A DNA stretch of 57,239 bases, taken from contig JAFUPI010000021.1 of the NCBI GenBank assembly GCA_017481285.1, forward strand, positions 1 through 57,239. Direction: 5' to 3'. The notes beneath the pieces are model-generated. The model searched no databases. It was not told the DNA's origin and was given only the letters and a program-made list of their open reading frames with translations. Positions within the stretch are counted from its first letter, which is position 1. Every line of letters starts with the position of its first letter. Below are positions 1 to 57,239 of the stretch, piece by piece. A program made the translations under genes and the position numbers. Source of the stretch: Agathobacter sp. Its GTDB lineage: Bacteria > Bacillota > Clostridia > Lachnospirales > Lachnospiraceae.

Positions 1-49
1 ATCTGTTTGCTATGCTCAGAAAAATGTATAACCAACAGTTTTTTGTTAC

Positions 50-78
50 ATTATACACCTTTCTAAGACGATTTTCAG
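50..78 (-). promoter_or_regulatory. Sigma-A-type promoter reading out of the left edge
   Basis: On the minus strand, CTGAAA (73-78), 17 bp and TATAAT (50-55). It would drive a gene lying left of position 1, whose coding sequence is not visible. The rest of 1-137 shows no convincing gene. Confidence 0.5.
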
Positions 79-137
79 CCATTTTTAAGATGCATTTTCA
101 TTTGAGTATATTTGACCTTGCATTTAGTTTTTCATTT

Positions 138-208
138 AAAGCAAAAAATAGGAATATGATGGGAAGCCTTACGCTAGTACAGCGACCATCATATTCCTAT
201 TTTGCTTT
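138..208 (-). terminator. Long hairpin terminator of prfC with a conserved loop
   Basis: Arms 138-162 and 186-208 pair over about 23 bp, apart from two extra A residues in one arm. They enclose a 23-nt loop at 163-185. On the minus strand the hairpin starts at the prfC stop codon and is followed by a T-run, so it can act as an intrinsic terminator. Read on that strand, the loop matches the loop of the hairpin at 24586-24662 at 20 of 23 positions, although the stems are unrelated (see findings). Confidence 0.8.
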
Positions 209-1799
209 AATTTCTACCAAATTCTGTTAATACAAGACCTTTATTTCTATCTAAGGTCATACCAACGCTCCATGCATTGATAAAGAGAAGCAATGGATTG
301 CCCTTCATATCAATAACCTTCTTCATATCAGAGGTTCCTGTTAAGTTATCAACATCCACTTCTTCTTTATTTTCAATCCAACGAATGTGTTCGTATGGAA
401 GATTTTCCAGACGAATTTCTACATTGTATTCACTTTCCAAACGGAATTTCAATACGTCAAACTGAAGCACACCTACTACACCAACGATGATTTCTTCCAT
501 GCCGCCCTTATATTCCTGGAAAATCTGGATCGCACCTTCCTGAGCAATCTGTGTTACACCCTTTACGAACTGCTTACGTTTCATGGAATCCACAAGACGT
601 ACACGTGCAAAATGTTCTGGTGCAAAGGTAGGAATACCTTCGAACTGGAACTTATCCTTGGCAGTTGTCAAGGTATCACCAATGGAGAAAATACCTGGGT
701 CAAAAATACCAATAATATCGCCAGCATATGCTTCTTCTACCATCTTACGCTCATCCGCCATCATCTGCTGTGGCTGGGAAAGCTTAATCTTTTTATTTCC
801 CTGTACATGGAATACTTCCATGCCAGCATCGAACTTACCAGAACAGATACGCATAAATGCAATACGGTCTCTGTGGTTTTTGTTCATATTCGCCTGAATC
901 TTGAATACGAAAGCAGAAAAATCTTCATTAAATGGATCGATGATTCCTGTATCCGCCTTACGTGCCAATGGTGAATATGTCATCTTTAAGAAATGCTGCA
1001 AAAAGGTTTCTACACCAAAGTTGGTAAGTGCAGATCCAAAGAATACTGGTGATAATTCACCCTTTGATACCAGGTCGATATCAAATTCCGCACTTGCTCC
1101 ATCTAAAAGTTCGATTTCATCCATCAGCTGGTCATACTTATCCTGACCGATTTTTTCGATTAAAGCTGGATCATCGATATCTACTAACTCTTCTTTCCCT
1201 TCCTTCGTACCCTTAAAGGTCTCTGAGAAAAGGCGAACCTGTTTTGTATTTCTGTCATATACACCCTTAAATTCCTTACCAGAACCGATTGGCCAGTTCA
1301 CTGGACAGGTTTCGATACCAAGTTCTTTTTCGATTTCTCCCAATAAGTCAAAGGTATCATTCGCATCACGGTCCATTTTGTTAATAAATGTAAAAATAGG
1401 AATATGACGCATTACACAAACCTTGAAAAGTTTACGAGTCTGTGCTTCTACACCCTTGCTACCATCGATAACCATTACTGCAGAATCCGCAGCCATCAAG
1501 GTACGATAGGTATCTTCCGAGAAGTCCTGATGTCCAGGTGTATCCAAAATATTGATGCAGTATCCATCATAGTTGAACTGAAGTACCGAAGAAGTAACGG
1601 AAATACCTCTCTGCTTTTCGATCTCCATCCAGTCGGAAACTGCATGACGTGCGGTTGCCTTACCCTTTACACTTCCGGCTAAATTGATGGCACCACCATA
1701 TAACAGGAATTTTTCTGTTAAAGTAGTTTTACCAGCATCCGGATGGGAAATAATGGCAAAGGTACGTCTTTTTTCTATTTCTTTTCTTAAGTTGCTCAC
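207..1799 (-). CDS. prfC: Peptide chain release factor 3 (RF3)
   Basis: Translational GTPase of the cytoplasm that recycles RF1/RF2 from the ribosome after peptide release. The G1 motif SHPDAGKT lies near residues 18-25, followed by DTPGH (G3) and NKMD (G4), then the EF-G-like domains II and III of RF3. I chose the GTG start at 1799 because GGAGG lies 8 nt upstream and the protein then begins VSNLRKEIEKRRTFAIISH, giving 530 aa, close to the 529 aa of E. coli RF3. The in-frame ATG at 1820 has no ribosome binding site. It has its own promoter, so it need not be read from the spoIIIA operon upstream. It ends directly in the conserved-loop hairpin at 138-208. Confidence 0.95.
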   Translation of the reverse strand: MSNLRKEIEKRRTFAIISHPDAGKTTLTEKFLLYGGAINLAGSVKGKATARHAVSDWMEIEKQRGISVTSSVLQFNYDGYCINILDTPGHQDFSEDTYRTLMAADSAVMVIDGSKGVEAQTRKLFKVCVMRHIPIFTFINKMDRDANDTFDLLGEIEKELGIETCPVNWPIGSGKEFKGVYDRNTKQVRLFSETFKGTKEGKEELVDIDDPALIEKIGQDKYDQLMDEIELLDGASAEFDIDLVSKGELSPVFFGSALTNFGVETFLQHFLKMTYSPLARKADTGIIDPFNEDFSAFVFKIQANMNKNHRDRIAFMRICSGKFDAGMEVFHVQGNKKIKLSQPQQMMADERKMVEEAYAGDIIGIFDPGIFSIGDTLTTAKDKFQFEGIPTFAPEHFARVRLVDSMKRKQFVKGVTQIAQEGAIQIFQEYKGGMEEIIVGVVGVLQFDVLKFRLESEYNVEIRLENLPYEHIRWIENKEEVDVDNLTGTSDMKKVIDMKGNPLLLFINAWSVGMTLDRNKGLVLTEFGRN

Positions 1800-1874
1800 C
1801 TTGAGTTCCTCCAAAAACATCTAACTAAAGCTGTCTTCCACGTCAAACACACATGGAAAAATGCACCGTTTCAT

Positions 1875-1903
1875 AGTATACCTTAGATTTATCCGCATTT
1901 CAA
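1875..1903 (-). promoter_or_regulatory. Sigma-A-type promoter of prfC
   Basis: TTGAAA (1898-1903), 17 bp, TATACT (1875-1880) on the minus strand, between spoIIIAH and prfC. No clear terminator separates spoIIIAH from this promoter. Confidence 0.65.
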
Positions 1904-1929
1904 CGAATTTTTATTCCCTTTCAGGAAAA

Positions 1930-2559
1930 TTATTCTTTATCAGAGGTATTCAGCGGTGTAATCACAATTTTATCCGCAGTCACCCCAGTTTTTCGCTTTA
2001 CAATGTCTTCTACCTGTGCACGTTTCGCATCTGTAACCTCGCCCATATCCAGGACCACATCACAACTGTTTTCATTGATACTGACTACTACATTGGTAAA
2101 GCCCTTTGCTTCCAAAAGCATTTCTGCATTGGCTTCTTTTTCCGCAATATCCGTCATCTCTACCAATTTATTGACCGCATCCTTCTTCGCGTCATCGGAA
2201 AGAGTCTCATTGTTTACGATTTCCATTAAAGCCTCTTTGTTAGATGCACGAATCTGCTCACGATTTAATTTTACTGCAGCTGCATAATCCGTCAGATTGA
2301 TGATATTCCCCGTCAAAATGGATTCTCCCGGGTTAAGCTCCTCTTCGGTATTCGATGCAATCTCTGTATTCTCTTCATTCCAAACCAGTTTATCCCAAAC
2401 ATTTTTGTCCTCTGCATTTTTATCCTCATCTGCATTTGCTTCCTGACTATTTGGATTCAAATCAAATCCATTTTTGTCATAACTTATGTACCCTGCAATT
2501 GCTATTAACACGGCTAGTGTTGCAATTACAACCTGATTTTTACGAATTTTTCCTTTCAC
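1930..2559 (-). CDS. spoIIIAH: Stage III sporulation protein AH
   Basis: Mother-cell membrane protein of the SpoIIIA-SpoIIQ channel that spans the intermembrane space around the forespore. One N-terminal membrane segment (about residues 8-25) is followed by an acidic linker and the conserved C-terminal YscJ/FliF-like ring domain (about 110-205, around EKEANAEMLLEAKGFTNVVVSI). At 209 aa it is close to the usual length. Its start overlaps the end of spoIIIAG, which suggests translational coupling. It is the last gene of the operon; transcription by SigE is expected from the family but no clear SigE promoter was found. Confidence 0.93.
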   Translation of the reverse strand: MKGKIRKNQVVIATLAVLIAIAGYISYDKNGFDLNPNSQEANADEDKNAEDKNVWDKLVWNEENTEIASNTEEELNPGESILTGNIINLTDYAAAVKLNREQIRASNKEALMEIVNNETLSDDAKKDAVNKLVEMTDIAEKEANAEMLLEAKGFTNVVVSINENSCDVVLDMGEVTDAKRAQVEDIVKRKTGVTADKIVITPLNTSDKE

Positions 2560-2963
2560 TTGTGCCCCTCCTGCGACCTCATTTTTACTATACTTATCTT
2601 ATGCACGTCTATGGAAAATAATGCCTTGACCGCTTCAGAAATCCGTGCATTGACTGTGGCATTGCCAGCTCCCTCTGCTACCACCACCACACCGCAGACC
2701 TTTTCTCCTGTTTTCTCCGTACCAAACACACTCTCTTTTGAACCTTCTGTTGTGATCATAACCTCCACATCTCCGACCCCTTCCATAGAAGATAATACAT
2801 GCTCCAACTGTGCTTCCAATGCTCCATCCGAATCCTCCGTTTCTTCCTGAACCATCTGCGTCACACCTGTTCCCGTCGGAATACACATCACAAGAATCAG
2901 CAGCCCAACCAAAGCAACTACAATATATTTACTCCCCTTCTCCTTTAAAAAAGAAATGTTCAT
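2556..2963 (-). CDS. spoIIIAG: Stage III sporulation protein AG (short form)
   Basis: Component of the SpoIIIA channel that forms a large ring in other species. One membrane segment (about residues 13-30), a short acidic stretch, then the ring-building fold (about 50-130) with the sequence GVGDVEVMITTEGSKESVFG. At 135 aa it is much shorter than the 229-aa Bacillus subtilis protein; the inserted beta-strand region of that protein seems to be missing. The start lies inside the end of spoIIIAF behind GGGGAGAG. Part of the eight-gene operon. Confidence 0.9.
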   Translation of the reverse strand: MNISFLKEKGSKYIVVALVGLLILVMCIPTGTGVTQMVQEETEDSDGALEAQLEHVLSSMEGVGDVEVMITTEGSKESVFGTEKTGEKVCGVVVVAEGAGNATVNARISEAVKALFSIDVHKISIVKMRSQEGHK

Positions 2964-3213
2964 ATATACTCTCCCCTTCCTTTAACTCCAAATCTAATTG
3001 CTTCATCTGTTGATTAAATGGTTCAAACACCTCATATATCCTTGCAGGATTATCCATTGTAAAAAATGTAAGTACCGGTTTCAAAAGAAGCACCACAACA
3101 AAAATCCCGATAAAAAACTGAATGTATTTTTTGTATTCATCCTTAGGCACCAAATAAGAAAGCACCAACAAAATCATCATGAACACATAATAATTTTTTA
3201 AAAACTCTAACAT
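2929..3213 (-). CDS. spoIIIAF: Stage III sporulation protein AF (short form)
   Basis: Two membrane helices fill about residues 5-22 and 28-50, as in the N-terminal part of SpoIIIAF. The protein then ends after a short charged tail at 94 aa, whereas the Bacillus subtilis protein is 206 aa and carries a soluble ring-building domain. No disabling frameshift is needed to explain this: the end overlaps the start of spoIIIAG by 35 nt in an orderly operon. It is either a lineage-specific minimal form or a truncation. Identity rests on position and the two-helix pattern. Confidence 0.82.
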   Translation of the reverse strand: MLEFLKNYYVFMMILLVLSYLVPKDEYKKYIQFFIGIFVVVLLLKPVLTFFTMDNPARIYEVFEPFNQQMKQLDLELKEGESIYEHFFFKGEGE

Positions 3214-3222
3214 ACACGTCCT

Positions 3223-4308
3223 CTAGAATACAAAGCTCGTCGCCATGGTAACCATGGAAATCAGCACAAAAAACAACAGCATGGAATACAGAATTATTTT
3301 CAAATACAAATTACAGCCTCGTGCAACTCCCGAAACACACTCCACCACCCGTTTGTCAGTCACAGGCTGTAACAGAATAGAAAGCAGGTGATACATTATC
3401 CAAAAACAACCGATTTTCAGCACTGGTATAACCGCCACCACGAACAAAACAATCAAACCTATAATTCCTACGCTATTTTTGATTAACAAACCACAACTTA
3501 AAATGATTTCTCCGGCAGACCCTACTGCTCCTCCAATTCCAGGAATCGCAGATAATCCAGACAACATAATATTGTTTGCCAGGCGATCTTTCATCGGTGT
3601 CAAAAGAGACTGCACCACACCAAGACCTATCACTGCTCCAAAGGCTACCTTTAGAATTATTGCAACGATTTTCTCCATAAACTCAGCCAGCTTGGAGAGC
3701 TTATCTTCTTCAAATAAATGATTCAAAAAAAGAACTAGAATAAACACATGAATCAGTGGACTTAAAATGTGTATCATCAAAAACTCTATGAGATAAACAA
3801 AGAAAAATGCCATTTCATAAGCAACTGCTCCTGATACTGCATTTCCTGTGAAAACCATTGTCATTGCATAGGTAGGACTTAATGCATTCAAAAAGGTCAA
3901 AATTCCATTCAATCCTTCCAAAGCAATCTCGCGAACCATATAAAAGGATTGCATCAAAAGCACCATTAAAGTGGAATAAATCAAAAGAAACCCTATGTTA
4001 GACACATATGTCTTTCTGGAAACCAATAATCTATGTATCACAGAAAACAAAACAGAAAAACAAAGCATCTTCACAAAAATCGGTCGTGCAATGGACATCT
4101 CATAAAACACAGCATCAAAAAACATCTGTGTGATGTTTTCTTTATTTATCGCCTCTAAACCATACAAACTAATCTGAGATATCAATTCTTCAAAACTCAT
4201 CTCACTCCGCATATGTTCATGCAGGAAATTGTTCAATGAGCTAAAATCCAGTGTTTCTATAATCTCTTCTAAATACCCACTTACATCTGTCATCAATATT
4301 CTTATCAT
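3223..4308 (-). CDS. spoIIIAE: Stage III sporulation protein AE
   Basis: Polytopic membrane protein of the SpoIIIA channel complex, 361 aa. An N-terminal soluble stretch of about 75 residues is followed by several hydrophobic helices, including the conserved segment around GLVVQSLLTPMKDRLAN-like sequence (here GLGVVQSLLTPMKDRL), GLSAIPGIGGAVGSAGE and a C-terminal helix. The start codon overlaps the spoIIIAD stop (ATGA), so the two are probably translationally coupled. Confidence 0.93.
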   Translation of the reverse strand: MIRILMTDVSGYLEEIIETLDFSSLNNFLHEHMRSEMSFEELISQISLYGLEAINKENITQMFFDAVFYEMSIARPIFVKMLCFSVLFSVIHRLLVSRKTYVSNIGFLLIYSTLMVLLMQSFYMVREIALEGLNGILTFLNALSPTYAMTMVFTGNAVSGAVAYEMAFFFVYLIEFLMIHILSPLIHVFILVLFLNHLFEEDKLSKLAEFMEKIVAIILKVAFGAVIGLGVVQSLLTPMKDRLANNIMLSGLSAIPGIGGAVGSAGEIILSCGLLIKNSVGIIGLIVLFVVAVIPVLKIGCFWIMYHLLSILLQPVTDKRVVECVSGVARGCNLYLKIILYSMLLFFVLISMVTMATSFVF

Positions 4309-4682
4309 ACGAACAGCCCCAAGGTTTCTACTAAAAATACCAATCCAGGAATACTAAGTGCTACGATGGATATTTTCGCAAATAATTCAATCATGCCAGC
4401 AATGGACTGGTGTCCCGCATCTCTGCAAATCGAGGAAGCAAATTCTGCCACATATGCGACTCCAAGCATCTTAAAAAGCTGCAAAAAATAGGTTTCCTCA
4501 ATTGCCACCATATCCAACAATTCTGTTACGAAGCGAACTACAACGGAAATCTGCGTCAGCACAAAGTAAAAAATAATCATACCTGTAACCATCCCTATTA
4601 CCACCGAAAGTTCCGCTCGCTCTTTACGTATAAAACTGGACAGAATCGCAGCTACTGCCCCAATAATTCCTATTTTTAAAAT
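4305..4682 (-). CDS. spoIIIAD: Stage III sporulation protein AD, probable ATT start
   Basis: Small membrane protein of the SpoIIIA complex with three or four hydrophobic segments. Read from 4682 it is 125 aa, the usual family size, and begins I/M-LKIGIIGAVAAILSSFIRKERAEL, matching the first helix and charged loop typical of SpoIIIAD. Between the upstream in-frame stop and this helix there is no ATG, GTG or TTG. An ATT at 4680-4682 lies 6 nt after the G-run GGGGGG. The first canonical start is a GTG at 4604, which would delete the first helix. The spoIIIAC stop lies 11 nt upstream. ATT initiation is inferred from spacing and family length, not proven. Confidence 0.85.
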   Translation of the reverse strand: MLKIGIIGAVAAILSSFIRKERAELSVVIGMVTGMIIFYFVLTQISVVVRFVTELLDMVAIEETYFLQLFKMLGVAYVAEFASSICRDAGHQSIAGMIELFAKISIVALSIPGLVFLVETLGLFV

Positions 4683-4693
4683 ACGCTTCCCCC

Positions 4694-4891
4694 CTATCCA
4701 ATTAAAAATAATGTCTCCATCGCTTGAAACAATTCACTGATATAGGGAACAACCCAAAACAACACGATAACTAGTCCCACTAAACTCAGCAAAAATGCAT
4801 GTTCATCTCTTCCACTATGCTTTAGCACCTGCCCCAATACCGTCACTATGATGCCCACTGCCGCTATTTTAAAAATGATTGTTATTTCCAT
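4694..4891 (-). CDS. spoIIIAC: Stage III sporulation protein AC
   Basis: Two-helix membrane protein of 65 aa, the standard SpoIIIAC size, beginning MEITIIFKIAAVGIIVTVL and containing LKHSGRDEHAFLLSL between the helices. The ATG at 4891 follows GAGAGG by about 6 nt; a longer in-frame extension to 4948 overlaps spoIIIAB and has no homology to the family start. It partners SpoIIIAD in the mother-cell membrane. Confidence 0.93.
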   Translation of the reverse strand: MEITIIFKIAAVGIIVTVLGQVLKHSGRDEHAFLLSLVGLVIVLFWVVPYISELFQAMETLFLIG

Positions 4892-4934
4892 GTTTGTCCT
4901 CTCAATTTCCGTTGCAATTTGTGCATGATATGAA

Positions 4935-5474
4935 TTACACGAAAACAATCAACAGCATAACTGTGCCAAGCATTCCCACTGGAATCCATACCTTTCTCTG
5001 CTGTGCATCATTTTCTTTTAGTTTCACCTGCTGTTTTTCTAATTCATCTATACTTTTTTGCAAAAAACAAATATTTTCCTGTCGACTACGTCCAAAAAAA
5101 CCTGCACCTGCATGTAGCATCACTCCAAAGGTTTCTGAATCCATGGCCCAGGCCTGTTCCTCTTCCTTAAAAACTTCTTCCCAGGCCTCCTGCCCCTTTG
5201 GATAGGTGTACGTTGCTAATCTCTTTGCGATTTCATGCAAAGATTTCTCCAAAATACTTCCTTTTTCCCCGCACATTTGCCCATTCTTGGACTCATATCT
5301 CGCAAAATATTCCATCACCTTTACATTCTCTGTTTCCATTGCAAATATAGTTTTTTGTAAAAAAAAGATAAATTCCTCCAATCGCATTTCTTTTTCCTTT
5401 TGCATGTGAATCCAGCTATATAAATACCCCGCAACTCCACCAAAAGCCAAAACGATACCTACTATTTTCCCCAT
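4935..5474 (-). CDS. spoIIIAB: Stage III sporulation protein AB
   Basis: 179 aa, close to the 171 aa of Bacillus subtilis. Membrane segments lie at both ends (about residues 4-20 and 158-177) with a helical cytoplasmic domain between them that resembles the GspF fold of type II secretion. Conserved features are the LEEFIFFLQ stretch near residue 32 and FFGRSRQENICFLQ near residue 128. Its start overlaps the spoIIIAA end by 13 nt. Confidence 0.92.
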   Translation of the reverse strand: MGKIVGIVLAFGGVAGYLYSWIHMQKEKEMRLEEFIFFLQKTIFAMETENVKVMEYFARYESKNGQMCGEKGSILEKSLHEIAKRLATYTYPKGQEAWEEVFKEEEQAWAMDSETFGVMLHAGAGFFGRSRQENICFLQKSIDELEKQQVKLKENDAQQRKVWIPVGMLGTVMLLIVFV

Positions 5475-6415
5475 AGCAAAATTCCTTGTCCATCATAGAT
5501 ACGAAACCTTCTTTGTCCATTGTCTAATCGAATCAACTCGACAAATCGCTCGATTGCTCCTGTCTTTATCCCTTCTCTTATCATAGGATTTCGTAGTATC
5601 TCATCCATATCCCCTGCATGTATAGTCCCCAAAACCTTCACTCCAGAACAGCGCATCTGTTCCAATAATTCAAACTCCTCTTCTTTTCCTATTTCGTCCA
5701 CCGCAATAATATCTGGCGACATTGTGCGAAGCACCATTTTCATTCCAATTCCCTTCGGGCAGGCATCTAAGACATCCGTTCGTTTCCCTAAGTCATTCTG
5801 TGCCTGACCATCCATACATGCTGCAATTTCTGAACGCTCGTCAATGACACAGATTTTTAATCCTTTCCCATTACTATTCTCCTCACAAGCCTTCTGATGC
5901 TCTCCATTGGACAAAATTCGTATCGTATCTCTTAGGTAAGTCGTCTTTCCTACCCCTGGTGCTGCAAAAAACAAAGTGTTATATATACTGTTATTCTTCC
6001 ATAAATGAGGCACTATTTTCTCTGCACAGCCTTTTCGTTCATGTGCAATACGAATATTGAGTCCCCCGATGTCAATTATATTTGTAATTCTATGCTCCTT
6101 TGTATCTCTAAGTGCTTCATAGGTTGCATGTCCCGTGATACCAATACGATGTCCTCCGGAAAAGGTGATATACCCTTGTTTGATTTCCTCATCCATTGCA
6201 TAAATCGAGTATCCGGTTATGTAGTTGAGCATTTCATCCAAGCACTGCCTGTCTATCATGCTGTCATAATTGCCCAGCCATTCGTTGTGATTTCCATAGA
6301 TGAGCTCTACTGGCCAGCCAATTCGCACACGGATTTCCTCTAACCCATCCCAGTTTATCTTTCGCATCCGCGGCCTTATACTTGTCGGAAATACCGTAAC
6401 CAATCCTTTGACCAT
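5462..6415 (-). CDS. spoIIIAA: Stage III sporulation protein AA (ATPase)
   Basis: Secretion-type AAA ATPase of the mother cell that energises the SpoIIIA channel. It has a Walker A motif AAPGVGKTT near residue 150, a Walker B motif IIAVDEIG near 235, and the family sequence FSGGHRIGITGHA near 85. At 317 aa it is typical. The ATG follows AGGAGG. It is the first gene of the operon spoIIIAA to AH, all overlapping or within about 45 nt of each other. The upstream gap is only about 100 bp and also holds the terminator of the neighbouring operon. Confidence 0.95.
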   Translation of the reverse strand: MVKGLVTVFPTSIRPRMRKINWDGLEEIRVRIGWPVELIYGNHNEWLGNYDSMIDRQCLDEMLNYITGYSIYAMDEEIKQGYITFSGGHRIGITGHATYEALRDTKEHRITNIIDIGGLNIRIAHERKGCAEKIVPHLWKNNSIYNTLFFAAPGVGKTTYLRDTIRILSNGEHQKACEENSNGKGLKICVIDERSEIAACMDGQAQNDLGKRTDVLDACPKGIGMKMVLRTMSPDIIAVDEIGKEEEFELLEQMRCSGVKVLGTIHAGDMDEILRNPMIREGIKTGAIERFVELIRLDNGQRRFRIYDGQGILLWGK

Positions 6416-6455
6416 GCTTGTTCCTCCTATTGCTTCGTTGTAAACATGCTAAAAA

Positions 6456-6487
6456 ATAAGACATAGGTAAATTTACCTATGTCTTAT
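6456..6487 (-). terminator. Palindromic terminator of the nitroreductase operon
   Basis: A perfect 32-nt palindrome, followed on the minus strand by TTTTTT (6451-6456). It lies between the nitroreductase gene and spoIIIAA. Confidence 0.8.
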
Positions 6488-6517
6488 ATATATGACTTGT
6501 CTTAAATTTTATGACTA

Positions 6518-7027
6518 TTATTTAATATAATGTATTCTCTTTTCCTCATACTGATCACGTGCGTCTGGTTCTTCCGCAGGATGTCCAATAAATATTACAT
6601 TTAACGGAACCTGTGTCTTCGGAATATCCAACATTTCTCGTACACTCTCTTCCGCACGCTTCTGTGGATAGATACCACACCAGACTGCGCCTAAGCCTAA
6701 ATCTGTGACACGAAGCAAAATATTTTCTGTAGCCGCACTGCAATCCTGAATCCAGTAGCTAGCCATCTGCATTGGTAATGCTCTTGATAAATTACCACAC
6801 ACAATAATCGCAAGCTTTGATGAAAACTTAGAGAACTTGGATGCAGATTTTAATTCTTCCAATTTTTCTGCATTGGTAACAACATAAAATTCCCATGGTT
6901 TCTTGTTGCAGGCACTTGGCCCACTCATAGCCGCATGGAGTAATTCTTCTATCATTTCTTCAGATACTGGTTCGTCTGTAAATTTTCTAACACTTCTTCT
7001 TTTTAATAAAACTTCTTTTAATTCCAT
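6518..7027 (-). CDS. Nitroreductase family protein
   Basis: FMN-dependent oxidoreductase of the nitroreductase fold, 169 aa. The family start MELKEVLLKRRSVRKFTDEPV contains the RRSVR FMN-phosphate site. The sequence GPSACNKKPWEFYVV and the late GLGAVWCGIYP segment are also typical. The natural substrate cannot be told from sequence. It is the last gene of an operon with the DUF1349 and MATE genes (9 nt gap). Confidence 0.88.
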   Translation of the reverse strand: MELKEVLLKRRSVRKFTDEPVSEEMIEELLHAAMSGPSACNKKPWEFYVVTNAEKLEELKSASKFSKFSSKLAIIVCGNLSRALPMQMASYWIQDCSAATENILLRVTDLGLGAVWCGIYPQKRAEESVREMLDIPKTQVPLNVIFIGHPAEEPDARDQYEEKRIHYIK

Positions 7028-7036
7028 ATACTGCTC

Positions 7037-7645
7037 CTACTCCTCATCAGGCGCCTGACCGTCATGTGCCAGCCACTTACATTCTGTCATTTCCAAATTG
7101 GTAAATGTCGCCTTAAAAGATGAATCCTCTGGACTGCAAGCGTAAATTCCAAACTGAATCGTTCCTGCACCATTCCACATATGGCAAACTCGCATCTGGC
7201 TAAAGTTCACACCATCCTGTGAGCACTCGATACAATAATCATCTTCGCGACGGCTAAAGCGATACCACATAGATTTCATCGAAGCATCAATCGCGGTTGT
7301 CGCCCAGTCCGAATATCCATTATTCGTCACTACGCTTCCTAAGTGCTGAAACTCCTCATTTTCGTACTCAATCGAACCTTTTAACCAATTCTCGCTATCC
7401 AAATACATAACCACACCACACTGGTCAAAACGATGCTTGCTTTCAAATTCTGTTTTAACAACAAAAGAAAAGAATTTCTCATCGGTTGTCATTTGCAATA
7501 CTGGTGCATTATCGTTTCGAAAATGATAATAGGTTCTCTGCCACAAATCCGTATGTGGTTTTGTAATAATTTCTATTTTATCCTCTGATATTGTAAAATC
7601 AACTGGCTCTCTCGTCCATTTTAAATTATTGATATCGAATTTCAT
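7037..7645 (-). CDS. DUF1349 (concanavalin-like) domain protein
   Basis: A 202-aa cytoplasmic protein without signal peptide or membrane segment. The pattern fits the DUF1349 family with a concanavalin-like beta-sandwich: SFVVKTEFESKHRFDQCGVVMYLD, then a W-rich strand region and a C-terminal IQFGIYACSPEDSSFKATFTNLE. It starts 4 nt after the MATE gene and precedes the nitroreductase. The biochemical role is unknown; sugar binding is only suggested by the fold. Confidence 0.75.
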   Translation of the reverse strand: MKFDINNLKWTREPVDFTISEDKIEIITKPHTDLWQRTYYHFRNDNAPVLQMTTDEKFFSFVVKTEFESKHRFDQCGVVMYLDSENWLKGSIEYENEEFQHLGSVVTNNGYSDWATTAIDASMKSMWYRFSRREDDYCIECSQDGVNFSQMRVCHMWNGAGTIQFGIYACSPEDSSFKATFTNLEMTECKWLAHDGQAPDEE

Positions 7646-7649
7646 AATT

Positions 7650-9014
7650 CTATTCTCCTTGAATTCCTTTTTCTATCTTTTTATACACTGTCATTCGCAT
7701 GGTTATATAGCTTGCAAGTCCACCAATTACGTTGGAAATTGGTTCTGCCAAAAATACTCCTGTTACACCGAATCCTACCATTGGCAATAAGAGTGTCAAC
7801 GGCACTACGATAATCGCCTTACGAAGTAATGAAAAGAATATGGCATGCTTGGCATCTCCCAATGCTTGAAATGTGGACTGACCTGCAAACTGAAAGGACA
7901 TGAACACAAAACCAAAGAAGTATATCTTTAGCATTTCTACTCCTACTTCCATCATCTGCATATCGTCCGAAAATATGCCAAACCAAAACTCTGGAAAAAG
8001 CACTACCAATATCCATGCAGCCATAGTATAGGCGGTTCCTATAAATGTGTTAAAGCGAATTCCAGATTTTACTCTTGTATATGCCTTTGCTCCATAATTA
8101 AAGCTGATTACTGGCTGCGAACCGCTGATAATTCCACTGATTGGCAGATTAAATATCTCGCGTACGGAATTGGCTACCGTCATGACACCTACATAAATGT
8201 CGCCGCCATATCCTTGCAACGTAGAATTACAGACTACCTGCACCAGACAGTTTGTTCCAGACATAATAAAATTGGAAGTGCCCAGCTTGAAGATGTCTTT
8301 TGTAATATCCTTATTGATTCGAATACTCTGTATTTGAAGTGGAATAATAACCTTTTTCCCAAAAAGAAATTTTAAAACCCATATTGCCGAAACCACTTGG
8401 CTAATTACGGTTGCAAGTGCCGCCCCTGCAACACCCATATCAAACACAAAAATAAACAAAGGATCCAGTACAATATTTATAATGGCTCCAATGATAACGG
8501 AAAACATACCAATTTTTGGGAATCCCTGTGCATTGATATAACCATTCATACCAGTCGTAGTCATGGAACAAATCGTCCCAATTAGATAAATATTCAAATA
8601 CTGACTAGCATAAACAAAGGAATCTTCACTTGCTCCAAAAGCAAACAAAATGGGTTTGGAAAACACATATCCAATTGCTGTCAAAACTACGGAACTCAGC
8701 AGCAAAAGCGCAAAAGAATTACCCATAATCCTTCTTGCTTTTTCTTCATTTCCAGCACCTCGTTCCATGGAAAATAGAGGTACCCCGCCCATTCCAAACA
8801 GACCGGAAAATGCCATAATCAAGCTAACGATTGGAAAGGTTAATCCGACACCAGTTAATGCAAGACTGCTTCCATCTTCCATATGCCCTATGTAAATTCT
8901 GTCTACTACGTTGTACAAAAGCTGTACTAGTTGTGCAATTGTAAGTGGTACCGCCTGAGTGATAATACACTTCCAGACGGGGCCTTTTGAAAAATCGTTC
9001 TTTTGTGATTCCAT
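7650..9014 (-). CDS. MATE family efflux transporter
   Basis: Twelve-helix multidrug/oligosaccharide exporter type, 454 aa from the ATG at 9014 (MESQKNDFSKGPVWKCIITQAVP). The N-terminal PLTIAQLVQLLYNVVDRIYIGH motif and the two MatE repeats are clear. An extension to 9059 would run into the -10 box and is unlikely. It probably uses an Na+ or H+ gradient; substrate unknown. First gene of a three-gene operon. Confidence 0.92.
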   Translation of the reverse strand: MESQKNDFSKGPVWKCIITQAVPLTIAQLVQLLYNVVDRIYIGHMEDGSSLALTGVGLTFPIVSLIMAFSGLFGMGGVPLFSMERGAGNEEKARRIMGNSFALLLLSSVVLTAIGYVFSKPILFAFGASEDSFVYASQYLNIYLIGTICSMTTTGMNGYINAQGFPKIGMFSVIIGAIINIVLDPLFIFVFDMGVAGAALATVISQVVSAIWVLKFLFGKKVIIPLQIQSIRINKDITKDIFKLGTSNFIMSGTNCLVQVVCNSTLQGYGGDIYVGVMTVANSVREIFNLPISGIISGSQPVISFNYGAKAYTRVKSGIRFNTFIGTAYTMAAWILVVLFPEFWFGIFSDDMQMMEVGVEMLKIYFFGFVFMSFQFAGQSTFQALGDAKHAIFFSLLRKAIIVVPLTLLLPMVGFGVTGVFLAEPISNVIGGLASYITMRMTVYKKIEKGIQGE

Positions 9015-9047
9015 GTTGTCACTCTTTTCTATGAATAAACTAACTTC

Positions 9048-9056
9048 ATTATACCA
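9048..9056 (-). promoter_or_regulatory. Extended -10 promoter of the MATE operon
   Basis: TGGTATAAT on the minus strand, 34 nt before the ATG at 9014. No good -35 box is present because the expected site falls in the argS terminator stem; the TG extension compensates. Confidence 0.6.
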
Positions 9057-9065
9057 CATTCTAAT

Positions 9066-9090
9066 AAAAAGGGAGCGATTTCTCGCTCCC
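9066..9090 (-). terminator. Terminator of argS
   Basis: 8-bp stem GGGAGCGA/TCGCTCCC (9071-9090) with a 4-nt loop, then TTTTT on the minus strand. Confidence 0.85.
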
Positions 9091-9110
9091 TATCCATTAA
9101 ATCTTATTTA

Positions 9111-10904
9111 TTACATTCTCTCTGGTGCTTCAAAACCAAGCATATCAATGCATGTTTCAAGCACACTCTTGGTTAAGCAAAGCAAACCGATGTATGCTTT
9201 CTGTGCTGCTTCGTTTTCTTCGGAAAGAATCTTAGTTCCATGATAGAAGCCGTTGAATGCATTTGCAAGTTCGTAAATATATGCACAGATTTTGTGTGGT
9301 GCACTTTCTTCGTATGCATTTTCTACCACAGCGTTGAAACGAGAAAGAACTAACATAAGGTCTTTTTCGTGTTCGTTGTGAGCAGCTTCCATTGCACCAA
9401 GGCAATCTGCGATAGATTTGCCAGTTGCTTCGTATTTTCCAAGGATGGATTTGATACGAACGATGGTGTAAAGGATGTATGGACCTGTATTTCCTTCGAA
9501 GGATGTGAATCTTTCGATATCGAAAATGTAGTCCTTGCTTGCCTGGTTGGAAAGATCACCGTATTTAATTGCTGCTAATGCAATCTTTCTTGCAGTATCC
9601 TGTGCTTCTTCCATAGAAATGTCGAGATTTTCTTTAGTCTTCTGATTTTCCAAAATCTTCTTTAACATTTCCTCGTAGATTTCTTCTAATAAGTATTCCA
9701 GACGCATAACTCCGCCATCACGGGTTTTGAATGGCTTGCCATCTTTTCCGTTCATGGTACCGAAACCGATATGAGTCAGTTCTGTTTCTGGTTTTACGAT
9801 GCCTGTTTTCTTTGCACAACGGAATACCTGTTTAAAGTGAAGTTCCTGACGCTTGTCTGTAATGTAGATGATAGACTCTGGATTGTAGTCTTCCATACGC
9901 ATAACAAGTGTAGCAAGGTCTGTGGTACTGTAAAGAGATGCTCCGTCCGATTTTAAAATGATACATGGAGGAATTTCCTTTGTATCAGTTTCTTCTGCAA
10001 CATCTACTACCAATGCGCCTTCGCTTTCATAAGCAAATCCACCATCTTTTAATTTCGCAACCATATCTGGAATATATGGCTGTGCATCAGATTCGCCCTT
10101 CCAAAGTTCGAAATCTACGTTTAATTTTTCATAGTTTTTCTTAAGGTCAGTTACAGACACATTGAGGATGTGTGCAAGTAATGCACGATAACCTCTTCTG
10201 CCCTGCTGCAATTCATTTGTCGCTGCAAGAGCTGCTTCTTTATAAGCTTCATCTTCTTTTGATTTACCGCTGGCGGTTGGATAGATTTCTTCTAACTCAG
10301 CAATGGTAAATGGTGCTTCTTCTGGATATTCACCTTCGTAAGCTTCATCGAAATAAACAAGCTCTGGTTTACGAAGTTTAAGTTCTGTGATGATAAGTCC
10401 CATCTGAAGACCCCAGTCTCCCAAATGAACATCCCCAATCATTTCGTGACCTACGAATTTACCAATACGTTTTACACTTTCACCAATGATGGCAGAACGA
10501 AGATGTCCTACGTGAAGTGGTTTTGCTACGTTTGGTCCGCCGTAGTCAATCATGATAGTCTTTGGATTTTCTACTTTAGAGCAGCCGAAGCGTCCTTCAT
10601 CTGCCTGCATATCGTTCATGTATTTTGCAAGATATGCATCATCTATTTTTAAGTTTAAAAAGCCTGGTTTAACAGATTCCACCATTGAGAACATTTCATT
10701 TCCAGATAACAATTCTGCAATTTTATCAGAAATCATAAATGGCGCACATTTGTATTCCTTGGCAGCTGCCATGGCACCATTACACTGATATTCACAAAGG
10801 TCTGGTCTGTTTGAGAGCGTAACCCTTCCGTACTTCTCGTCGTAGCCACATTCTACGAATGCTTTGGTTACTTCTTCTGAAATTAAATCAAGTAATTTTT
10901 TCAT
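9111..10904 (-). CDS. argS: Arginine--tRNA ligase
   Basis: Class I aminoacyl-tRNA synthetase charging tRNA-Arg, 597 aa. Near residue 125 the segment GGPNVAKPLHVGHLRSAIIGES holds the HIGH-type signature (HVGH). The segment FGTMNGKDGKPFKTRDGGVM matches the KMSK-equivalent loop of ArgRS, and the C-terminal helical anticodon-binding domain ends FEAPERM. It follows queT by 9 nt on the same strand, so it is probably cotranscribed with it. Confidence 0.95.
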   Translation of the reverse strand: MKKLLDLISEEVTKAFVECGYDEKYGRVTLSNRPDLCEYQCNGAMAAAKEYKCAPFMISDKIAELLSGNEMFSMVESVKPGFLNLKIDDAYLAKYMNDMQADEGRFGCSKVENPKTIMIDYGGPNVAKPLHVGHLRSAIIGESVKRIGKFVGHEMIGDVHLGDWGLQMGLIITELKLRKPELVYFDEAYEGEYPEEAPFTIAELEEIYPTASGKSKEDEAYKEAALAATNELQQGRRGYRALLAHILNVSVTDLKKNYEKLNVDFELWKGESDAQPYIPDMVAKLKDGGFAYESEGALVVDVAEETDTKEIPPCIILKSDGASLYSTTDLATLVMRMEDYNPESIIYITDKRQELHFKQVFRCAKKTGIVKPETELTHIGFGTMNGKDGKPFKTRDGGVMRLEYLLEEIYEEMLKKILENQKTKENLDISMEEAQDTARKIALAAIKYGDLSNQASKDYIFDIERFTSFEGNTGPYILYTIVRIKSILGKYEATGKSIADCLGAMEAAHNEHEKDLMLVLSRFNAVVENAYEESAPHKICAYIYELANAFNGFYHGTKILSEENEAAQKAYIGLLCLTKSVLETCIDMLGFEAPERM

Positions 10905-10913
10905 AACAGCCTC

Positions 10914-11426
10914 CTAATTATTCTTAAATATTATATTTTTGTATGGAAGTAATGCGTTTAACAATACTCCACCTAACACACACACTGAGATGATTTCACC
11001 GACTCCTACAGTAACTGCAAAATATGGAATCGCCCAATCTACACCATTAAATTCCCATGTAATACCGTACCCATATCGAAGCACACAAGGTATTATAATC
11101 GCATTAGCAATCACCGGCGGAAAGGTCATCAAAACCTTATGCTTACGCAAAAGATATGTGCCAATAGCACCAATTAAGGTTGCTAAACTACCAAACAACA
11201 CATCCCAAATCGCTGCTCCTGTCAAAAGGTTTGCAATCCAGCATCCAATCGTAAGGCCTGGAACCGCCGCCACTGTGAAAAATGGCAATATGCAAAGTGC
11301 CTCCGAAAAACGCACCTGTATCGCGTAATTCGCCAACCCAAAAGCATTTGCGACCATAGTAAGCACTACATACAATGCTGCTATAATGGCGGCCTGTGTC
11401 ATAATCGTTACATTTTTGTTTCTCAT
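10914..11426 (-). CDS. queT: QueT family transporter (preQ1/queuosine precursor ECF S component)
   Basis: 170-aa membrane protein with about six hydrophobic helices, starting MRNKNVTIMTQAAIIAALYVVLT. The sequence YAIQVRFSEALCILPFF and GCWIANLLTGAAIWDVLFGSLATLIGA are typical of the QueT (DUF988) family of energy-coupling-factor substrate binders that import queuosine precursors. ATG 11426 follows AAGGAG; the longer frame to 11477 would run through the riboswitch. The riboswitch-like leader supports the substrate. No queuosine synthesis gene lies nearby, so salvage is likely. Confidence 0.85.
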   Translation of the reverse strand: MRNKNVTIMTQAAIIAALYVVLTMVANAFGLANYAIQVRFSEALCILPFFTVAAVPGLTIGCWIANLLTGAAIWDVLFGSLATLIGAIGTYLLRKHKVLMTFPPVIANAIIIPCVLRYGYGITWEFNGVDWAIPYFAVTVGVGEIISVCVLGGVLLNALLPYKNIIFKNN

Positions 11427-11436
11427 ATTTATTTGT

Positions 11437-11477
11437 CTCCTTAGTTTTGATTTGAGTGAGGATGGTTTCGAACTCAC
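11437..11477 (-). promoter_or_regulatory. Probable preQ1 class I riboswitch
   Basis: On the minus strand GTGAG (11473-11477) and CTCAC (11456-11460) enclose the 12-nt loop TTCGAAACCATC. The A-rich tail AAAACTAA (11441-11448) runs into the AAGGAG ribosome binding site of queT. This matches the small H-type pseudoknot of preQ1-I, in which ligand binding hides the ribosome binding site. Just upstream is a separate 7-bp inverted repeat at 11487-11503 of unknown role. Confidence 0.7.
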
Positions 11478-11577
11478 TTTTATTTTGACAAAGTTTCTTT
11501 GTCACATAGCTTGAAAATTTTAACATAGGATTGTGGAAATTGCAACCCAATTAGCTTCTCTAGACTACTCTTTCTTA

Positions 11578-11605
11578 TTGCGTTTTGTGGGAATTAAGCT
11601 ATAAT
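11578..11605 (+). promoter_or_regulatory. Sigma-A-type promoter of the hydrogenase gene
   Basis: TTGCGT (11578-11583), 16 bp, TATAAT (11600-11605); the gene starts 40 nt further on behind AAAGGAG. Confidence 0.7.
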
Positions 11606-11645
11606 AAAATTAGTTTTAAAATTACTATCCCAAAGGAGATTTGCT

Positions 11646-13094
11646 ATGTATGCAGATGAAAATGTAATTAAAATTAAGCACGACGTATTATACCACGTCG
11701 CAAAATTAGCTTTTGAAGATGAATTGGATGCAAAAAGAGATTCCATTGCATTTGAATTAATTCCTGGACCTACACCAAAATTCCGTTGTTGTGTCTACAA
11801 AGAACGAGAAATCATCCGCCAGCGTGTCCGCTTGGCAGAAGGAAAAGCACCCGGTCCTATTGACGATGGAAATGTCATCCAAGTGATAAGTTCCGCCTGT
11901 GAAGACTGTCCTATTTCTACATATACGGTTACTGAAAACTGTCAGAACTGTCTTGGTAAAGCATGTATTCACGCATGTAATTTCGGTGCCATCACTCCAG
12001 GCCGATACCGTTCTCATATTGATGCCTCTAAATGTAAAGAATGTGGCAAATGTGCACAGGCCTGTCCATACAATGCTATCGCTCATTTAAAACGCCCATG
12101 TAAATTTGCATGTCCTGTAGATGCGATTACAACCGATGAGTATGGTCTTTCTGTTATTGATCGTTCCAAGTGTATCAGCTGTGGCAAATGTATTCACAGT
12201 TGTCCATTCGGTGCCATTGGTTCCAAAACTTTTATCGTAGACGTTATTAATGCTTTAAAATCTGGCAAAAAAGTATATGCCATGGCTGCCCCAGCTACCG
12301 AAGGTCAATTCGGACCACTGATTACTATGGCAAGCTGGAAAAAGGCTATGCTGGAATTAGGATTTGAAGATTTCTATGATGTAAGTCTAGGTGCTGATAT
12401 GACGGCTGCATATGAAGCAGAGGAATGGGCAGAAAGTTACAAAGAAGGGAAGAAAAAAGTAACCTCCTGCTGTCCAGCATTTGTAAATATGGTTCGTTTG
12501 CATTATCCTGAATTGGCAGATTGTGTGTCTACTACCATCTCACCTATGTGTGCCGTTTCTCGTTTAATTAAGGCAAGAGACCCTGAAGCAGTTACTGTAT
12601 TCATTGGACCATGTGTAGCGAAAAAATCTGAAGTTGTAGACCAGAAAATCGAAGGTAACGCAGACTATGTCCTTACCTATTCAGAAATCCGTGCGATTAT
12701 GAAAGCCAAAGATATTGCTCTTATGCCTGTAGAAGACACCGAACAGATTGGTTCCGTACATGGCAAACGCTTTGCGGCTTCTGGTGGCGTTACTGCAGCT
12801 GTATTACAAAGCTTAAAAGAATCGAAAGATGAAATCGATGCTAAGGTTTGTGTTGCAAATGGAGCTGCTGAATGTAAGAAAGCACTTCTCTTACTTAAAG
12901 TTGCCAAATTACCTGAAGACTTTATCGAAGGTATGATTTGTGAAGGTGGTTGCGTAGGCGGACCAAGTCGATTTAATGATCCGATGAAATCAAAAAAGAC
13001 ACGCGACGCAATGCTCTTAAAAGCAGATGAACGTGGGATTCATGAAAACCTAGAAAACTATGATATGAATTCCTTCTCAATGCATCGCAAATAA
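11646..13094 (+). CDS. [FeFe] hydrogenase (group B type)
   Basis: Cytoplasmic iron-only hydrogenase, 482 aa, making or using H2 with ferredoxin-like partners. The N-terminal half has CEDCPISTYTVTENCQNC and two further 4Fe-4S ferredoxin motifs (about residues 80-190). The three H-cluster signatures follow: TSCCPAF near 273, GPCVAKKSE near 321, and CEGGCVGGPSRF near 431. These variants fit the B-type hydrogenases rather than the classical HydA form with MPCxxKK. It is monocistronic with its own promoter and terminator. The HydE/HydG/HydF maturases are encoded about 2.5-6 kb away on the other strand. Confidence 0.9.
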   Translation: MYADENVIKIKHDVLYHVAKLAFEDELDAKRDSIAFELIPGPTPKFRCCVYKEREIIRQRVRLAEGKAPGPIDDGNVIQVISSACEDCPISTYTVTENCQNCLGKACIHACNFGAITPGRYRSHIDASKCKECGKCAQACPYNAIAHLKRPCKFACPVDAITTDEYGLSVIDRSKCISCGKCIHSCPFGAIGSKTFIVDVINALKSGKKVYAMAAPATEGQFGPLITMASWKKAMLELGFEDFYDVSLGADMTAAYEAEEWAESYKEGKKKVTSCCPAFVNMVRLHYPELADCVSTTISPMCAVSRLIKARDPEAVTVFIGPCVAKKSEVVDQKIEGNADYVLTYSEIRAIMKAKDIALMPVEDTEQIGSVHGKRFAASGGVTAAVLQSLKESKDEIDAKVCVANGAAECKKALLLLKVAKLPEDFIEGMICEGGCVGGPSRFNDPMKSKKTRDAMLLKADERGIHENLENYDMNSFSMHRK

Positions 13095-13112
13095 TAATAG
13101 ATTATAAATAAC

Positions 13113-13151
13113 AAAACTGCCAGTAGCTTAATGCTACTGGCAGTTTTTATT
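13113..13151 (+). terminator. Terminator of the hydrogenase gene
   Basis: 12-bp perfect stem (13116-13127 with 13133-13144), TTAAT loop, then TTTTATTTT. Confidence 0.9.
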
Positions 13152-13188
13152 TTAACTTTAGGCTTTCTTTTAAAATATTCTTCCTGTC

Positions 13189-13217
13189 GTATAAAATTCT
13201 CTAAATCTGCAAAAACT
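13189..13217 (+). promoter_or_regulatory. Candidate SigF/SigG promoter of sigG
   Basis: GTATA (13189-13193), 15 bp, GCAAAAACT (13209-13217), which resembles the forespore consensus GYATA-N15-GGnnAnAnT with one mismatch at a conserved position. Expected from the biology of sigG but based on short motifs only. Confidence 0.4.
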
Positions 13218-13259
13218 CTTGTATAGAAAAATTTACTATTTTATATACAGGAGGCTTCC

Positions 13260-14036
13260 ATGGGCACATACAAAGTAGATATCTGCGGGGTCAATACCTC
13301 AAAACTTCCGATACTGAAAGAAGACGAAAAAGAAGAATTATTTCGACGCATCAAAGCTGGCGACATGGAAGCAAGGGAAACCTATATCCAAGGCAACCTG
13401 CGACTTGTACTCTCCGTTATTCGCCGCTTTTCCAATCACAATGAAAATCTTGATGACCTGTTTCAAATCGGCTGTATCGGACTAATGAAATCCGTAGATA
13501 ATTTTGATCCAACCATCGGAGTCAAATTTTCCACCTATGCGGTTCCAATGATTATCGGTGAAATACGACGTTATCTGCGCGACAACAGTTCTTACCGAAT
13601 TCCTCGCTCTCTGCGAGATACCGCATACAAAGCCATCCATGCAAAAGAAATGCTTTCTCGCAACTCCTTCCACGAACCTACTCTCGATGAAATTTCCAAA
13701 GAATGTGAAATCCCAAAAGAAGATATTATCTATGCCCTGGATGCCATCCAGACTCCCTTAAGTCTCTACGATCCGGTTTATACCGATAGCGGAGACACCC
13801 TTTATGTGATGGACCAGATTTCAGACAAGAAAAACAAAGAAGAAAACTGGATTGAAGACCTCTCCCTCTCTTCTGCCATGGAGCAGCTGAATGACAGAGA
13901 TGAACAGATTATAAGACTACGCTTTTTTGAAGGAAAAACTCAGATTGAGGTTGCGGAACAAATTCATATTTCTCAAGCACAGGTTTCTCGATTAGAAAAG
14001 AATGCACTAAAAAGCATGCGCACCTATTTAACATAA
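13260..14036 (+). CDS. sigG: RNA polymerase sporulation sigma factor SigG
   Basis: Late forespore sigma factor, 258 aa. The diagnostic start is KVDICGVNTSKLPILKEDE. Region 2 is around RLVLSVIRRFSNHNENLDDLFQIG, region 3 includes RYLRDNSSYRIPRSLRDTAYK, and region 4 ends with the helix-turn-helix QIEVAEQIHISQAQVSRLEKNAL. ATG follows CAGGAGG. In many Clostridia sigG directly follows sigE, but here it stands alone about 16 kb away on the opposite strand. Confidence 0.96.
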   Translation: MGTYKVDICGVNTSKLPILKEDEKEELFRRIKAGDMEARETYIQGNLRLVLSVIRRFSNHNENLDDLFQIGCIGLMKSVDNFDPTIGVKFSTYAVPMIIGEIRRYLRDNSSYRIPRSLRDTAYKAIHAKEMLSRNSFHEPTLDEISKECEIPKEDIIYALDAIQTPLSLYDPVYTDSGDTLYVMDQISDKKNKEENWIEDLSLSSAMEQLNDRDEQIIRLRFFEGKTQIEVAEQIHISQAQVSRLEKNALKSMRTYLT

Positions 14037-14037
14037 A

Positions 14038-14061
14038 AAAAGTGGCATTTCTGCCACTTTT
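14038..14061. terminator. Bidirectional terminator between sigG and the EamA gene
   Basis: 10-bp stem AAAAGTGGCA/TGCCACTTTT with a 4-nt loop and T-runs on both strands. It serves the convergent sigG and 14088-14999 genes. Confidence 0.85.
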
Positions 14062-14087
14062 CTTTATTATATTGATTCAAAGTTATT

Positions 14088-14999
14088 TTATTCACCTTCC
14101 AAAACTGCAAGCATTAATATACCAACAATAATGATACCAATAAACAAATACTGCTTCTTTGTAAGCTTTTCTTTTAAGAAAATTCTAGATAACAACAATG
14201 AAACAACACATACACTTGAAAGAATTGGTGCCGCAATAGCCCCATTTCCACTCATCGCATATACATATGTCAACTGTCCTGCTGTTTCACAAACAGCAGC
14301 AATTATCTTGTCTCCCTGTTTTGGTAATTCGAACTTCACACGTTTCACTTTCATGAAAACAAATAATATTAAACCAACAATTGCAAAAGTCAATTCATAA
14401 GAAACATTTGCTACTAATTCGATGTTCTCTTCTGTTATACCGATTAATGGGCTTGTCTCCATTTCCAGGAAGAAAATATCTAAGAAACTTCCCAATGCAT
14501 CAATAATTGCATAACAGAATGGCATTGCAAATGCTACAATAGCCAGTCTTTTTCCTAATTTCTGACTTCTATTTACTTCAGCACTACGTTCTGTGCGGCT
14601 TACTCCTATAATACCGATAACAATCACTGCAATCGCAAACCAAACTGCAGGTGCAATGCTTTCGCCCAGGAAAAACACACACATGAGAGAACACATTGCT
14701 CCAGCGGTGTTTTCAATTGGGTCTGCTAAAGATTCTTCAATAAATCTAATTCCAAAAAATGAACATGCCATAGACAATATGTAACACAACGAAACAGGTA
14801 AATAGGCAATTAAATTCATTGGGTCATATGCTATATCAGAAGTCAATAATGTAAATATTGCATGAATTCCCATTACTGCCCCAACTAAAACGCATACTCT
14901 TAGATGATCATATTTGCAATTCTCATGTGAACCTTTTTTATAAAAAAGTTCTGCTGCACCCCATAATAAAGTTGTTACAAGGGTAAAAAATAACCACAT
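14088..14999 (-). CDS. EamA-type (DMT superfamily) transporter
   Basis: 303 aa with ten hydrophobic helices in two EamA-like repeats (about residues 1-135 and 150-300). The N-terminal WLFFTLVTTLLWGAAELFYKKGS and the late ASVCVVSLLLSRIFLKEKLTKKQ-type segment are typical of drug/metabolite exporters. ATG follows AAAGGAGG. It lies 32 nt downstream of bioY on the same strand, so it may be the last gene of the hyd-bioY run. Substrate unknown. Confidence 0.85.
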   Translation of the reverse strand: MWLFFTLVTTLLWGAAELFYKKGSHENCKYDHLRVCVLVGAVMGIHAIFTLLTSDIAYDPMNLIAYLPVSLCYILSMACSFFGIRFIEESLADPIENTAGAMCSLMCVFFLGESIAPAVWFAIAVIVIGIIGVSRTERSAEVNRSQKLGKRLAIVAFAMPFCYAIIDALGSFLDIFFLEMETSPLIGITEENIELVANVSYELTFAIVGLILFVFMKVKRVKFELPKQGDKIIAAVCETAGQLTYVYAMSGNGAIAAPILSSVCVVSLLLSRIFLKEKLTKKQYLFIGIIIVGILMLAVLEGE

Positions 15000-15031
15000 A
15001 AAATCCTCCTTTTGATAAAACTCTTATCATT

Positions 15032-15565
15032 TTAATTTAAAACTTTATTTAAGGCTACTCCGACCATAGAAGCCATCACACATTTGATGATGTCTCCCAG
15101 TATAAATGGCAATGAAACTGTCGCAAAAGCGGCTGAAACATTCCCACCATTATGTAAACACATAACAATCATGGCACATATGTGCTGAATTGGCATTCCT
15201 ACTAAAATAGATACCAAGCAGTATCTTGCAAAGGAATTTTTCTTACCTCGTAGCTGACTTATCGCAATTACTGCAAAAAGAAAGCCAAAATAAAAGCCTC
15301 CTGTTGGCCCAAAAAGTTTCGCTGGTCCTGCTGTCCCTGCCGAAAATACAGGTAGCCCAATCAGTCCCATAAGCAGATACATCAATATGGTAATTCCTGC
15401 TTCCTTTGGCTTTAATATCAATCCAATCAAATTTACCACAATCGTATGCATACTAATTACGATAGGCGTAAATGGCAGTGGTACAACTAAAAAAGAAGTT
15501 ACACATAAAATTGCCACACATAATGCAATCTTTGTAAGATTCTTTGTTTTAAGTGTTGTATTCAT
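15032..15565 (-). CDS. bioY: Biotin transporter BioY
   Basis: 177-aa integral membrane S component of a biotin ECF transporter with six helices. Signature segments are VPLPFTPIVISMHTIVVNLIGLILKPKEAG and LFGPTGGFYFGFLFA. No bioMN or ECF genes are adjacent, so it may use a shared energising module. It sits 23 nt after hydF in the same direction. Confidence 0.92.
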   Translation of the reverse strand: MNTTLKTKNLTKIALCVAILCVTSFLVVPLPFTPIVISMHTIVVNLIGLILKPKEAGITILMYLLMGLIGLPVFSAGTAGPAKLFGPTGGFYFGFLFAVIAISQLRGKKNSFARYCLVSILVGMPIQHICAMIVMCLHNGGNVSAAFATVSLPFILGDIIKCVMASMVGVALNKVLN

Positions 15566-15588
15566 TTTTCTAATACCTTTTCCAATTT

Positions 15589-16806
15589 TTACATAGATAT
15601 TTTATCCAGTATTCCCGTAAGATGAGCAATTGTCACTCCATAATTCGTCATTGGTATCTTTTGCTCTTTTGCTCTTTCAATACGACTCATAACATAACGT
15701 CGGTTAAACATACAGCCACCGCACTGGATAATCAAATCATAGTCCCTCAAATCCATTGGAAAATCTGTGCCACTTACGATATCCACCTTCAAATTCATTC
15801 CATAACGTTTTCTCAGCATATTCGGAATTTTCACACGTCCAATGTCCTCTGTAAGCGGTGCATGAGTGCAACACTCTGCAATCAGCACGCGTGAGTTCAC
15901 TGTCAAGGAATCGATTGCCTTTGCTCCCTCAATGTAATAAGGCAAATCCCCTTTATATGCTGCAAACAGGACCGAAAATGAGGTCAACATACTTTCCTCA
16001 GGCTTGTTTTCATATACTTCCTGAAACACCTGAGAGTCTGTGATAATTAATTTTGGTGGCTTCAATTCCTGAATCAAGGCCTTTTTCATTTTATCTGGCG
16101 TTACTGAAATGACAATGCATTTCTTATCTAAAAGCTCACGGATGGTCTGCACCTGTGGCAAAATAAGTCTCCCTTTTGGTGCCTGTGCATCCTGTGGCAT
16201 AACCAGCATGACTACATCGTCTTCTCCTACCAAATCCCCCGTAATAAATGGAAGTTCGAAGTTCTCTGGCATTTTACGCACCAGTGACTCTTTGACTGCT
16301 TCCATTCCTTCACCAGACTTGGCATTAATAATAATTGGAGAAACTTTTAATTCATTTTCTATTTCTTTTACACAGGTTACGATGTCAGAGTCCATTGCCT
16401 TATTTAGCAACACAACAACAGGAATCTTCTTTGAAAGAAAATAATTATACCATTCTTTCTCTTCCGATAAATCTATTTCTTGGGCTGTCGTAACACACGA
16501 TTGGGGCATGGCAATCACCAAGATTGCCATATCACACTTGTCCGCTGCCTGACGGGTCTTTTCGGTTCTCGCTTCTCCCAGCACCGTAATATCATCAAAA
16601 CCTGCTGTATCGATGAATACACATGGTCCCAGTGGGGCGATCTCCATGGCCTTTGTCACCACATCTGTGGTAGTCCCAGCTACGTCCGATACGATGGAAA
16701 CCTCTTGACCTGTAAAAGTATTCAAAAATAAAGATTTTCCGCTATTTACTTTTCCAAAAATCCCAATGTGCAAACGATTGGCACTTGGTGTAGCGTTCAA
16801 ACTCAT
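15589..16806 (-). CDS. hydF: [FeFe] hydrogenase maturation GTPase HydF
   Basis: Scaffold GTPase on which the 2Fe subcluster of the H-cluster is assembled before transfer to the hydrogenase. A Walker A motif GKVNSGKS lies near residue 20. G-domain motifs DTAGF and NKAMD follow. The C-terminal cluster ligands are in CCTHAPLTED and CGGCMFNRRYVMSR. ATG 16806 (MSLNATPSANRLHIGIFG) follows GAGGGA; the longer frame begins at a TTG. It is third in the order hydE-hydG-hydF. Confidence 0.95.
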   Translation of the reverse strand: MSLNATPSANRLHIGIFGKVNSGKSLFLNTFTGQEVSIVSDVAGTTTDVVTKAMEIAPLGPCVFIDTAGFDDITVLGEARTEKTRQAADKCDMAILVIAMPQSCVTTAQEIDLSEEKEWYNYFLSKKIPVVVLLNKAMDSDIVTCVKEIENELKVSPIIINAKSGEGMEAVKESLVRKMPENFELPFITGDLVGEDDVVMLVMPQDAQAPKGRLILPQVQTIRELLDKKCIVISVTPDKMKKALIQELKPPKLIITDSQVFQEVYENKPEESMLTSFSVLFAAYKGDLPYYIEGAKAIDSLTVNSRVLIAECCTHAPLTEDIGRVKIPNMLRKRYGMNLKVDIVSGTDFPMDLRDYDLIIQCGGCMFNRRYVMSRIERAKEQKIPMTNYGVTIAHLTGILDKISM

Positions 16807-16844
16807 GTTACATTCCCTCAAACATCATTTGTAACATCAATATC

Positions 16845-18266
16845 TTAGAATCGGAAATCTCTCTTTCCGTCTGCAATATTGTGAATGTATTCGGTGGCAG
16901 TGGCTTTTACCTTTGGATTTGGAATCTTTTCCAACTCCTGTTCAATAAGCTTATTGCCGATTTCTTTGGTTTCCGGACTTGCATAGTCCTCTAAATATTC
17001 CTTCAATGTCATCAAAGCATTTGGATGACAACAATTCAAAATCTGCATATTTTTGCAAAGAGTCATGAAGCGGTCTCCCGTTCTGCCTTCGCGATAACAA
17101 GCAGTACAGAAGCTTGGGATATGTCCCATCTTCATCAGCCAATTTACCACTTCATCCAAGGTTCGATTGTCACTGACATCAAACTGTGCACTTGTTACTT
17201 CCTCTTCTGTCTCAGGTTCTGCATAACCGCCAACACTGGTACGGGAAGCTCCACTAATCTGTGATACCCCCAGTGGCAATACTTTTTCACGTACCGCCTG
17301 TGATTCACGGGTCGAAATAATCATACCTGTATATGGCACAGAAATACGAATCAACGCACAAATCTTCGCAAAGGTATCGTCATCAATACCATTGTCAAAG
17401 GTATCCGGATCAATGTCATCTGCACGTTTCAAACGTGGCACGCTAATCGTATGTGGCCCTACCCCATGCACCGCTTCTAAATGCTCTGCATGCATCAAAA
17501 GTCCTGCAAATTCATAGCGGTACAATTCCAATCCAAACAATACTCCAAGACCTACATCATCAATGCCACCTTCCATGGCTCTATCCATAGCTTCGGTATG
17601 ATACGCATAGTCATGCTTTGGTCCTGTTGGATGCAGTTCCTCATAACTCTTTTTATTGTAGGTTTCCTGGAATAAAATATAAGTACCGATTCCTGCATCG
17701 TGCAGTTTACGGTAATTTTCTACTGTAGTAGCTGCAATATTTACATTGACACGGCGAATGGCACCATTTTTATGTTTGATACTGTAAATCGTATCAATGC
17801 ACTCTAATATGTACTCAATCGGATTATTTACAGGGTCTTCCCCTGCTTCAATGGCGAGACGTTTGTGTCCCATATCCTGCAAAGCAATTACTTCCTTTGC
17901 TACTTCTTCCTGTGTCAGTTTCTTTCTCGCAATATGTTTATTTTTCAAATGATATGGACAGTACACACATCCATTTACGCAGTAATTGGATAAATACAAT
18001 GGCGCAAACATAACGATACGATTGCCATAGTAATCTTCTTTGATTTGTTTCGCCAAATCATACATTTCCTGTATCTTATCTTCCATATCACAAGCAAGGA
18101 GTACAGACGCTTCTCTATGATTCAAGCCTTTTCGCTCTCTTGCCTTATTTAAAATAGCATCGATTAATTCCACGTTTTCTTTGTTCGCATCAGCATATGC
18201 CAATGTTTCCAAAATCTCTTCATCTGAAATAAATTCTTCTGCTTTTAATGATTTTACATCGTACAT
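16845..18266 (-). CDS. hydG: [FeFe] hydrogenase maturase HydG (radical SAM)
   Basis: Radical SAM tyrosine lyase that makes the CO and CN ligands of the H-cluster. The SAM cluster motif is in NYCVNGCVYCPYHLKN (CxxxCxYC form). The second C-terminal cluster motif is in CTACYREGRTGDRFM followed by a third Cys about 20 residues on. At 473 aa it has the usual length. I prefer ATG 18266 (MYDVKSLKAEEF); a TTG further up overlaps the hydE stop. Confidence 0.95.
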   Translation of the reverse strand: MYDVKSLKAEEFISDEEILETLAYADANKENVELIDAILNKARERKGLNHREASVLLACDMEDKIQEMYDLAKQIKEDYYGNRIVMFAPLYLSNYCVNGCVYCPYHLKNKHIARKKLTQEEVAKEVIALQDMGHKRLAIEAGEDPVNNPIEYILECIDTIYSIKHKNGAIRRVNVNIAATTVENYRKLHDAGIGTYILFQETYNKKSYEELHPTGPKHDYAYHTEAMDRAMEGGIDDVGLGVLFGLELYRYEFAGLLMHAEHLEAVHGVGPHTISVPRLKRADDIDPDTFDNGIDDDTFAKICALIRISVPYTGMIISTRESQAVREKVLPLGVSQISGASRTSVGGYAEPETEEEVTSAQFDVSDNRTLDEVVNWLMKMGHIPSFCTACYREGRTGDRFMTLCKNMQILNCCHPNALMTLKEYLEDYASPETKEIGNKLIEQELEKIPNPKVKATATEYIHNIADGKRDFRF

Positions 18267-18277
18267 TTCGTCACTCT

Positions 18278-19318
18278 CTAACAATAATCTCCACGGTCAC
18301 AAACTAATTCATAACCAATATTTTTTATTCTTAGCTGCAGATTCGCATCTCCTTCTGCCGCCTCATCGCCTGAACATGCTTTATTATCATATAATTTATA
18401 TTTATCTCGGACATCTACTGGTGACAAATTTGGCATCACTACATTAGCTCCTGCTAAAATTCCCAATTCACGTCCCTGCTTATGTATCGTTCCAAGTGCT
18501 GTTGTCGCAGGAAGCAGTACATGCGGATGAATCAATCGGATCATTGCCAAAAGGCGTAGGGTCATTTCCAATGTACCAGCCTTTTCCTTTGCAAAAGGAG
18601 TATCCTGTTGTGGAATAAACGGACCGATTCCCACCATATGAGGCTCTAACGCTTTGATAAACATCAAATCTTCATACAATGTTTCTATGGTCTGATATGA
18701 CGATCCCACCATAAAACCACAACCAACCTGATATCCAATTTCTTTCAAATCCCAAAGACATTGCTTACGGTTTACCAGACTTAATTCTGTTGGATGAAGT
18801 CTGCCGTAATGCTCCTCATTCGCAGTCTCATGACGAAGCAAATAGCGATTTGCTCCTGCATCAAAATATTTCTGATAGCTTTCCTTTGATTTTTCTCCGA
18901 TTGATAGAGTAATCGCAGAATCTGGAAATTTTTCTCGAACAGAACTTACTATATCACAAATCCTCTCATCTGTAAAATATCCATCTTCTCCGCCCTGTAA
19001 AACAAAGGTGCGATATCCCAGTTCATAACCACGTTTGCAACATTCCAGAATAATTTCTTTTTCTAATCGATACCGTTCTACGCAATTATTACTTCTTCGA
19101 ATCCCACAATAATAACAATCGTTTTTACAGTAGTTTGTGAATTCAATAAGACCTCGTTTGAATACCTTTTTCCCATAGACCTTATCTGCCACCTCTCTGG
19201 CCTGTCCATAAAGGAAATTCAACTCTTCTTCCGAAGCATTCCCCAAAAGAATTCTCAATTGCTCCACTGTTATATTCTGTTTTTCTCGAACCTCATTTAC
19301 TGTAAATATATAACTCAT
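18278..19318 (-). CDS. hydE: [FeFe] hydrogenase maturase HydE (radical SAM)
   Basis: Radical SAM enzyme of the BioB/HydE group, 346 aa, that takes part in building the azadithiolate bridge of the H-cluster. The SAM cluster motif is YCKNDCYYCGIR; YRTFVLQGGED and the C-terminal ALGTIHKQGRELGILAGANVVMPNLSP region are typical of HydE and distinguish it from BioB. First gene of the hydE-hydG-hydF run. Confidence 0.94.
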   Translation of the reverse strand: MSYIFTVNEVREKQNITVEQLRILLGNASEEELNFLYGQAREVADKVYGKKVFKRGLIEFTNYCKNDCYYCGIRRSNNCVERYRLEKEIILECCKRGYELGYRTFVLQGGEDGYFTDERICDIVSSVREKFPDSAITLSIGEKSKESYQKYFDAGANRYLLRHETANEEHYGRLHPTELSLVNRKQCLWDLKEIGYQVGCGFMVGSSYQTIETLYEDLMFIKALEPHMVGIGPFIPQQDTPFAKEKAGTLEMTLRLLAMIRLIHPHVLLPATTALGTIHKQGRELGILAGANVVMPNLSPVDVRDKYKLYDNKACSGDEAAEGDANLQLRIKNIGYELVCDRGDYC

Positions 19319-19352
19319 TTTTTCTATCCCATATAAAAGATTTCAATGAGAT

Positions 19353-19361
19353 ATTATAACA
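19353..19361 (-). promoter_or_regulatory. Extended -10 promoter of hydE
   Basis: TGTTATAAT on the minus strand, 35 nt before the hydE ATG; -35 not clear. Confidence 0.55.
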
Positions 19362-19383
19362 TGAGTTTATATATAAATAAAAT

Positions 19384-19432
19384 AAAAAAGACAGAAAGCC
19401 CTAGTTTTGCAAACTTTCGGAGCTTTCTGCCC
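19384..19432 (-). terminator. Terminator of the antiporter gene at 19457
   Basis: Extended hairpin: CAGAAAGC (19392-19399) with GCTTTCTG (19422-19429) and an inner 5-bp stem, then TTTTTT on the minus strand. Confidence 0.8.
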
Positions 19433-19456
19433 TTTTTATGTATTTCTTAATAGTTT

Positions 19457-20389
19457 TTAACCTAACTGTAATAAGTATACAAGGTATGCTGCGTAGCAAA
19501 CTAACATGAAGATACCCCATGGACGGTTAAGTTCACGTTTTCTAATTGTTGCAACCCAAAGAAGCACACCAGCAAGTACTGCGATAACACCATCAAATAA
19601 GAATGATGCCTGATAAGGAATTGGTGTAATAAGAGCACTTGTTCCTAATACGAAAAGGATGTTGAAGATGTTTGAACCTACGATGTTACCAATTGCGATA
19701 TCCGCATTACCTTTTCTAGCTGCTGTAACAGAAGCTACTAATTCTGGAAGTGATGTTCCTAAAGCTACGATAGTAAGACCAATGAATTTTTCACTGATAC
19801 CGATAGCTGTTGCAATTGCTGTTGCTGCATTTACAGATACATTAGCACCTAAAACTACTACTACACCACCTGCGATGATGAAAAGAAGTAGTTTCCAAAC
19901 AGGTCTTTCTTCGGTTGCTTCTTCTTCTGTACCTTTTTTTGCCAAAATATATAAGTAAATAAGATATGCAATAAAGCAAATCCAGAAAATGACACCTTCA
20001 AAAAAAGTAAGTTCATTTCCTGACATACCTAATACAATAAGAAGTACTGTAATTGCCAACATAAATGGCATTTCAATCATAAGTGTTGATTTCTGTACCG
20101 CCACTGTAGCAATAACACCTGTAATACCAAGAATAATTAAGATATTTAAAATATTACTACCTACTACGTTACCAACAGCGATATCTGCTGCACCACTCAT
20201 AGCACCTGTAATAGAAACAGCTGCTTCTGGAGCTGATGTCCCCATAGCTACGATTGTAAGGCCTACTACCAACTGAGGGATACCGAATTTTGTTGCAATA
20301 CCAGCTGCACCATCTACGAAATAGTCAGCACCTTTTACTAACATAAAAAATCCAAGAGCTAATAAGCCAATCTGAATAATTAATTCCAT
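19457..20389 (-). CDS. Calcium/sodium antiporter, paralogue 1
   Basis: CaCA superfamily exchanger (YrbG type), 310 aa. The two inverted alpha repeats are visible: GLTIVAMGTSAPEAAVSITGAMSGAADIAVGNVVGSN near residue 43 and GLTIVALGTSLPELVASVTAARKGNADIAIGNIVGSN near 205, each supplying the ion-binding Glu and Asn/Ser. A hydrophilic loop with EEEATEE lies between the repeats. It is probably cotranscribed with the 45-aa peptide gene just upstream, and is closely related to the gene at 20710. Confidence 0.92.
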   Translation of the reverse strand: MELIIQIGLLALGFFMLVKGADYFVDGAAGIATKFGIPQLVVGLTIVAMGTSAPEAAVSITGAMSGAADIAVGNVVGSNILNILIILGITGVIATVAVQKSTLMIEMPFMLAITVLLIVLGMSGNELTFFEGVIFWICFIAYLIYLYILAKKGTEEEATEERPVWKLLLFIIAGGVVVVLGANVSVNAATAIATAIGISEKFIGLTIVALGTSLPELVASVTAARKGNADIAIGNIVGSNIFNILFVLGTSALITPIPYQASFLFDGVIAVLAGVLLWVATIRKRELNRPWGIFMLVCYAAYLVYLLQLG

Positions 20390-20411
20390 AATCCTATCTC
20401 CTTTTTCCTAA

Positions 20412-20549
20412 TTAATCAAACATAGAAATTCCATATTTCATTTTTCTAGCTACTTTCATTGAAATAGTTGCAACTGCAGACCAAATAAGATAAAGCGTTG
20501 GCAGACCTCCCAACAAAGCACCAAATAAAACAACTAAAATTTCAACCAT
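20412..20549 (-). CDS. Small membrane peptide, 45 aa
   Basis: Reads MVEILVVLFGALLGGLPTLY at the start, with one hydrophobic helix (about residues 3-30) and a basic tail ending GISMFD. AAAGGAG lies 9 nt before the ATG, and the stop is 23 nt before the antiporter start, so the two are probably one operon. I do not recognise a family. A regulatory or accessory subunit of the antiporter is possible but only inferred from position. Apart from this gene, the 20390-20709 gap holds the repeats and terminator listed next. Confidence 0.65.
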   Translation of the reverse strand: MVEILVVLFGALLGGLPTLYLIWSAVATISMKVARKMKYGISMFD

Positions 20550-20617
20550 GTTAAACTACTCCTTTGCTTCCTATAAATGAACGTTCAAGAACATTTTTTA
20601 TCATATAATATTCATCG

Positions 20618-20662
20618 GTTCAACAAAGAGTCGGTTAAGAAATTTCCAAAGAGATGGTAAAG
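20618..20662 (-). promoter_or_regulatory. Direct repeats upstream of the antiporter 1 operon
   Basis: On the minus strand CTTTACCATCT, CTTTGGAAATT, CTTAACCGACT and CTTTGTTGAAC follow each other at 11-12 bp steps, a spacing typical of OmpR/PhoB-type regulators. Similar repeats precede paralogue 2 (21690-21711). A possible promoter (TTGTTG, 15 bp, TATGAT) lies just downstream. Confidence 0.45.
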
Positions 20663-20692
20663 AAAAAGCACCCGCCAAAGCAGGTGCTTTTT
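20663..20692. terminator. Terminator of antiporter paralogue 2
   Basis: Stem AAAAAGCACC/GGTGCTTTTT plus inner GC/GC pairs; T-runs on both strands. Confidence 0.8.
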
Positions 20693-20709
20693 ATAGCTAT
20701 GTAATTTTA

Positions 20710-21645
20710 TTACTGCATAATTAAATATACAAAGTAGGCTGCATATCCAACAAGCATTACAATTGCCCATGGACGAGTAAGCATTTTCTTTCTAACAGTA
20801 GAAACCCAAAGAAGAACGCCAGCTAATAAAGCAACGATAGCATCTACAAGGAATGTTGCTTCATAAATAACAGGAATAATGAGTGAGCTTGTACCGATAA
20901 CGAAAAGGATATTGAAAATATTAGATCCTACGATATTACCGATAGCAATATCTGAATTTCCTTTTCTAGCTGCTGTAACAGATGTTACAAGTTCTGGAAG
21001 TGATGTACCTAAAGCTACGATGGTAAGACCGATAAAACGTTCTGACAAACCAACTGCAGCAGCAATTGTTGTAGCTGCATCTACAGTAATATCAGCACCC
21101 CAAACTACGATAACCGCACCAACAACACCTAATAAGATAAGTTTCCAAACTGGACGGTTTTCTGGTTCATTCTCCTCTTCCTGATTTCCTTTCTTTGCAA
21201 GCACAAAGAGATAAGCAAGATAAACAATGAATAATACCCAAAGAATAACACCATCGAAGAATCCTACATTTCCATCATTTAAGCCTAAGAAAGCGAAAAT
21301 AACAGTAATCACAAGCATGAATGGCATTTCTACCATAAGTGTAGACTTCTGAATAGCTACGTTTGTGATGAAACCTGTAAGACCAAGGATGATAAGGATG
21401 TTTAAGATATTACTTCCCAATACGTTACCAACCGCGATGTCAGCCGCACCATTCATTGCACCAGTAATAGAAACCGCTGCTTCTGGAGCAGATGTACCCA
21501 TAGCTACGATAGTAAGACCTACTACCAACTGTGGAATACCAAATTTTACTGCGATACCTGCAGCTCCTTCAACAAACCAGTCTGCACCTTTTACCAACAT
21601 GGTAAAGCCAACTACTAATAGAACAACTTGTAAAATTAACTCCAT
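20710..21645 (-). CDS. Calcium/sodium antiporter, paralogue 2
   Basis: Same family and layout as 19457-20389: MELILQVVLLVVGFTMLVKGADWFVEGAAG start, alpha repeats with GTSAPEAAVSITGAMNG and GTSLPELVTSVTAARKGN, 311 aa. The ATG at 21645 follows AAGGAGGA; the longer frame reaching 21732 would cross the promoter and is unlikely. It is separated from paralogue 1 by a terminator and a new promoter region, so the two are a tandem duplication with separate transcription. Confidence 0.92.
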   Translation of the reverse strand: MELILQVVLLVVGFTMLVKGADWFVEGAAGIAVKFGIPQLVVGLTIVAMGTSAPEAAVSITGAMNGAADIAVGNVLGSNILNILIILGLTGFITNVAIQKSTLMVEMPFMLVITVIFAFLGLNDGNVGFFDGVILWVLFIVYLAYLFVLAKKGNQEEENEPENRPVWKLILLGVVGAVIVVWGADITVDAATTIAAAVGLSERFIGLTIVALGTSLPELVTSVTAARKGNSDIAIGNIVGSNIFNILFVIGTSSLIIPVIYEATFLVDAIVALLAGVLLWVSTVRKKMLTRPWAIVMLVGYAAYFVYLIMQ

Positions 21646-21689
21646 AATTTCCTCCTTAAAATTAATGTTCTGATTATATTCTACTACAA

Positions 21690-21711
21690 ACACGGCAAAG
21701 AAACGGTAAAG
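21690..21711 (-). promoter_or_regulatory. Direct repeats upstream of antiporter paralogue 2
   Basis: CTTTACCGTTT and CTTTGCCGTGT abut exactly at an 11-bp period on the minus strand, matching those before paralogue 1. A TATAAT (21673-21678) lies downstream. Confidence 0.45.
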
Positions 21712-21731
21712 GATATATTTTTCAATCCCCA

Positions 21732-21760
21732 TTGACCTATATCGCTTTCTTCTTTATACT
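21732..21760 (+). promoter_or_regulatory. Sigma-A-type promoter of tldD-tldE
   Basis: TTGACC (21732-21737), 17 bp, TATACT (21755-21760), then a strong AGGAGG before the ATG at 21791. Confidence 0.75.
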
Positions 21761-21790
21761 AGAAGTAACTTGTTTTAGGAGGTTTTAGAA

Positions 21791-23173
21791 ATGTTATTAC
21801 CACAAAATTTAGTCAAAGAAGCCTTATGGAAAGCTTCTTCCACCGGTGCAGATTATGCAGAAGTATTTGCTGAATATACGAACCAGAAAAATATCAGCAT
21901 GGTTGCATCTAAAGTAGATAAAATCGCAGATGGAATTATCTCTGGTGTCGGAATCCGTATTTTTAAAGGAACCCGTTGCGTACATGGTTCCACATCTTCC
22001 TTCTCACCAGAAGCAATCCTTGCTTGTGCACAGAAAGTAGCCGATGCTCTTTCTGGAGCAAGAGAAATGGAAACTATCACACTTCGCGAACGCCGTTTTG
22101 GTGATATCCATCCAATTCGCATCGTACCTGCATCTGTTGAAAATGCAACAAAGATTGATTTACTTCGTGAAGCTAGCGAAACTGCCAAAAATTACCATAG
22201 TGATATTTCACAGGTAACTGCAAGTTTTCTGGATGTAGATCACAACATTATGATTGCCACAACCGAAGGCTTACTTGCGGAAGACCGTCAGATTCGCACT
22301 CGCATGATGGTAAATGCTGTTGCAAGTAAAAATGGTGAAAATCAGACTGGATACCATGCTCCTGGTGCACGCATGGGTATGGAATTCTATGAAACATTCG
22401 ACCCAAAATCTGTTGGTGAAGAAGCAGCTCGTCAGGCAATGGTTATGATTAATGCTGGATACATTCCAGCTGGCAAAATGCCTGTTGCTATCGGAAATGG
22501 TTTCGGTGGTGTAATCTTCCACGAAGCTTGTGGACATGGACTCGAAGCATCCAGCGTTGCATTAGGTCAGTCTGTATTCGCAGGTAAACTGGGAGAACAG
22601 ATTGCAAACCCTAAAGTAACTGCTATTGACGACGGAACCATTCCAAACGGTTGGGGTTCTATTAATATTGATGATGAAGGTACTCCATCCCAGAAGAATG
22701 TTTTAATTGAAAACGGTATCTTAAAATCATATATGATTGACAAATTAAATGGACGCCGCATGGGCATGGCTTCTACAGGTAACTGTCGTCGCCAGAGCTA
22801 TATCTATGAACCAACTTCTCGTATGACGAACACCTTTATCGCAGAAGGAAGCGATAAGAACGATGACATCATCGCTTCTATCGAATACGGTCTTTATGCT
22901 AAATCTATGGGTGGTGGCTCCGTTAACCCTGTTACCGGCGACTTCAACTTTGCTGTAAACGAAGGCTATATTGTACGAAATGGTAAGATTTGTGAAGCAG
23001 TTCGTGGTGCAACTCTTATCGGAAAAGGTGCTGAAATCCTGAAGGATATCGATATGGTAGGTCAGAACCTGGAACGTGCACAAGGCATGTGTGGTTCTTC
23101 CTCTGGAAGCATCCCAACCGATGTAGGACAGCCAATGATTCGTGTATCTTCTATCACCGTTGGCGGACGTTAA
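21791..23173 (+). CDS. tldD: TldD family metalloprotease subunit
   Basis: Catalytic subunit of the TldD/TldE zinc protease, 460 aa, which degrades unfolded or modified peptides inside a closed chamber. The HExxxH zinc site is HEACGHGLE near residue 244. The C-terminal GMCGSSSGSIPTDVGQPMIRVSSITVGG block is typical. Its partner tldE follows by 25 nt. No peptide-toxin precursor gene is visible nearby, so the substrate is unknown. Confidence 0.93.
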   Translation: MLLPQNLVKEALWKASSTGADYAEVFAEYTNQKNISMVASKVDKIADGIISGVGIRIFKGTRCVHGSTSSFSPEAILACAQKVADALSGAREMETITLRERRFGDIHPIRIVPASVENATKIDLLREASETAKNYHSDISQVTASFLDVDHNIMIATTEGLLAEDRQIRTRMMVNAVASKNGENQTGYHAPGARMGMEFYETFDPKSVGEEAARQAMVMINAGYIPAGKMPVAIGNGFGGVIFHEACGHGLEASSVALGQSVFAGKLGEQIANPKVTAIDDGTIPNGWGSINIDDEGTPSQKNVLIENGILKSYMIDKLNGRRMGMASTGNCRRQSYIYEPTSRMTNTFIAEGSDKNDDIIASIEYGLYAKSMGGGSVNPVTGDFNFAVNEGYIVRNGKICEAVRGATLIGKGAEILKDIDMVGQNLERAQGMCGSSSGSIPTDVGQPMIRVSSITVGGR

Positions 23174-23198
23174 TTTAGCAAGGAAATGAGGTAAAAAA

Positions 23199-24548
23199 AT
23201 GAATTATCAGGAATTTAAAAATGCCGTGGTAAAATATGCCACAGCAAATGAAATAAAAGACTACGAGCTTTACTATACAAAATCAGATGAAACTAGTGTA
23301 GAAATCTTCCAAACCGAAGTAAAAGGCTTTAACTCATCCAACAATTTGGGAATATGCTTCCGTTGTATCCTCAATGGACAGACCGGTTATGCTTCCACCG
23401 AAAATATGACCGAAGAAGAAGCTGAATCCATCGTGCTTCGTGCGATTGAAAACGCAAAATCCTTAGAAAGCGAAACTCCTTCTTTCATTCATAAGCAAGG
23501 CGATACTTATCTTTCATATGAAAAAGAAGAAATTGTCACTCCTTCTGCCTCTACTCTGGTAGATTTTGCTTTAGATTTACAGAAAGAAATCTATGCACAG
23601 GACGAACGTGTTATTGATGGTACACAAGCTGTTGCTGGATTTGGTTCTTTTGAAAAAGCTATTTTCAACTCAAATGGACTTGACCTGGCAGATAGCGGTA
23701 AATTTGATTATACCTATGCAATGGCAATTGTTACTGACGGAAAAGAAATGTATAATGGCATGGAAGTAAAATCTGGAAAAATGGCTGACTTTGATAAAAC
23801 AGAAGTCGCAAAAGAAGCTGTAAAAGATGCGTTATCTACCATTGGATATACTTCTGTAGACAGTGGTGCTTACACAGTAGTATTCTCTAACAAAGTAATG
23901 GCAAGTCTACTCAGTGTATACTCTTCTGTTTTCTCTGCAGAAGCTGCACAGAAAGGCTTATCTCTCTTGAAAGATAAAGAAGGCGAAATCATCGCTTCCG
24001 ATATCATTACACTGACCGATGATCCACTATATAAAGATGCTTTGAGCAAAGCCACCTTTGATGATGAAGGTGCTGCTACCTATACTAAGAATATCATTGA
24101 GAACGGTAAATTCACTACATTTCTACACAATCTTGCCACCGCTGCAAAAGCAGGCGTTAAAACCACAGGAAACGGCTATAAAGGCTCTTATTCCTCTCCT
24201 GTAGGCATCAACCACTACAGCTTTTACATTAACCCTGTAAAAGGCAGCTTAGAAGACTTATTTGCAGAAGCAGGAAATGGTATTTATATCACAGAAGTGG
24301 AAGGTATGCACGCAGGTGCGGACCCAATTTCTGGTGATTTCTCTCTTTCTTCTGGCGGTTTCCGTATCGAAGACGGCAAGAAAACCACACCTGTAAAAGG
24401 TATTACTATCTCTGGAAACTTCTTACAACTGATGAAAGATATCTCATCTGTTGGCGAAGACTTAAAGTTCAATCCTTTTGCACTTAGTGCACACAGATGC
24501 GGTTCACCATCCGTATTGGTAAAAAATATCAATATTGCAGGTAAATAA
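23199..24548 (+). CDS. tldE: TldE/PmbA family protein
   Basis: Non-catalytic partner of TldD, 449 aa. It shares the fold but lacks the HExxxH site; characteristic blocks are GICFRCILNGQTGYASTENM near residue 48 and GMHAGADPISGDFSLSSGGF near 368. It is expected to form a heterodimer with TldD, where the family's two subunits enclose the active site. Ends 37 nt before the long hairpin at 24586. Confidence 0.92.
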   Translation: MNYQEFKNAVVKYATANEIKDYELYYTKSDETSVEIFQTEVKGFNSSNNLGICFRCILNGQTGYASTENMTEEEAESIVLRAIENAKSLESETPSFIHKQGDTYLSYEKEEIVTPSASTLVDFALDLQKEIYAQDERVIDGTQAVAGFGSFEKAIFNSNGLDLADSGKFDYTYAMAIVTDGKEMYNGMEVKSGKMADFDKTEVAKEAVKDALSTIGYTSVDSGAYTVVFSNKVMASLLSVYSSVFSAEAAQKGLSLLKDKEGEIIASDIITLTDDPLYKDALSKATFDDEGAATYTKNIIENGKFTTFLHNLATAAKAGVKTTGNGYKGSYSSPVGINHYSFYINPVKGSLEDLFAEAGNGIYITEVEGMHAGADPISGDFSLSSGGFRIEDGKKTTPVKGITISGNFLQLMKDISSVGEDLKFNPFALSAHRCGSPSVLVKNINIAGK

Positions 24549-24585
24549 CAAGTAAATTTAATAAATTAGTTTTTCTAAATTTCAC

Positions 24586-24662
24586 GAACGCGTCCCGATA
24601 TTTATTCATTTATCGCTGTATTAACATAAGGCTTCTAAATGAATAAATATCGGGACGCGTTC
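24586..24662 (+). repeat. Long perfect hairpin with conserved 23-nt loop
   Basis: Arms 24586-24612 and 24636-24662 are a perfect 27-bp inverted repeat. The 23-nt loop (24613-24635) begins TCGCTGTA and ends TAAGGCTTC. It follows tldE and has a modest T-run after it, so it may terminate transcription. The same loop (20 of 23 nt, same length) occurs in the hairpin after prfC at 138-208, also in the sense of the upstream gene, but with a different stem. Confidence 0.85.
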
Positions 24663-24696
24663 TTATTTTTAAATATAAATTTACTAAATAATCCTG

Positions 24697-26544
24697 TTAT
24701 TTCTGGCAGGTATATTTTTTCATACCATATAAAAGAGTCATTCCACCAACTGCAAGCAACATCATCCACATTGCAACTGATGTGGCATCACCTGTATCAG
24801 GTACAAGGCCAGTATTTGTATCAGCTGCTTCTGCAATGGTATAGATACTGAAGTGGTCTGTTGTAAATACTGCATAATCACCGTCTAGTTCTACTTCATA
24901 TGGTACAATTTCATCATTTTCATCTACATAATAAGCAATTAAATCATCCTTGCCTTTTAATGCATCTGATATTGGAATCTTAACTTCGAATGTTCCATTA
25001 TCTAACTTAGTTACATAGTCACCTTTTACTTCAGAATATAATGTAATATCGAAGGTTTCATGTTCTTCTACATCAAGAATATTCATAATCTTGTCATATT
25101 CTGTACCGCTGGTAAGTTTATCTACAGCTACTCTAGTATCCAATGGAACAGATGAGTCTGTAGAAGAAACAGTTACATTGGTAGTAATGTCAGCAGATGC
25201 ATAGGTAGGAGTAATCATCTTATCGCTATCTTTCATTACGATAAAACGATATGTTTCATCATCATTTGTTATTTCAAACCAACATCCGCCAGCTGCATCC
25301 TGGAGAAATGCTAATTCACTTTCTGGATCATTGTATAAATCCAAATATTCTTCTTTTTCTCTTACGTGACGCTCATAATTATTCTGAACTGGATAATATT
25401 CCGTATTCATATAATCATAATACTCAGTATTTAATACTTGTGCCTCTTCATTAGCTGCATTAAATAACGGGGTTTTCTCAGTAATTATATTTTGCTTCTC
25501 TGCTTTTTCAGCTTCATATTGAGCAATCAAATTCTGATGATCTGCAAGGTCTGTTGCATTTGGATTCATAGCAATATAGTTTTGCTCGCCCTCAATCATT
25601 GAGGTAAGTTCGTCTATTCTTACTTGTGCCATACTAATCTCTGAATAATACTGATTAGCAGCATCCTGTTTTGCTTGATAAGCTGCATATAATCTATCTT
25701 TTTCTGCATCATATACTGCAAGCTCTTCTGCAAGTTCTTCTATAATTGGATCCATGAAATCCATAGCTTTACTTAAATCATCACCACCGAGTTTAACCGT
25801 TACTTTTCCTTCTCCAACATAATCGTCAACTCGTTTCTGAACCGCTGCCAATAATTCTTCTGGACTATCACCTGTTTCATCTGGAACATAGATAATATGC
25901 TCTGCTTTTGTTCCAAGTGCTGTATCTACATAGTATGCCACATCATCATGCATAAGCCATGCGACACCCATTCTTTCAGTCATAAAAATACAATCAAGTC
26001 CAGCTCTATTGTCTACAAAAAATTTGTAGTTTTTATTACCTAATAAAGCTTTTAATTCACTAGAGAAATTATCTAATCCACCACCAGATTCATCTACATT
26101 CTCAGTTCCAGTTCTTGTTAACCAGTAATTGATAAGTTCCATATCTTTTACATGGAAAAATGTTTCTTCCTCTGGAAATGTAGTTACAAGTGCATCAATA
26201 TCGTTCTTTACATTTTCATCATAATTAAATACGATTTCAACATTATGCGTTTCGTCTACAAATTCACCAACCAATGTAACATCACATGTAGATGTTTCTT
26301 CATCATATGTAAAATCATCCACCCAAACAGTTTCGTCTGTCATCAATAAGACATATTCGAACAAATACATGCCTTTTTCAAATTCTGTTGTAGGAACAAT
26401 CGTATTAACTACATACTGTCCTTCTTCGTTCAAAATCGCTTTGAACTCATCGCTCATCTCTTCTTCCGTTGCAAATGCGGTCATTGGCAGCAAGGTAACC
26501 AGCATCATAGCTACTAAAAGAATTGATAAAATTCTTTTTTTCAT
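24697..26544 (-). CDS. Secreted sortase-anchored surface protein
   Basis: 615 aa. A signal peptide (about residues 1-25, MKKRILSILLVAMMLVTLLP) is followed by an acidic extracellular region. A coiled-coil rich segment lies at about 270-420, and a beta-rich part at about 440-570. The C-terminus has VPDTGD, a hydrophobic helix and a basic tail, which is the layout of a sortase signal of the (L/V)PxTG(D) type seen in gut Clostridia. I do not recognise an enzymatic domain. Divergent from an Xre regulator with which it shares a promoter region. Confidence 0.75.
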   Translation of the reverse strand: MKKRILSILLVAMMLVTLLPMTAFATEEEMSDEFKAILNEEGQYVVNTIVPTTEFEKGMYLFEYVLLMTDETVWVDDFTYDEETSTCDVTLVGEFVDETHNVEIVFNYDENVKNDIDALVTTFPEEETFFHVKDMELINYWLTRTGTENVDESGGGLDNFSSELKALLGNKNYKFFVDNRAGLDCIFMTERMGVAWLMHDDVAYYVDTALGTKAEHIIYVPDETGDSPEELLAAVQKRVDDYVGEGKVTVKLGGDDLSKAMDFMDPIIEELAEELAVYDAEKDRLYAAYQAKQDAANQYYSEISMAQVRIDELTSMIEGEQNYIAMNPNATDLADHQNLIAQYEAEKAEKQNIITEKTPLFNAANEEAQVLNTEYYDYMNTEYYPVQNNYERHVREKEEYLDLYNDPESELAFLQDAAGGCWFEITNDDETYRFIVMKDSDKMITPTYASADITTNVTVSSTDSSVPLDTRVAVDKLTSGTEYDKIMNILDVEEHETFDITLYSEVKGDYVTKLDNGTFEVKIPISDALKGKDDLIAYYVDENDEIVPYEVELDGDYAVFTTDHFSIYTIAEAADTNTGLVPDTGDATSVAMWMMLLAVGGMTLLYGMKKYTCQK

Positions 26545-26606
26545 AAAGCTTTCCTCCTTTTAAATAATAACTTTTTATTATAAGCCTCATAAATTTAGTT
26601 AGAATA

Positions 26607-26687
26607 ATTATACACTTTTTGTCCTCAAAAGTCCACCATTAGAATATCTTTTATTATCCCAAAAGTACACTCGATTTGGTATATAAT
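26607..26687. promoter_or_regulatory. Divergent promoter region with Xre-type operator
   Basis: Leftward promoter: TGGACT (26630-26635), 17 bp, TATAAT (26607-26612) for the surface protein. The dyad ACTTTTTGTCCTCAAAAGT (26614-26632) fills its spacer. A second half-site, CAAAAGTACAC, lies near 26660, ahead of the rightward -10 TATAAT (26682-26687) of the Xre gene. Confidence 0.6.
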
Positions 26688-26711
26688 GGCAAAAGGAGTG
26701 TGACTTGCATT

Positions 26712-27038
26712 ATGGTATTACTTGGAAGAAAAATTAAAGAACTCAGAAATAAATATAGATTGACACAAACAGAATTAGCAACTCAGATTGGTGTAACGAA
26801 ATCTACCGTTGCCGCCTATGAAAATGATTCCCGTTTACCTTCTTATGAAGTATTGATCAAAATGGCTGATGTATTTAAAGTGAGTGTCGATTCCCTGCTT
26901 TTAAATCGTTCTGAAGTGATTTTAGATGCAAATGGTTTGAAAACAGAACAATTACAGATGGTTGAAAATATAATTACTCACTTTCGAAAAAGCAATGCAA
27001 TGGAAGCTATGTTAAAAGAATATGAAACGTTAAAATAG
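26712..27038 (+). CDS. Xre family transcriptional regulator
   Basis: 108 aa from ATG 26712. The helix-turn-helix spans about residues 5-60 (LGRKIKELRNKYRLTQTELATQIGVTKSTVAAYEN). A short C-terminal tail of about 45 residues could be a dimerisation helix. Longer starts at 26676 fall on the -10 box. It probably controls itself and the divergent surface protein through the dyads at 26614-26671. Confidence 0.85.
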   Translation: MVLLGRKIKELRNKYRLTQTELATQIGVTKSTVAAYENDSRLPSYEVLIKMADVFKVSVDSLLLNRSEVILDANGLKTEQLQMVENIITHFRKSNAMEAMLKEYETLK

Positions 27039-27060
27039 GATGGAAAAACCATCCTATTTT
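27032..27060 (+). terminator. Terminator overlapping the Xre gene stop
   Basis: 12-bp stem (27032-27043 with 27049-27060), AAAAA loop, T-rich tail; the TAG stop is in the left arm. Confidence 0.8.
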
Positions 27061-27066
27061 TATTTC

Positions 27067-27792
27067 TCAAAATCTCTTTTTATCTAATAGTAAACTTATC
27101 ACATCTACCAGTGTATCTGCTACTGCATACACTCTATTTTTCACTTCCACATCCGGTTGATCCTGGTCCGGCACCATTACAGGTATACACTCCGCACGAT
27201 ATGCCGCCAAAAGCCCTGTTGGAGAGTCTTCTAAGACCAGACATTCCTCTGGTTTTAATTCTAATTTTGAAGCTGCATAAATATAAATATCAGGTGCTGG
27301 CTTTCCGTGTTCTACCATATGTCCGCTGACCAGCTCATCAAAAGCATCCACCAGTCCTACCATCGACAAATATTCTTTGGTTCTATCTAATGGGGAAGAT
27401 GTGGCGACTGAGGTCTTAATGCCCTTTTCTTTCAGAAATGCCAATAGCTCATGAATTCCTGGCTTCAACTCTACTCTATTTTCTTTAATAAACGCACTCA
27501 TCATTTCAATTCGTTTATTTCGCACCTGCTGATAATCCACATCTTCTCCCAGATAGGATTTTAACTGTCTTTCTCCCACCTCACGACTTAGACTACGCAT
27601 ACCAAGTGCCATTTCCTGTGTCATCGGATATCCCAAGGCCTGTGCTGCTTCCTGCCAAAAACGTGTATAGAGTTTCTCCGTATCCAAAATAACGCCATCC
27701 ATATCAAAGAGGACGCCTTTTACAGCCGTCCCCTTATATAAATCTCTATTGCATATTTCTATTCCGATTGTATTTTTATCTATTAATTGCAT
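27067..27792 (-). CDS. HAD family phosphatase (beta-phosphoglucomutase-like)
   Basis: Haloacid dehalogenase superfamily hydrolase with a helical cap, 241 aa. Motif I is FDMDGVILDTE near residue 30, motif II VATSSP near 133, then K of GKPAPDIY and the motif IV region VLEDSPTGLLAAYRA. The LDTE after motif I is seen in sugar-phosphate phosphatases and mutases. It begins 9 nt after the preceding RNA hydrolase gene, so they are probably one operon. Substrate unknown. Confidence 0.88.
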   Translation of the reverse strand: MQLIDKNTIGIEICNRDLYKGTAVKGVLFDMDGVILDTEKLYTRFWQEAAQALGYPMTQEMALGMRSLSREVGERQLKSYLGEDVDYQQVRNKRIEMMSAFIKENRVELKPGIHELLAFLKEKGIKTSVATSSPLDRTKEYLSMVGLVDAFDELVSGHMVEHGKPAPDIYIYAASKLELKPEECLVLEDSPTGLLAAYRAECIPVMVPDQDQPDVEVKNRVYAVADTLVDVISLLLDKKRF

Positions 27793-27801
27793 TGCTTTTT
27801 C

Positions 27802-29397
27802 CTACCTATCCCACTTGTCACAGAGTGAGTTGATTTGATCTGCAAATTTCGCCAAATCCTTGTTTGCCATACCCTCGCACTTGTGAATAACTGCCATGAG
27901 TCGTTCTCCAGCTGCAATAAGACGAGCAAATACACCCTGTGCTTTGGATTGTTTTTTCTTAACCGCCAGTTTGTGAGTACCCTGCTGAAGACAGAGACCT
28001 GTTTCCAAATCATATACATCTCCACTATATGGAGCAACTGCTTCAATTCCAGTCTCTTTGCGCACTAATTCAGAGAAGTATACCGCGGATTCCTCATCCC
28101 CATGTACCACAAACACCTTGGTTGGTCTATTTCCAAATGCTTTCACCCATTCCAATAAATGTGGCTGGTCTGCATGACCACTGATACCTGGAAGGTTGAT
28201 AATCTTTGCACGAACCTCTACTTCTTCACCAAACAGTTTTACTTTGTCAACGCCGCCTAATAATGCATTACCGAGAGTGCCTGGCACCTGATATCCTACG
28301 AACATAATTGTAGAATCTGCACGCCACAAATTATGTTTCAAATGATGACGAATACGTCCTGCTTCACACATGCCGGAAGCAGAGATAATAACCTTCGGAT
28401 TTGGGTTAAAGTTAATCATCTTGGATTCATCACTTGTTACCGATACATTTAATCCAGGAAATTTGATAGGGTTAATTCCCTGATTTACCAATGCTAATGC
28501 CTCATCATCAAAGCAGTCCGACACGTTTTTGTGAAATACATTGGTTGCCTCTACCGACAACGGACTATCTACAACTGCCTCAAAATTTGGAAACTCTGGC
28601 AATAATACCTCTGCCTTGATACGACGAAGGAAATATAACATTTCCTGGGTTCTACCAACGGAAAATGCTGGAATTACCAGATTTCCGCCTCTTGTAAAGG
28701 TATCCCGCATTACTTCTGCCAGCTCTACAGCATAATCGACTGGTTTGTCATGCACACGACAGCCATATGTCGATTCCATAATAACATAATCTGCTTCTGT
28801 GATAAATTCCGGATTACGAATGAGTGGTCGATTGGTATTTCCGATATCACCCGAGAATACCAGTTTCTTGCTGATTCCATCTTCTTTTATCCAAATCTCA
28901 ATGGATGAGGAACCTAATAAATGTCCCGCATCTACAAATCGAATCGTCAACCCCTCATCAACATCCACTTTACTGTGATAATCACATGGAATAAAATGCG
29001 GAATTACACCATTGGCATCATTCATATCATAAAGTGGTAATACTTCTGGTTTACCCGCTCTTCGATTCTTACGATTTTTCCACTCTGCTTCAAACTCCTG
29101 AATATGTGCGGAGTCGCGAAGCATAATGCTACAGAGCTCACAAGTCGCTTTTGTCGCAAATATCTGACCACGGAACCCATTTTTATATAACAATGGCAAT
29201 AATCCCGAATGGTCAATATGTGCATGTGTAATAAACACATAATCTATCGTAGCAGGATTGACAGGAATCTCCTGATTTTCATACAAATCAGCCCCCTGTT
29301 CCATACCACAATCTACAAGGAAATGGATGTCGTTGAAGCTGACATAATGACAACTTCCAGTTACCTCTCTCGCTGCGCCCAAGAATTCAATAATCAT
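27802..29397 (-). CDS. MBL-fold beta-CASP RNA hydrolase
   Basis: Metallo-beta-lactamase with a beta-CASP and RNA-specificity domain, 531 aa. The zinc motif HAHIDHSG lies near residue 57. Beta-CASP signatures include VGRTQEMLYFLRRI, SASGMCEAGRIRHHLKHNLW and SGHADQPHLLEWV. It belongs to the COG1236 (YSH1-like) group of predicted RNA endo/exonucleases, distinct from RNase J. Cytoplasmic. ATG follows AAAAGGAG. Confidence 0.9.
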   Translation of the reverse strand: MIIEFLGAAREVTGSCHYVSFNDIHFLVDCGMEQGADLYENQEIPVNPATIDYVFITHAHIDHSGLLPLLYKNGFRGQIFATKATCELCSIMLRDSAHIQEFEAEWKNRKNRRAGKPEVLPLYDMNDANGVIPHFIPCDYHSKVDVDEGLTIRFVDAGHLLGSSSIEIWIKEDGISKKLVFSGDIGNTNRPLIRNPEFITEADYVIMESTYGCRVHDKPVDYAVELAEVMRDTFTRGGNLVIPAFSVGRTQEMLYFLRRIKAEVLLPEFPNFEAVVDSPLSVEATNVFHKNVSDCFDDEALALVNQGINPIKFPGLNVSVTSDESKMINFNPNPKVIISASGMCEAGRIRHHLKHNLWRADSTIMFVGYQVPGTLGNALLGGVDKVKLFGEEVEVRAKIINLPGISGHADQPHLLEWVKAFGNRPTKVFVVHGDEESAVYFSELVRKETGIEAVAPYSGDVYDLETGLCLQQGTHKLAVKKKQSKAQGVFARLIAAGERLMAVIHKCEGMANKDLAKFADQINSLCDKWDR

Positions 29398-29434
29398 AGG
29401 TTCATCTCCTTTTCTAGTCCATGTATATATGTTT

Positions 29435-29443
29435 ATTATACCA
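29435..29443 (-). promoter_or_regulatory. Extended -10 promoter of the RNA hydrolase gene
   Basis: TGGTATAAT on the minus strand, 37 nt before the ATG at 29397; same extended form as at 9048-9056. Confidence 0.5.
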
Positions 29444-29478
29444 CTATATATCCTATGCTTCTATAATTTTCTGAAAAT

Positions 29479-30105
29479 TTAGTAAATTTTCTGAATTTCA
29501 TGGCGTAATCGCAACATAATTTTCTTTTCCAAGCGAGAAATGTAGGATTGTGAAATCCCTAATAAATCCGCCACCTCTTTCTGGGTCATTTCTTTTTCGT
29601 TTTTTTGATTATATCCATATCGAAGTTCTATAATTTCTCGCTCTCTGTCCGACAGTTTCTCCATCGCTTTGCGAAGCATACCTATTTCGGCTTCTGTTTC
29701 CAAATCGCGATATATCACATCTTCTTCTGTCCCTAAAATATCCGACAAAAGCAATTCATTTCCATCCCAATCCACATTTAGCGGCTCATCAAAAGAGACC
29801 TCTAATTTCAGCTTATTGGTTCTGCGCAGATGCATAAGAATCTCATTCTCAATACAACGAGAGGCATAGGTTGCCAGTTTAATATTTTTGTTTGGATTAA
29901 ATGTGTGAATCCCTTTAATCAGCCCAATCGTCCCAATGGAAATCAAATCCTCCACACCAACACCCGTATTTTCAAACTTTCGTGCCAGATAGACCACCAG
30001 TCTAAGATTGTGAGAGATGAGCTTTTTCCTAGCTTCTTCACTGTCTTCTGTATTTAAAGCTTGTAAACATTCCTTCTCCTCCTCGGAACTTAACGGAGGA
30101 GGCAA
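29479..30105 (-). CDS. sigE: RNA polymerase sporulation sigma factor SigE (mature part)
   Basis: Early mother-cell sigma factor. The mature protein is intact: [12 protein letters not shown], region 2 [33 protein letters not shown], the SigE sequence [26 protein letters not shown], and the region 4 helix-turn-helix. The coordinates run from a TTG codon, the first usable start codon after an in-frame TGA. The natural start should be the ATG at 30249, 1 nt after the spoIIGA stop and behind AGAGGTG, but codon 21 of that frame is TGA (see the next entry). SpoIIGA normally removes the pro-sequence just before this region. Confidence 0.85.
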
Positions 30106-30249
30106 AACCTCTGAACCGCCAATATAAAGAACTGTATCCTTATAAATTTCTCCCTCCCACAGTTCCTTTATTTTCTTTCCTATGTATCAAAAATTTCTCT
30201 TCCAGTAATAATAATAGTCGACTACTTTGCTCCAGTTGATATGTAACAT
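30106..30249 (-). pseudogene. Pro-sequence of sigE, broken by an in-frame TGA
   Basis: From ATG 30249 the frame reads MLHINWSKVVDYYYYWKRNF, then TGA (codon 21), then [19 protein letters not shown] and [13 protein letters not shown] into SigE without a frame change. YIGGSE is the conserved junction of pro-SigE. After the TGA there is no ATG, GTG or TTG until the TTG at 30105. An ATT at codon 35 (30145-30147) lies 4 nt after GGGAGGG and could serve as a start. Either the strain or the sequence has a nonsense change, or SigE is made from a downstream non-standard start. Confidence 0.7.
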
Positions 30250-30250
30250 A

Positions 30251-31057
30251 TTAAAACACCTCTTCATTTAATATCATTTCATATTTTTTTCCTTCAAAAA
30301 GATTATCTTTGGTTACTCCCACTGGACACTTTTGTATCATTTTCCTTCCTTTCTCCCCCTCAACGATTAATTCGTCCACATAATACACTTCGAGGATTCC
30401 ATCCTCTTTTCCAAGGGCCTGATATGGTATAAGAACAGAGGTATCCTTCTCTAAGCCAAGCCTTTTTATCAGTTGTTTCGAGACAATATGAACTCCTTTT
30501 TGGGTATATGGTTCCTTTAAACAATTTCCTGAATCATAGAAACCATAGGTGGAAATGCGTGTGTCATTTTGCTGCAGTTCCACTAGGAAGATTCCCTTTT
30601 TCATTTTGTTATAGTTCTTCCAAATCCGAACTACTATAATTACGACTCCACATGCAAAAAGTAATAATAATGTAAAACTAGTATTTAAACCAAACCAATT
30701 CCACAACCATTCCAACACACCATTGATTACCATGATAAAAAAATAACCACTAAGAATTACTTTCCATATCTGTTTCCTTTCTTTGCCCAATACAAGCAAC
30801 AGCATGAGGGGAATTTCAAATATGTGTACAAGAATCAGAAATATATTATATGAATTTCCAAGTATCAATCCTGCTATTTCAATTAACGTACCAATAGCAG
30901 ATGCCAGCACTATTTTCCCAATCCCTTTTGCGGTAGATAAATGAAAATGACATTTATTACAATAGAGGGAAAGGTATAATACCGCTATCCTTATAATAAA
31001 ATTTTGTATAAAATAAACATCCGCATAAAATATGTATGTTTTACTAAGTATGTTCAC
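30251..31057 (-). CDS. spoIIGA: Sigma-E processing peptidase SpoIIGA
   Basis: Membrane-bound aspartic protease that matures pro-SigE, 268 aa. Five hydrophobic helices occupy about residues 1-150. The C-terminal protease domain contains GFYDSGNCLKEPYT near residue 175, where DSG is the catalytic triplet. The stop lies 1 nt before the sigE ATG, as expected for spoIIGA-sigE. Upstream, TGACAAA-like sequence near 31125 could be a weak Spo0A site, but no firm promoter was found in 31058-31157. Confidence 0.92.
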   Translation of the reverse strand: MNILSKTYIFYADVYFIQNFIIRIAVLYLSLYCNKCHFHLSTAKGIGKIVLASAIGTLIEIAGLILGNSYNIFLILVHIFEIPLMLLLVLGKERKQIWKVILSGYFFIMVINGVLEWLWNWFGLNTSFTLLLLFACGVVIIVVRIWKNYNKMKKGIFLVELQQNDTRISTYGFYDSGNCLKEPYTQKGVHIVSKQLIKRLGLEKDTSVLIPYQALGKEDGILEVYYVDELIVEGEKGRKMIQKCPVGVTKDNLFEGKKYEMILNEEVF

Positions 31058-31157
31058 TTCCCATATCCCCTACACTCCATTTCTAATCAAAACTACCTAA
31101 TTAGGATATCACTTTACAAGCGAGAATTTTGTCAGAATATGGGGAGCCTAAAAATAA

Positions 31158-31183
31158 AAAGACCGGTTATCAAACCGGTCTTT
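31158..31183 (-). terminator. Terminator of the GTPase module
   Basis: 11-bp stem AAAGACCGGTT/AACCGGTCTTT, 4-nt loop, then TTTTTATTTTT on the minus strand. Confidence 0.85.
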
Positions 31184-31205
31184 CATAAGTAAATAAATAT
31201 TACCT

Positions 31206-31727
31206 CTAGCTTTCAATTTTTCTTCCACATTCCATACACATGAACTGTCCTTTTGGAACCTTTGCACCACAAATACATTCTTTAAAATTGATTACCCCCT
31301 GTGTAATCTCATTTTGTGCTCCATCCACACTTTTTCCACAGTTTGGACAAAATACCATGCCTTCTTCTATTTTTTTACCACATTCACAGATATTATTTTT
31401 CTGTTCTACTGGTTTACCACATTTAGAACAGAACTTGTCCTTTGCAGAAAGTGTAGCTCCACAGCTGCAAGCAAGCGTTCTACTATTTTGTGCCTCCAAT
31501 TCTGCCTTTTGTTTTTCTAACTCTTCAATCTCTTTTTCAAGAGTGTCCATATTTTCAAAATAACTCTCTAATTCTGGCACGGAAACTTTTCCCTGTTTAT
31601 ACAAATCATAAGTTTCCATTCCAATGTAACCAAACATTTTAGCTCTATCTTGATTTTTCTCTTCTAAGCTTTTCTTTATATTTTGAATACTTGAGAAATT
31701 ACCAATATTAAATAATCCAATTGCCAT
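31206..31727 (-). CDS. Triple zinc-ribbon coiled-coil protein
   Basis: 173 aa from ATG 31727, whose start overlaps the upstream stop (TAATG). An N-terminal helical part is followed by a coiled coil (about residues 45-85, MDTLEKEIEELEKQKAELEAQ). Then three zinc ribbons follow: CSCGATLSAKDKFCSKCGK, CECGKKIEEGMVFCPNCGK and CICGAKVPKGQFMCMECGR. No signal peptide or membrane helix. Last gene of the module; an adaptor role with the GTPase is inferred only from position. Confidence 0.8.
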   Translation of the reverse strand: MAIGLFNIGNFSSIQNIKKSLEEKNQDRAKMFGYIGMETYDLYKQGKVSVPELESYFENMDTLEKEIEELEKQKAELEAQNSRTLACSCGATLSAKDKFCSKCGKPVEQKNNICECGKKIEEGMVFCPNCGKSVDGAQNEITQGVINFKECICGAKVPKGQFMCMECGRKIES

Positions 31728-33061
31728 TACAAATTCCCTCTCTTTATTTTTTCCCATTCACTACATAATTGAAGCATTCTACCTGCAATACTATTTGAAT
31801 CCTTTCTCTCATCGTAAAGAATTGTATCAAAAATATCATTTAGCCGAGAATCGTACGTAACTGTAACCTTGTTTACAATCTCCTTGTAACTTTCCTCTAA
31901 CCTATTTTGAATATATTCTCCCTGGCAGAAAAGTGTAATTTGTTCATTTAAATACTTTCCAAGCTCTGTACATATTTGCTTTTTGCACCTTTTGTTTAAA
32001 AATGCAACTATCAAATACCAGATTATAGCCCCAATTGCTATAAATGGTGATAGAAATATAATAAGAATTAATGTAGCTATTGCACCCAAACCAGAATTAC
32101 TTGAACTCCCCTGATTAATTATTTCTCCCACCGGTTCCTTCAAAGTATCTAATATCCCCACAATATCCTGTTCTTCCATTTGTGTAGAAAGTGTTTCTAC
32201 AGATTCTTTTTCTTTCTGAATAGAATCTACCAAGCCAATCACTTCCGATGCAAGGAATCCTAATAGGATAATTAAAACTAGATACAATGGAATCCTTTTT
32301 ATTCTTGTATATTTCTTTTGTATTTTCTTTACTTGCTTTGAGACAATTTTTTCCTGCTCATTTCCAAATCGAACAATTTCACTTCCACCCTTATCAATAG
32401 TCGCAGTTTCATCTTTTAAACGATTATTTATCATCTCATAGTCTTGAGACCACTGATGATAAAGCTCTTTTTGACCAAATTTAATTCTTGTATCTTCAAT
32501 TCCAGAAAACATAATTCCTATTTTCTTTATTCCCTGGTCATAATTAAGTGTAACTTCCTCTATATATCGATCTGTCATCTTCCCAATATTGTTATTGAAT
32601 TTCTTACCTATATTTTCAAAAAATCCTCGAAATTTAGTAGGACTCAGGAGTGTTTCATAATTTGCCTCTGCATTAGTCAAATCATTTATTGATCTTTCTG
32701 CATCTACTACATATGTTTCACAACCTGATATATTTTCTAATGCGAGTGTTTTATTTAATTCCAGACACTCTATTAACACTTGTTGAATTTGTTCTTTTAT
32801 CTCACTATCCTTTACAGTAGTAATATCATTTACACGTATATTGTTATCTTCTGGAACAATTTGTGTTCTCAGTCTCTCCATTATCTCATCTATTTCCAGC
32901 ATTACTTCACGAAGCTCGTGATTAGATAGTTTCCTCTTCGTTTTTTGATTCAAATCACGAATAGAGTCCATCATTCGAAGTTTTACATCTGCATCTATCG
33001 CAAGGTCTTCTATATTTTGTAACAAACGCAATACTTCTTGCTGCATTGTACTTTCTAACAT
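31727..33061 (-). CDS. Coiled-coil protein with two central membrane helices
   Basis: 444 aa, no recognised family. The N-terminal ~230 residues are helical and charged. Two hydrophobic stretches follow (about residues 255-280, IPLYLVLIILLGFLASEVIG, and 325-355, IATLILIIFLSPFIAIGAI). The C-terminal ~90 residues are again helical and soluble. The start overlaps the GTPase end by 7 nt. Probably a membrane partner of the GTPase; this is inference from operon position. Confidence 0.8.
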   Translation of the reverse strand: MLESTMQQEVLRLLQNIEDLAIDADVKLRMMDSIRDLNQKTKRKLSNHELREVMLEIDEIMERLRTQIVPEDNNIRVNDITTVKDSEIKEQIQQVLIECLELNKTLALENISGCETYVVDAERSINDLTNAEANYETLLSPTKFRGFFENIGKKFNNNIGKMTDRYIEEVTLNYDQGIKKIGIMFSGIEDTRIKFGQKELYHQWSQDYEMINNRLKDETATIDKGGSEIVRFGNEQEKIVSKQVKKIQKKYTRIKRIPLYLVLIILLGFLASEVIGLVDSIQKEKESVETLSTQMEEQDIVGILDTLKEPVGEIINQGSSSNSGLGAIATLILIIFLSPFIAIGAIIWYLIVAFLNKRCKKQICTELGKYLNEQITLFCQGEYIQNRLEESYKEIVNKVTVTYDSRLNDIFDTILYDERKDSNSIAGRMLQLCSEWEKIKRGNL

Positions 33062-34950
33062 ATAAGTTCAATCTCCTTTTCCATCTGATTCACTTTTTCC
33101 ATTAATTCATGTACAGTATGGAGACGTTCTTCTATTAACGGTATATTTTTACTATCAATATTAACAGACATACGAAAATCTACAAAGGCCTGATCCACAT
33201 TACGTAATTCTTTCGTAAGAACATCTTCTAATAGATATAATATCTGTTCTTTCATCTTGATTTTTGTATTTTCTACTTCTTCTTTAAATTCTTCTATGTA
33301 TCCGTTTACTTTCTTTTCCAGCTGTTTCGAATTAATATATATGCCAATGTCTTTACTTATCTTTTGTAAAACAATTCCGCTGCCCAGAAGAACTACTGCG
33401 GCAATCGCTACACATAATCCCCCTGATATAAGACCTGCTGCTGATGTTACAAATGCACTGTCTACTGCAAGTTTAAAAGCATTCGCAACAACTGGTATAA
33501 TCGCATTTTTTGTTGTCTCAAATACAGTATAACCCGCAAGAGACTTTGTACCTAAAATCATTTTACTTCCAAAACCACCGCCAACGACACCAAGTATTTT
33601 GCCACCATTTTCCCAACCAGCCACATTTTCCTCATATTTTTCTCTAGCTTCCCATACCTTTATAAACAATTCATCTGCAGCTTCATTTAGAGAATGATAC
33701 AATTTATGAGTTTCCACTAACTGAGAAGATACATCTTCCACCATGACTCTTTTGTTATTTGCAAGTGTTCCATAAAATTTATCTTCCAAGTTCAAAATCG
33801 ATTCTCTGGTTTGAAAATAACCGATAGACTCTTTGAATACATTTTCTAACTCACATAAATACGTACGAATATAACTCTGTGTAATTTTATTAATTTCATT
33901 TGTCATGCGGTTACGATAGTTTTCATTTACCAACTCAAGATATTCTGTAAAATCATCACTTCCATTTTGAAAACGCTCTCTAATCTTCTTTGGATTTAGA
34001 CGCTGAATAATTTCATTCTGATATGCTTCGATTTCTTTATCTATTTGGATAGAAATCTTACTTTTCAGTTGCTCTATTTTTTCATCACTTCGTTTATAAA
34101 ATACATCCATACCACGACTGATGTTATCTAAAACTACACAATCTAATTCGAATTGTTTTTTACGAAGAGCAAATGACCTCTCTACTTCTTTCAACACCTC
34201 CTTAACAGCGAGCATATTATTCTGTTGTTTTTTTAATATTGTGTTCTGTCCAATTACATCTACATTAATATAATTACATAACGCAGTGATTTCACCCATC
34301 TCACCTTTTTCCTCTGGCAATAGAGATATCTTAAAAATAGGTGCATGAATGCCAGCCTCTAACATATACTGTCGAAGTCTTAGTTCTGCTTCATTCAATA
34401 TTTTCTCTGATACACAATCTGACTTGTTCAATGCAAACACAATCTTTTTATTGTCTATCTTCTCCAAAACCTCCCAAACATCATATGCGTTTACTGAATC
34501 TGCCCTAAAAACAGAGATAATTACATCGCTTTTATTTAAATACTCGATAGCAACCTTTTCTATTTCATACCTATTCCAAACATCACATCCAGGCATGTCC
34601 ACAATTGCAATTCCTTGTAGAGTTTCTTTTGTTTTAAAATATCGAGTCACTTTTGTATCTAACTGAAAAGCATTATCTTTCGCCCCATATCTATATTCAC
34701 ATATTTCTTTTGTAGATGAACTTGAACCTAAATCTTCATTGAAAATAGAGTTCAAAAGACTCGTTTTACCTACCCCTTTATTTCCTAATATTGCAATTGT
34801 TATAACATCTGATATTTCACGCAAAAACTGCTTTACAATCTCTTTTTCCGCTACTGCATCACTGTCCTTAAGTACTACATTTAGGTTTTCAAGCAATTCA
34901 TTTAAAACTTTTATATCTTCTATTTGAAATAGCAGATTTTTATTTTCCAT
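33055..34950 (-). CDS. Dynamin-like GTPase
   Basis: 631 aa from ATG 34950 (MENKNLLFQIEDIKVL), behind AGGAAGG. Motifs: G1 GNKGVGKTS at residues 56-64, G3 DMPGCD at 119-124 (DxxG), G4 NKSD at 176-179. Long helical stalk regions flank a hydrophobic block at about 465-545 (GVVGGGFGSKM to VAIAAVVLLGSGIVL). This is the layout of bacterial dynamin-like proteins, where the hydrophobic paddle inserts in the membrane. Members act in membrane fusion, stress or phage response; which applies here is unknown. Confidence 0.85.
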   Translation of the reverse strand: MENKNLLFQIEDIKVLNELLENLNVVLKDSDAVAEKEIVKQFLREISDVITIAILGNKGVGKTSLLNSIFNEDLGSSSSTKEICEYRYGAKDNAFQLDTKVTRYFKTKETLQGIAIVDMPGCDVWNRYEIEKVAIEYLNKSDVIISVFRADSVNAYDVWEVLEKIDNKKIVFALNKSDCVSEKILNEAELRLRQYMLEAGIHAPIFKISLLPEEKGEMGEITALCNYINVDVIGQNTILKKQQNNMLAVKEVLKEVERSFALRKKQFELDCVVLDNISRGMDVFYKRSDEKIEQLKSKISIQIDKEIEAYQNEIIQRLNPKKIRERFQNGSDDFTEYLELVNENYRNRMTNEINKITQSYIRTYLCELENVFKESIGYFQTRESILNLEDKFYGTLANNKRVMVEDVSSQLVETHKLYHSLNEAADELFIKVWEAREKYEENVAGWENGGKILGVVGGGFGSKMILGTKSLAGYTVFETTKNAIIPVVANAFKLAVDSAFVTSAAGLISGGLCVAIAAVVLLGSGIVLQKISKDIGIYINSKQLEKKVNGYIEEFKEEVENTKIKMKEQILYLLEDVLTKELRNVDQAFVDFRMSVNIDSKNIPLIEERLHTVHELMEKVNQMEKEIELIC

Positions 34951-34992
34951 AACCTTCCTCTTTTTCTCAATCAAAGTGTAACACTTGCATTT

Positions 34993-35511
34993 TTATAAAA
35001 ATGATTCTATAAGTTCGTATATATCTGTTTCAAACTCTTTGAATGCTTTTTTATCTATAGCATTCATCATAACAAGATAAAAAACTACAAACACTATTGC
35101 TATTAAGATTGCTATCGCATTCACCATTGGAATCCATAACAAAACAAATAATATTAATGCGATAATTAATACAATTTTTTTCATACGTTCATCATTAATA
35201 GCGGTTCCCCACGGCCATTCTAACGTAACCTTACAGCTTCTCTCGCTAAAGATTAATTTAACCGATTGAAAATAAAATTTTTGTTCTTCAGAAATCTGGT
35301 TTTTATTCTTACGTTTTGCTTTTTTATTTACATTTTGATTCAATGCCTGCAAACGAATAATTGTAGCCGTTCCCTTTGTTTCGACTATAACCTGCTGTTC
35401 TTTCACCCAATAATTCGATTCTTCTATCGGTGTCATCTCTGCACAGATTGCATCTATCATTTGCTGCTTATCAAATTCTTTTGTAATCGGTATATTTTTC
35501 GAACTTTTCAT
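34993..35511 (-). CDS. Small membrane protein of the GTPase module
   Basis: 172 aa from ATG 35511 (second of two adjacent ATGs, 6 nt after AAGGAG). A soluble N-terminal domain of about 105 residues (FYFQSVKLIFSERSCKVTLEWPWG) is followed by two close hydrophobic helices (about 112-150) and an acidic tail. Family not recognised. First gene of the four-gene module. Confidence 0.75.
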   Translation of the reverse strand: MKSSKNIPITKEFDKQQMIDAICAEMTPIEESNYWVKEQQVIVETKGTATIIRLQALNQNVNKKAKRKNKNQISEEQKFYFQSVKLIFSERSCKVTLEWPWGTAINDERMKKIVLIIALILFVLLWIPMVNAIAILIAIVFVVFYLVMMNAIDKKAFKEFETDIYELIESFL

Positions 35512-35546
35512 CATCTTCTCCTTATCCTTCGTAAACATATATAACA

Positions 35547-35593
35547 ATTTTAGTACAGATATTTACTAAATTCAATAGTAAATATTTGTACTA
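35547..35593. promoter_or_regulatory. Promoter with two tandem operator dyads
   Basis: Leftward promoter TTGAAT (35570-35575), 17 bp, TAAAAT (35547-35552). Dyad 1 TTAGTA-N8-TACTAA (35550-35569) lies on its spacer and -10. Dyad 2 TAGTA-N8-TACTA (35576-35593) lies just upstream. The two dyads are mirror images with one mismatch. TATACT (35596-35601) may be the -10 of the divergent regulator. Confidence 0.75.
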
Positions 35594-35629
35594 ATTATAC
35601 TGTTACTATCAAATAAAGGTGGTATTTAT

Positions 35630-35839
35630 ATGAAGTATATAGAAAGAATGAGAAACCTTCGAGAAGATGCTGATTACACCCAAGAATATGTAGCTTATTA
35701 CCTTGGAACATCACAGACCATGTATGCTCGATATGAACGGGGAGCCAATGAATTACCCATACATCATTTGATAAAGTTATGTGAATTGTATGATGTTTCA
35801 ACAGATTATTTATTGGGCTTGAAAGACAAGAAAAAATAA
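35630..35839 (+). CDS. Xre family regulator, 69 aa
   Basis: A bare helix-turn-helix protein: MKYIERMRNLREDADYTQEY, SQTMYARYERGANELPIHHL and STDYLLGLKDKK at the end. No sensor domain. Divergent from the GTPase module, with two dyads between them, so it is the likely repressor of the module and of itself. ATG follows AAAGGTGG. Confidence 0.88.
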   Translation: MKYIERMRNLREDADYTQEYVAYYLGTSQTMYARYERGANELPIHHLIKLCELYDVSTDYLLGLKDKKK

Positions 35840-35856
35840 TATGTTCAGAATCTAAA

Positions 35857-35885
35857 AACCCTCCACAGTTTTACCGTGGAGGGTT
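35857..35885. terminator. Terminator between ftsZ and the Xre gene
   Basis: 10-bp stem AACCCTCCAC/GTGGAGGGTT; T-run TTTTT on the minus strand serves ftsZ. Weaker tail on the plus strand. Confidence 0.8.
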
Positions 35886-35904
35886 ATATTTGTCCTAAAT
35901 ACTA

Positions 35905-37134
35905 TTATCTTTTAGAGTTCTTTAAGAAATCAGGAATTGTGATTTCTACTGGCTGAACATTGCTCTGTGGCTGAACTGGTTTCTGAATTCCCATTGGAGC
36001 CTGCTGTGTCATACCTGAAGTAGTTGTAGGAGCTACTGGCTGAGCAGGAGCCACTGGTCTAGCTGTTGTATGTAAACCGCTGTTCACTGTTGTACGAGCT
36101 GCCATGTTTGGTGTAACTGTTGGTCTAACAGGTGTCTGATCATATTTCATCATGCTAGACATGCTTGGCATAGCTGTACGTGTACCAGCATCCAATCCTG
36201 TAGCAATAACAGTGATTGTAGCTTCATCAACCATAGTTTCGTCATACTTAGCACCGAAGATGATATTTGCATCATCACCAGCAAGATCCTGAACGTAGCT
36301 TGCTGCATCGTTTGCATCCATAAGAGAAATATCACCGGAAATATTGATAATAACATGGCTTGCACCACTGATTGTTGTTTCAAGAAGTGGAGATGCAACT
36401 GCAAGCTTAACAGCTTCGATAGCTTTGTCATCACCCTTAGCACTACCAATACCGATGTGTGCCATACCCTTGTCCTTCATAACTGTAGATACGTCAGCGA
36501 AGTCTAAGTTGATAAGAGCTGGTAAGTTAATAAGGTCTGTAATACCCTGTACGGCCTGCTGAAGTACTTCGTCAGCTTTCTTCAATGCATCTGGCATTGT
36601 AGTACGTCTATCAACGATTTCAAGAAGCTTGTCATTTGGAATAACAATAAGTGTATCTACGTTTTCTTTCAGATTTTCAATACCTGTTACAGCATTGATC
36701 ATTCTCTGCTTAGCTTCGAATTTGAAAGGTTTTGTAACAACACCTACAGTTAAGATACCCTGATCTTTTGAAATTTTAGCTACAACAGGAGCTGCACCAG
36801 TTCCTGTACCGCCACCCATACCACAGGTAACGAATACCATGTCAGCACCTTTGATAGCAGCTGCTAATTCTTCTGCACTTTCTTCTGCAGCTTTTGCACC
36901 GATTTCAGGCTTTGCTCCAGCGCCAAGTCCCTTGGTTAATTTTTCACCAATCTGAATTAAAGTAGGCGCTTTACATAACTGTAAAGCCTGTTTATCTGTA
37001 TTAACACCGATAAATTCTACACCACCGATGTTTTCATCAATCATTCGATTTACGGCATTGTTTCCTGCACCGCCTACACCGATAACAATAATTTTTGCAC
37101 TAGCATCCGCTTCTGTTGTTCTAATCTCCAGCAC
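35905..37134 (-). CDS. ftsZ: Cell division protein FtsZ
   Basis: Tubulin-like GTPase that forms the Z ring, 409 aa. The tubulin signature [13 protein letters not shown] lies near residue 107. A flexible Pro/Gln-rich linker (about 320-390) ends in the conserved C-terminal peptide [13 protein letters not shown] that binds membrane anchors. The GTG at 37134 follows GAGGAGG by 9 nt and gives the usual VLEIRTTE start; the GTG at 37161 has no ribosome binding site. Last gene of the dcw cluster with its own promoter and a long leader. Confidence 0.96.
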
Positions 37135-37327
37135 GGCTTCTTCCTCCTCTTTCTCTTCCACACATTTCTATTCACAATTTTTACATAATAATTCTACTCT
37201 TATAAAAGTTCGCTTCCGAACTTTTGCACGCGAGCAGTGTTGCGTAGCAACAACACACCGCTCTGCGAGCTGTGCATACTCTGCGAAGTATACAATATGG
37301 CATACTTGTCTACCATATTGAAAATCA
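37135..37327 (-). other. Structured untranslated leader of ftsZ
   Basis: About 190 nt with several inverted repeats: AAAAGTTCG/CGAACTTTT (37204-37225), GTTGC/GCAAC (37239-37251) inside GAGC/GCTC (37232-37263), and CAATATGG/CCATATTG (37293-37320). A 64-aa frame across it has no ribosome binding site. The middle is richer in G+C than its surroundings. Confidence 0.6.
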
Positions 37328-37333
37328 TATACT

Positions 37334-37362
37334 ATAATATAATTTTTCCACCAAATAATCAA
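37334..37362 (-). promoter_or_regulatory. Sigma-A-type promoter of ftsZ
   Basis: TTGATT (37357-37362), 17 bp, TATTAT (37334-37339) on the minus strand. Confidence 0.6.
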
Positions 37363-37401
37363 CTAAAATTTAAAATTTTTTTCAATTTCTAGCCTATGTA
37401 C

Positions 37402-38289
37402 TTAATTTGATACATCATCCTCTGGATTTTCATCGTCATTTTCATCATCTTGTGGCAAATCCTCCTCATCTGGATTTCCATCCGCACCATCTTGTGTGCC
37501 TTCTTGGTCCTCATCTTCTGTGTTCGTTTCATCCTCTGGCATCTCAAGTTCTTTCTCGAAAATGGTATTTGAGGACTCCTCCGTCCAGTCTTCCATGTGA
37601 AGTATGCCTGCCACGCCATCAATCGTAGGCAGTATTTTTTCAAGTCTTGCTACTTTCTGTGTCAATAATTCGATTGACCCAAGCCAAACTTCAGCATTTC
37701 CATAAGACAGCACCGGTGATTGTTCCAATCCAAAGTGGATGATATCTGGTTCCAACCCTTCACGTTTCAATGCCTGGGTTAAAGTCAGCAGTTCTCGAAG
37801 CTTTTGATTATCGATAGGAAGTTTTTCATATAAAACCACTTCATCACAAGTAATACCTTCTATTTTCGGTACGTTTTCAATGATTCTGGTAGAGGTTTCT
37901 ACCACGAATCCATCCTTGTCAAAATAAGCATTCTCACCAATCGCTGATATGTATAGATACCCCAGCATACCTTTTTCATACACCTTAATCTTCAAAGTTT
38001 GCGGATCAAGCATTTTGACTTCCATTGTATCAATAAATGGCACATCTTTGATATCTAAAAAGGTATATTTCAAAAGCACATACAAGCTATTCCACGAATA
38101 TTCATCATTGAGCACTGTATCTGTAATCAACTGCTCATCATAAAGTTCATTGCCTTCTACTTCTACATTGTTTACAACAAACACATTAACTACAACAAAT
38201 ACCGCAATTACCGTTAGAATCATAAAAACCAGAATACCAATCAAAAGCCTTTTTATAAGTCTTTGTTTTCTACGTTTTTCTCTAATCAT
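37402..38289 (-). CDS. ftsQ: Cell division protein FtsQ/DivIB
   Basis: Single-pass division protein, 295 aa. A basic N-terminus (MIREKRRKQRLIKRLL) and a membrane helix (about residues 14-37) precede the POTRA domain (VNNVEVEGNELYDEQL). A beta domain follows, and then an unusually acidic tail of about 55 residues rich in Asp, Glu and Asn. It belongs to the FtsQ-FtsL-FtsB complex that activates septal synthesis. In related clusters murG often lies between ftsW and ftsQ; here only 11 nt separate them. Confidence 0.88.
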   Translation of the reverse strand: MIREKRRKQRLIKRLLIGILVFMILTVIAVFVVVNVFVVNNVEVEGNELYDEQLITDTVLNDEYSWNSLYVLLKYTFLDIKDVPFIDTMEVKMLDPQTLKIKVYEKGMLGYLYISAIGENAYFDKDGFVVETSTRIIENVPKIEGITCDEVVLYEKLPIDNQKLRELLTLTQALKREGLEPDIIHFGLEQSPVLSYGNAEVWLGSIELLTQKVARLEKILPTIDGVAGILHMEDWTEESSNTIFEKELEMPEDETNTEDEDQEGTQDGADGNPDEEDLPQDDENDDENPEDDVSN

Positions 38290-38300
38290 ATTTGCTCCAA

Positions 38301-39443
38301 TTACTTAATACTTTCCAGTCGTATCGACCTGGATACACCTAACACCAGCCCAATCTCACACATCAGAATCAGTATGGATGTACCACCGTAACTAATAAAC
38401 GGCAGGATAACACCAGTATTTGGAATCGAATTCGTTACTACCGCAATATTCAAAATGACCTGAATCGCAATATGAGACATAACTCCTACTACTAAAAGAG
38501 AGCCAAATAAATCTGGAGCATTATTGGAAATCACCATCATTCTCCAAATAATCAGCATAAACAGAAGAATGACACATACTGCACCGAAAAGGCCCAATTC
38601 TTCACAGATAATTGTAAAAATCATATCATTCTGGGATTCTGGTACATTTCCCATTTTCTGCAAACTCTCACCTAAGCCTTTGCCAAACAAACCGCCAGAA
38701 CCAATCGCATATAAGCCCTGTAAAGTCTGATATACATCACCTGGGTCTGCTGTTTCTGGATGCAGCCATGCTTCAATACGTCCGACGCGGTATCCTGCAG
38801 CCGCAATAAAGATAACTGCAAATATAATACCTACAATTCCGACCACAACAAAATGGCTATACTTCGGACTTGCCACAAAAAGCATACAAACTGCGATACC
38901 CATAATAATAATCGCTGTACTAAGGTTGTTATAAGCTACAGCACCAATAATCGGAAGAAGCATCGCAAAGACTTTTGCTAAACTCTTTATTGATTTGAGC
39001 TGTTTGGGAATGCGTTCCAATAACATTGCCAAAAACACAATTACACCAACTTTTGCGACTTCGGATGGCTGAAAGCCAATCGGACCAATATATATCCAAC
39101 GTGCCTGACCATGTGATTCAGAACCAATAAAAATAACGAGCACACACAAAATAAAGGATACAAAATAGGCTAACCAGCCAAACTTTTTCCATGTTTTATA
39201 TGGTACTGCAATAAAAAATACCATACCAAATGCACCAATGATATAATTACGTAGCTGAAGTTTCAAATAATGGGCTGCATCATAATTATACTTCGCAGAA
39301 TTTGCACAAATATAAGAACTCGAACTATATAACATAACCAAACCGAAGCAAACTAAAAATATTACCAAAAACAGCAGGTTATAATCAAAATATGAAATTG
39401 CTTTTTCCTTGCGTTTATTTACTTCACGCTTTTTTTCTGCCAC
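38301..39443 (-). CDS. ftsW: SEDS peptidoglycan polymerase FtsW
   Basis: 380-aa SEDS protein with ten helices. Signature segments are YSSSSYICANSAKYNYDAAHYLK near residue 40, ARWIYIGPIGFQPSEVAKVGVIVFLA near 120, and GLGESLQKMGNVPESQNDMIF near 258. The adjacent PBP genes and murD support a septal role (FtsW) rather than RodA. 5 nt from murD. Confidence 0.92.
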   Translation of the reverse strand: MAEKKREVNKRKEKAISYFDYNLLFLVIFLVCFGLVMLYSSSSYICANSAKYNYDAAHYLKLQLRNYIIGAFGMVFFIAVPYKTWKKFGWLAYFVSFILCVLVIFIGSESHGQARWIYIGPIGFQPSEVAKVGVIVFLAMLLERIPKQLKSIKSLAKVFAMLLPIIGAVAYNNLSTAIIIMGIAVCMLFVASPKYSHFVVVGIVGIIFAVIFIAAAGYRVGRIEAWLHPETADPGDVYQTLQGLYAIGSGGLFGKGLGESLQKMGNVPESQNDMIFTIICEELGLFGAVCVILLFMLIIWRMMVISNNAPDLFGSLLVVGVMSHIAIQVILNIAVVTNSIPNTGVILPFISYGGTSILILMCEIGLVLGVSRSIRLESIK

Positions 39444-39448
39444 TGAAA

Positions 39449-40810
39449 TTACTCCTCAAAACTTCTAACTATATCTTTGAAGATTTTGCCTCGCACCTCG
39501 TAATTCGGGAACATACCCCAGCTTGCACATGCAGGTGAAAGCAACACTGCATCACCTGAAACGGCCTTTTCATAACAATACGTTACAGCCTCTTCAAAGG
39601 TCTCAAAAATTATAGTATTCATAAAACCATGCTTATGTGCACAGCTCTGTATTTTTTCTGCGGTCTGACCAATCAGCACCAATTCTTTTACTTTTCCATC
39701 AAACGCCTCAATCCATTCATCATATTCGGATTGTTTGTCATATCCTCCACCGATAAGGTAGGTAGGACGATTCATGGCTTTAATTGCCTTAATCGCAGCA
39801 TCCGGATTGGTTCCCTTGGAATCATTATAGAAACGCACACCACGTTTCTCGGTTACATATTCAATACGATGTTCTACTGCCTGGAAGCGACGCAGCACTT
39901 CACGAATAGAATCCATAGGAACACCCACTCCCATCGCCATAGCAGTAGCTGCCATTACATTTTCGTAGTTGTGTTCCCCTAATATATTCAGTTCATCCAC
40001 ATGGATAACCTTTTCTTCTACACCATCGTGAGCATAGTAAATCTCTTTATCTGCATAATAGAATCCCTCCGTAAGCTTACGCTTGCTGCTAAAGAATACC
40101 ACTCTTGCAGGACAAGTAACCGCAAACTCACGCAATACTTCATCCTCATAATTGAGAACACAGATTTCATCTGTGGTTTGATTCTTTGTCACATCTGTTT
40201 TCGCCCCAATATATGCTTCCATCGTATGATGTCTATCCAAATGGTCTGGGGTGATATTTAATATTGCAGAAACCACTGGTTTGAATGCATGAATCGTTTC
40301 TAACTGGAAACTACTGATTTCTGCAACCGTTACAGTTTCCTCTGTCGTATCCAATGCTACAGATGTATAAGGAATACCAATATTTCCAACCACCTTTGTG
40401 CTGGCAAAATAATTCGCCATAATTTCACCTGTTAATGCGGTAGTTGTTGTCTTACCATTTGTTCCTGTAATCGCAATAATACGACCTTTTGCAAAATAAT
40501 ATGCCAGTTCGATTTCTCCCCAAATAGCAATTCCTTTATCACGCATCGCATTTACCATAGGTAAATCCGTAGGAACACCCGGACTAAGTACCACTACGTC
40601 AAACTGTTCCATTTCTTCTTCAGAGATTTCGCCCAACATCAAAGGAACCTGGCGAAGCACTTCACTTTTCGCATAAAGCTTCTCCTTATCCAATTCCTTA
40701 TTTCCATCAAATAATACAGTATCTATCTTCTGTCCTACTAATAATTCTGTCGCAGCGATACCGCTGATTCCAGTTCCTACTACCAGGACTTTTTTATCTT
40801 CTAATTTCAT
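39449..40810 (-). CDS. murD: UDP-N-acetylmuramoylalanine--D-glutamate ligase
   Basis: Cytoplasmic Mur ligase adding D-Glu to UDP-MurNAc-L-Ala, 453 aa. The ATP site GTNGKTTTTALTGE is near residue 115, LNITPDHLDRH near 187, and NDSKGTNPDAAIKAI near 311. It follows the second PBP gene directly; mraY, often found just before murD, is absent. Confidence 0.95.
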   Translation of the reverse strand: MKLEDKKVLVVGTGISGIAATELLVGQKIDTVLFDGNKELDKEKLYAKSEVLRQVPLMLGEISEEEMEQFDVVVLSPGVPTDLPMVNAMRDKGIAIWGEIELAYYFAKGRIIAITGTNGKTTTTALTGEIMANYFASTKVVGNIGIPYTSVALDTTEETVTVAEISSFQLETIHAFKPVVSAILNITPDHLDRHHTMEAYIGAKTDVTKNQTTDEICVLNYEDEVLREFAVTCPARVVFFSSKRKLTEGFYYADKEIYYAHDGVEEKVIHVDELNILGEHNYENVMAATAMAMGVGVPMDSIREVLRRFQAVEHRIEYVTEKRGVRFYNDSKGTNPDAAIKAIKAMNRPTYLIGGGYDKQSEYDEWIEAFDGKVKELVLIGQTAEKIQSCAHKHGFMNTIIFETFEEAVTYCYEKAVSGDAVLLSPACASWGMFPNYEVRGKIFKDIVRSFEE

Positions 40811-40859
40811 GGTAAACCTCCAAATCTTGTGTTTGGTACTATCTACTTAACCAACTTAT

Positions 40860-40888
40860 AGTATAATCCCTTTTTCTGCATTAATCAA
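40860..40888 (-). promoter_or_regulatory. Sigma-A-type promoter of murD-ftsW-ftsQ
   Basis: TTGATT (40883-40888), 17 bp, TATACT (40860-40865) on the minus strand, overlapping the end of the PBP gene. Confidence 0.6.
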
Positions 40889-42593
40889 GATACGGCAATA
40901 TATTTTCAAATATTTCCCGCGCAATCGGAGCCGCTATTGTACCACCGTAATATATTCCCTGAGGATTATGAATAATAACAAGAACCAATACCTCTGGATC
41001 ACTGGCTGGTGCAAACCCCAGAAACGAGGAAATATATTTATTTTCTGAACGTGGCAGCGTTTGCGAAGTGGCAGTTTTCCCACCGATTTCAAACCCTTCT
41101 AGATATGCCCTGCTACCGGAGCCATCAGATACAACTTGCTCCAAAAGATAACGCAGCGTCTCTGAGGCTTCTTCGGAACAGATACCTGGCAAAGTTTCAT
41201 ACTCAAAAGTCTCCACTTCTCCTGTCGTACTATCTGTCACCGACATCCCAAAATGCGGAGTCACTCTAGTCCCGCCATTAATCAGCGATGACACGGTAGT
41301 CGCAAGCTGAATTGGTGTAATCTGAAAAGACTGTCCAAATGAGATTGTGGCCAGCTCTACCGGTCCAATATTCTCTTTCTTGTGCATAATGGTATTTGCT
41401 TCTCCAGGCAAATCAATATGCGTTTTATCCAGCAAACCAAATCGCTCAAAGTAATGATAATATCTATCTACACCCAGCTCTAGTCCAACCGAAATAAACA
41501 CAGGATTACAAGAATTCTCAATTCCTTCTTCAAAGGTTTCTGAGCCATGTCCTATTGTCTTATGACAACGAATCTTTCGATCCTCAACCATAATATATCC
41601 GGGACAATAGTAGCTGTCATTTAAACCTACAATCCCTTCTTCTAAAGCCGCTGATGTCGTTATAATCTTAAATGTAGACCCCGGCTCGTAAGTATCACTT
41701 ACACAGGGATTTCTCCACATTTCGTTCAAATAATCACTCTCTTCTTCAGTACCGGCATACTGTGCATATTGTTCTATCAAGGTAAAGGGCTCATTAGGAT
41801 TAAACTCTGGATAATTCGCCATTGCAAGCAGCTCACCGTTTTGAGGATTCATCACAATGATACTTACATGATCTGCCTCTTTCTGCAAATATGCTTTTTC
41901 TGCCGCCTGCATGCAATAGGCCTGAATATTATAATCCATGGTAATCTGAAGTGTATCCCCCGAAACAGGCTCCAGGCGATTCTCTATCAAGTCCTCAACC
42001 TCTCGCCCTCTTGCGTCCGTAAAGGTTAAAATCGTACCATCCTGTCCCTTTAAATATGTTTCATATTTTGATTCCAATCCAATAATCCCCTGATTATCCG
42101 AACCCGTGAACCCAAGCACCTTCGATGCCAGTTCGTTATATGGATAGACCCTTTTATAGTCTTCATCCACTTTCACACCATCTAGTTCATATGCTAGAAT
42201 TCGTTTCCCGATTTCTTTGGATACATTGCTTTTTATTTTTTCAATGGATGTTACTTTTTCGACTCTTTTTCTCACATATTCTTCGGATAATTCCAGCTCT
42301 TTGCAGAGCATTTGGATTACCTGCTCTTCATCTGTAATCTGGTTATGTATCACCGAAATCGTACATACTGCTTCATTTGTAGCCAGTACAACACCGTTTC
42401 TATCTACGATTTCTCCACGTGCAGCCTTGATCTGTCGCTCACGTTGTTGTAAATCAATTGCTTTTTCAGTGTAATAATCGTGCTTAAATATCATAAGATA
42501 TATTAGTCGTCCCGTTAACAAACAAGCACACGCAAAAATGATAAAGCAAAAAATGCATATTTTCTTTCGATTATAGGTTTTATTGCGTTCCAT
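40881..42593 (-). CDS. Class B penicillin-binding protein, SpoVD-like
   Basis: Monofunctional transpeptidase, 570 aa. N-terminal membrane helix (about residues 12-30), a dimerisation domain with RGEIVDRNGVVLATN, and a transpeptidase domain with STFK (SxxK), SCN and GGKTATSQ. The third motif is KTA instead of the usual KTG. I prefer ATG 42593 (MERNKTYNRKK) because GAGG lies 6 nt upstream; longer frames begin inside a hairpin. A second class B PBP precedes it, so one may be the vegetative FtsI and the other a SpoVD for cortex synthesis; no PASTA domain is seen. Confidence 0.88.
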   Translation of the reverse strand: MERNKTYNRKKICIFCFIIFACACLLTGRLIYLMIFKHDYYTEKAIDLQQRERQIKAARGEIVDRNGVVLATNEAVCTISVIHNQITDEEQVIQMLCKELELSEEYVRKRVEKVTSIEKIKSNVSKEIGKRILAYELDGVKVDEDYKRVYPYNELASKVLGFTGSDNQGIIGLESKYETYLKGQDGTILTFTDARGREVEDLIENRLEPVSGDTLQITMDYNIQAYCMQAAEKAYLQKEADHVSIIVMNPQNGELLAMANYPEFNPNEPFTLIEQYAQYAGTEEESDYLNEMWRNPCVSDTYEPGSTFKIITTSAALEEGIVGLNDSYYCPGYIMVEDRKIRCHKTIGHGSETFEEGIENSCNPVFISVGLELGVDRYYHYFERFGLLDKTHIDLPGEANTIMHKKENIGPVELATISFGQSFQITPIQLATTVSSLINGGTRVTPHFGMSVTDSTTGEVETFEYETLPGICSEEASETLRYLLEQVVSDGSGSRAYLEGFEIGGKTATSQTLPRSENKYISSFLGFAPASDPEVLVLVIIHNPQGIYYGGTIAAPIAREIFENILPYLD

Positions 42594-42644
42594 AAAAAAC
42601 CTCATAATTGCCTTATTGTATCTTATGTAGGCCATTATGAGGTT
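42592..42644 (-). promoter_or_regulatory. Terminator-like hairpin hiding the PBP ribosome binding site
   Basis: 11-bp perfect arms 42598-42608 and 42634-42644 on the minus strand, followed by TTTTTT and then ATG. The GAGG ribosome binding site lies in the 3' arm. Confidence 0.6.
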
Positions 42645-42663
42645 ATGTTTGTATCATTTAATT

Positions 42664-44631
42664 TTACTCAACACCAGGAAGATAATCTCCATCTCGTTCA
42701 CCATTAAAATATGGATCGATTCCTGTAATATCTAAATTTGCATTTACACCAGTAAGTTCTTCGTCTGGATAAATGTTCATATATGGGAAAATCTCTTCCA
42801 TGATTTCACGAGCCAGATTTTGTGCATAATAGCTATGTGGCTGATCGATTGTATTTGGTTCATCTACGATACAATAAATGACCAGCTCCGGATTTTCATA
42901 TGGTGCAAATCCCATATAAGATACCAGATAATTTCCCTGATTACGTGGAAGTTTTTCTGCAGTACCAGTTTTTCCACCCATAGAATATCCATCTACTTTT
43001 GCAGTATTACCAGTACCATGCGATACTGTATTATACATATAAGTTCTCAATAAATCGCTGGTTCCCTGGGATACGGTCTGTTTCAAAACGGTTGGTTCTG
43101 TCACAGATACCGTTCCACCATCTGCACCTACAACCTTACTCACCAGATACGGCTGATAATAATATCCACCGTTTACCAAAGAAGAAAAAGCACTTACCAT
43201 TTGAATCATGGTACAGTTATAGTTCTGACCAAAGGAATTCGTCGCCAAATCGATGGTCGTCATATTTTCTTCCGTATAAATCAAGGATGCTGTATATGCT
43301 TCACCAGGAAGGTCTATACCCGTCTTCTGTCCAAAGCCAAAAATTCCCTGATATTCTGTAAAATTCTTCACCCCAATATAATTGGTTGCCATCTGCATCA
43401 GTGCATCGTTACAAGAATCCATCAAAGACTTCTCCAATGTTTCTGTACCATGTCCCTGCAAAGCAACACAACCAATAAAACTTCCGCTTATGGTCTCATG
43501 TCCATCACATACAAAAGTCAGATTTGTATTAAGTGCTCCTGTTTCCAAACCACCTGCAACTGTAAACGGTTTCTGCACAGATCCAGGCTCGTATGTCTCA
43601 GAAACACAGAAATTTCTCCACAACTGGTTCAGTGCATTCATCTGATCTTCTGTCGTAACCGTTTCCAGCTCCTCTTCTGTAAACAGCTTCGATACATCTC
43701 TCGGATTATTCAAATCAAAATTTGGATAATCTGCCATTGCCAAAATCGCTCCTGTATTAGGATTCATAATGATTACAGCCGTGTTTAAGCTTCCATCACC
43801 TTCTCGATAATTATTGGTGTAGGCAGCATTGAACTCTAATATCTTCTTTTCCACAATCGACTGAATATTTGCATCAATGGTTGTTACTAATGTACTACCA
43901 TCCTGTGGTGCAATAACGGTCTTTTCAAAGTCACTTTCGGAATTAAGATAGCCGTATTCACGACCATTAATCCCATTCAAAATATCATTGTAATAGTTTT
44001 CCAGTCCAATCGTTCCAACATCACCAGCAGAAACAAACCCTAGCACAGAACTTGCCATACTATTAAATGGGTATCTTCTCTGATATACTTTTTCAAACCA
44101 AACACCTTTGATATTTGGATTCACTTTTTTCCCTTTGTCATCTACTTCTTCCTGAAGCTGAACAAATGGCTGAATTTGATCATAAGGAAGTTTTTTCAGC
44201 AAAATAATATATTTACTATCCGGACGCTCCTCTGCATATTTGTACAAAGTTGCTTTATCCAATTCTGGGAAACAATCCACCAAAGCCTCTATCGTTGGTT
44301 CTAAATATTTCTGAACCTTTTCCCCATCGACTTTGGATTCGCTCGTCATGACAGAACAGTCCATGATGACATTATAAACAGCCACACTGGTAGCCAGAAC
44401 CGTTCCATTTCTGTCGACAATATCGCCGCGTTGATATGGAATCGTCACGCTATCGTATGACTGCATGGATAGTACTTTCTTCTCGTATTTTTCTCCACTT
44501 GTATAATTAATGTACATAAGCCTTCCAATCAAGGCACACAAACAGACTGTCAATAACGTGAACAGAACTATCAATTTCTTACGCATGCCGCGGGAAAGCT
44601 TAGGGATTGGTTTCTTTACTTTTTTAGCCAC
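42664..44631 (-). CDS. ftsI: Class B penicillin-binding protein, FtsI-like
   Basis: Septal transpeptidase candidate, 655 aa. Basic N-terminus and membrane helix (about residues 18-40), RGDIVDRNGTVLATS near 70, transpeptidase motifs SVQK (SxxK), SCN (DSCNDAL) and KTGTAEK. Located right after ftsL as expected for ftsI. No PASTA domain is visible at its end (NLDITGIDPYFNGERDGDY). Confidence 0.9.
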   Translation of the reverse strand: MAKKVKKPIPKLSRGMRKKLIVLFTLLTVCLCALIGRLMYINYTSGEKYEKKVLSMQSYDSVTIPYQRGDIVDRNGTVLATSVAVYNVIMDCSVMTSESKVDGEKVQKYLEPTIEALVDCFPELDKATLYKYAEERPDSKYIILLKKLPYDQIQPFVQLQEEVDDKGKKVNPNIKGVWFEKVYQRRYPFNSMASSVLGFVSAGDVGTIGLENYYNDILNGINGREYGYLNSESDFEKTVIAPQDGSTLVTTIDANIQSIVEKKILEFNAAYTNNYREGDGSLNTAVIIMNPNTGAILAMADYPNFDLNNPRDVSKLFTEEELETVTTEDQMNALNQLWRNFCVSETYEPGSVQKPFTVAGGLETGALNTNLTFVCDGHETISGSFIGCVALQGHGTETLEKSLMDSCNDALMQMATNYIGVKNFTEYQGIFGFGQKTGIDLPGEAYTASLIYTEENMTTIDLATNSFGQNYNCTMIQMVSAFSSLVNGGYYYQPYLVSKVVGADGGTVSVTEPTVLKQTVSQGTSDLLRTYMYNTVSHGTGNTAKVDGYSMGGKTGTAEKLPRNQGNYLVSYMGFAPYENPELVIYCIVDEPNTIDQPHSYYAQNLAREIMEEIFPYMNIYPDEELTGVNANLDITGIDPYFNGERDGDYLPGVE

Positions 44632-44651
44632 TGTATATTACTCCTAGCTAC

Positions 44652-45122
44652 TTACTCTGGAATATCACTATACTGGTCCATAAAATTATCATTCTCTACA
44701 GAATAATAGATAATCTGGTCCTCTGTCGCATACTGCATTCCTAACTGATTCATTGCTACATCTTTAATATAATCCAAATCTACAGATGTGATGATTTCTT
44801 TGTAACGAGCATCATTATCTGCTTTGAGGTCAGTAATCTGGCTCTCTAAAGCTGCAATATGTTCCATACGCTGTGTCACCTGTGACTGCATCTGCACCAT
44901 CGCTACCGCTGCAAAAGCTACCACTGCTACACAAAGAGATAAAAAGGCCACATAGCCTCTACTCATATGTAATGCACGTTCTCTATTTCTTCTCGCCGCG
45001 TTTCTTCTGCGTTTTTTCTTCTGTTCTTCCTGAATTTTAGTTCTGTCAATTCGTTCTCTTCTGACAGGCTGAGCTTCTAATTGTCTTACTGTACTTCCAT
45101 TTACATAATAAGTCTTTTTCAT
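44652..45122 (-). CDS. ftsL: Cell division protein FtsL-like
   Basis: 156 aa: a very basic N-terminus (RTKIQEEQKKKRRRNAARRNRERA), one membrane helix (about residues 55-76), then a short coiled coil (MEHIAALESQITDLKADND) and a septum-facing tail. The size, topology and place between rsmH and ftsI identify FtsL, whose sequence is poorly conserved. Confidence 0.85.
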   Translation of the reverse strand: MKKTYYVNGSTVRQLEAQPVRRERIDRTKIQEEQKKKRRRNAARRNRERALHMSRGYVAFLSLCVAVVAFAAVAMVQMQSQVTQRMEHIAALESQITDLKADNDARYKEIITSVDLDYIKDVAMNQLGMQYATEDQIIYYSVENDNFMDQYSDIPE

Positions 45123-45148
45123 TACTACTTTTAGCTCCTAATTACTAC

Positions 45149-46087
45149 TTACTTTCTTTCGAAAACTCTCAGCTTTGCGCTCTTTGATCTGCTGTTTACT
45201 TCTAACTCCTCCTGAGTAGGAAGTATCGGTTTTCTCGTTGCTACATGCCCTTTTGAAACATTTCCACATACACAAACTGGGAAGTTTGAAGGACATGTAC
45301 ATGGGTTTTCATTTTTCTTAAAAATCGTCTTAACAATTCGGTCCTCTAAGGAATGGAACGTAATGATGCATATTCTTCCATCTTCATTTAAGAGGTCAAT
45401 CATTTCATCTAATGTATCTCTTAGCACATCAAGTTCTCGATTCAATTCAATTCGAATCGCCTGATACGTACGCTTAGAAGGATGTCCACCGGTAACCTTC
45501 ATCTTCATCGGAATCGCTGCATCAATAATTCGATTGAGCTGACCTGTCGTAAGGATTGGTTCCTTCTCTCTTGCGTTTACAATGTGCTTTGCAATATTCT
45601 TTGCAAATTTATCCTCGCCGTAATCTCTGATAATACGGAACAGTTCCATTTCACTGTATTCATTTACAATGTCTTTTGCAGTTAAGGTCTGACGGTCATC
45701 CATTCTCATATCTAACGGTGCATCTTCGCTTCGATATGTGAACCCTCTTTCTGGTGTATCAAGCTGGAAAGAAGAAACGCCTAAATCTAAGACAATTCCA
45801 TCCACCTTTTCAATACCCAAATCCTTAAGAACCTGTTTCATATTGCAATAGTTGCTTCTTACGATAGTAACTAAGTCATCATATTCCGCTAAACGTTCAC
45901 TTGCTGCGGCAATCGCATCTGCATCCTGGTCAATTCCTACGAATCTCCCCTGTCCACTCAGTCGCTTGCACACCTCATAAGCATGTCCACCACCGCCAAG
46001 AGTTCCATCTACATAAATTCCGCCTGGACGAACATTCAAATTTTCAATTGTTTCTTCCAATAAAACGGAATAATGATTAAACTCCAT
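45149..46087 (-). CDS. rsmH: 16S rRNA (cytosine(1402)-N4)-methyltransferase
   Basis: SAM-dependent rRNA methyltransferase (MraW), 312 aa. [18 protein letters not shown] is the SAM site near residue 22, with [19 protein letters not shown] near 102 and the end [14 protein letters not shown]. Second gene of the dcw cluster. ATG follows AGGAG. Confidence 0.96.
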
Positions 46088-46105
46088 AACTGCTCCTATT
46101 ACTAA

Positions 46106-46537
46106 CTAGATTCCAAAACCAAGTTCTGCCATGTGTTCAGCGATTTCATCCATATCGTCATAATCACCATTATCTGTCCATTTTTCTTTGCTCCAGATTT
46201 CCACACGACTCAGTACGCCAACCGATACCACATCTTTTTCGATACCAGCATATTCTCTTAAGTTATTTGGGATAAGAATTCGTCCCTGCTTGTCCACTTC
46301 ACAAGTAGCTGCACCTGCAAAGAAGAAACGCATGAACTTTCTCGCATCCTTGGAAGTAAGTGGTTTATCGCGGAAAGAGTTTTCAATATTCTGCCATTCT
46401 TCATTGGAATAAACGAAAAGGCATCCATCCAAGCCCTTGGTAATTACAAATTCATTACCTAACTGTTCACGGAATTTAGAAGGAACGATTAATCGACCCT
46501 TGGTATCAATTGTATGGTTGTATTCTCCCATGAACAT
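46106..46537 (-). CDS. mraZ: Transcriptional regulator MraZ
   Basis: 143-aa AbrB-fold regulator with two SpoVT/AbrB repeats: [24 protein letters not shown] and [20 protein letters not shown], with the DTKGR/DKQGR DNA-contact loops. It heads the dcw cluster and probably controls its own promoter through the four AAAGTGG boxes upstream (46641-46688). Confidence 0.95.
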
Positions 46538-46574
46538 GGCTTGCTCTCTCCTTTCTGTGATTTTTATCTTCTTT

Positions 46575-46642
46575 TGTGGATGATTCGCACTGGATTTTCT
46601 GGCTGCTTTTTACTTATCCACAACCTTATCAACTTATCCACC
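46575..46642. promoter_or_regulatory. Cluster of DnaA-box-like sites before mraZ
   Basis: TTATCCACA (46614-46622, perfect), TTATCCACC (46634-46642, one mismatch), TTATCAACT (46626-46634) and, reversed, TGTGGATGA (46575-46583, one mismatch). They lie in the mraZ leader. Confidence 0.5.
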
Positions 46643-46688
46643 ACTTTACACCACTTTTATGGCATTTAGCACCACTTTCCTCCACTTT
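46641..46688 (-). promoter_or_regulatory. Four MraZ boxes
   Basis: AAAGTGG on the minus strand at 46641-46647, 46651-46657, 46672-46678 and 46682-46688: two pairs with a 10-bp period. This matches the known AAAGTG[GT] direct repeats bound by MraZ. They lie directly downstream of the -10 box. Confidence 0.8.
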
Positions 46689-46694
46689 TCTTCC

Positions 46695-46723
46695 ATATTA
46701 ACGCAAAACCCCAGTAAAATCAA
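46695..46723 (-). promoter_or_regulatory. Sigma-A-type promoter of the dcw cluster
   Basis: TTGATT (46718-46723), 17 bp, TAATAT (46695-46700). Confidence 0.65.
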
Positions 46724-46757
46724 GCCTTTTTCATATATTTACAAATATTTTTTTGCA

Positions 46758-46790
46758 ACAAAAAAGACGTACAGTTTTACCTGTACGTCT
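46758..46790 (-). terminator. Terminator of lgt and the Spo0E-like gene
   Basis: 10-bp stem AGACGTACAG/CTGTACGTCT, 6-nt loop, TTTTTTGTT on the minus strand. Confidence 0.85.
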
Positions 46791-46819
46791 CATTTTTACC
46801 CTATTCAATTTTTTAAAAT

Positions 46820-46981
46820 TTATGCTACCGCTAAATCCTGTGCCTCAATATAGGCTTCAATTAAAGCATCCATTTTCTGGCTTACTGCATAATAGTCTTC
46901 ATACTTCTCTGTCAAAACAAGCTGATTCAACTCTTCTCTCGTTTCTTCGATTTGTCTTTTCATCTCATCTATTGTGCCCAT
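46820..46981 (-). CDS. Spo0E-like aspartyl-phosphate phosphatase
   Basis: 53 aa: MGTIDEMKRQIEETREELNQ, then LVLTEKYEDYYAVSQKMDAL and IEAYIEAQ. The two-helix hairpin and SQKMDALIEAY match the Spo0E family motif SQxLDxLIxxY, whose members remove phosphate from Spo0A~P and so delay sporulation. AGAGG lies 9 nt before the ATG, which directly follows the lgt stop. It is expressed with lgt from a promoter surrounded by Spo0A boxes. Confidence 0.8.
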   Translation of the reverse strand: MGTIDEMKRQIEETREELNQLVLTEKYEDYYAVSQKMDALIEAYIEAQDLAVA

Positions 46982-47848
46982 TTATTTATCCTCTGCCATT
47001 CGTGATTTTCTTCTTCCTAATATAATCCAGATAGCAGAACCAACCACCATCAGCGCTGCAACTACCATAGAAACTGGAACTTCTAAGATAGGTAATATAA
47101 GCTGGTCAGTTCTAAGTGATTCAATCCAAAAACGTCCTACTCCATATCCCAATAAATATAATAAGAATACTTCTCCATTGAATTTGCGGTGTTTCCAGTA
47201 AAACAATAAACTAATCATCAAGACAAAATTCCACATAGATTCATATAGGAATGTTGGATGTACCTGGATATAGGTAATTCCATCAATAATTTCTGCGTGT
47301 TCCCACAGCTCCGCTGTGATTTCATTTCTTCTTACTGCAGAAACTGGAAGCTGCATAGCAAACAGATTGTCTGTATAGCCGCCAAACGCCTCTCGATTGA
47401 AGAAATTGCCCCATCTTCCTAAACATTGACCAAAAATAAGAGCCGGAGCTGCTGTATCTGCAACCAGACCGAAATCCAGTTTCTTTCTTCTGGTTAAGAT
47501 ATAAACCGTGATAATTGACGCTATGATTCCACCATAAATACCCAAACCACCTTCGCGGATATTAAAAATTCTTGTCAAATCTGCTGCGTAATAATCCCAG
47601 TTAAAGATTACAAAATACATTCTGGCACCAAGTACTGCAAAAATAATTGCGTATAATGCCATATCAAAGTAATCTTCAGGATCCTGGCCTGAACGTTTCG
47701 CGATGGTAGCTGCTATCAGCACACCTCCGATCATGCCACATGCGATTACAATACCATAATAGGCTATCGCGAAATCACCTATCATAATCGTCTTACCTAC
47801 ATTCTCGAGATAAATATGTAAGTTTGGGAAATTAATATTATAATCCAA
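46982..47848 (-). CDS. lgt: Prolipoprotein diacylglyceryl transferase
   Basis: Membrane enzyme attaching diacylglycerol to the lipobox Cys of lipoproteins, 288 aa with seven helices. Signature GRWGNFFNREAFGG near residue 145 and HPTFLYESMWNF near 198. TTG start at 47848, 8 nt after AGGAG. First gene of a two-gene operon with the Spo0E-like gene (no gap). Confidence 0.94.
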   Translation of the reverse strand: MDYNINFPNLHIYLENVGKTIMIGDFAIAYYGIVIACGMIGGVLIAATIAKRSGQDPEDYFDMALYAIIFAVLGARMYFVIFNWDYYAADLTRIFNIREGGLGIYGGIIASIITVYILTRRKKLDFGLVADTAAPALIFGQCLGRWGNFFNREAFGGYTDNLFAMQLPVSAVRRNEITAELWEHAEIIDGITYIQVHPTFLYESMWNFVLMISLLFYWKHRKFNGEVFLLYLLGYGVGRFWIESLRTDQLILPILEVPVSMVVAALMVVGSAIWIILGRRKSRMAEDK

Positions 47849-47927
47849 ATCCTGTTCTCCTCTCCTTTGGTTCTTCTACATTTTACGATACGAAGTCCCA
47901 AAAATCAACCTTTCTAGCCGTAAAGTA

Positions 47928-47986
47928 GTCGACACTATTCGACACACACTTTCTATATTTTATGCCCTGTGTCGAATAATGTCAAA
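47928..47986 (-). promoter_or_regulatory. Promoter of lgt-spo0E flanked by Spo0A boxes
   Basis: Promoter TTGACA (47980-47985), 17 bp, TAAAAT (47957-47962). Spo0A boxes (TGTCGAA): perfect at 47938-47944 (reverse) and 47970-47976; one mismatch at 47928-47934 (reverse) and 47980-47986. Each pair has a 10-bp period; one pair covers the -35 and spacer, the other the start of the transcript. Confidence 0.75.
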
Positions 47987-47994
47987 TTATGTAA

Positions 47995-48020
47995 CGAAGA
48001 GTTCATCTAAGAGCTCTTCG
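47995..48020 (-). terminator. Possible weak terminator of the DUF1540 gene
   Basis: 7-bp stem CGAAGAG/CTCTTCG with a 12-nt loop; only a poor T-run. Confidence 0.35.
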
Positions 48021-48029
48021 TACACAACC

Positions 48030-48347
48030 TTACTTACATTGGAAGGTTCCACATTCGGTTTCACCCGAAGTTACAGCCTTGACACCAGCGATTTGGATTT
48101 GTTCTGCTGTACATACCTTGTTTTCATTGTATACACAAGTTACTGCATTACATGCGATATTGGTCTCTTTCTTAGGTCCTTTCGCATCTAAACTTGTCAT
48201 AGTATTCGTTCCTCTTGGATAAAAACTTTCACATACAGTTTCCGACGGTTTATTCGCTTCGCGTCCACCGACTGTGATATTTTCACGCTTACATAATTTA
48301 TTCTCGTTATAGGAACAACTTACTACTGTACAAATTAAATCTGTCAT
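48030..48347 (-). CDS. DUF1540 protein, two repeats
   Basis: 105 aa with two copies of a short Cys module: ICTVVSCSYNENKLCKRENI and IACNAVTCVYNENKVCTAEQI, each followed by a further Cys (VCESFY, ECGTFQ). The Cys pattern suggests metal binding; function unknown. ATG follows AGGAGG. Confidence 0.88.
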   Translation of the reverse strand: MTDLICTVVSCSYNENKLCKRENITVGGREANKPSETVCESFYPRGTNTMTSLDAKGPKKETNIACNAVTCVYNENKVCTAEQIQIAGVKAVTSGETECGTFQCK

Positions 48348-48468
48348 ATTATACCTCCTAAAATATATTTCTATTTTAGTATGATTTTCTTTTATTTTTT
48401 TATACTAGTTAATGTTGACAAAACATTTTTAAGAAGGCAATATTGTTATTTGAAAGGAATTTTGAGTA

Positions 48469-50163
48469 ATGATAGATTTTCGTACAATAGAATTAAAAGA
48501 TAAAAGTAGATACAATGCTTATTTGTACCAAGGTACACCTAGAGGTTGCGAATTTTCTTTCAGCAACCTTTTTATGTGGGGATTGCAGGGTATCACGGAG
48601 CTCCATAATCATATGGTACTTTATTCCCGCTATGATCGTCACTGTTTCTACCCATTTCCAATTGGAGCTAGGGATAAAAAAGCTGTTTTGGATGCCATCT
48701 TTGCCGATGCCAAAGAACGCGGAATCTGCCCTTGTCTTACTGGTTTAAACGAGGAAGCCAAGAGCACTCTGGAAACCCTGTATCCAAACCAGTTTTATTT
48801 TCACGCAGACCGCAATAATTATGATTATGTATATGATATCAATGATTTAGCTGATTTAAAAGGTCGTAAACTACACCGTAAGCGCAATCACTTAAAGCAT
48901 TTTAAGAAAATGCATCCAGATTATGTAGTAACACCGATTACTCCAGAAAACATGGATAAGGTTCGTGCCTTTGTTGCAGAATGGTACAAGCTTAAACTGG
49001 AAGACAATCCGGATGGCGACTATCGTCATGAACAGGCAGCTTTCGAAAAAGTATTTACACATTATTCAGATTTGGAAATGGATGGATTGCTACTAGAAGA
49101 ACATGGCGAAGTACTTGGTTTCACCATGGCAAGCCAAATGTCACCGGATACCTATGATGTGCATTTCGAAAAAGCACGTGGAAATATTGATGGTGCCTAC
49201 ACCACTATCAATAGCGAATTTGCCAACTATATCCGAAACAAGCATCCTCACATCAAATATTTAGATCGCGAGGAAGACATGGGTATCCCTGGTCTTCGAA
49301 AAGCGAAAATGAGTTATTTCCCTCACCATCTGGTAAAAAAATATAAGGCTTTTCCACTAAGACAAACCTATACTTTTGCTTCACCTGACTCAGAGAGGCT
49401 TCCGGAACTTCGCGGATTATGGCAAGAAGCCTTTGGAGATAGCGAACAATTTTTAGATCATTTCTACTCTACTGCTTTTGACACTTCACGTTGCCGTGTA
49501 GCAACAGTAGATGGCAAATTAGCAGCTGTACTATACTGGTTTGACTGCTCTGTTGGGGAGCAGCATATGGCTTATATCTATGCTGTAGCGACCGCAAAAG
49601 AATTCCGCGGTAATGGTGCTTGTCATATGCTTTTGGCTGATACGCATGAGCATTTAAAAGCACTTGGATATGCGGGCACATTGTTAGTACCAGGAAATGA
49701 CGCTCTCGTACATTTATATGAAGGATGTGAATATGAAACCTGTACGAAACGTACAAAGATAGAATGTATTGCAGCGAATATGGGTATTGAGATTCGAGAA
49801 ATCTTGAAAGAAGAATATGCCACACTTCGTCGAGCATATCTTCCAAAAGATGGCGTTGTGCAGGAAGGAGCCAATTTAGAATTCTTGGAAACACAAGCCA
49901 AATTTTATATTGGTAGAGTTTCTAATTCTGATGATGAGGCACATGAAAAGCACACATTTTTACTCGCAGCTCATATAGAAAATGACAACCTCTATGGTAT
50001 GGAATTGCTTGGTGATACCTCTCTGGTCCCTGGCATTCTACACGCTCTTGGCTGTAAAGATGGAACGTTCTTTACACCTGGAAAAGATGAACCATTTGCT
50101 ATGTTCCATGCTCTTATAGAAGATGCTGTGGAACCTTCTTATTTTGGATTCGCGTTTGACTAG
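48469..50163 (+). CDS. DUF2156-GNAT fusion acyltransferase
   Basis: 564 aa. The N-terminal part (about 1-290) is a DUF2156-type domain: CEFSFSNLFMW near residue 27 and KGRKLHRKRNHLKHFKKMHPDY near 130. The C-terminal part carries a GNAT domain with the acetyl-CoA loop EFRGNGACHMLLADTHEHLK near residue 385, preceded by AYIYAVATA. DUF2156 proteins include aminoacyl-tRNA-dependent lipid or peptide transferases; substrates here are unknown. Both domains are intact. A TTGACA at 48415 may be its -35. Confidence 0.82.
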   Translation: MIDFRTIELKDKSRYNAYLYQGTPRGCEFSFSNLFMWGLQGITELHNHMVLYSRYDRHCFYPFPIGARDKKAVLDAIFADAKERGICPCLTGLNEEAKSTLETLYPNQFYFHADRNNYDYVYDINDLADLKGRKLHRKRNHLKHFKKMHPDYVVTPITPENMDKVRAFVAEWYKLKLEDNPDGDYRHEQAAFEKVFTHYSDLEMDGLLLEEHGEVLGFTMASQMSPDTYDVHFEKARGNIDGAYTTINSEFANYIRNKHPHIKYLDREEDMGIPGLRKAKMSYFPHHLVKKYKAFPLRQTYTFASPDSERLPELRGLWQEAFGDSEQFLDHFYSTAFDTSRCRVATVDGKLAAVLYWFDCSVGEQHMAYIYAVATAKEFRGNGACHMLLADTHEHLKALGYAGTLLVPGNDALVHLYEGCEYETCTKRTKIECIAANMGIEIREILKEEYATLRRAYLPKDGVVQEGANLEFLETQAKFYIGRVSNSDDEAHEKHTFLLAAHIENDNLYGMELLGDTSLVPGILHALGCKDGTFFTPGKDEPFAMFHALIEDAVEPSYFGFAFD

Positions 50164-50189
50164 ATAGACGAATTACACGTCTAAAAATA

Positions 50190-50222
50190 AAAGGAGATTG
50201 CATGCAAGCATGCATCTCCTTT
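50190..50222. terminator. Bidirectional terminator between the GNAT gene and thrS
   Basis: 15-bp stem with a 1-nt bulge (AAAGGAGA arm 50190-50197 with TCTCCTTT 50215-50222); T-runs on both sides. Confidence 0.85.
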
Positions 50223-50258
50223 ATTTTAATCCGTTTGCTCGGCTAAATAGCTACGTTT

Positions 50259-52220
50259 CTATTTCTGTTCTTCTACTACAACCTGACGGATTTCTTTTGT
50301 ACGGATTTCCTTACAAATCTGATCTACGAATTCTGCGATAGGTTTCACACCTTCATCACCAGCGAAACGGCTTCTTACCGAAACTGTTCCATCGATTTCT
50401 TCCTGTGCACCTACAACGAGCATGTATGGAAGTCTGTCCATACGAGCTTCACGAATCTTGTAACCAATCTTTTCAGCACGATTGTCTACTGTAGCATCTA
50501 CTCCGTTTGCCTTAAGTTCTTTCATCACTTTTTCAGCGTATTCTGTATATTTTTCAGAAATTGGAAGTACACGTACCTGTTCTGGACATAACCATGTTGG
50601 GAACTTGCCTGCGTATTTTTCAATTAACCATGCAAGTGTTCTTTCGTAGCAACCAAGAGATGTTCTATGGATGATGTAAGGACGAACCTTTTCACCATTC
50701 TGGTCTACATAGTACATATCGAAGTTTTCTGCGATTGCACAGTCAAGCTGGATGGTAATCATAGTATCTTCTTTGCCATATACATTCTTAGCCTGGATAT
50801 CAATCTTTGGTCCGTAGAATGCAGCTTCACCATCTTCTTCTGTAAATGGTACATTCTTTTCGATTAATACCTGACGAAGAGCATCCTGTGTTGTATTCCA
50901 GTATTCATCATCGCCTAAGTATTTTTCCTTGTTGCTTGGGTCCCATTTTGAAAGACGGAAGGTTACGTCATCCTGCAATCCAAGTGTGGAAAGTACATAG
51001 TAAGCTAAGTCGAAACATGCCTTTAATTCTTCTTCTGCCTGATCTGGACGAATTACGTTGTGTCCTTCGGAAATTGTAAACTGACGAACACGTGTTAAAC
51101 CATGCATTTCACCAGAATCTTCTGCACGGAACAATGTAGATGTTTCGCCCATACGAACTGGTAAATCTCTGTAAGAGTGCTGTTCATTTTTGTATACATA
51201 ATACTGGAATGGACATGTCATAGGACGAAGTGCAAATACTTCTTTGTCAACTTCTTCATCCCCCATGATAAACATACCTTCTTTGTAGTGTCCCCAGTGT
51301 CCTGAAATCTTGTAAAGGTCAGATTTTGCCATAAGAGGTGTACGAGTACGGATATAGCCCCATTCCTGTTCCTCTAAGTCTTCAATCCATCTCTGGAGTT
51401 TCATGATCATCTTCGTACCTTTATGTGTGAATAAAGGAAGTCCCTGACCTACTACGTCTACTGTTGTGAAAAGTCCCATTTCACGACCAAGTCTGTTGTG
51501 GTCACGCATTTTTGCATCTTCTAATCTATCCAGATGAGCCTGTAAATCTTCTTTGTTGTTGTATGCTGTAGCATAAATTCTCTGAAGTCTGGCTTTGTTT
51601 GCATCGCCTCTCCAGTATGCCATAGAAGAAGAAATCAGTTTGTATGCTTTTACTCCTTTTGTGTTCATAAGGTGAGGACCTGCACAAAGGTCTACGAATC
51701 CGCCCTGGTCATAGAACGAGATTTCTGCATCTTCTGGAAGGTCTTCGATAAGCTCTACTTTGTATGGTTCATCTTTTTCTTTCATAAGAGCGATCGCTTC
51801 ATTTCTTGGAAGTGTAAATCTTGTGATTCTGTTACCTTCCTTGATGATTTTCTTCATTTCTTTTTCGATTGCATCTAAGTCTTCTCTAGAGAATGGCTCT
51901 CTGTCAAAGTCATAGTAGAAACCATCTTCGATAGCTGGTCCAATAGCTACCTTTGCTTCTGGGAAAAGACGTTTTACTGCTTCTGCCATAATGTGAGAAG
52001 CTGTATGACGAATTACCTGTAAGCCTGCTGGATCATTTGCAGTTACGATATTTAATGTGCAGTCGCTGTCAACTACGGTTCTTAAATCTACTACCTCGCC
52101 ATTTACTTCACCTGCACATGCTACACGTGCAAGACCTTCGCTGATATCAAGGGCGATATCATAGACACTTTTTGCTTCATTGTACTCTTTTACAGAGCCA
52201 TCTTTGAGTGTGATTTTCAT
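50259..52220 (-). CDS. thrS: Threonine--tRNA ligase
   Basis: Class II synthetase, 653 aa. TGS domain (1-60), editing domain with HTASHIMAEAVKRLFP near residue 92 (HxxxH) and FVDLCAGPHL, catalytic motifs MTCPFQYYVY, RMGETSTLFRAEDSGEMHGLTRVRQFT and the C-terminal anticodon-binding domain (PISEKYTEYAEKV). Controlled by a T-box leader. Confidence 0.96.
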   Translation of the reverse strand: MKITLKDGSVKEYNEAKSVYDIALDISEGLARVACAGEVNGEVVDLRTVVDSDCTLNIVTANDPAGLQVIRHTASHIMAEAVKRLFPEAKVAIGPAIEDGFYYDFDREPFSREDLDAIEKEMKKIIKEGNRITRFTLPRNEAIALMKEKDEPYKVELIEDLPEDAEISFYDQGGFVDLCAGPHLMNTKGVKAYKLISSSMAYWRGDANKARLQRIYATAYNNKEDLQAHLDRLEDAKMRDHNRLGREMGLFTTVDVVGQGLPLFTHKGTKMIMKLQRWIEDLEEQEWGYIRTRTPLMAKSDLYKISGHWGHYKEGMFIMGDEEVDKEVFALRPMTCPFQYYVYKNEQHSYRDLPVRMGETSTLFRAEDSGEMHGLTRVRQFTISEGHNVIRPDQAEEELKACFDLAYYVLSTLGLQDDVTFRLSKWDPSNKEKYLGDDEYWNTTQDALRQVLIEKNVPFTEEDGEAAFYGPKIDIQAKNVYGKEDTMITIQLDCAIAENFDMYYVDQNGEKVRPYIIHRTSLGCYERTLAWLIEKYAGKFPTWLCPEQVRVLPISEKYTEYAEKVMKELKANGVDATVDNRAEKIGYKIREARMDRLPYMLVVGAQEEIDGTVSVRSRFAGDEGVKPIAEFVDQICKEIRTKEIRQVVVEEQK

Positions 52221-52253
52221 TTTTCTCTCTCCTTTTCTATTTTTTCACAATAT

Positions 52254-52373
52254 CGTTTAAGCAGACTCGAAAACCTACGGTTTTCTCGTTCGCGTTGCTC
52301 GCCAAATCTTCGCATAACAAGCTTAGTCTGCAAGCAGCCAATCTTGTATGCTCGATTTTTCTCTGCTTAAACG
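52254..52373 (-). repeat. Structured element between T-box and thrS
   Basis: A 120-nt segment bounded by the perfect inverted repeat CGTTTAAGCAGA/TCTGCTTAAACG (52254-52265, 52362-52373). Inside are GCAGACT/AGTCTGC (52261-52267, 52325-52331), which competes with the outer stem, and GAAAACC/GGTTTTC (52269-52285). No target-site duplication was seen. Confidence 0.6.
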
Positions 52374-52383
52374 CGAAAAAAAT

Positions 52384-52645
52384 CCCAGATACAACATTAG
52401 TTGCATCTGGGACGACTAAACATAATCGTGGTTCCACCCAAATTCACCTGTTTCCAAAACTACGTTGAAAACAAGTCTCATTCTGACGATAACGGTGTCG
52501 GCCGGACCGGATTAGGGTCACTCTGAGGTGGTCTTCGGTTGCTTCTTTGTAAGGACGCTCGCACCACATATGTATTTGCATATGGCGTCTTTCTCTGGTA
52601 CAGGTTCACAACGTACTCTTCTCATCAACGTTTTTTTTATTTACT
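52384..52645 (-). promoter_or_regulatory. T-box riboswitch of thrS
   Basis: The T-box TGGGTGGAACCACG (52427-52440, minus strand) is followed by an intrinsic terminator (stem 52384-52395 with 52400-52411, then TTTTTTT). Upstream lie AGTA, AGAGA and GGTGCGAG elements of stem I. The codon ACC (Thr) in GAAGACCACC is a plausible specifier. Uncharged tRNA-Thr would favour the antiterminator. Confidence 0.9.
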
Positions 52646-52650
52646 TAGAT

Positions 52651-52679
52651 ATTTTAGTACCTTTTTCTAGATTTGTAAA
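52651..52679 (-). promoter_or_regulatory. Promoter of the thrS T-box transcript
   Basis: TTTACA (52674-52679), 17 bp, TAAAAT (52651-52656). Confidence 0.75.
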
Positions 52680-52700
52680 GTGGGAAATTTCTTGTAAGCA

Positions 52701-52841
52701 TCAAAATGAAAAAGGTGCAGTCAAAACTACACCTTTTTTTACGAATAAAATAGGTGGGTGACAATCCACATCTCCTAACAAAGGGCGACGGCCGCCTGTT
52801 CCGTCCTCAGATTTTATTCATAATATTTATATCTCTTTACA
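52701..52841 (-). ncRNA. Candidate structured small RNA
   Basis: About 140 nt. P1: GAATAAAAT (52811-52819) with ATTTTATTC (52743-52751). P2: AACAGGCG (52793-52800) with CGCC (52784-52787) and TGTT (52777-52780), loop GCCGT. P3: GTGG (52766-52769) with CCAC (52754-52757). ACGG (52801-52804) can pair with CCGT of the P2 loop as a pseudoknot. An intrinsic terminator (52711-52736) ends it. No reading frame with a ribosome binding site. I recognise no known RNA family. Confidence 0.65.
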
Positions 52842-52847
52842 CTTATA

Positions 52848-52875
52848 ATTATACTTAATCAAATCGAATTGTCAA
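52848..52875 (-). promoter_or_regulatory. Strong promoter of the candidate small RNA
   Basis: TTGACA (52870-52875), 16 bp, TATAAT (52848-52853): both boxes match consensus. The -35 is inside the last codons of the upstream gene. Confidence 0.8.
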
Positions 52876-53230
52876 TCTTTTTAAGAGTTCCTTTTTCAAT
52901 ATATCTCTCCGCATTATATGTACTAAGCAGGCGCAATGTTCGAGCAAAATACTTTCCACTGCATGTAACCTTTACTCCTACTCTAATATACTCTCCAGCT
53001 TCTTCATATTCCTTTACATACATTACAGAATTATCATGAGGATTTATACCAACATAATCGGGCAGTCCTATAATTGTCGAAATATCCGTATAGTATTTAT
53101 CATACTCATATTCATGTCTATTTCTCATATGTATTTCATTGACAGAACCTATATATATTGGCGTATCTGCATCAATTGATAAATTCAATAATTCTATAAC
53201 CTTTTTACTAAACCGCCCAACTAATTGCAT
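52859..53230 (-). CDS. PBECR-like nuclease-fold protein
   Basis: 123 aa without membrane segments. The pattern TPIYIGSVNEIHMRNRHEYEYDKYY, II-GLPDYVGINPHD, VKVTCSGKYFARTLR resembles the PBECR (phage Barnase-EndoU-ColicinE5-RelE-like) domains found in polyvalent phage proteins and toxins. The His and Arg of HMRNRHE are candidates for the active site. Assignment is by eye and tentative. Stands alone with no antitoxin-like neighbour on the same transcript. Confidence 0.55.
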   Translation of the reverse strand: MQLVGRFSKKVIELLNLSIDADTPIYIGSVNEIHMRNRHEYEYDKYYTDISTIIGLPDYVGINPHDNSVMYVKEYEEAGEYIRVGVKVTCSGKYFARTLRLLSTYNAERYIEKGTLKKIDNSI

Positions 53231-53286
53231 TCAAACAACGCTCTTTCGTAACACATAAATTATATCATTAATAATTTATATGCATT

Positions 53287-54492
53287 TTACCAAACATTTG
53301 TTCGATTTGCAACACTTAATATTTTTTCTACTGCAGCTTTGCTTCCAGTGCATTGATGAAAACTTTCACTAATTTTCATAGCCCCTTCTTTATAATTCGA
53401 GTTACTTAATATAATTTCTAAAGCTTCCAGTATACATTCTTGGGAACTATCTTTTAGATATACTCCAGCCCCCAGTTCTTCCACACGAAAAGCTACACCT
53501 TTCTGCTCATTTGTCTGTGGAAACATAACAAGTGGCACCTTGTAATATAAAGCTTCGCTTACGCTATTCATGCCACAATGAGTAAGAAATGCATCGGCCT
53601 CTTTAAGTACTGCGATTTGATCAATGTTAGGAATAATAAGAAAATCTCCCCTTGCATGTAATCGTTGCACAAATTGTTTCAATGCTTCTATGTCAATCTG
53701 ATTTCCCACTGACAAAATTACTTGGTACGATGTATCTTTTAATGCCATAATACATTTTTTATAGAAGGATATCATATCATTATTGACCGTTCCCATAGAA
53801 ATATAAATAAGTTTCTCTCTTGTTTTTTCTATTTTACCTTTCGCAGGTCGAATGGATGGCCCAACGAACACATACTTATCCGAAAAGGTTTCCGAATAAG
53901 GTTGAAACTCTAAAGATGTATAAACAATCGTATTGGTGTCATTGTCGTTTTGAATAATATCTAGAACACTTTTGATTGGATAGCCATTTTCCTGCAATCT
54001 CTTAATATGCTTCTTTGATTTTCCCATCTGTAACATTACTTTAAATAAATCTTTTAAACTTCCTTGCATCACTTTTGACGAATACCGATTAAATGCAAAA
54101 GTCGTAGTAGATGAAACAAATGGAACGTCTAGTTTTTGTGCAATGAGTTTGCCCCATAACGCCATAGAATCTGCCACAATACAATCCGGCCGCCACTGCT
54201 TCACATCTTCTAAAAGTGCCTCATCCATCGCAAGCGTAGAATTAACTAACACTTCCATAGCAAATGACATATCCTCCGCAATACGTTTACCATCTGCGGG
54301 TTCTAACTTCTGTTCAAAATCATAAGCATCGCAGGAAATATATTTTGCTCCTGTAGATATGATTTTTTCTTTCATACAATTATAAGAATAATATCGCACT
54401 TCATGCCCCTGTTGAATCAATTCTTTTACTACTTCCAATGTAGGATTTGTGTGTCCATGAGCCGGAATGCAAAAAAAAGCAATTTTACGCAT
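53287..54492 (-). CDS. MGT-type glycosyltransferase
   Basis: GT-B fold glycosyltransferase of the macrolide/UDP-glucosyl (GT1) group, 401 aa from ATG 54492 (MRKIAFFCIPAHGHTNPTLEVV), behind GAGGAG. The C-terminal sugar-nucleotide motif is THCGMNSVSEALYYKVPLVMFPQTNEQ. Such enzymes glycosylate small hydrophobic molecules or lipids. The upstream Xre-AbrB gene ends 1 nt before, suggesting joint control. Confidence 0.88.
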   Translation of the reverse strand: MRKIAFFCIPAHGHTNPTLEVVKELIQQGHEVRYYSYNCMKEKIISTGAKYISCDAYDFEQKLEPADGKRIAEDMSFAMEVLVNSTLAMDEALLEDVKQWRPDCIVADSMALWGKLIAQKLDVPFVSSTTTFAFNRYSSKVMQGSLKDLFKVMLQMGKSKKHIKRLQENGYPIKSVLDIIQNDNDTNTIVYTSLEFQPYSETFSDKYVFVGPSIRPAKGKIEKTREKLIYISMGTVNNDMISFYKKCIMALKDTSYQVILSVGNQIDIEALKQFVQRLHARGDFLIIPNIDQIAVLKEADAFLTHCGMNSVSEALYYKVPLVMFPQTNEQKGVAFRVEELGAGVYLKDSSQECILEALEIILSNSNYKEGAMKISESFHQCTGSKAAVEKILSVANRTNVW

Positions 54493-54493
54493 A

Positions 54494-54913
54494 TTAACTC
54501 TCCTCTTTCTGTGCTTCATTTAATAGGTTTAAAAGATTGCTTTCTCTTATAAGTGCAAGCCCTTGATTTTCATCCCCTAATACAATCAGCCTCTCACCAC
54601 TATTGATTCGAAAAATCTTTCTAGCCTTATGTGGTATTACAATCTGTCCTTTATCTCCTACCGTAACAACTCCAAAAACATGCTTGCCCTTGGGCGGCAC
54701 ATTTAGTTGATATGTTTCTTTTGAATAAGTTACTAATTCATCCAAAGTCACATCATATAACTCTGCCAGTAATGCAGACTTCTCAATATCTGGTACTGTC
54801 TCTCCATTTTCCCATTTCGCCAAAGCCTGACGACTTACCCCTACTTTTTCTGCCACCTCTTCCTGCGTCAATTCATGTAATTTTCTTAACGAATATAAAT
54901 TCTCACTTATCAT
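54494..54913 (-). CDS. Xre-AbrB two-domain regulator
   Basis: 139 aa. N-terminal helix-turn-helix (LRKLHELTQEEVAEKVGVSRQALAKWENG, residues 9-37) and a C-terminal SpoVT/AbrB-like domain (GVVTVGDKGQIVIPHKARKIFRINSGERLIVLGD, about 80-113). Two DNA-binding folds in one small protein. It is cotranscribed with the glycosyltransferase. TATAAT lies about 30 nt upstream. Confidence 0.88.
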   Translation of the reverse strand: MISENLYSLRKLHELTQEEVAEKVGVSRQALAKWENGETVPDIEKSALLAELYDVTLDELVTYSKETYQLNVPPKGKHVFGVVTVGDKGQIVIPHKARKIFRINSGERLIVLGDENQGLALIRESNLLNLLNEAQKEES

Positions 54914-55022
54914 TACAATTCCTACCTTTGTTATGTTTAGTTACATTATAAAATAGACAAATCTACATTTCTATCAACAATAGTTACCATTTTTAAAGAA
55001 ATATGTATCAATTTATTGCATG

Positions 55023-55053
55023 AAAAAGTCGCTAGAAAATCTAGCGACTTTTT
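55023..55053. terminator. Bidirectional terminator
   Basis: 14-bp stem AAAAAGTCGCTAGA/TCTAGCGACTTTTT, AAA loop; T-run on each strand. Confidence 0.9.
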
Positions 55054-55068
55054 TACACACAAACTGGT

Positions 55069-55419
55069 TTATATAAGATCCTGCAATAATTCTTCTACCG
55101 AAATCCCAAACAACTTCGCTAATGCAAATAAATTGGATGTGCTTGGATCTGAAGTTCCGTTTTCCCATTTCGAAACTGCTTGACGGCTTACACCAATCTG
55201 CTCTGCTACAAATTCCTGGGTCATTTTACACGAGGTTCGGTAGTTCTTTAATTTCTCTCCTAAGGATTTCTTTACTACACTTTTTTCTTTTCGAACATCC
55301 TCTGATTTCAAATACTTTCTTAATGCACGTATAATAAGTGAAAGTAACCAAATTATAAATCCTATCCATGCAATAGCAATAATAAAAAACACTATTGTAA
55401 CAACCACAGCAGTTTTCAT
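55069..55419 (-). CDS. Membrane-anchored Xre-type regulator
   Basis: 116 aa. A hydrophobic helix fills residues 5-32 (VVVTIVFFIIAIAWIGFIIW), followed by a basic linker and a C-terminal helix-turn-helix (about 53-112, KMTQEFVAEQIGVSRQAVSKWENG). The order membrane helix then DNA-binding domain is unusual. ATG follows AAGGAGG. Confidence 0.82.
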   Translation of the reverse strand: MKTAVVVTIVFFIIAIAWIGFIIWLLSLIIRALRKYLKSEDVRKEKSVVKKSLGEKLKNYRTSCKMTQEFVAEQIGVSRQAVSKWENGTSDPSTSNLFALAKLFGISVEELLQDLI

Positions 55420-55564
55420 ATTTTCTACCTCCTTTTTTGATAACTAAACTCTATCAAAATTATGGAGTAACTTCTACCAACTATTACGCAACTTTAGGTT
55501 GCTATTAATGTTTTAATCATAATTTCTTTTACTCCTTTATTTTGCCCTTTTCTCATTGAATACT

Positions 55565-56158
55565 TTAAGAAACCTCTTCCTCTACCGGTAGTTCATAGTT
55601 CGCATATACCGTAAGCATTCGTTTCAAAAACACAAGATACACAATGTCCAAAATCTTATGATATCCATCTAAAATCACTGTCGTAGTTTCAACACCGATT
55701 TCCGAAGAAGTGGTCACTGCTAACACAACTGTACCAATTGCCACTATGAAAGAAACGACTAAACCTCCCCATAAATCCCAATTAAACAGGCTATGCCAAT
55801 TATTCGATAATTTATCATCTATACCGGCTATCACTTCTGAATGTCCGATATACTCTTGATATTTTCCTATGATGGAGCAAATTGCCCCAACTAATACGAG
55901 TATCCACAGTTCATTTGCAAGAAAAACTAGTAAAACAGTCGATATCCCCATAAAAATAGCCGCTTTACGATATCGAGCATTTACCGGCGATAGTTTGAAT
56001 ATCACAAAAATAGTTGCGATAGAAATTATTCTGATAATCCATCCAAACCAGGAACCAATAAATGGCAGCTCCGCAATAAGTGAAGCGACTAATGCTGCAC
56101 ACTGTACGTAAAACAAAATCTGTGCCCACTTCATAAATAATGCTTTGTTATTTGTCAT
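55565..56158 (-). CDS. Integral membrane protein of unknown function
   Basis: 197 aa from ATG 56158, 8 nt after AAGGAGG. Five or so hydrophobic segments (about residues 10-30, 33-55, 65-95, 135-160) with a soluble loop GKYQEYIGHSEVIAGIDDKLSNNWHSLFNWD. Family not recognised. Follows the coiled-coil gene closely (overlapping its end region), so probably one operon. Confidence 0.75.
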   Translation of the reverse strand: MTNNKALFMKWAQILFYVQCAALVASLIAELPFIGSWFGWIIRIISIATIFVIFKLSPVNARYRKAAIFMGISTVLLVFLANELWILVLVGAICSIIGKYQEYIGHSEVIAGIDDKLSNNWHSLFNWDLWGGLVVSFIVAIGTVVLAVTTSSEIGVETTTVILDGYHKILDIVYLVFLKRMLTVYANYELPVEEEVS

Positions 56159-56171
56159 ACCAAACACCTCC

Positions 56172-57008
56172 TTAATCATCTAAATACGCTAATACCTCTT
56201 CTTGCAATTTCTGCATTACAGCTTTTTGCTGTTTTGACATTACCCTCCAACAATTATCCAATTGACAAAACCATTCTTCTACCTTCTTAATTCTTTCCAT
56301 TGTATCATATGCCATCTGCTGTTCTTCCCAGTATCCTTCTTTTTCCATCCACTTTGCATGAAATTCGATTTGGATTTCCTCTGGTGCATATAAATTATAT
56401 GTATTTAATAATTCAATGATATGGTTGACACCTTTCGCAATCACTCTGCTATGCTTTCTCATTTCAGAATCCTTATTGATATACGTACCAGGTGATGTAG
56501 GCCTACCTGTTCGTGTCCCATATATTGCATAGGCAGTTGTAAAAAGTGGCTTTACCTCACTCAAACAATCCGTAATCTCTGCACGTAGCTTTGGCAACTC
56601 ACTAATTGCAAGAAGTTTATTTTTTACTCCTGTATCATCTGTTTCTTCAATTACCTTTAGACACTCATTGCAAACACTCTCTATTTCTGTTCGAGTCTGC
56701 TCAATATCCTCCACTCTGGATGTCAAGGACTCTAATTCAAATCTCGCTGCTGACAATTCGCCTTGTTTTTTACGCACCTCATTCTCTGCTTCCTGCAAAC
56801 GTGCTTCTTTTTTCCCAATCAGACCTAAGAAAAACATTCTCATTCCAGAATTCGTCAAATCATCGTACTGCATCTGCATTTCCTCTGCCCAATAACACAG
56901 TTTCTTTATTTGTTTTTCTTTGGCTTGCATTTCATCTATAAGTTCAGCTGCTTCTATATCTAAGTTCACTTTGTCCAACATAACCTTTTTTGCATCATTT
57001 ATTGTCAT
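56172..57008 (-). CDS. Coiled-coil protein of unknown function
   Basis: 278 aa from ATG 57008 (GGGGGAA 8 nt upstream). Predicted helical throughout: coiled coils at about residues 15-115 (AENEVRKKQGELSAARFELE) and a helical C-terminus. A short less regular segment GTRTGRPTSPGTYINKDSE lies near 168. No signal peptide. Likely cotranscribed with the membrane protein at 55565. Confidence 0.75.
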   Translation of the reverse strand: MTINDAKKVMLDKVNLDIEAAELIDEMQAKEKQIKKLCYWAEEMQMQYDDLTNSGMRMFFLGLIGKKEARLQEAENEVRKKQGELSAARFELESLTSRVEDIEQTRTEIESVCNECLKVIEETDDTGVKNKLLAISELPKLRAEITDCLSEVKPLFTTAYAIYGTRTGRPTSPGTYINKDSEMRKHSRVIAKGVNHIIELLNTYNLYAPEEIQIEFHAKWMEKEGYWEEQQMAYDTMERIKKVEEWFCQLDNCWRVMSKQQKAVMQKLQEEVLAYLDD

Positions 57009-57058
57009 ATCAAATTCCCCCATTCATTAAAATGTATGCAATCTATTTTGTTATGTTC

Positions 57059-57067
57059 ATTGTAGCA
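57059..57067 (-). promoter_or_regulatory. Extended -10 promoter of the coiled-coil gene
   Basis: TGCTACAAT on the minus strand, about 50 nt before the ATG. Confidence 0.4.
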
Positions 57068-57098
57068 CAGATATGCCAAACATACTATATATTTTGCC

Positions 57099-57239
57099 TT
57101 AATCTAACCTTAACGAAACCTTAAAATGTTGGTTGACATGATATCCATCATTATCTCCATGCATATTCTCGACTTCATCTTCTATCAATCTCCCCTTCTT
57201 GATTATTTCAGGTAATGAATATATTGTTGCTACTTTTAA
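57099..57239 (-). CDS. C-terminal part of a gene cut by the window edge
   Basis: 46 codons open to the edge, reading ATIYSLPEIIKKGRLIEDEV, then ENMHGDNDGYHVNQHFKVSL, RLD and TAA. The His-rich DGYHVNQHFKV pattern would fit the end of a small nuclease or polyvalent-type domain, but too little is visible to name it. Confidence 0.5.
   Translation of the reverse strand, partial: LKVATIYSLPEIIKKGRLIEDEVENMHGDNDGYHVNQHFKVSLRLD

Follow-up and report, generated by a model that had tools for sequence, protein, structure and literature searches.

A dispersed family of hairpins at gene 3' ends in two Agathobacter genomes, with a conserved 23-nt loop on arms probably renewed by template switching

Two hairpins behind prfC and a tldE-like gene

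The window analyzed here is the whole stretch of 57,239 nt on the forward strand of contig JAFUPI010000021.1 (Agathobacter sp., GCA_017481285.1). It carries one hairpin behind prfC and another behind a TldE/PmbA-like metalloprotease gene, referred to below as tldE. The features of both loci are the following:

136..162, minus strand: right arm of the prfC hairpin (in the orthologue of the sister genome, a new arm is inserted before the old one)
163..185, minus strand: 23-nt loop of the prfC hairpin, a short element of type A
186..210, minus strand: left arm of the prfC hairpin, on the side of the gene
207..1820, minus strand: prfC, peptide chain release factor 3, the host gene upstream of this hairpin
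23199..24548, plus strand: host of the other hairpin, a TldE/PmbA-like metalloprotease gene whose NCBIfam matches all fall short of the cut-offs
24514..24570, plus strand: left outer arm of the tldE hairpin, forming an imperfect palindrome with the right outer arm and entering the 3' end of tldE
24571..24585, plus strand: left foot, TTTTCTAAATTTCAC in this copy, TTTTCTAAATACTAC in the consensus of 40 copies
24586..24612, plus strand: left inner arm, 27 bp, Watson-Crick paired with 24636-24662
24613..24635, plus strand: terminal loop, or head, 23 nt, conserved, with an inner mini-hairpin TAT-TAAC-ATA
24636..24662, plus strand: right inner arm
24663..24677, plus strand: right foot, TTATTTTTAAATATA in this copy, TTACTTTTTGGAAA in the consensus of 40 copies
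24678..24731, plus strand: right outer arm
24697..26544, minus strand: convergent ORF of 615 aa, without NCBIfam match; its end lies 61 nt past the loop

The initial annotation described the tldE hairpin as a perfect 27-bp stem with a 23-nt loop, which agrees with our coordinates. For the prfC hairpin, its loop length of 23 nt stood, and its stem, given as about 23 bp, has 18 perfect base pairs (145-162 with 186-203) that extend to 25 pairs over a 2-nt bulge. The stems of the two hairpins are unrelated to each other, and their loops differ, as had been noticed, at positions 9, 12 and 14, all three by transitions. Since the genome holds 18 copies of the loop and the expectation for the loop pattern in shuffled windows was 0.00 (largest count 0), a coincidental likeness of the two loops was ruled out.

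In an anchored alignment, the tldE palindrome extends over 99 nt to the left and 96 nt to the right with matches at 77 of 102 aligned positions. The part that lies in the coding sequence scores 9 when taken alone, compared to a shuffle maximum of 13, and is thus not above shuffles in this copy. The region 24540-24710 folds strongly both as RNA (z = -9.98) and as DNA (z = -11.38). Neither element received a call in a terminator scan, which permits loops of only 3-8 nt and thereby excludes hairpins of this kind. No Rfam family reached its gathering threshold at the hairpins, where only miRNA-precursor models matched below threshold, and a known Rfam RNA family was therefore ruled out.

Elsewhere in the window, two long inverted repeats without the conserved loop were observed at 47931-47983 (16 bp at 94%, 21-nt spacer) and 35550-35594 (19 bp at 95%, 7-nt spacer), and a skipping-rope RNA (RF02924) lies at 52747-52815 on the minus strand (42.4 bits, gathering threshold 36.7).

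Distribution, anatomy and placement of the family

A lack of further loop copies, or copies without flanking inverted repeats, had been named in advance as the outcome that would speak against a recognized loop. We found 18 copies of the loop sequence TCGCTGTAYTRRCRTAAGGCTTC in this genome at up to 3 mismatches (reversed control, 0), every one of them between inverted arms. The covariance model that had been suggested as a check was built from 42 copies and yielded 20 matches in this genome, 42 in a sister genome, Agathobacter sp. RGIG2097 (goat colon; G040, the same as G052; metagenome-assembled by its title), and none in the 60 other genomes of the genus (Infernal, stricter filters). Three of these 62 matches, located on sister contig C31 and duplicating copies on C34, were left out of later counts, leaving 59 distinct hairpins. 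The duplicated region (L155 and L135) is present on two contigs and contains three type A hairpins spaced at about 3-4 kb. The two main genomes are draft assemblies, the one studied here (G000) being 71% complete; 16 of its 20 sites are orthologous to sister sites by at least one flanking gene. The uninterrupted arm at the loop measures 13-30 bp in 17 of these 20 copies; in the other three, a mismatch already follows after 6-9 bp.

A search of 84,980 genomes with the exact core pattern returned 45 stretches, 22 in RGIG2097 and 23 elsewhere. Those in RGIG2097 have long stems except for two rows (an indel in L038 and an extra loop remnant of L034). A wide distribution was rejected: 22 of the 23 other stretches were re-scanned (L056 did not come up) and gave crude stem scores of 0-9, without long stems. 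Two viral matches to the core pattern were dismissed with stem scores of only 0 and 3.

The copies fall into two types. Type A, represented by the prfC copy, has a short conserved stem around AAAAGGAATATAATGG, while type B, represented by the tldE copy, is built in two storeys. Most copies have two storeys, the inner stem (about 26 bp) being separated from the outer arms by a mismatched foot. Of 48 type B copies, 41 have an inner stem of 24-31 bp (mode 26), and type B stems have little in common beyond the 5-10 nt beside the loop, whereas type A copies do share their stem. The foot consensus, taken from the 40 of 48 copies with a stem of 22-30 bp, is loose, each position being held by 15-37 of the 40 copies; its T-rich right half and its left half are nearly complementary yet mismatched, between two better-paired storeys. 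Palindromes reach at least 60 nt on both sides in 43 of the 59 copies (anchored alignment). After removal of 14 copies with a palindrome score below 30, the outer flanks exceeded the 95th percentile of mismatched left/right controls in 34 of the remaining 45. The mini-hairpin in the loop covaries: among 41 distinct rows, positions 9 and 14 are C-G in 20, T-A in 16, T-G in 1 and unpaired in 4.

The loops had also been said to read in the sense of the upstream gene and to sit at its 3' end; in the family, 50 of the 62 copies place the loop 15-70 nt after a same-strand stop codon. According to simple ORF calls, the genes around the 57 distinct copies with ORFs on both sides are convergent in 35 cases, tandem on the gene strand in 15, tandem on the opposite strand in 6 and divergent in 1. 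In the convergent group, the same calls put 30 of the 35 loops closer to the same-strand gene (median distances 42 and 66 nt).

Paired arms, orthologous slots and other heads

Changes in the inner stems are nearly always paired. When 14 bp of the stem are aligned over 42 copies, two-sided changes are seen in 13 of the 14 pairs and purely one-sided changes in none, and 99.1% of the cells are paired. Over the first 20 stem positions of the 59 distinct copies, the 1180 pairs comprise 1139 Watson-Crick, 8 G.U and 33 mismatched ones. Selection on a sense RNA predicts that G.U exceeds A.C; among 1079 inner pairs of the 45 long (type B) copies, 2 are G.U, 10 A.C and 2 other non-Watson-Crick pairs. 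The outer arms have 103 G.U and 77 A.C among 2363 pairs (55 and 37 beyond 45 nt), and this excess counts against arm copying because it runs in the direction predicted by selection on sense RNA.

Comparison of the 16 orthologous pairs at 24 ungapped stem positions yielded 87 positions changed on both arms and 23 changed on one, the latter (23 of 110) counting against the arm-copying reading. Where the left arms differ between the species, the inner right arm agrees with the left arm of its own species 112 times, with that of the other species 9 times and with neither 7 times. The outer arm gave a more moderate signal (94 own, 49 other, 67 neither), and the 49 of 210 positions that follow the other species likewise speak against the reading. 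The three type A pairs add 7, 5 and 2 to the inner counts and hardly show own-species matching; they fit poorly, with 4 own and 4 other at prfC and 1 and 1 at C68. In the C59/C7 pair, the coding ends differ only synonymously (read by eye), and parts of each right arm follow their own version.

Several orthologous slots carry traces of earlier states. In the sister, three pieces follow one another behind prfC: a new right arm that matches the present-day left arm, 18 nt of a second loop, and the retained old arm in the form of 21 nt identical to the right arm in our window. In one case (L270 and sister C35:771) the loop is reverse-complemented between the orthologues, with 18 of 22 positions alike after turning. 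At C11:125331 the sister has an element together with an inverted copy of the CDS end, and only a plain short hairpin is present here (L266). For 27 queries with unshared sites, the orthologous slot was readable in 15 and not in 12. The readable slots hold an ordinary short hairpin in 11 cases (by eye), a head of about 95 nt in two (L278 and L282), a headless hairpin on the same foot as the loop elements in one (L268) and the inverted loop in one. The outer arms at L278 also look homologous to those of the sister, and coordinates suggest two further slots with the large head. In G010 and G050, which have a full-length tldE orthologue and no loop, the tldE slot is occupied by ordinary short hairpins.

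The slots L280, L286, L276 and others contain plain hairpins behind genes that share stems resembling GGGCTGTCGCAAA...TTTGCGACGCCC, perhaps a stereotyped terminator of the clade. An 'inverted terminator' in the rpmB slot of this genome and G050 was given little weight as proof of fold-back copying, since similar hairpins recur in the clade and the gene order of the sister seems different at rpmB.

The reach of the outer arms into coding sequence was assessed by scoring inverted copies of the final 60 nt of each gene, with flanks of equal length and 25 shuffles as control. Of the 51 element sites that have an upstream gene on the same strand, 24 scored above the best shuffle (6 of 17 in this genome and 18 of 34 in the sister); of the 33 orthologous slots without the loop, taken from G050 and G010, 2 did so. 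Some of the G050 slots bear hairpins with other heads. Measured against the 95th percentile of mismatched gene-flank pairs, the result was 28 of 51 versus 1 of 33, and an earlier run with unequal flanks (263 and 190 nt, 15 shuffles) gave 26 of 51 versus 1 of 33. The 27 of 51 sites without a CDS copy above shuffles count against fold-back copying.

Several heads besides the 23-nt loop stand on a similar foot. One of them, about 95 nt long and conserved in a sequence of its own, is present in 14 of the 62 genomes of the genus, with 17 matches here, 32 in the sister and at least 68 in G016. Among the copies examined, those from this genome, the sister, G050 and G023 usually have this head on the same foot, and those from other genomes have it on a different one. 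We analyzed 32 copies of this head (32 of 35 matches, leaving out three repeats in overlapping loci; they come from 24 of 30 loci and seven others), of which 24 have arms of at least 15 bp and 21 have outer scores above the 95th percentile of the controls. Nine face-to-face pairs of large-core hairpins, about 190-300 bp apart and some of them near contig ends, were found among the matches listed. The sequence of this family reads GCGGACACTAAG...CTAAGTGCCGACG or GTTACTAA...TTAAGTAACGACG with a core of about 95 nt. Another repeat of both sister genomes has a perfect 15-bp stem, CATGAGCCATGCAAA / TTTGCATGGCTCATG, and a 30-31-nt loop. Examples of the two repeats are:

L124:971-1125, L133:5488-5640, L137:409-568, 699-848 and 8566-8706, L143:916-1076, L211:585-734: large-core hairpins
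L114:114-173, L125:6310-6369, L126:3301-3360, L137:6043-6103, L157:2-61: repeat with the 15-bp stem

Behind rpmB of G050 (L190:1391-1454), a hairpin with 21-bp arms has a different 22-nt loop, TCTCCGTTCTTCGCAAAGTCGT, of which no second copy was found in the loci examined.

Likeness to known systems, origin and meaning

The closest parallels come from several directions. As with REP and BIME sequences, there are many intergenic palindromic copies, and the large-core relatives occur in pairs of opposite orientation. REPs of E. coli measure 14-40 nt according to PMC12306157; the elements described here are far longer, and their loop rather than their stem sequence is conserved (type B; type A shares its stem). 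We rejected membership of REP/RAYT, as type B has neither the size nor the common stem. The Y1 transposase domain (TnpA_REP/IS200-type, PF01797) had no match in G000 (71% complete), G052, G050, G010 and G016 and seven in G043; four of the five negative genomes carry the hairpin families, and a REP/IS200-type agent was rejected because PF01797 was not found in these five close genomes.

Integron attC sites have the core boxes RYYYAAC / GTTRRRY, and an attC site was rejected because the foot consensus (TTTTCTAAATACTAC / TTACTTTTTGGAAA, read by eye) is without such boxes. Intrinsic (Rho-independent) terminators share with the elements the position behind genes, the G+C-rich base of many inner stems and the T-rich right foot. 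What sets the elements apart from them is the conserved loop of 23 nt, the long inner stem and the second storey of outer arms. The RHE and DHE hairpins of sponge and fungal mitochondria are likewise dispersed, probably mobile and intergenic (PMC2800124), but the sponge RHEs of that paper have conserved stems and variable loops, the reverse of what we see. In the open-licence literature, no paper was recognized as describing the 23-nt-loop family.

Hairpins altered by template switching (quasipalindromes) show the same kinds of change, namely homogenized arms, double substitutions, loop inversion and insertion of stem halves. As argued in PMC8794818 and PMC8604942, such switching can give rise to hairpins, repair them, change both of their arms in one step, turn the loop around and add stem sequence. 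Arms homogenized per lineage (the two-armed and own-species counts above) and, in one orthologous pair, an inverted spacer were both found here. The hairpins of those papers are scattered and mostly short, whereas the present ones form a dispersed family with a conserved head and foot and arms mostly of at least 60 nt that reach into genes. The same sources tie loop inversion to switching between strands rather than to fold-back of one strand, which counts against a pure fold-back origin.

A common head at 62 places (59 distinct), positions shared by two species and arms that change together in each lineage are direct observations. In our proposal, they belong to a repetitive hairpin element that is specific to this lineage, lies at the 3' ends of genes and owes the making and renewal of its arms to template switching; we put the probability of this reading at about 0.68. 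During DNA synthesis, a strand would fold back at an existing hairpin and use its upstream arm, which extends into the end of the gene, as template for the downstream arm; synthesis would then return to the normal template. Such switching would lengthen and refresh the palindrome, and an occasional switch between strands could invert the loop. The element would replace an ordinary terminator-like hairpin and act as a 3'-end hairpin itself, for both genes where these are convergent, a use that its position makes likely.

Fold-back copying explains the matching arms, the host-derived outer arms and the direction from the gene to the downstream arm. The asymmetric foot between well-paired storeys argues against it in part, since copying cannot simply run through the foot each time. 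The looseness of the foot consensus, the lack of calls in a terminator scan restricted to short loops, the 6 tandem cases with the loop on the opposite strand and the draft state of the two main genomes also weigh against the reading as a whole. Template switching also leaves the constancy of the loop, and less strictly that of the foot, to be explained by a function, most simply recognition by a putative factor. The initial annotation had suggested that the loop is recognized while the variable stems only need to pair. The conserved loop and the variable, paired stems are borne out; going beyond that suggestion, pairing seems to be kept mainly by copying of the arms in DNA and not by stepwise compensation, as favored by the few inner G.U pairs, the inverted CDS-end copies, the old arm beside the new one and the inverted loop. 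Recognition of the loop by a putative protein, RNA or mobile-element enzyme would be plausible. Head and foot, more conserved than the stems, may be the signals for such a factor, possibly one that spreads or exchanges heads.

A structured RNA in the 3' untranslated region, serving as terminator or mRNA-stability hairpin with a protein-bound loop and foot and with stems kept paired by stepwise compensatory substitutions, would account for the location after stop codons, the strong folding, the conserved loop with its covarying inner pair, the foot consensus and the G.U excess of the outer arms. We consider it quite unlikely, because G.U is nearly absent from the inner stems and rarer there than A.C, one-sided changes do not occur in the alignment of 42 copies, and inverted copies of coding sequence, a retained old arm and an inverted loop are present. 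That the hairpins arose by chance or as palindromic chimeras of metagenome assembly is very improbable: although both key genomes are draft assemblies and one sister region appears twice, the expectation for the pattern is nil, and two species with diverged genes share 16 of 20 sites.

Ends or relics of transposons, whose insertion would itself copy the flank inversely (for example, by joining a single-stranded hairpin to the 3' end and extending the opposite arm), would fit the sharing of slots, and of a similar foot, by different heads, the presence or absence of elements between the sisters and the face-to-face large-core pairs. We regard this origin as unlikely: neither an autonomous copy nor an enzyme was identified, the Y1 transposase was not found in the five close genomes named above, 16 of the 20 sites here are common to both species, and orthologous arms differ in a paired way, so that copying must have gone on after insertion. 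A bolder and rather doubtful idea is that of a new class of modular fold-back insertion elements, in which swappable heads (the 23-nt loop, the core of about 95 nt and others) would stand on a lineage-specific mismatched foot, a dedicated machine acting on folded single strands would place them behind genes, and each insertion would prime inverse copying of the 3' end of the gene before it.

The SbcD model exceeded its cut-off in 2 of 9 genomes (G043 and G044) and stayed below it in the hairpin-bearing G000, G052, G050 and G016 as well as in G010, G015 and G041, where neither hairpin model had a match. The same 364-aa reading of an Mre11-like protein, below every cut-off, is present in G052 and G000, the G052 one having been scanned. 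Loss of a palindrome nuclease would therefore be at most permissive, as SbcD also falls below the cut-off in hairpin-free genomes and an Mre11-like protein is present.

Returning to the template-switching element, its 59 distinct hairpins with 16 orthologous pairs are a natural set for testing template switching, copying out of coding sequence included, directly against stepwise compensation. Covariation in a stem need not imply selection on an RNA. The pattern also points to a putative factor that would hold back change in the loop and the mismatched foot more than in the stems that separate them.
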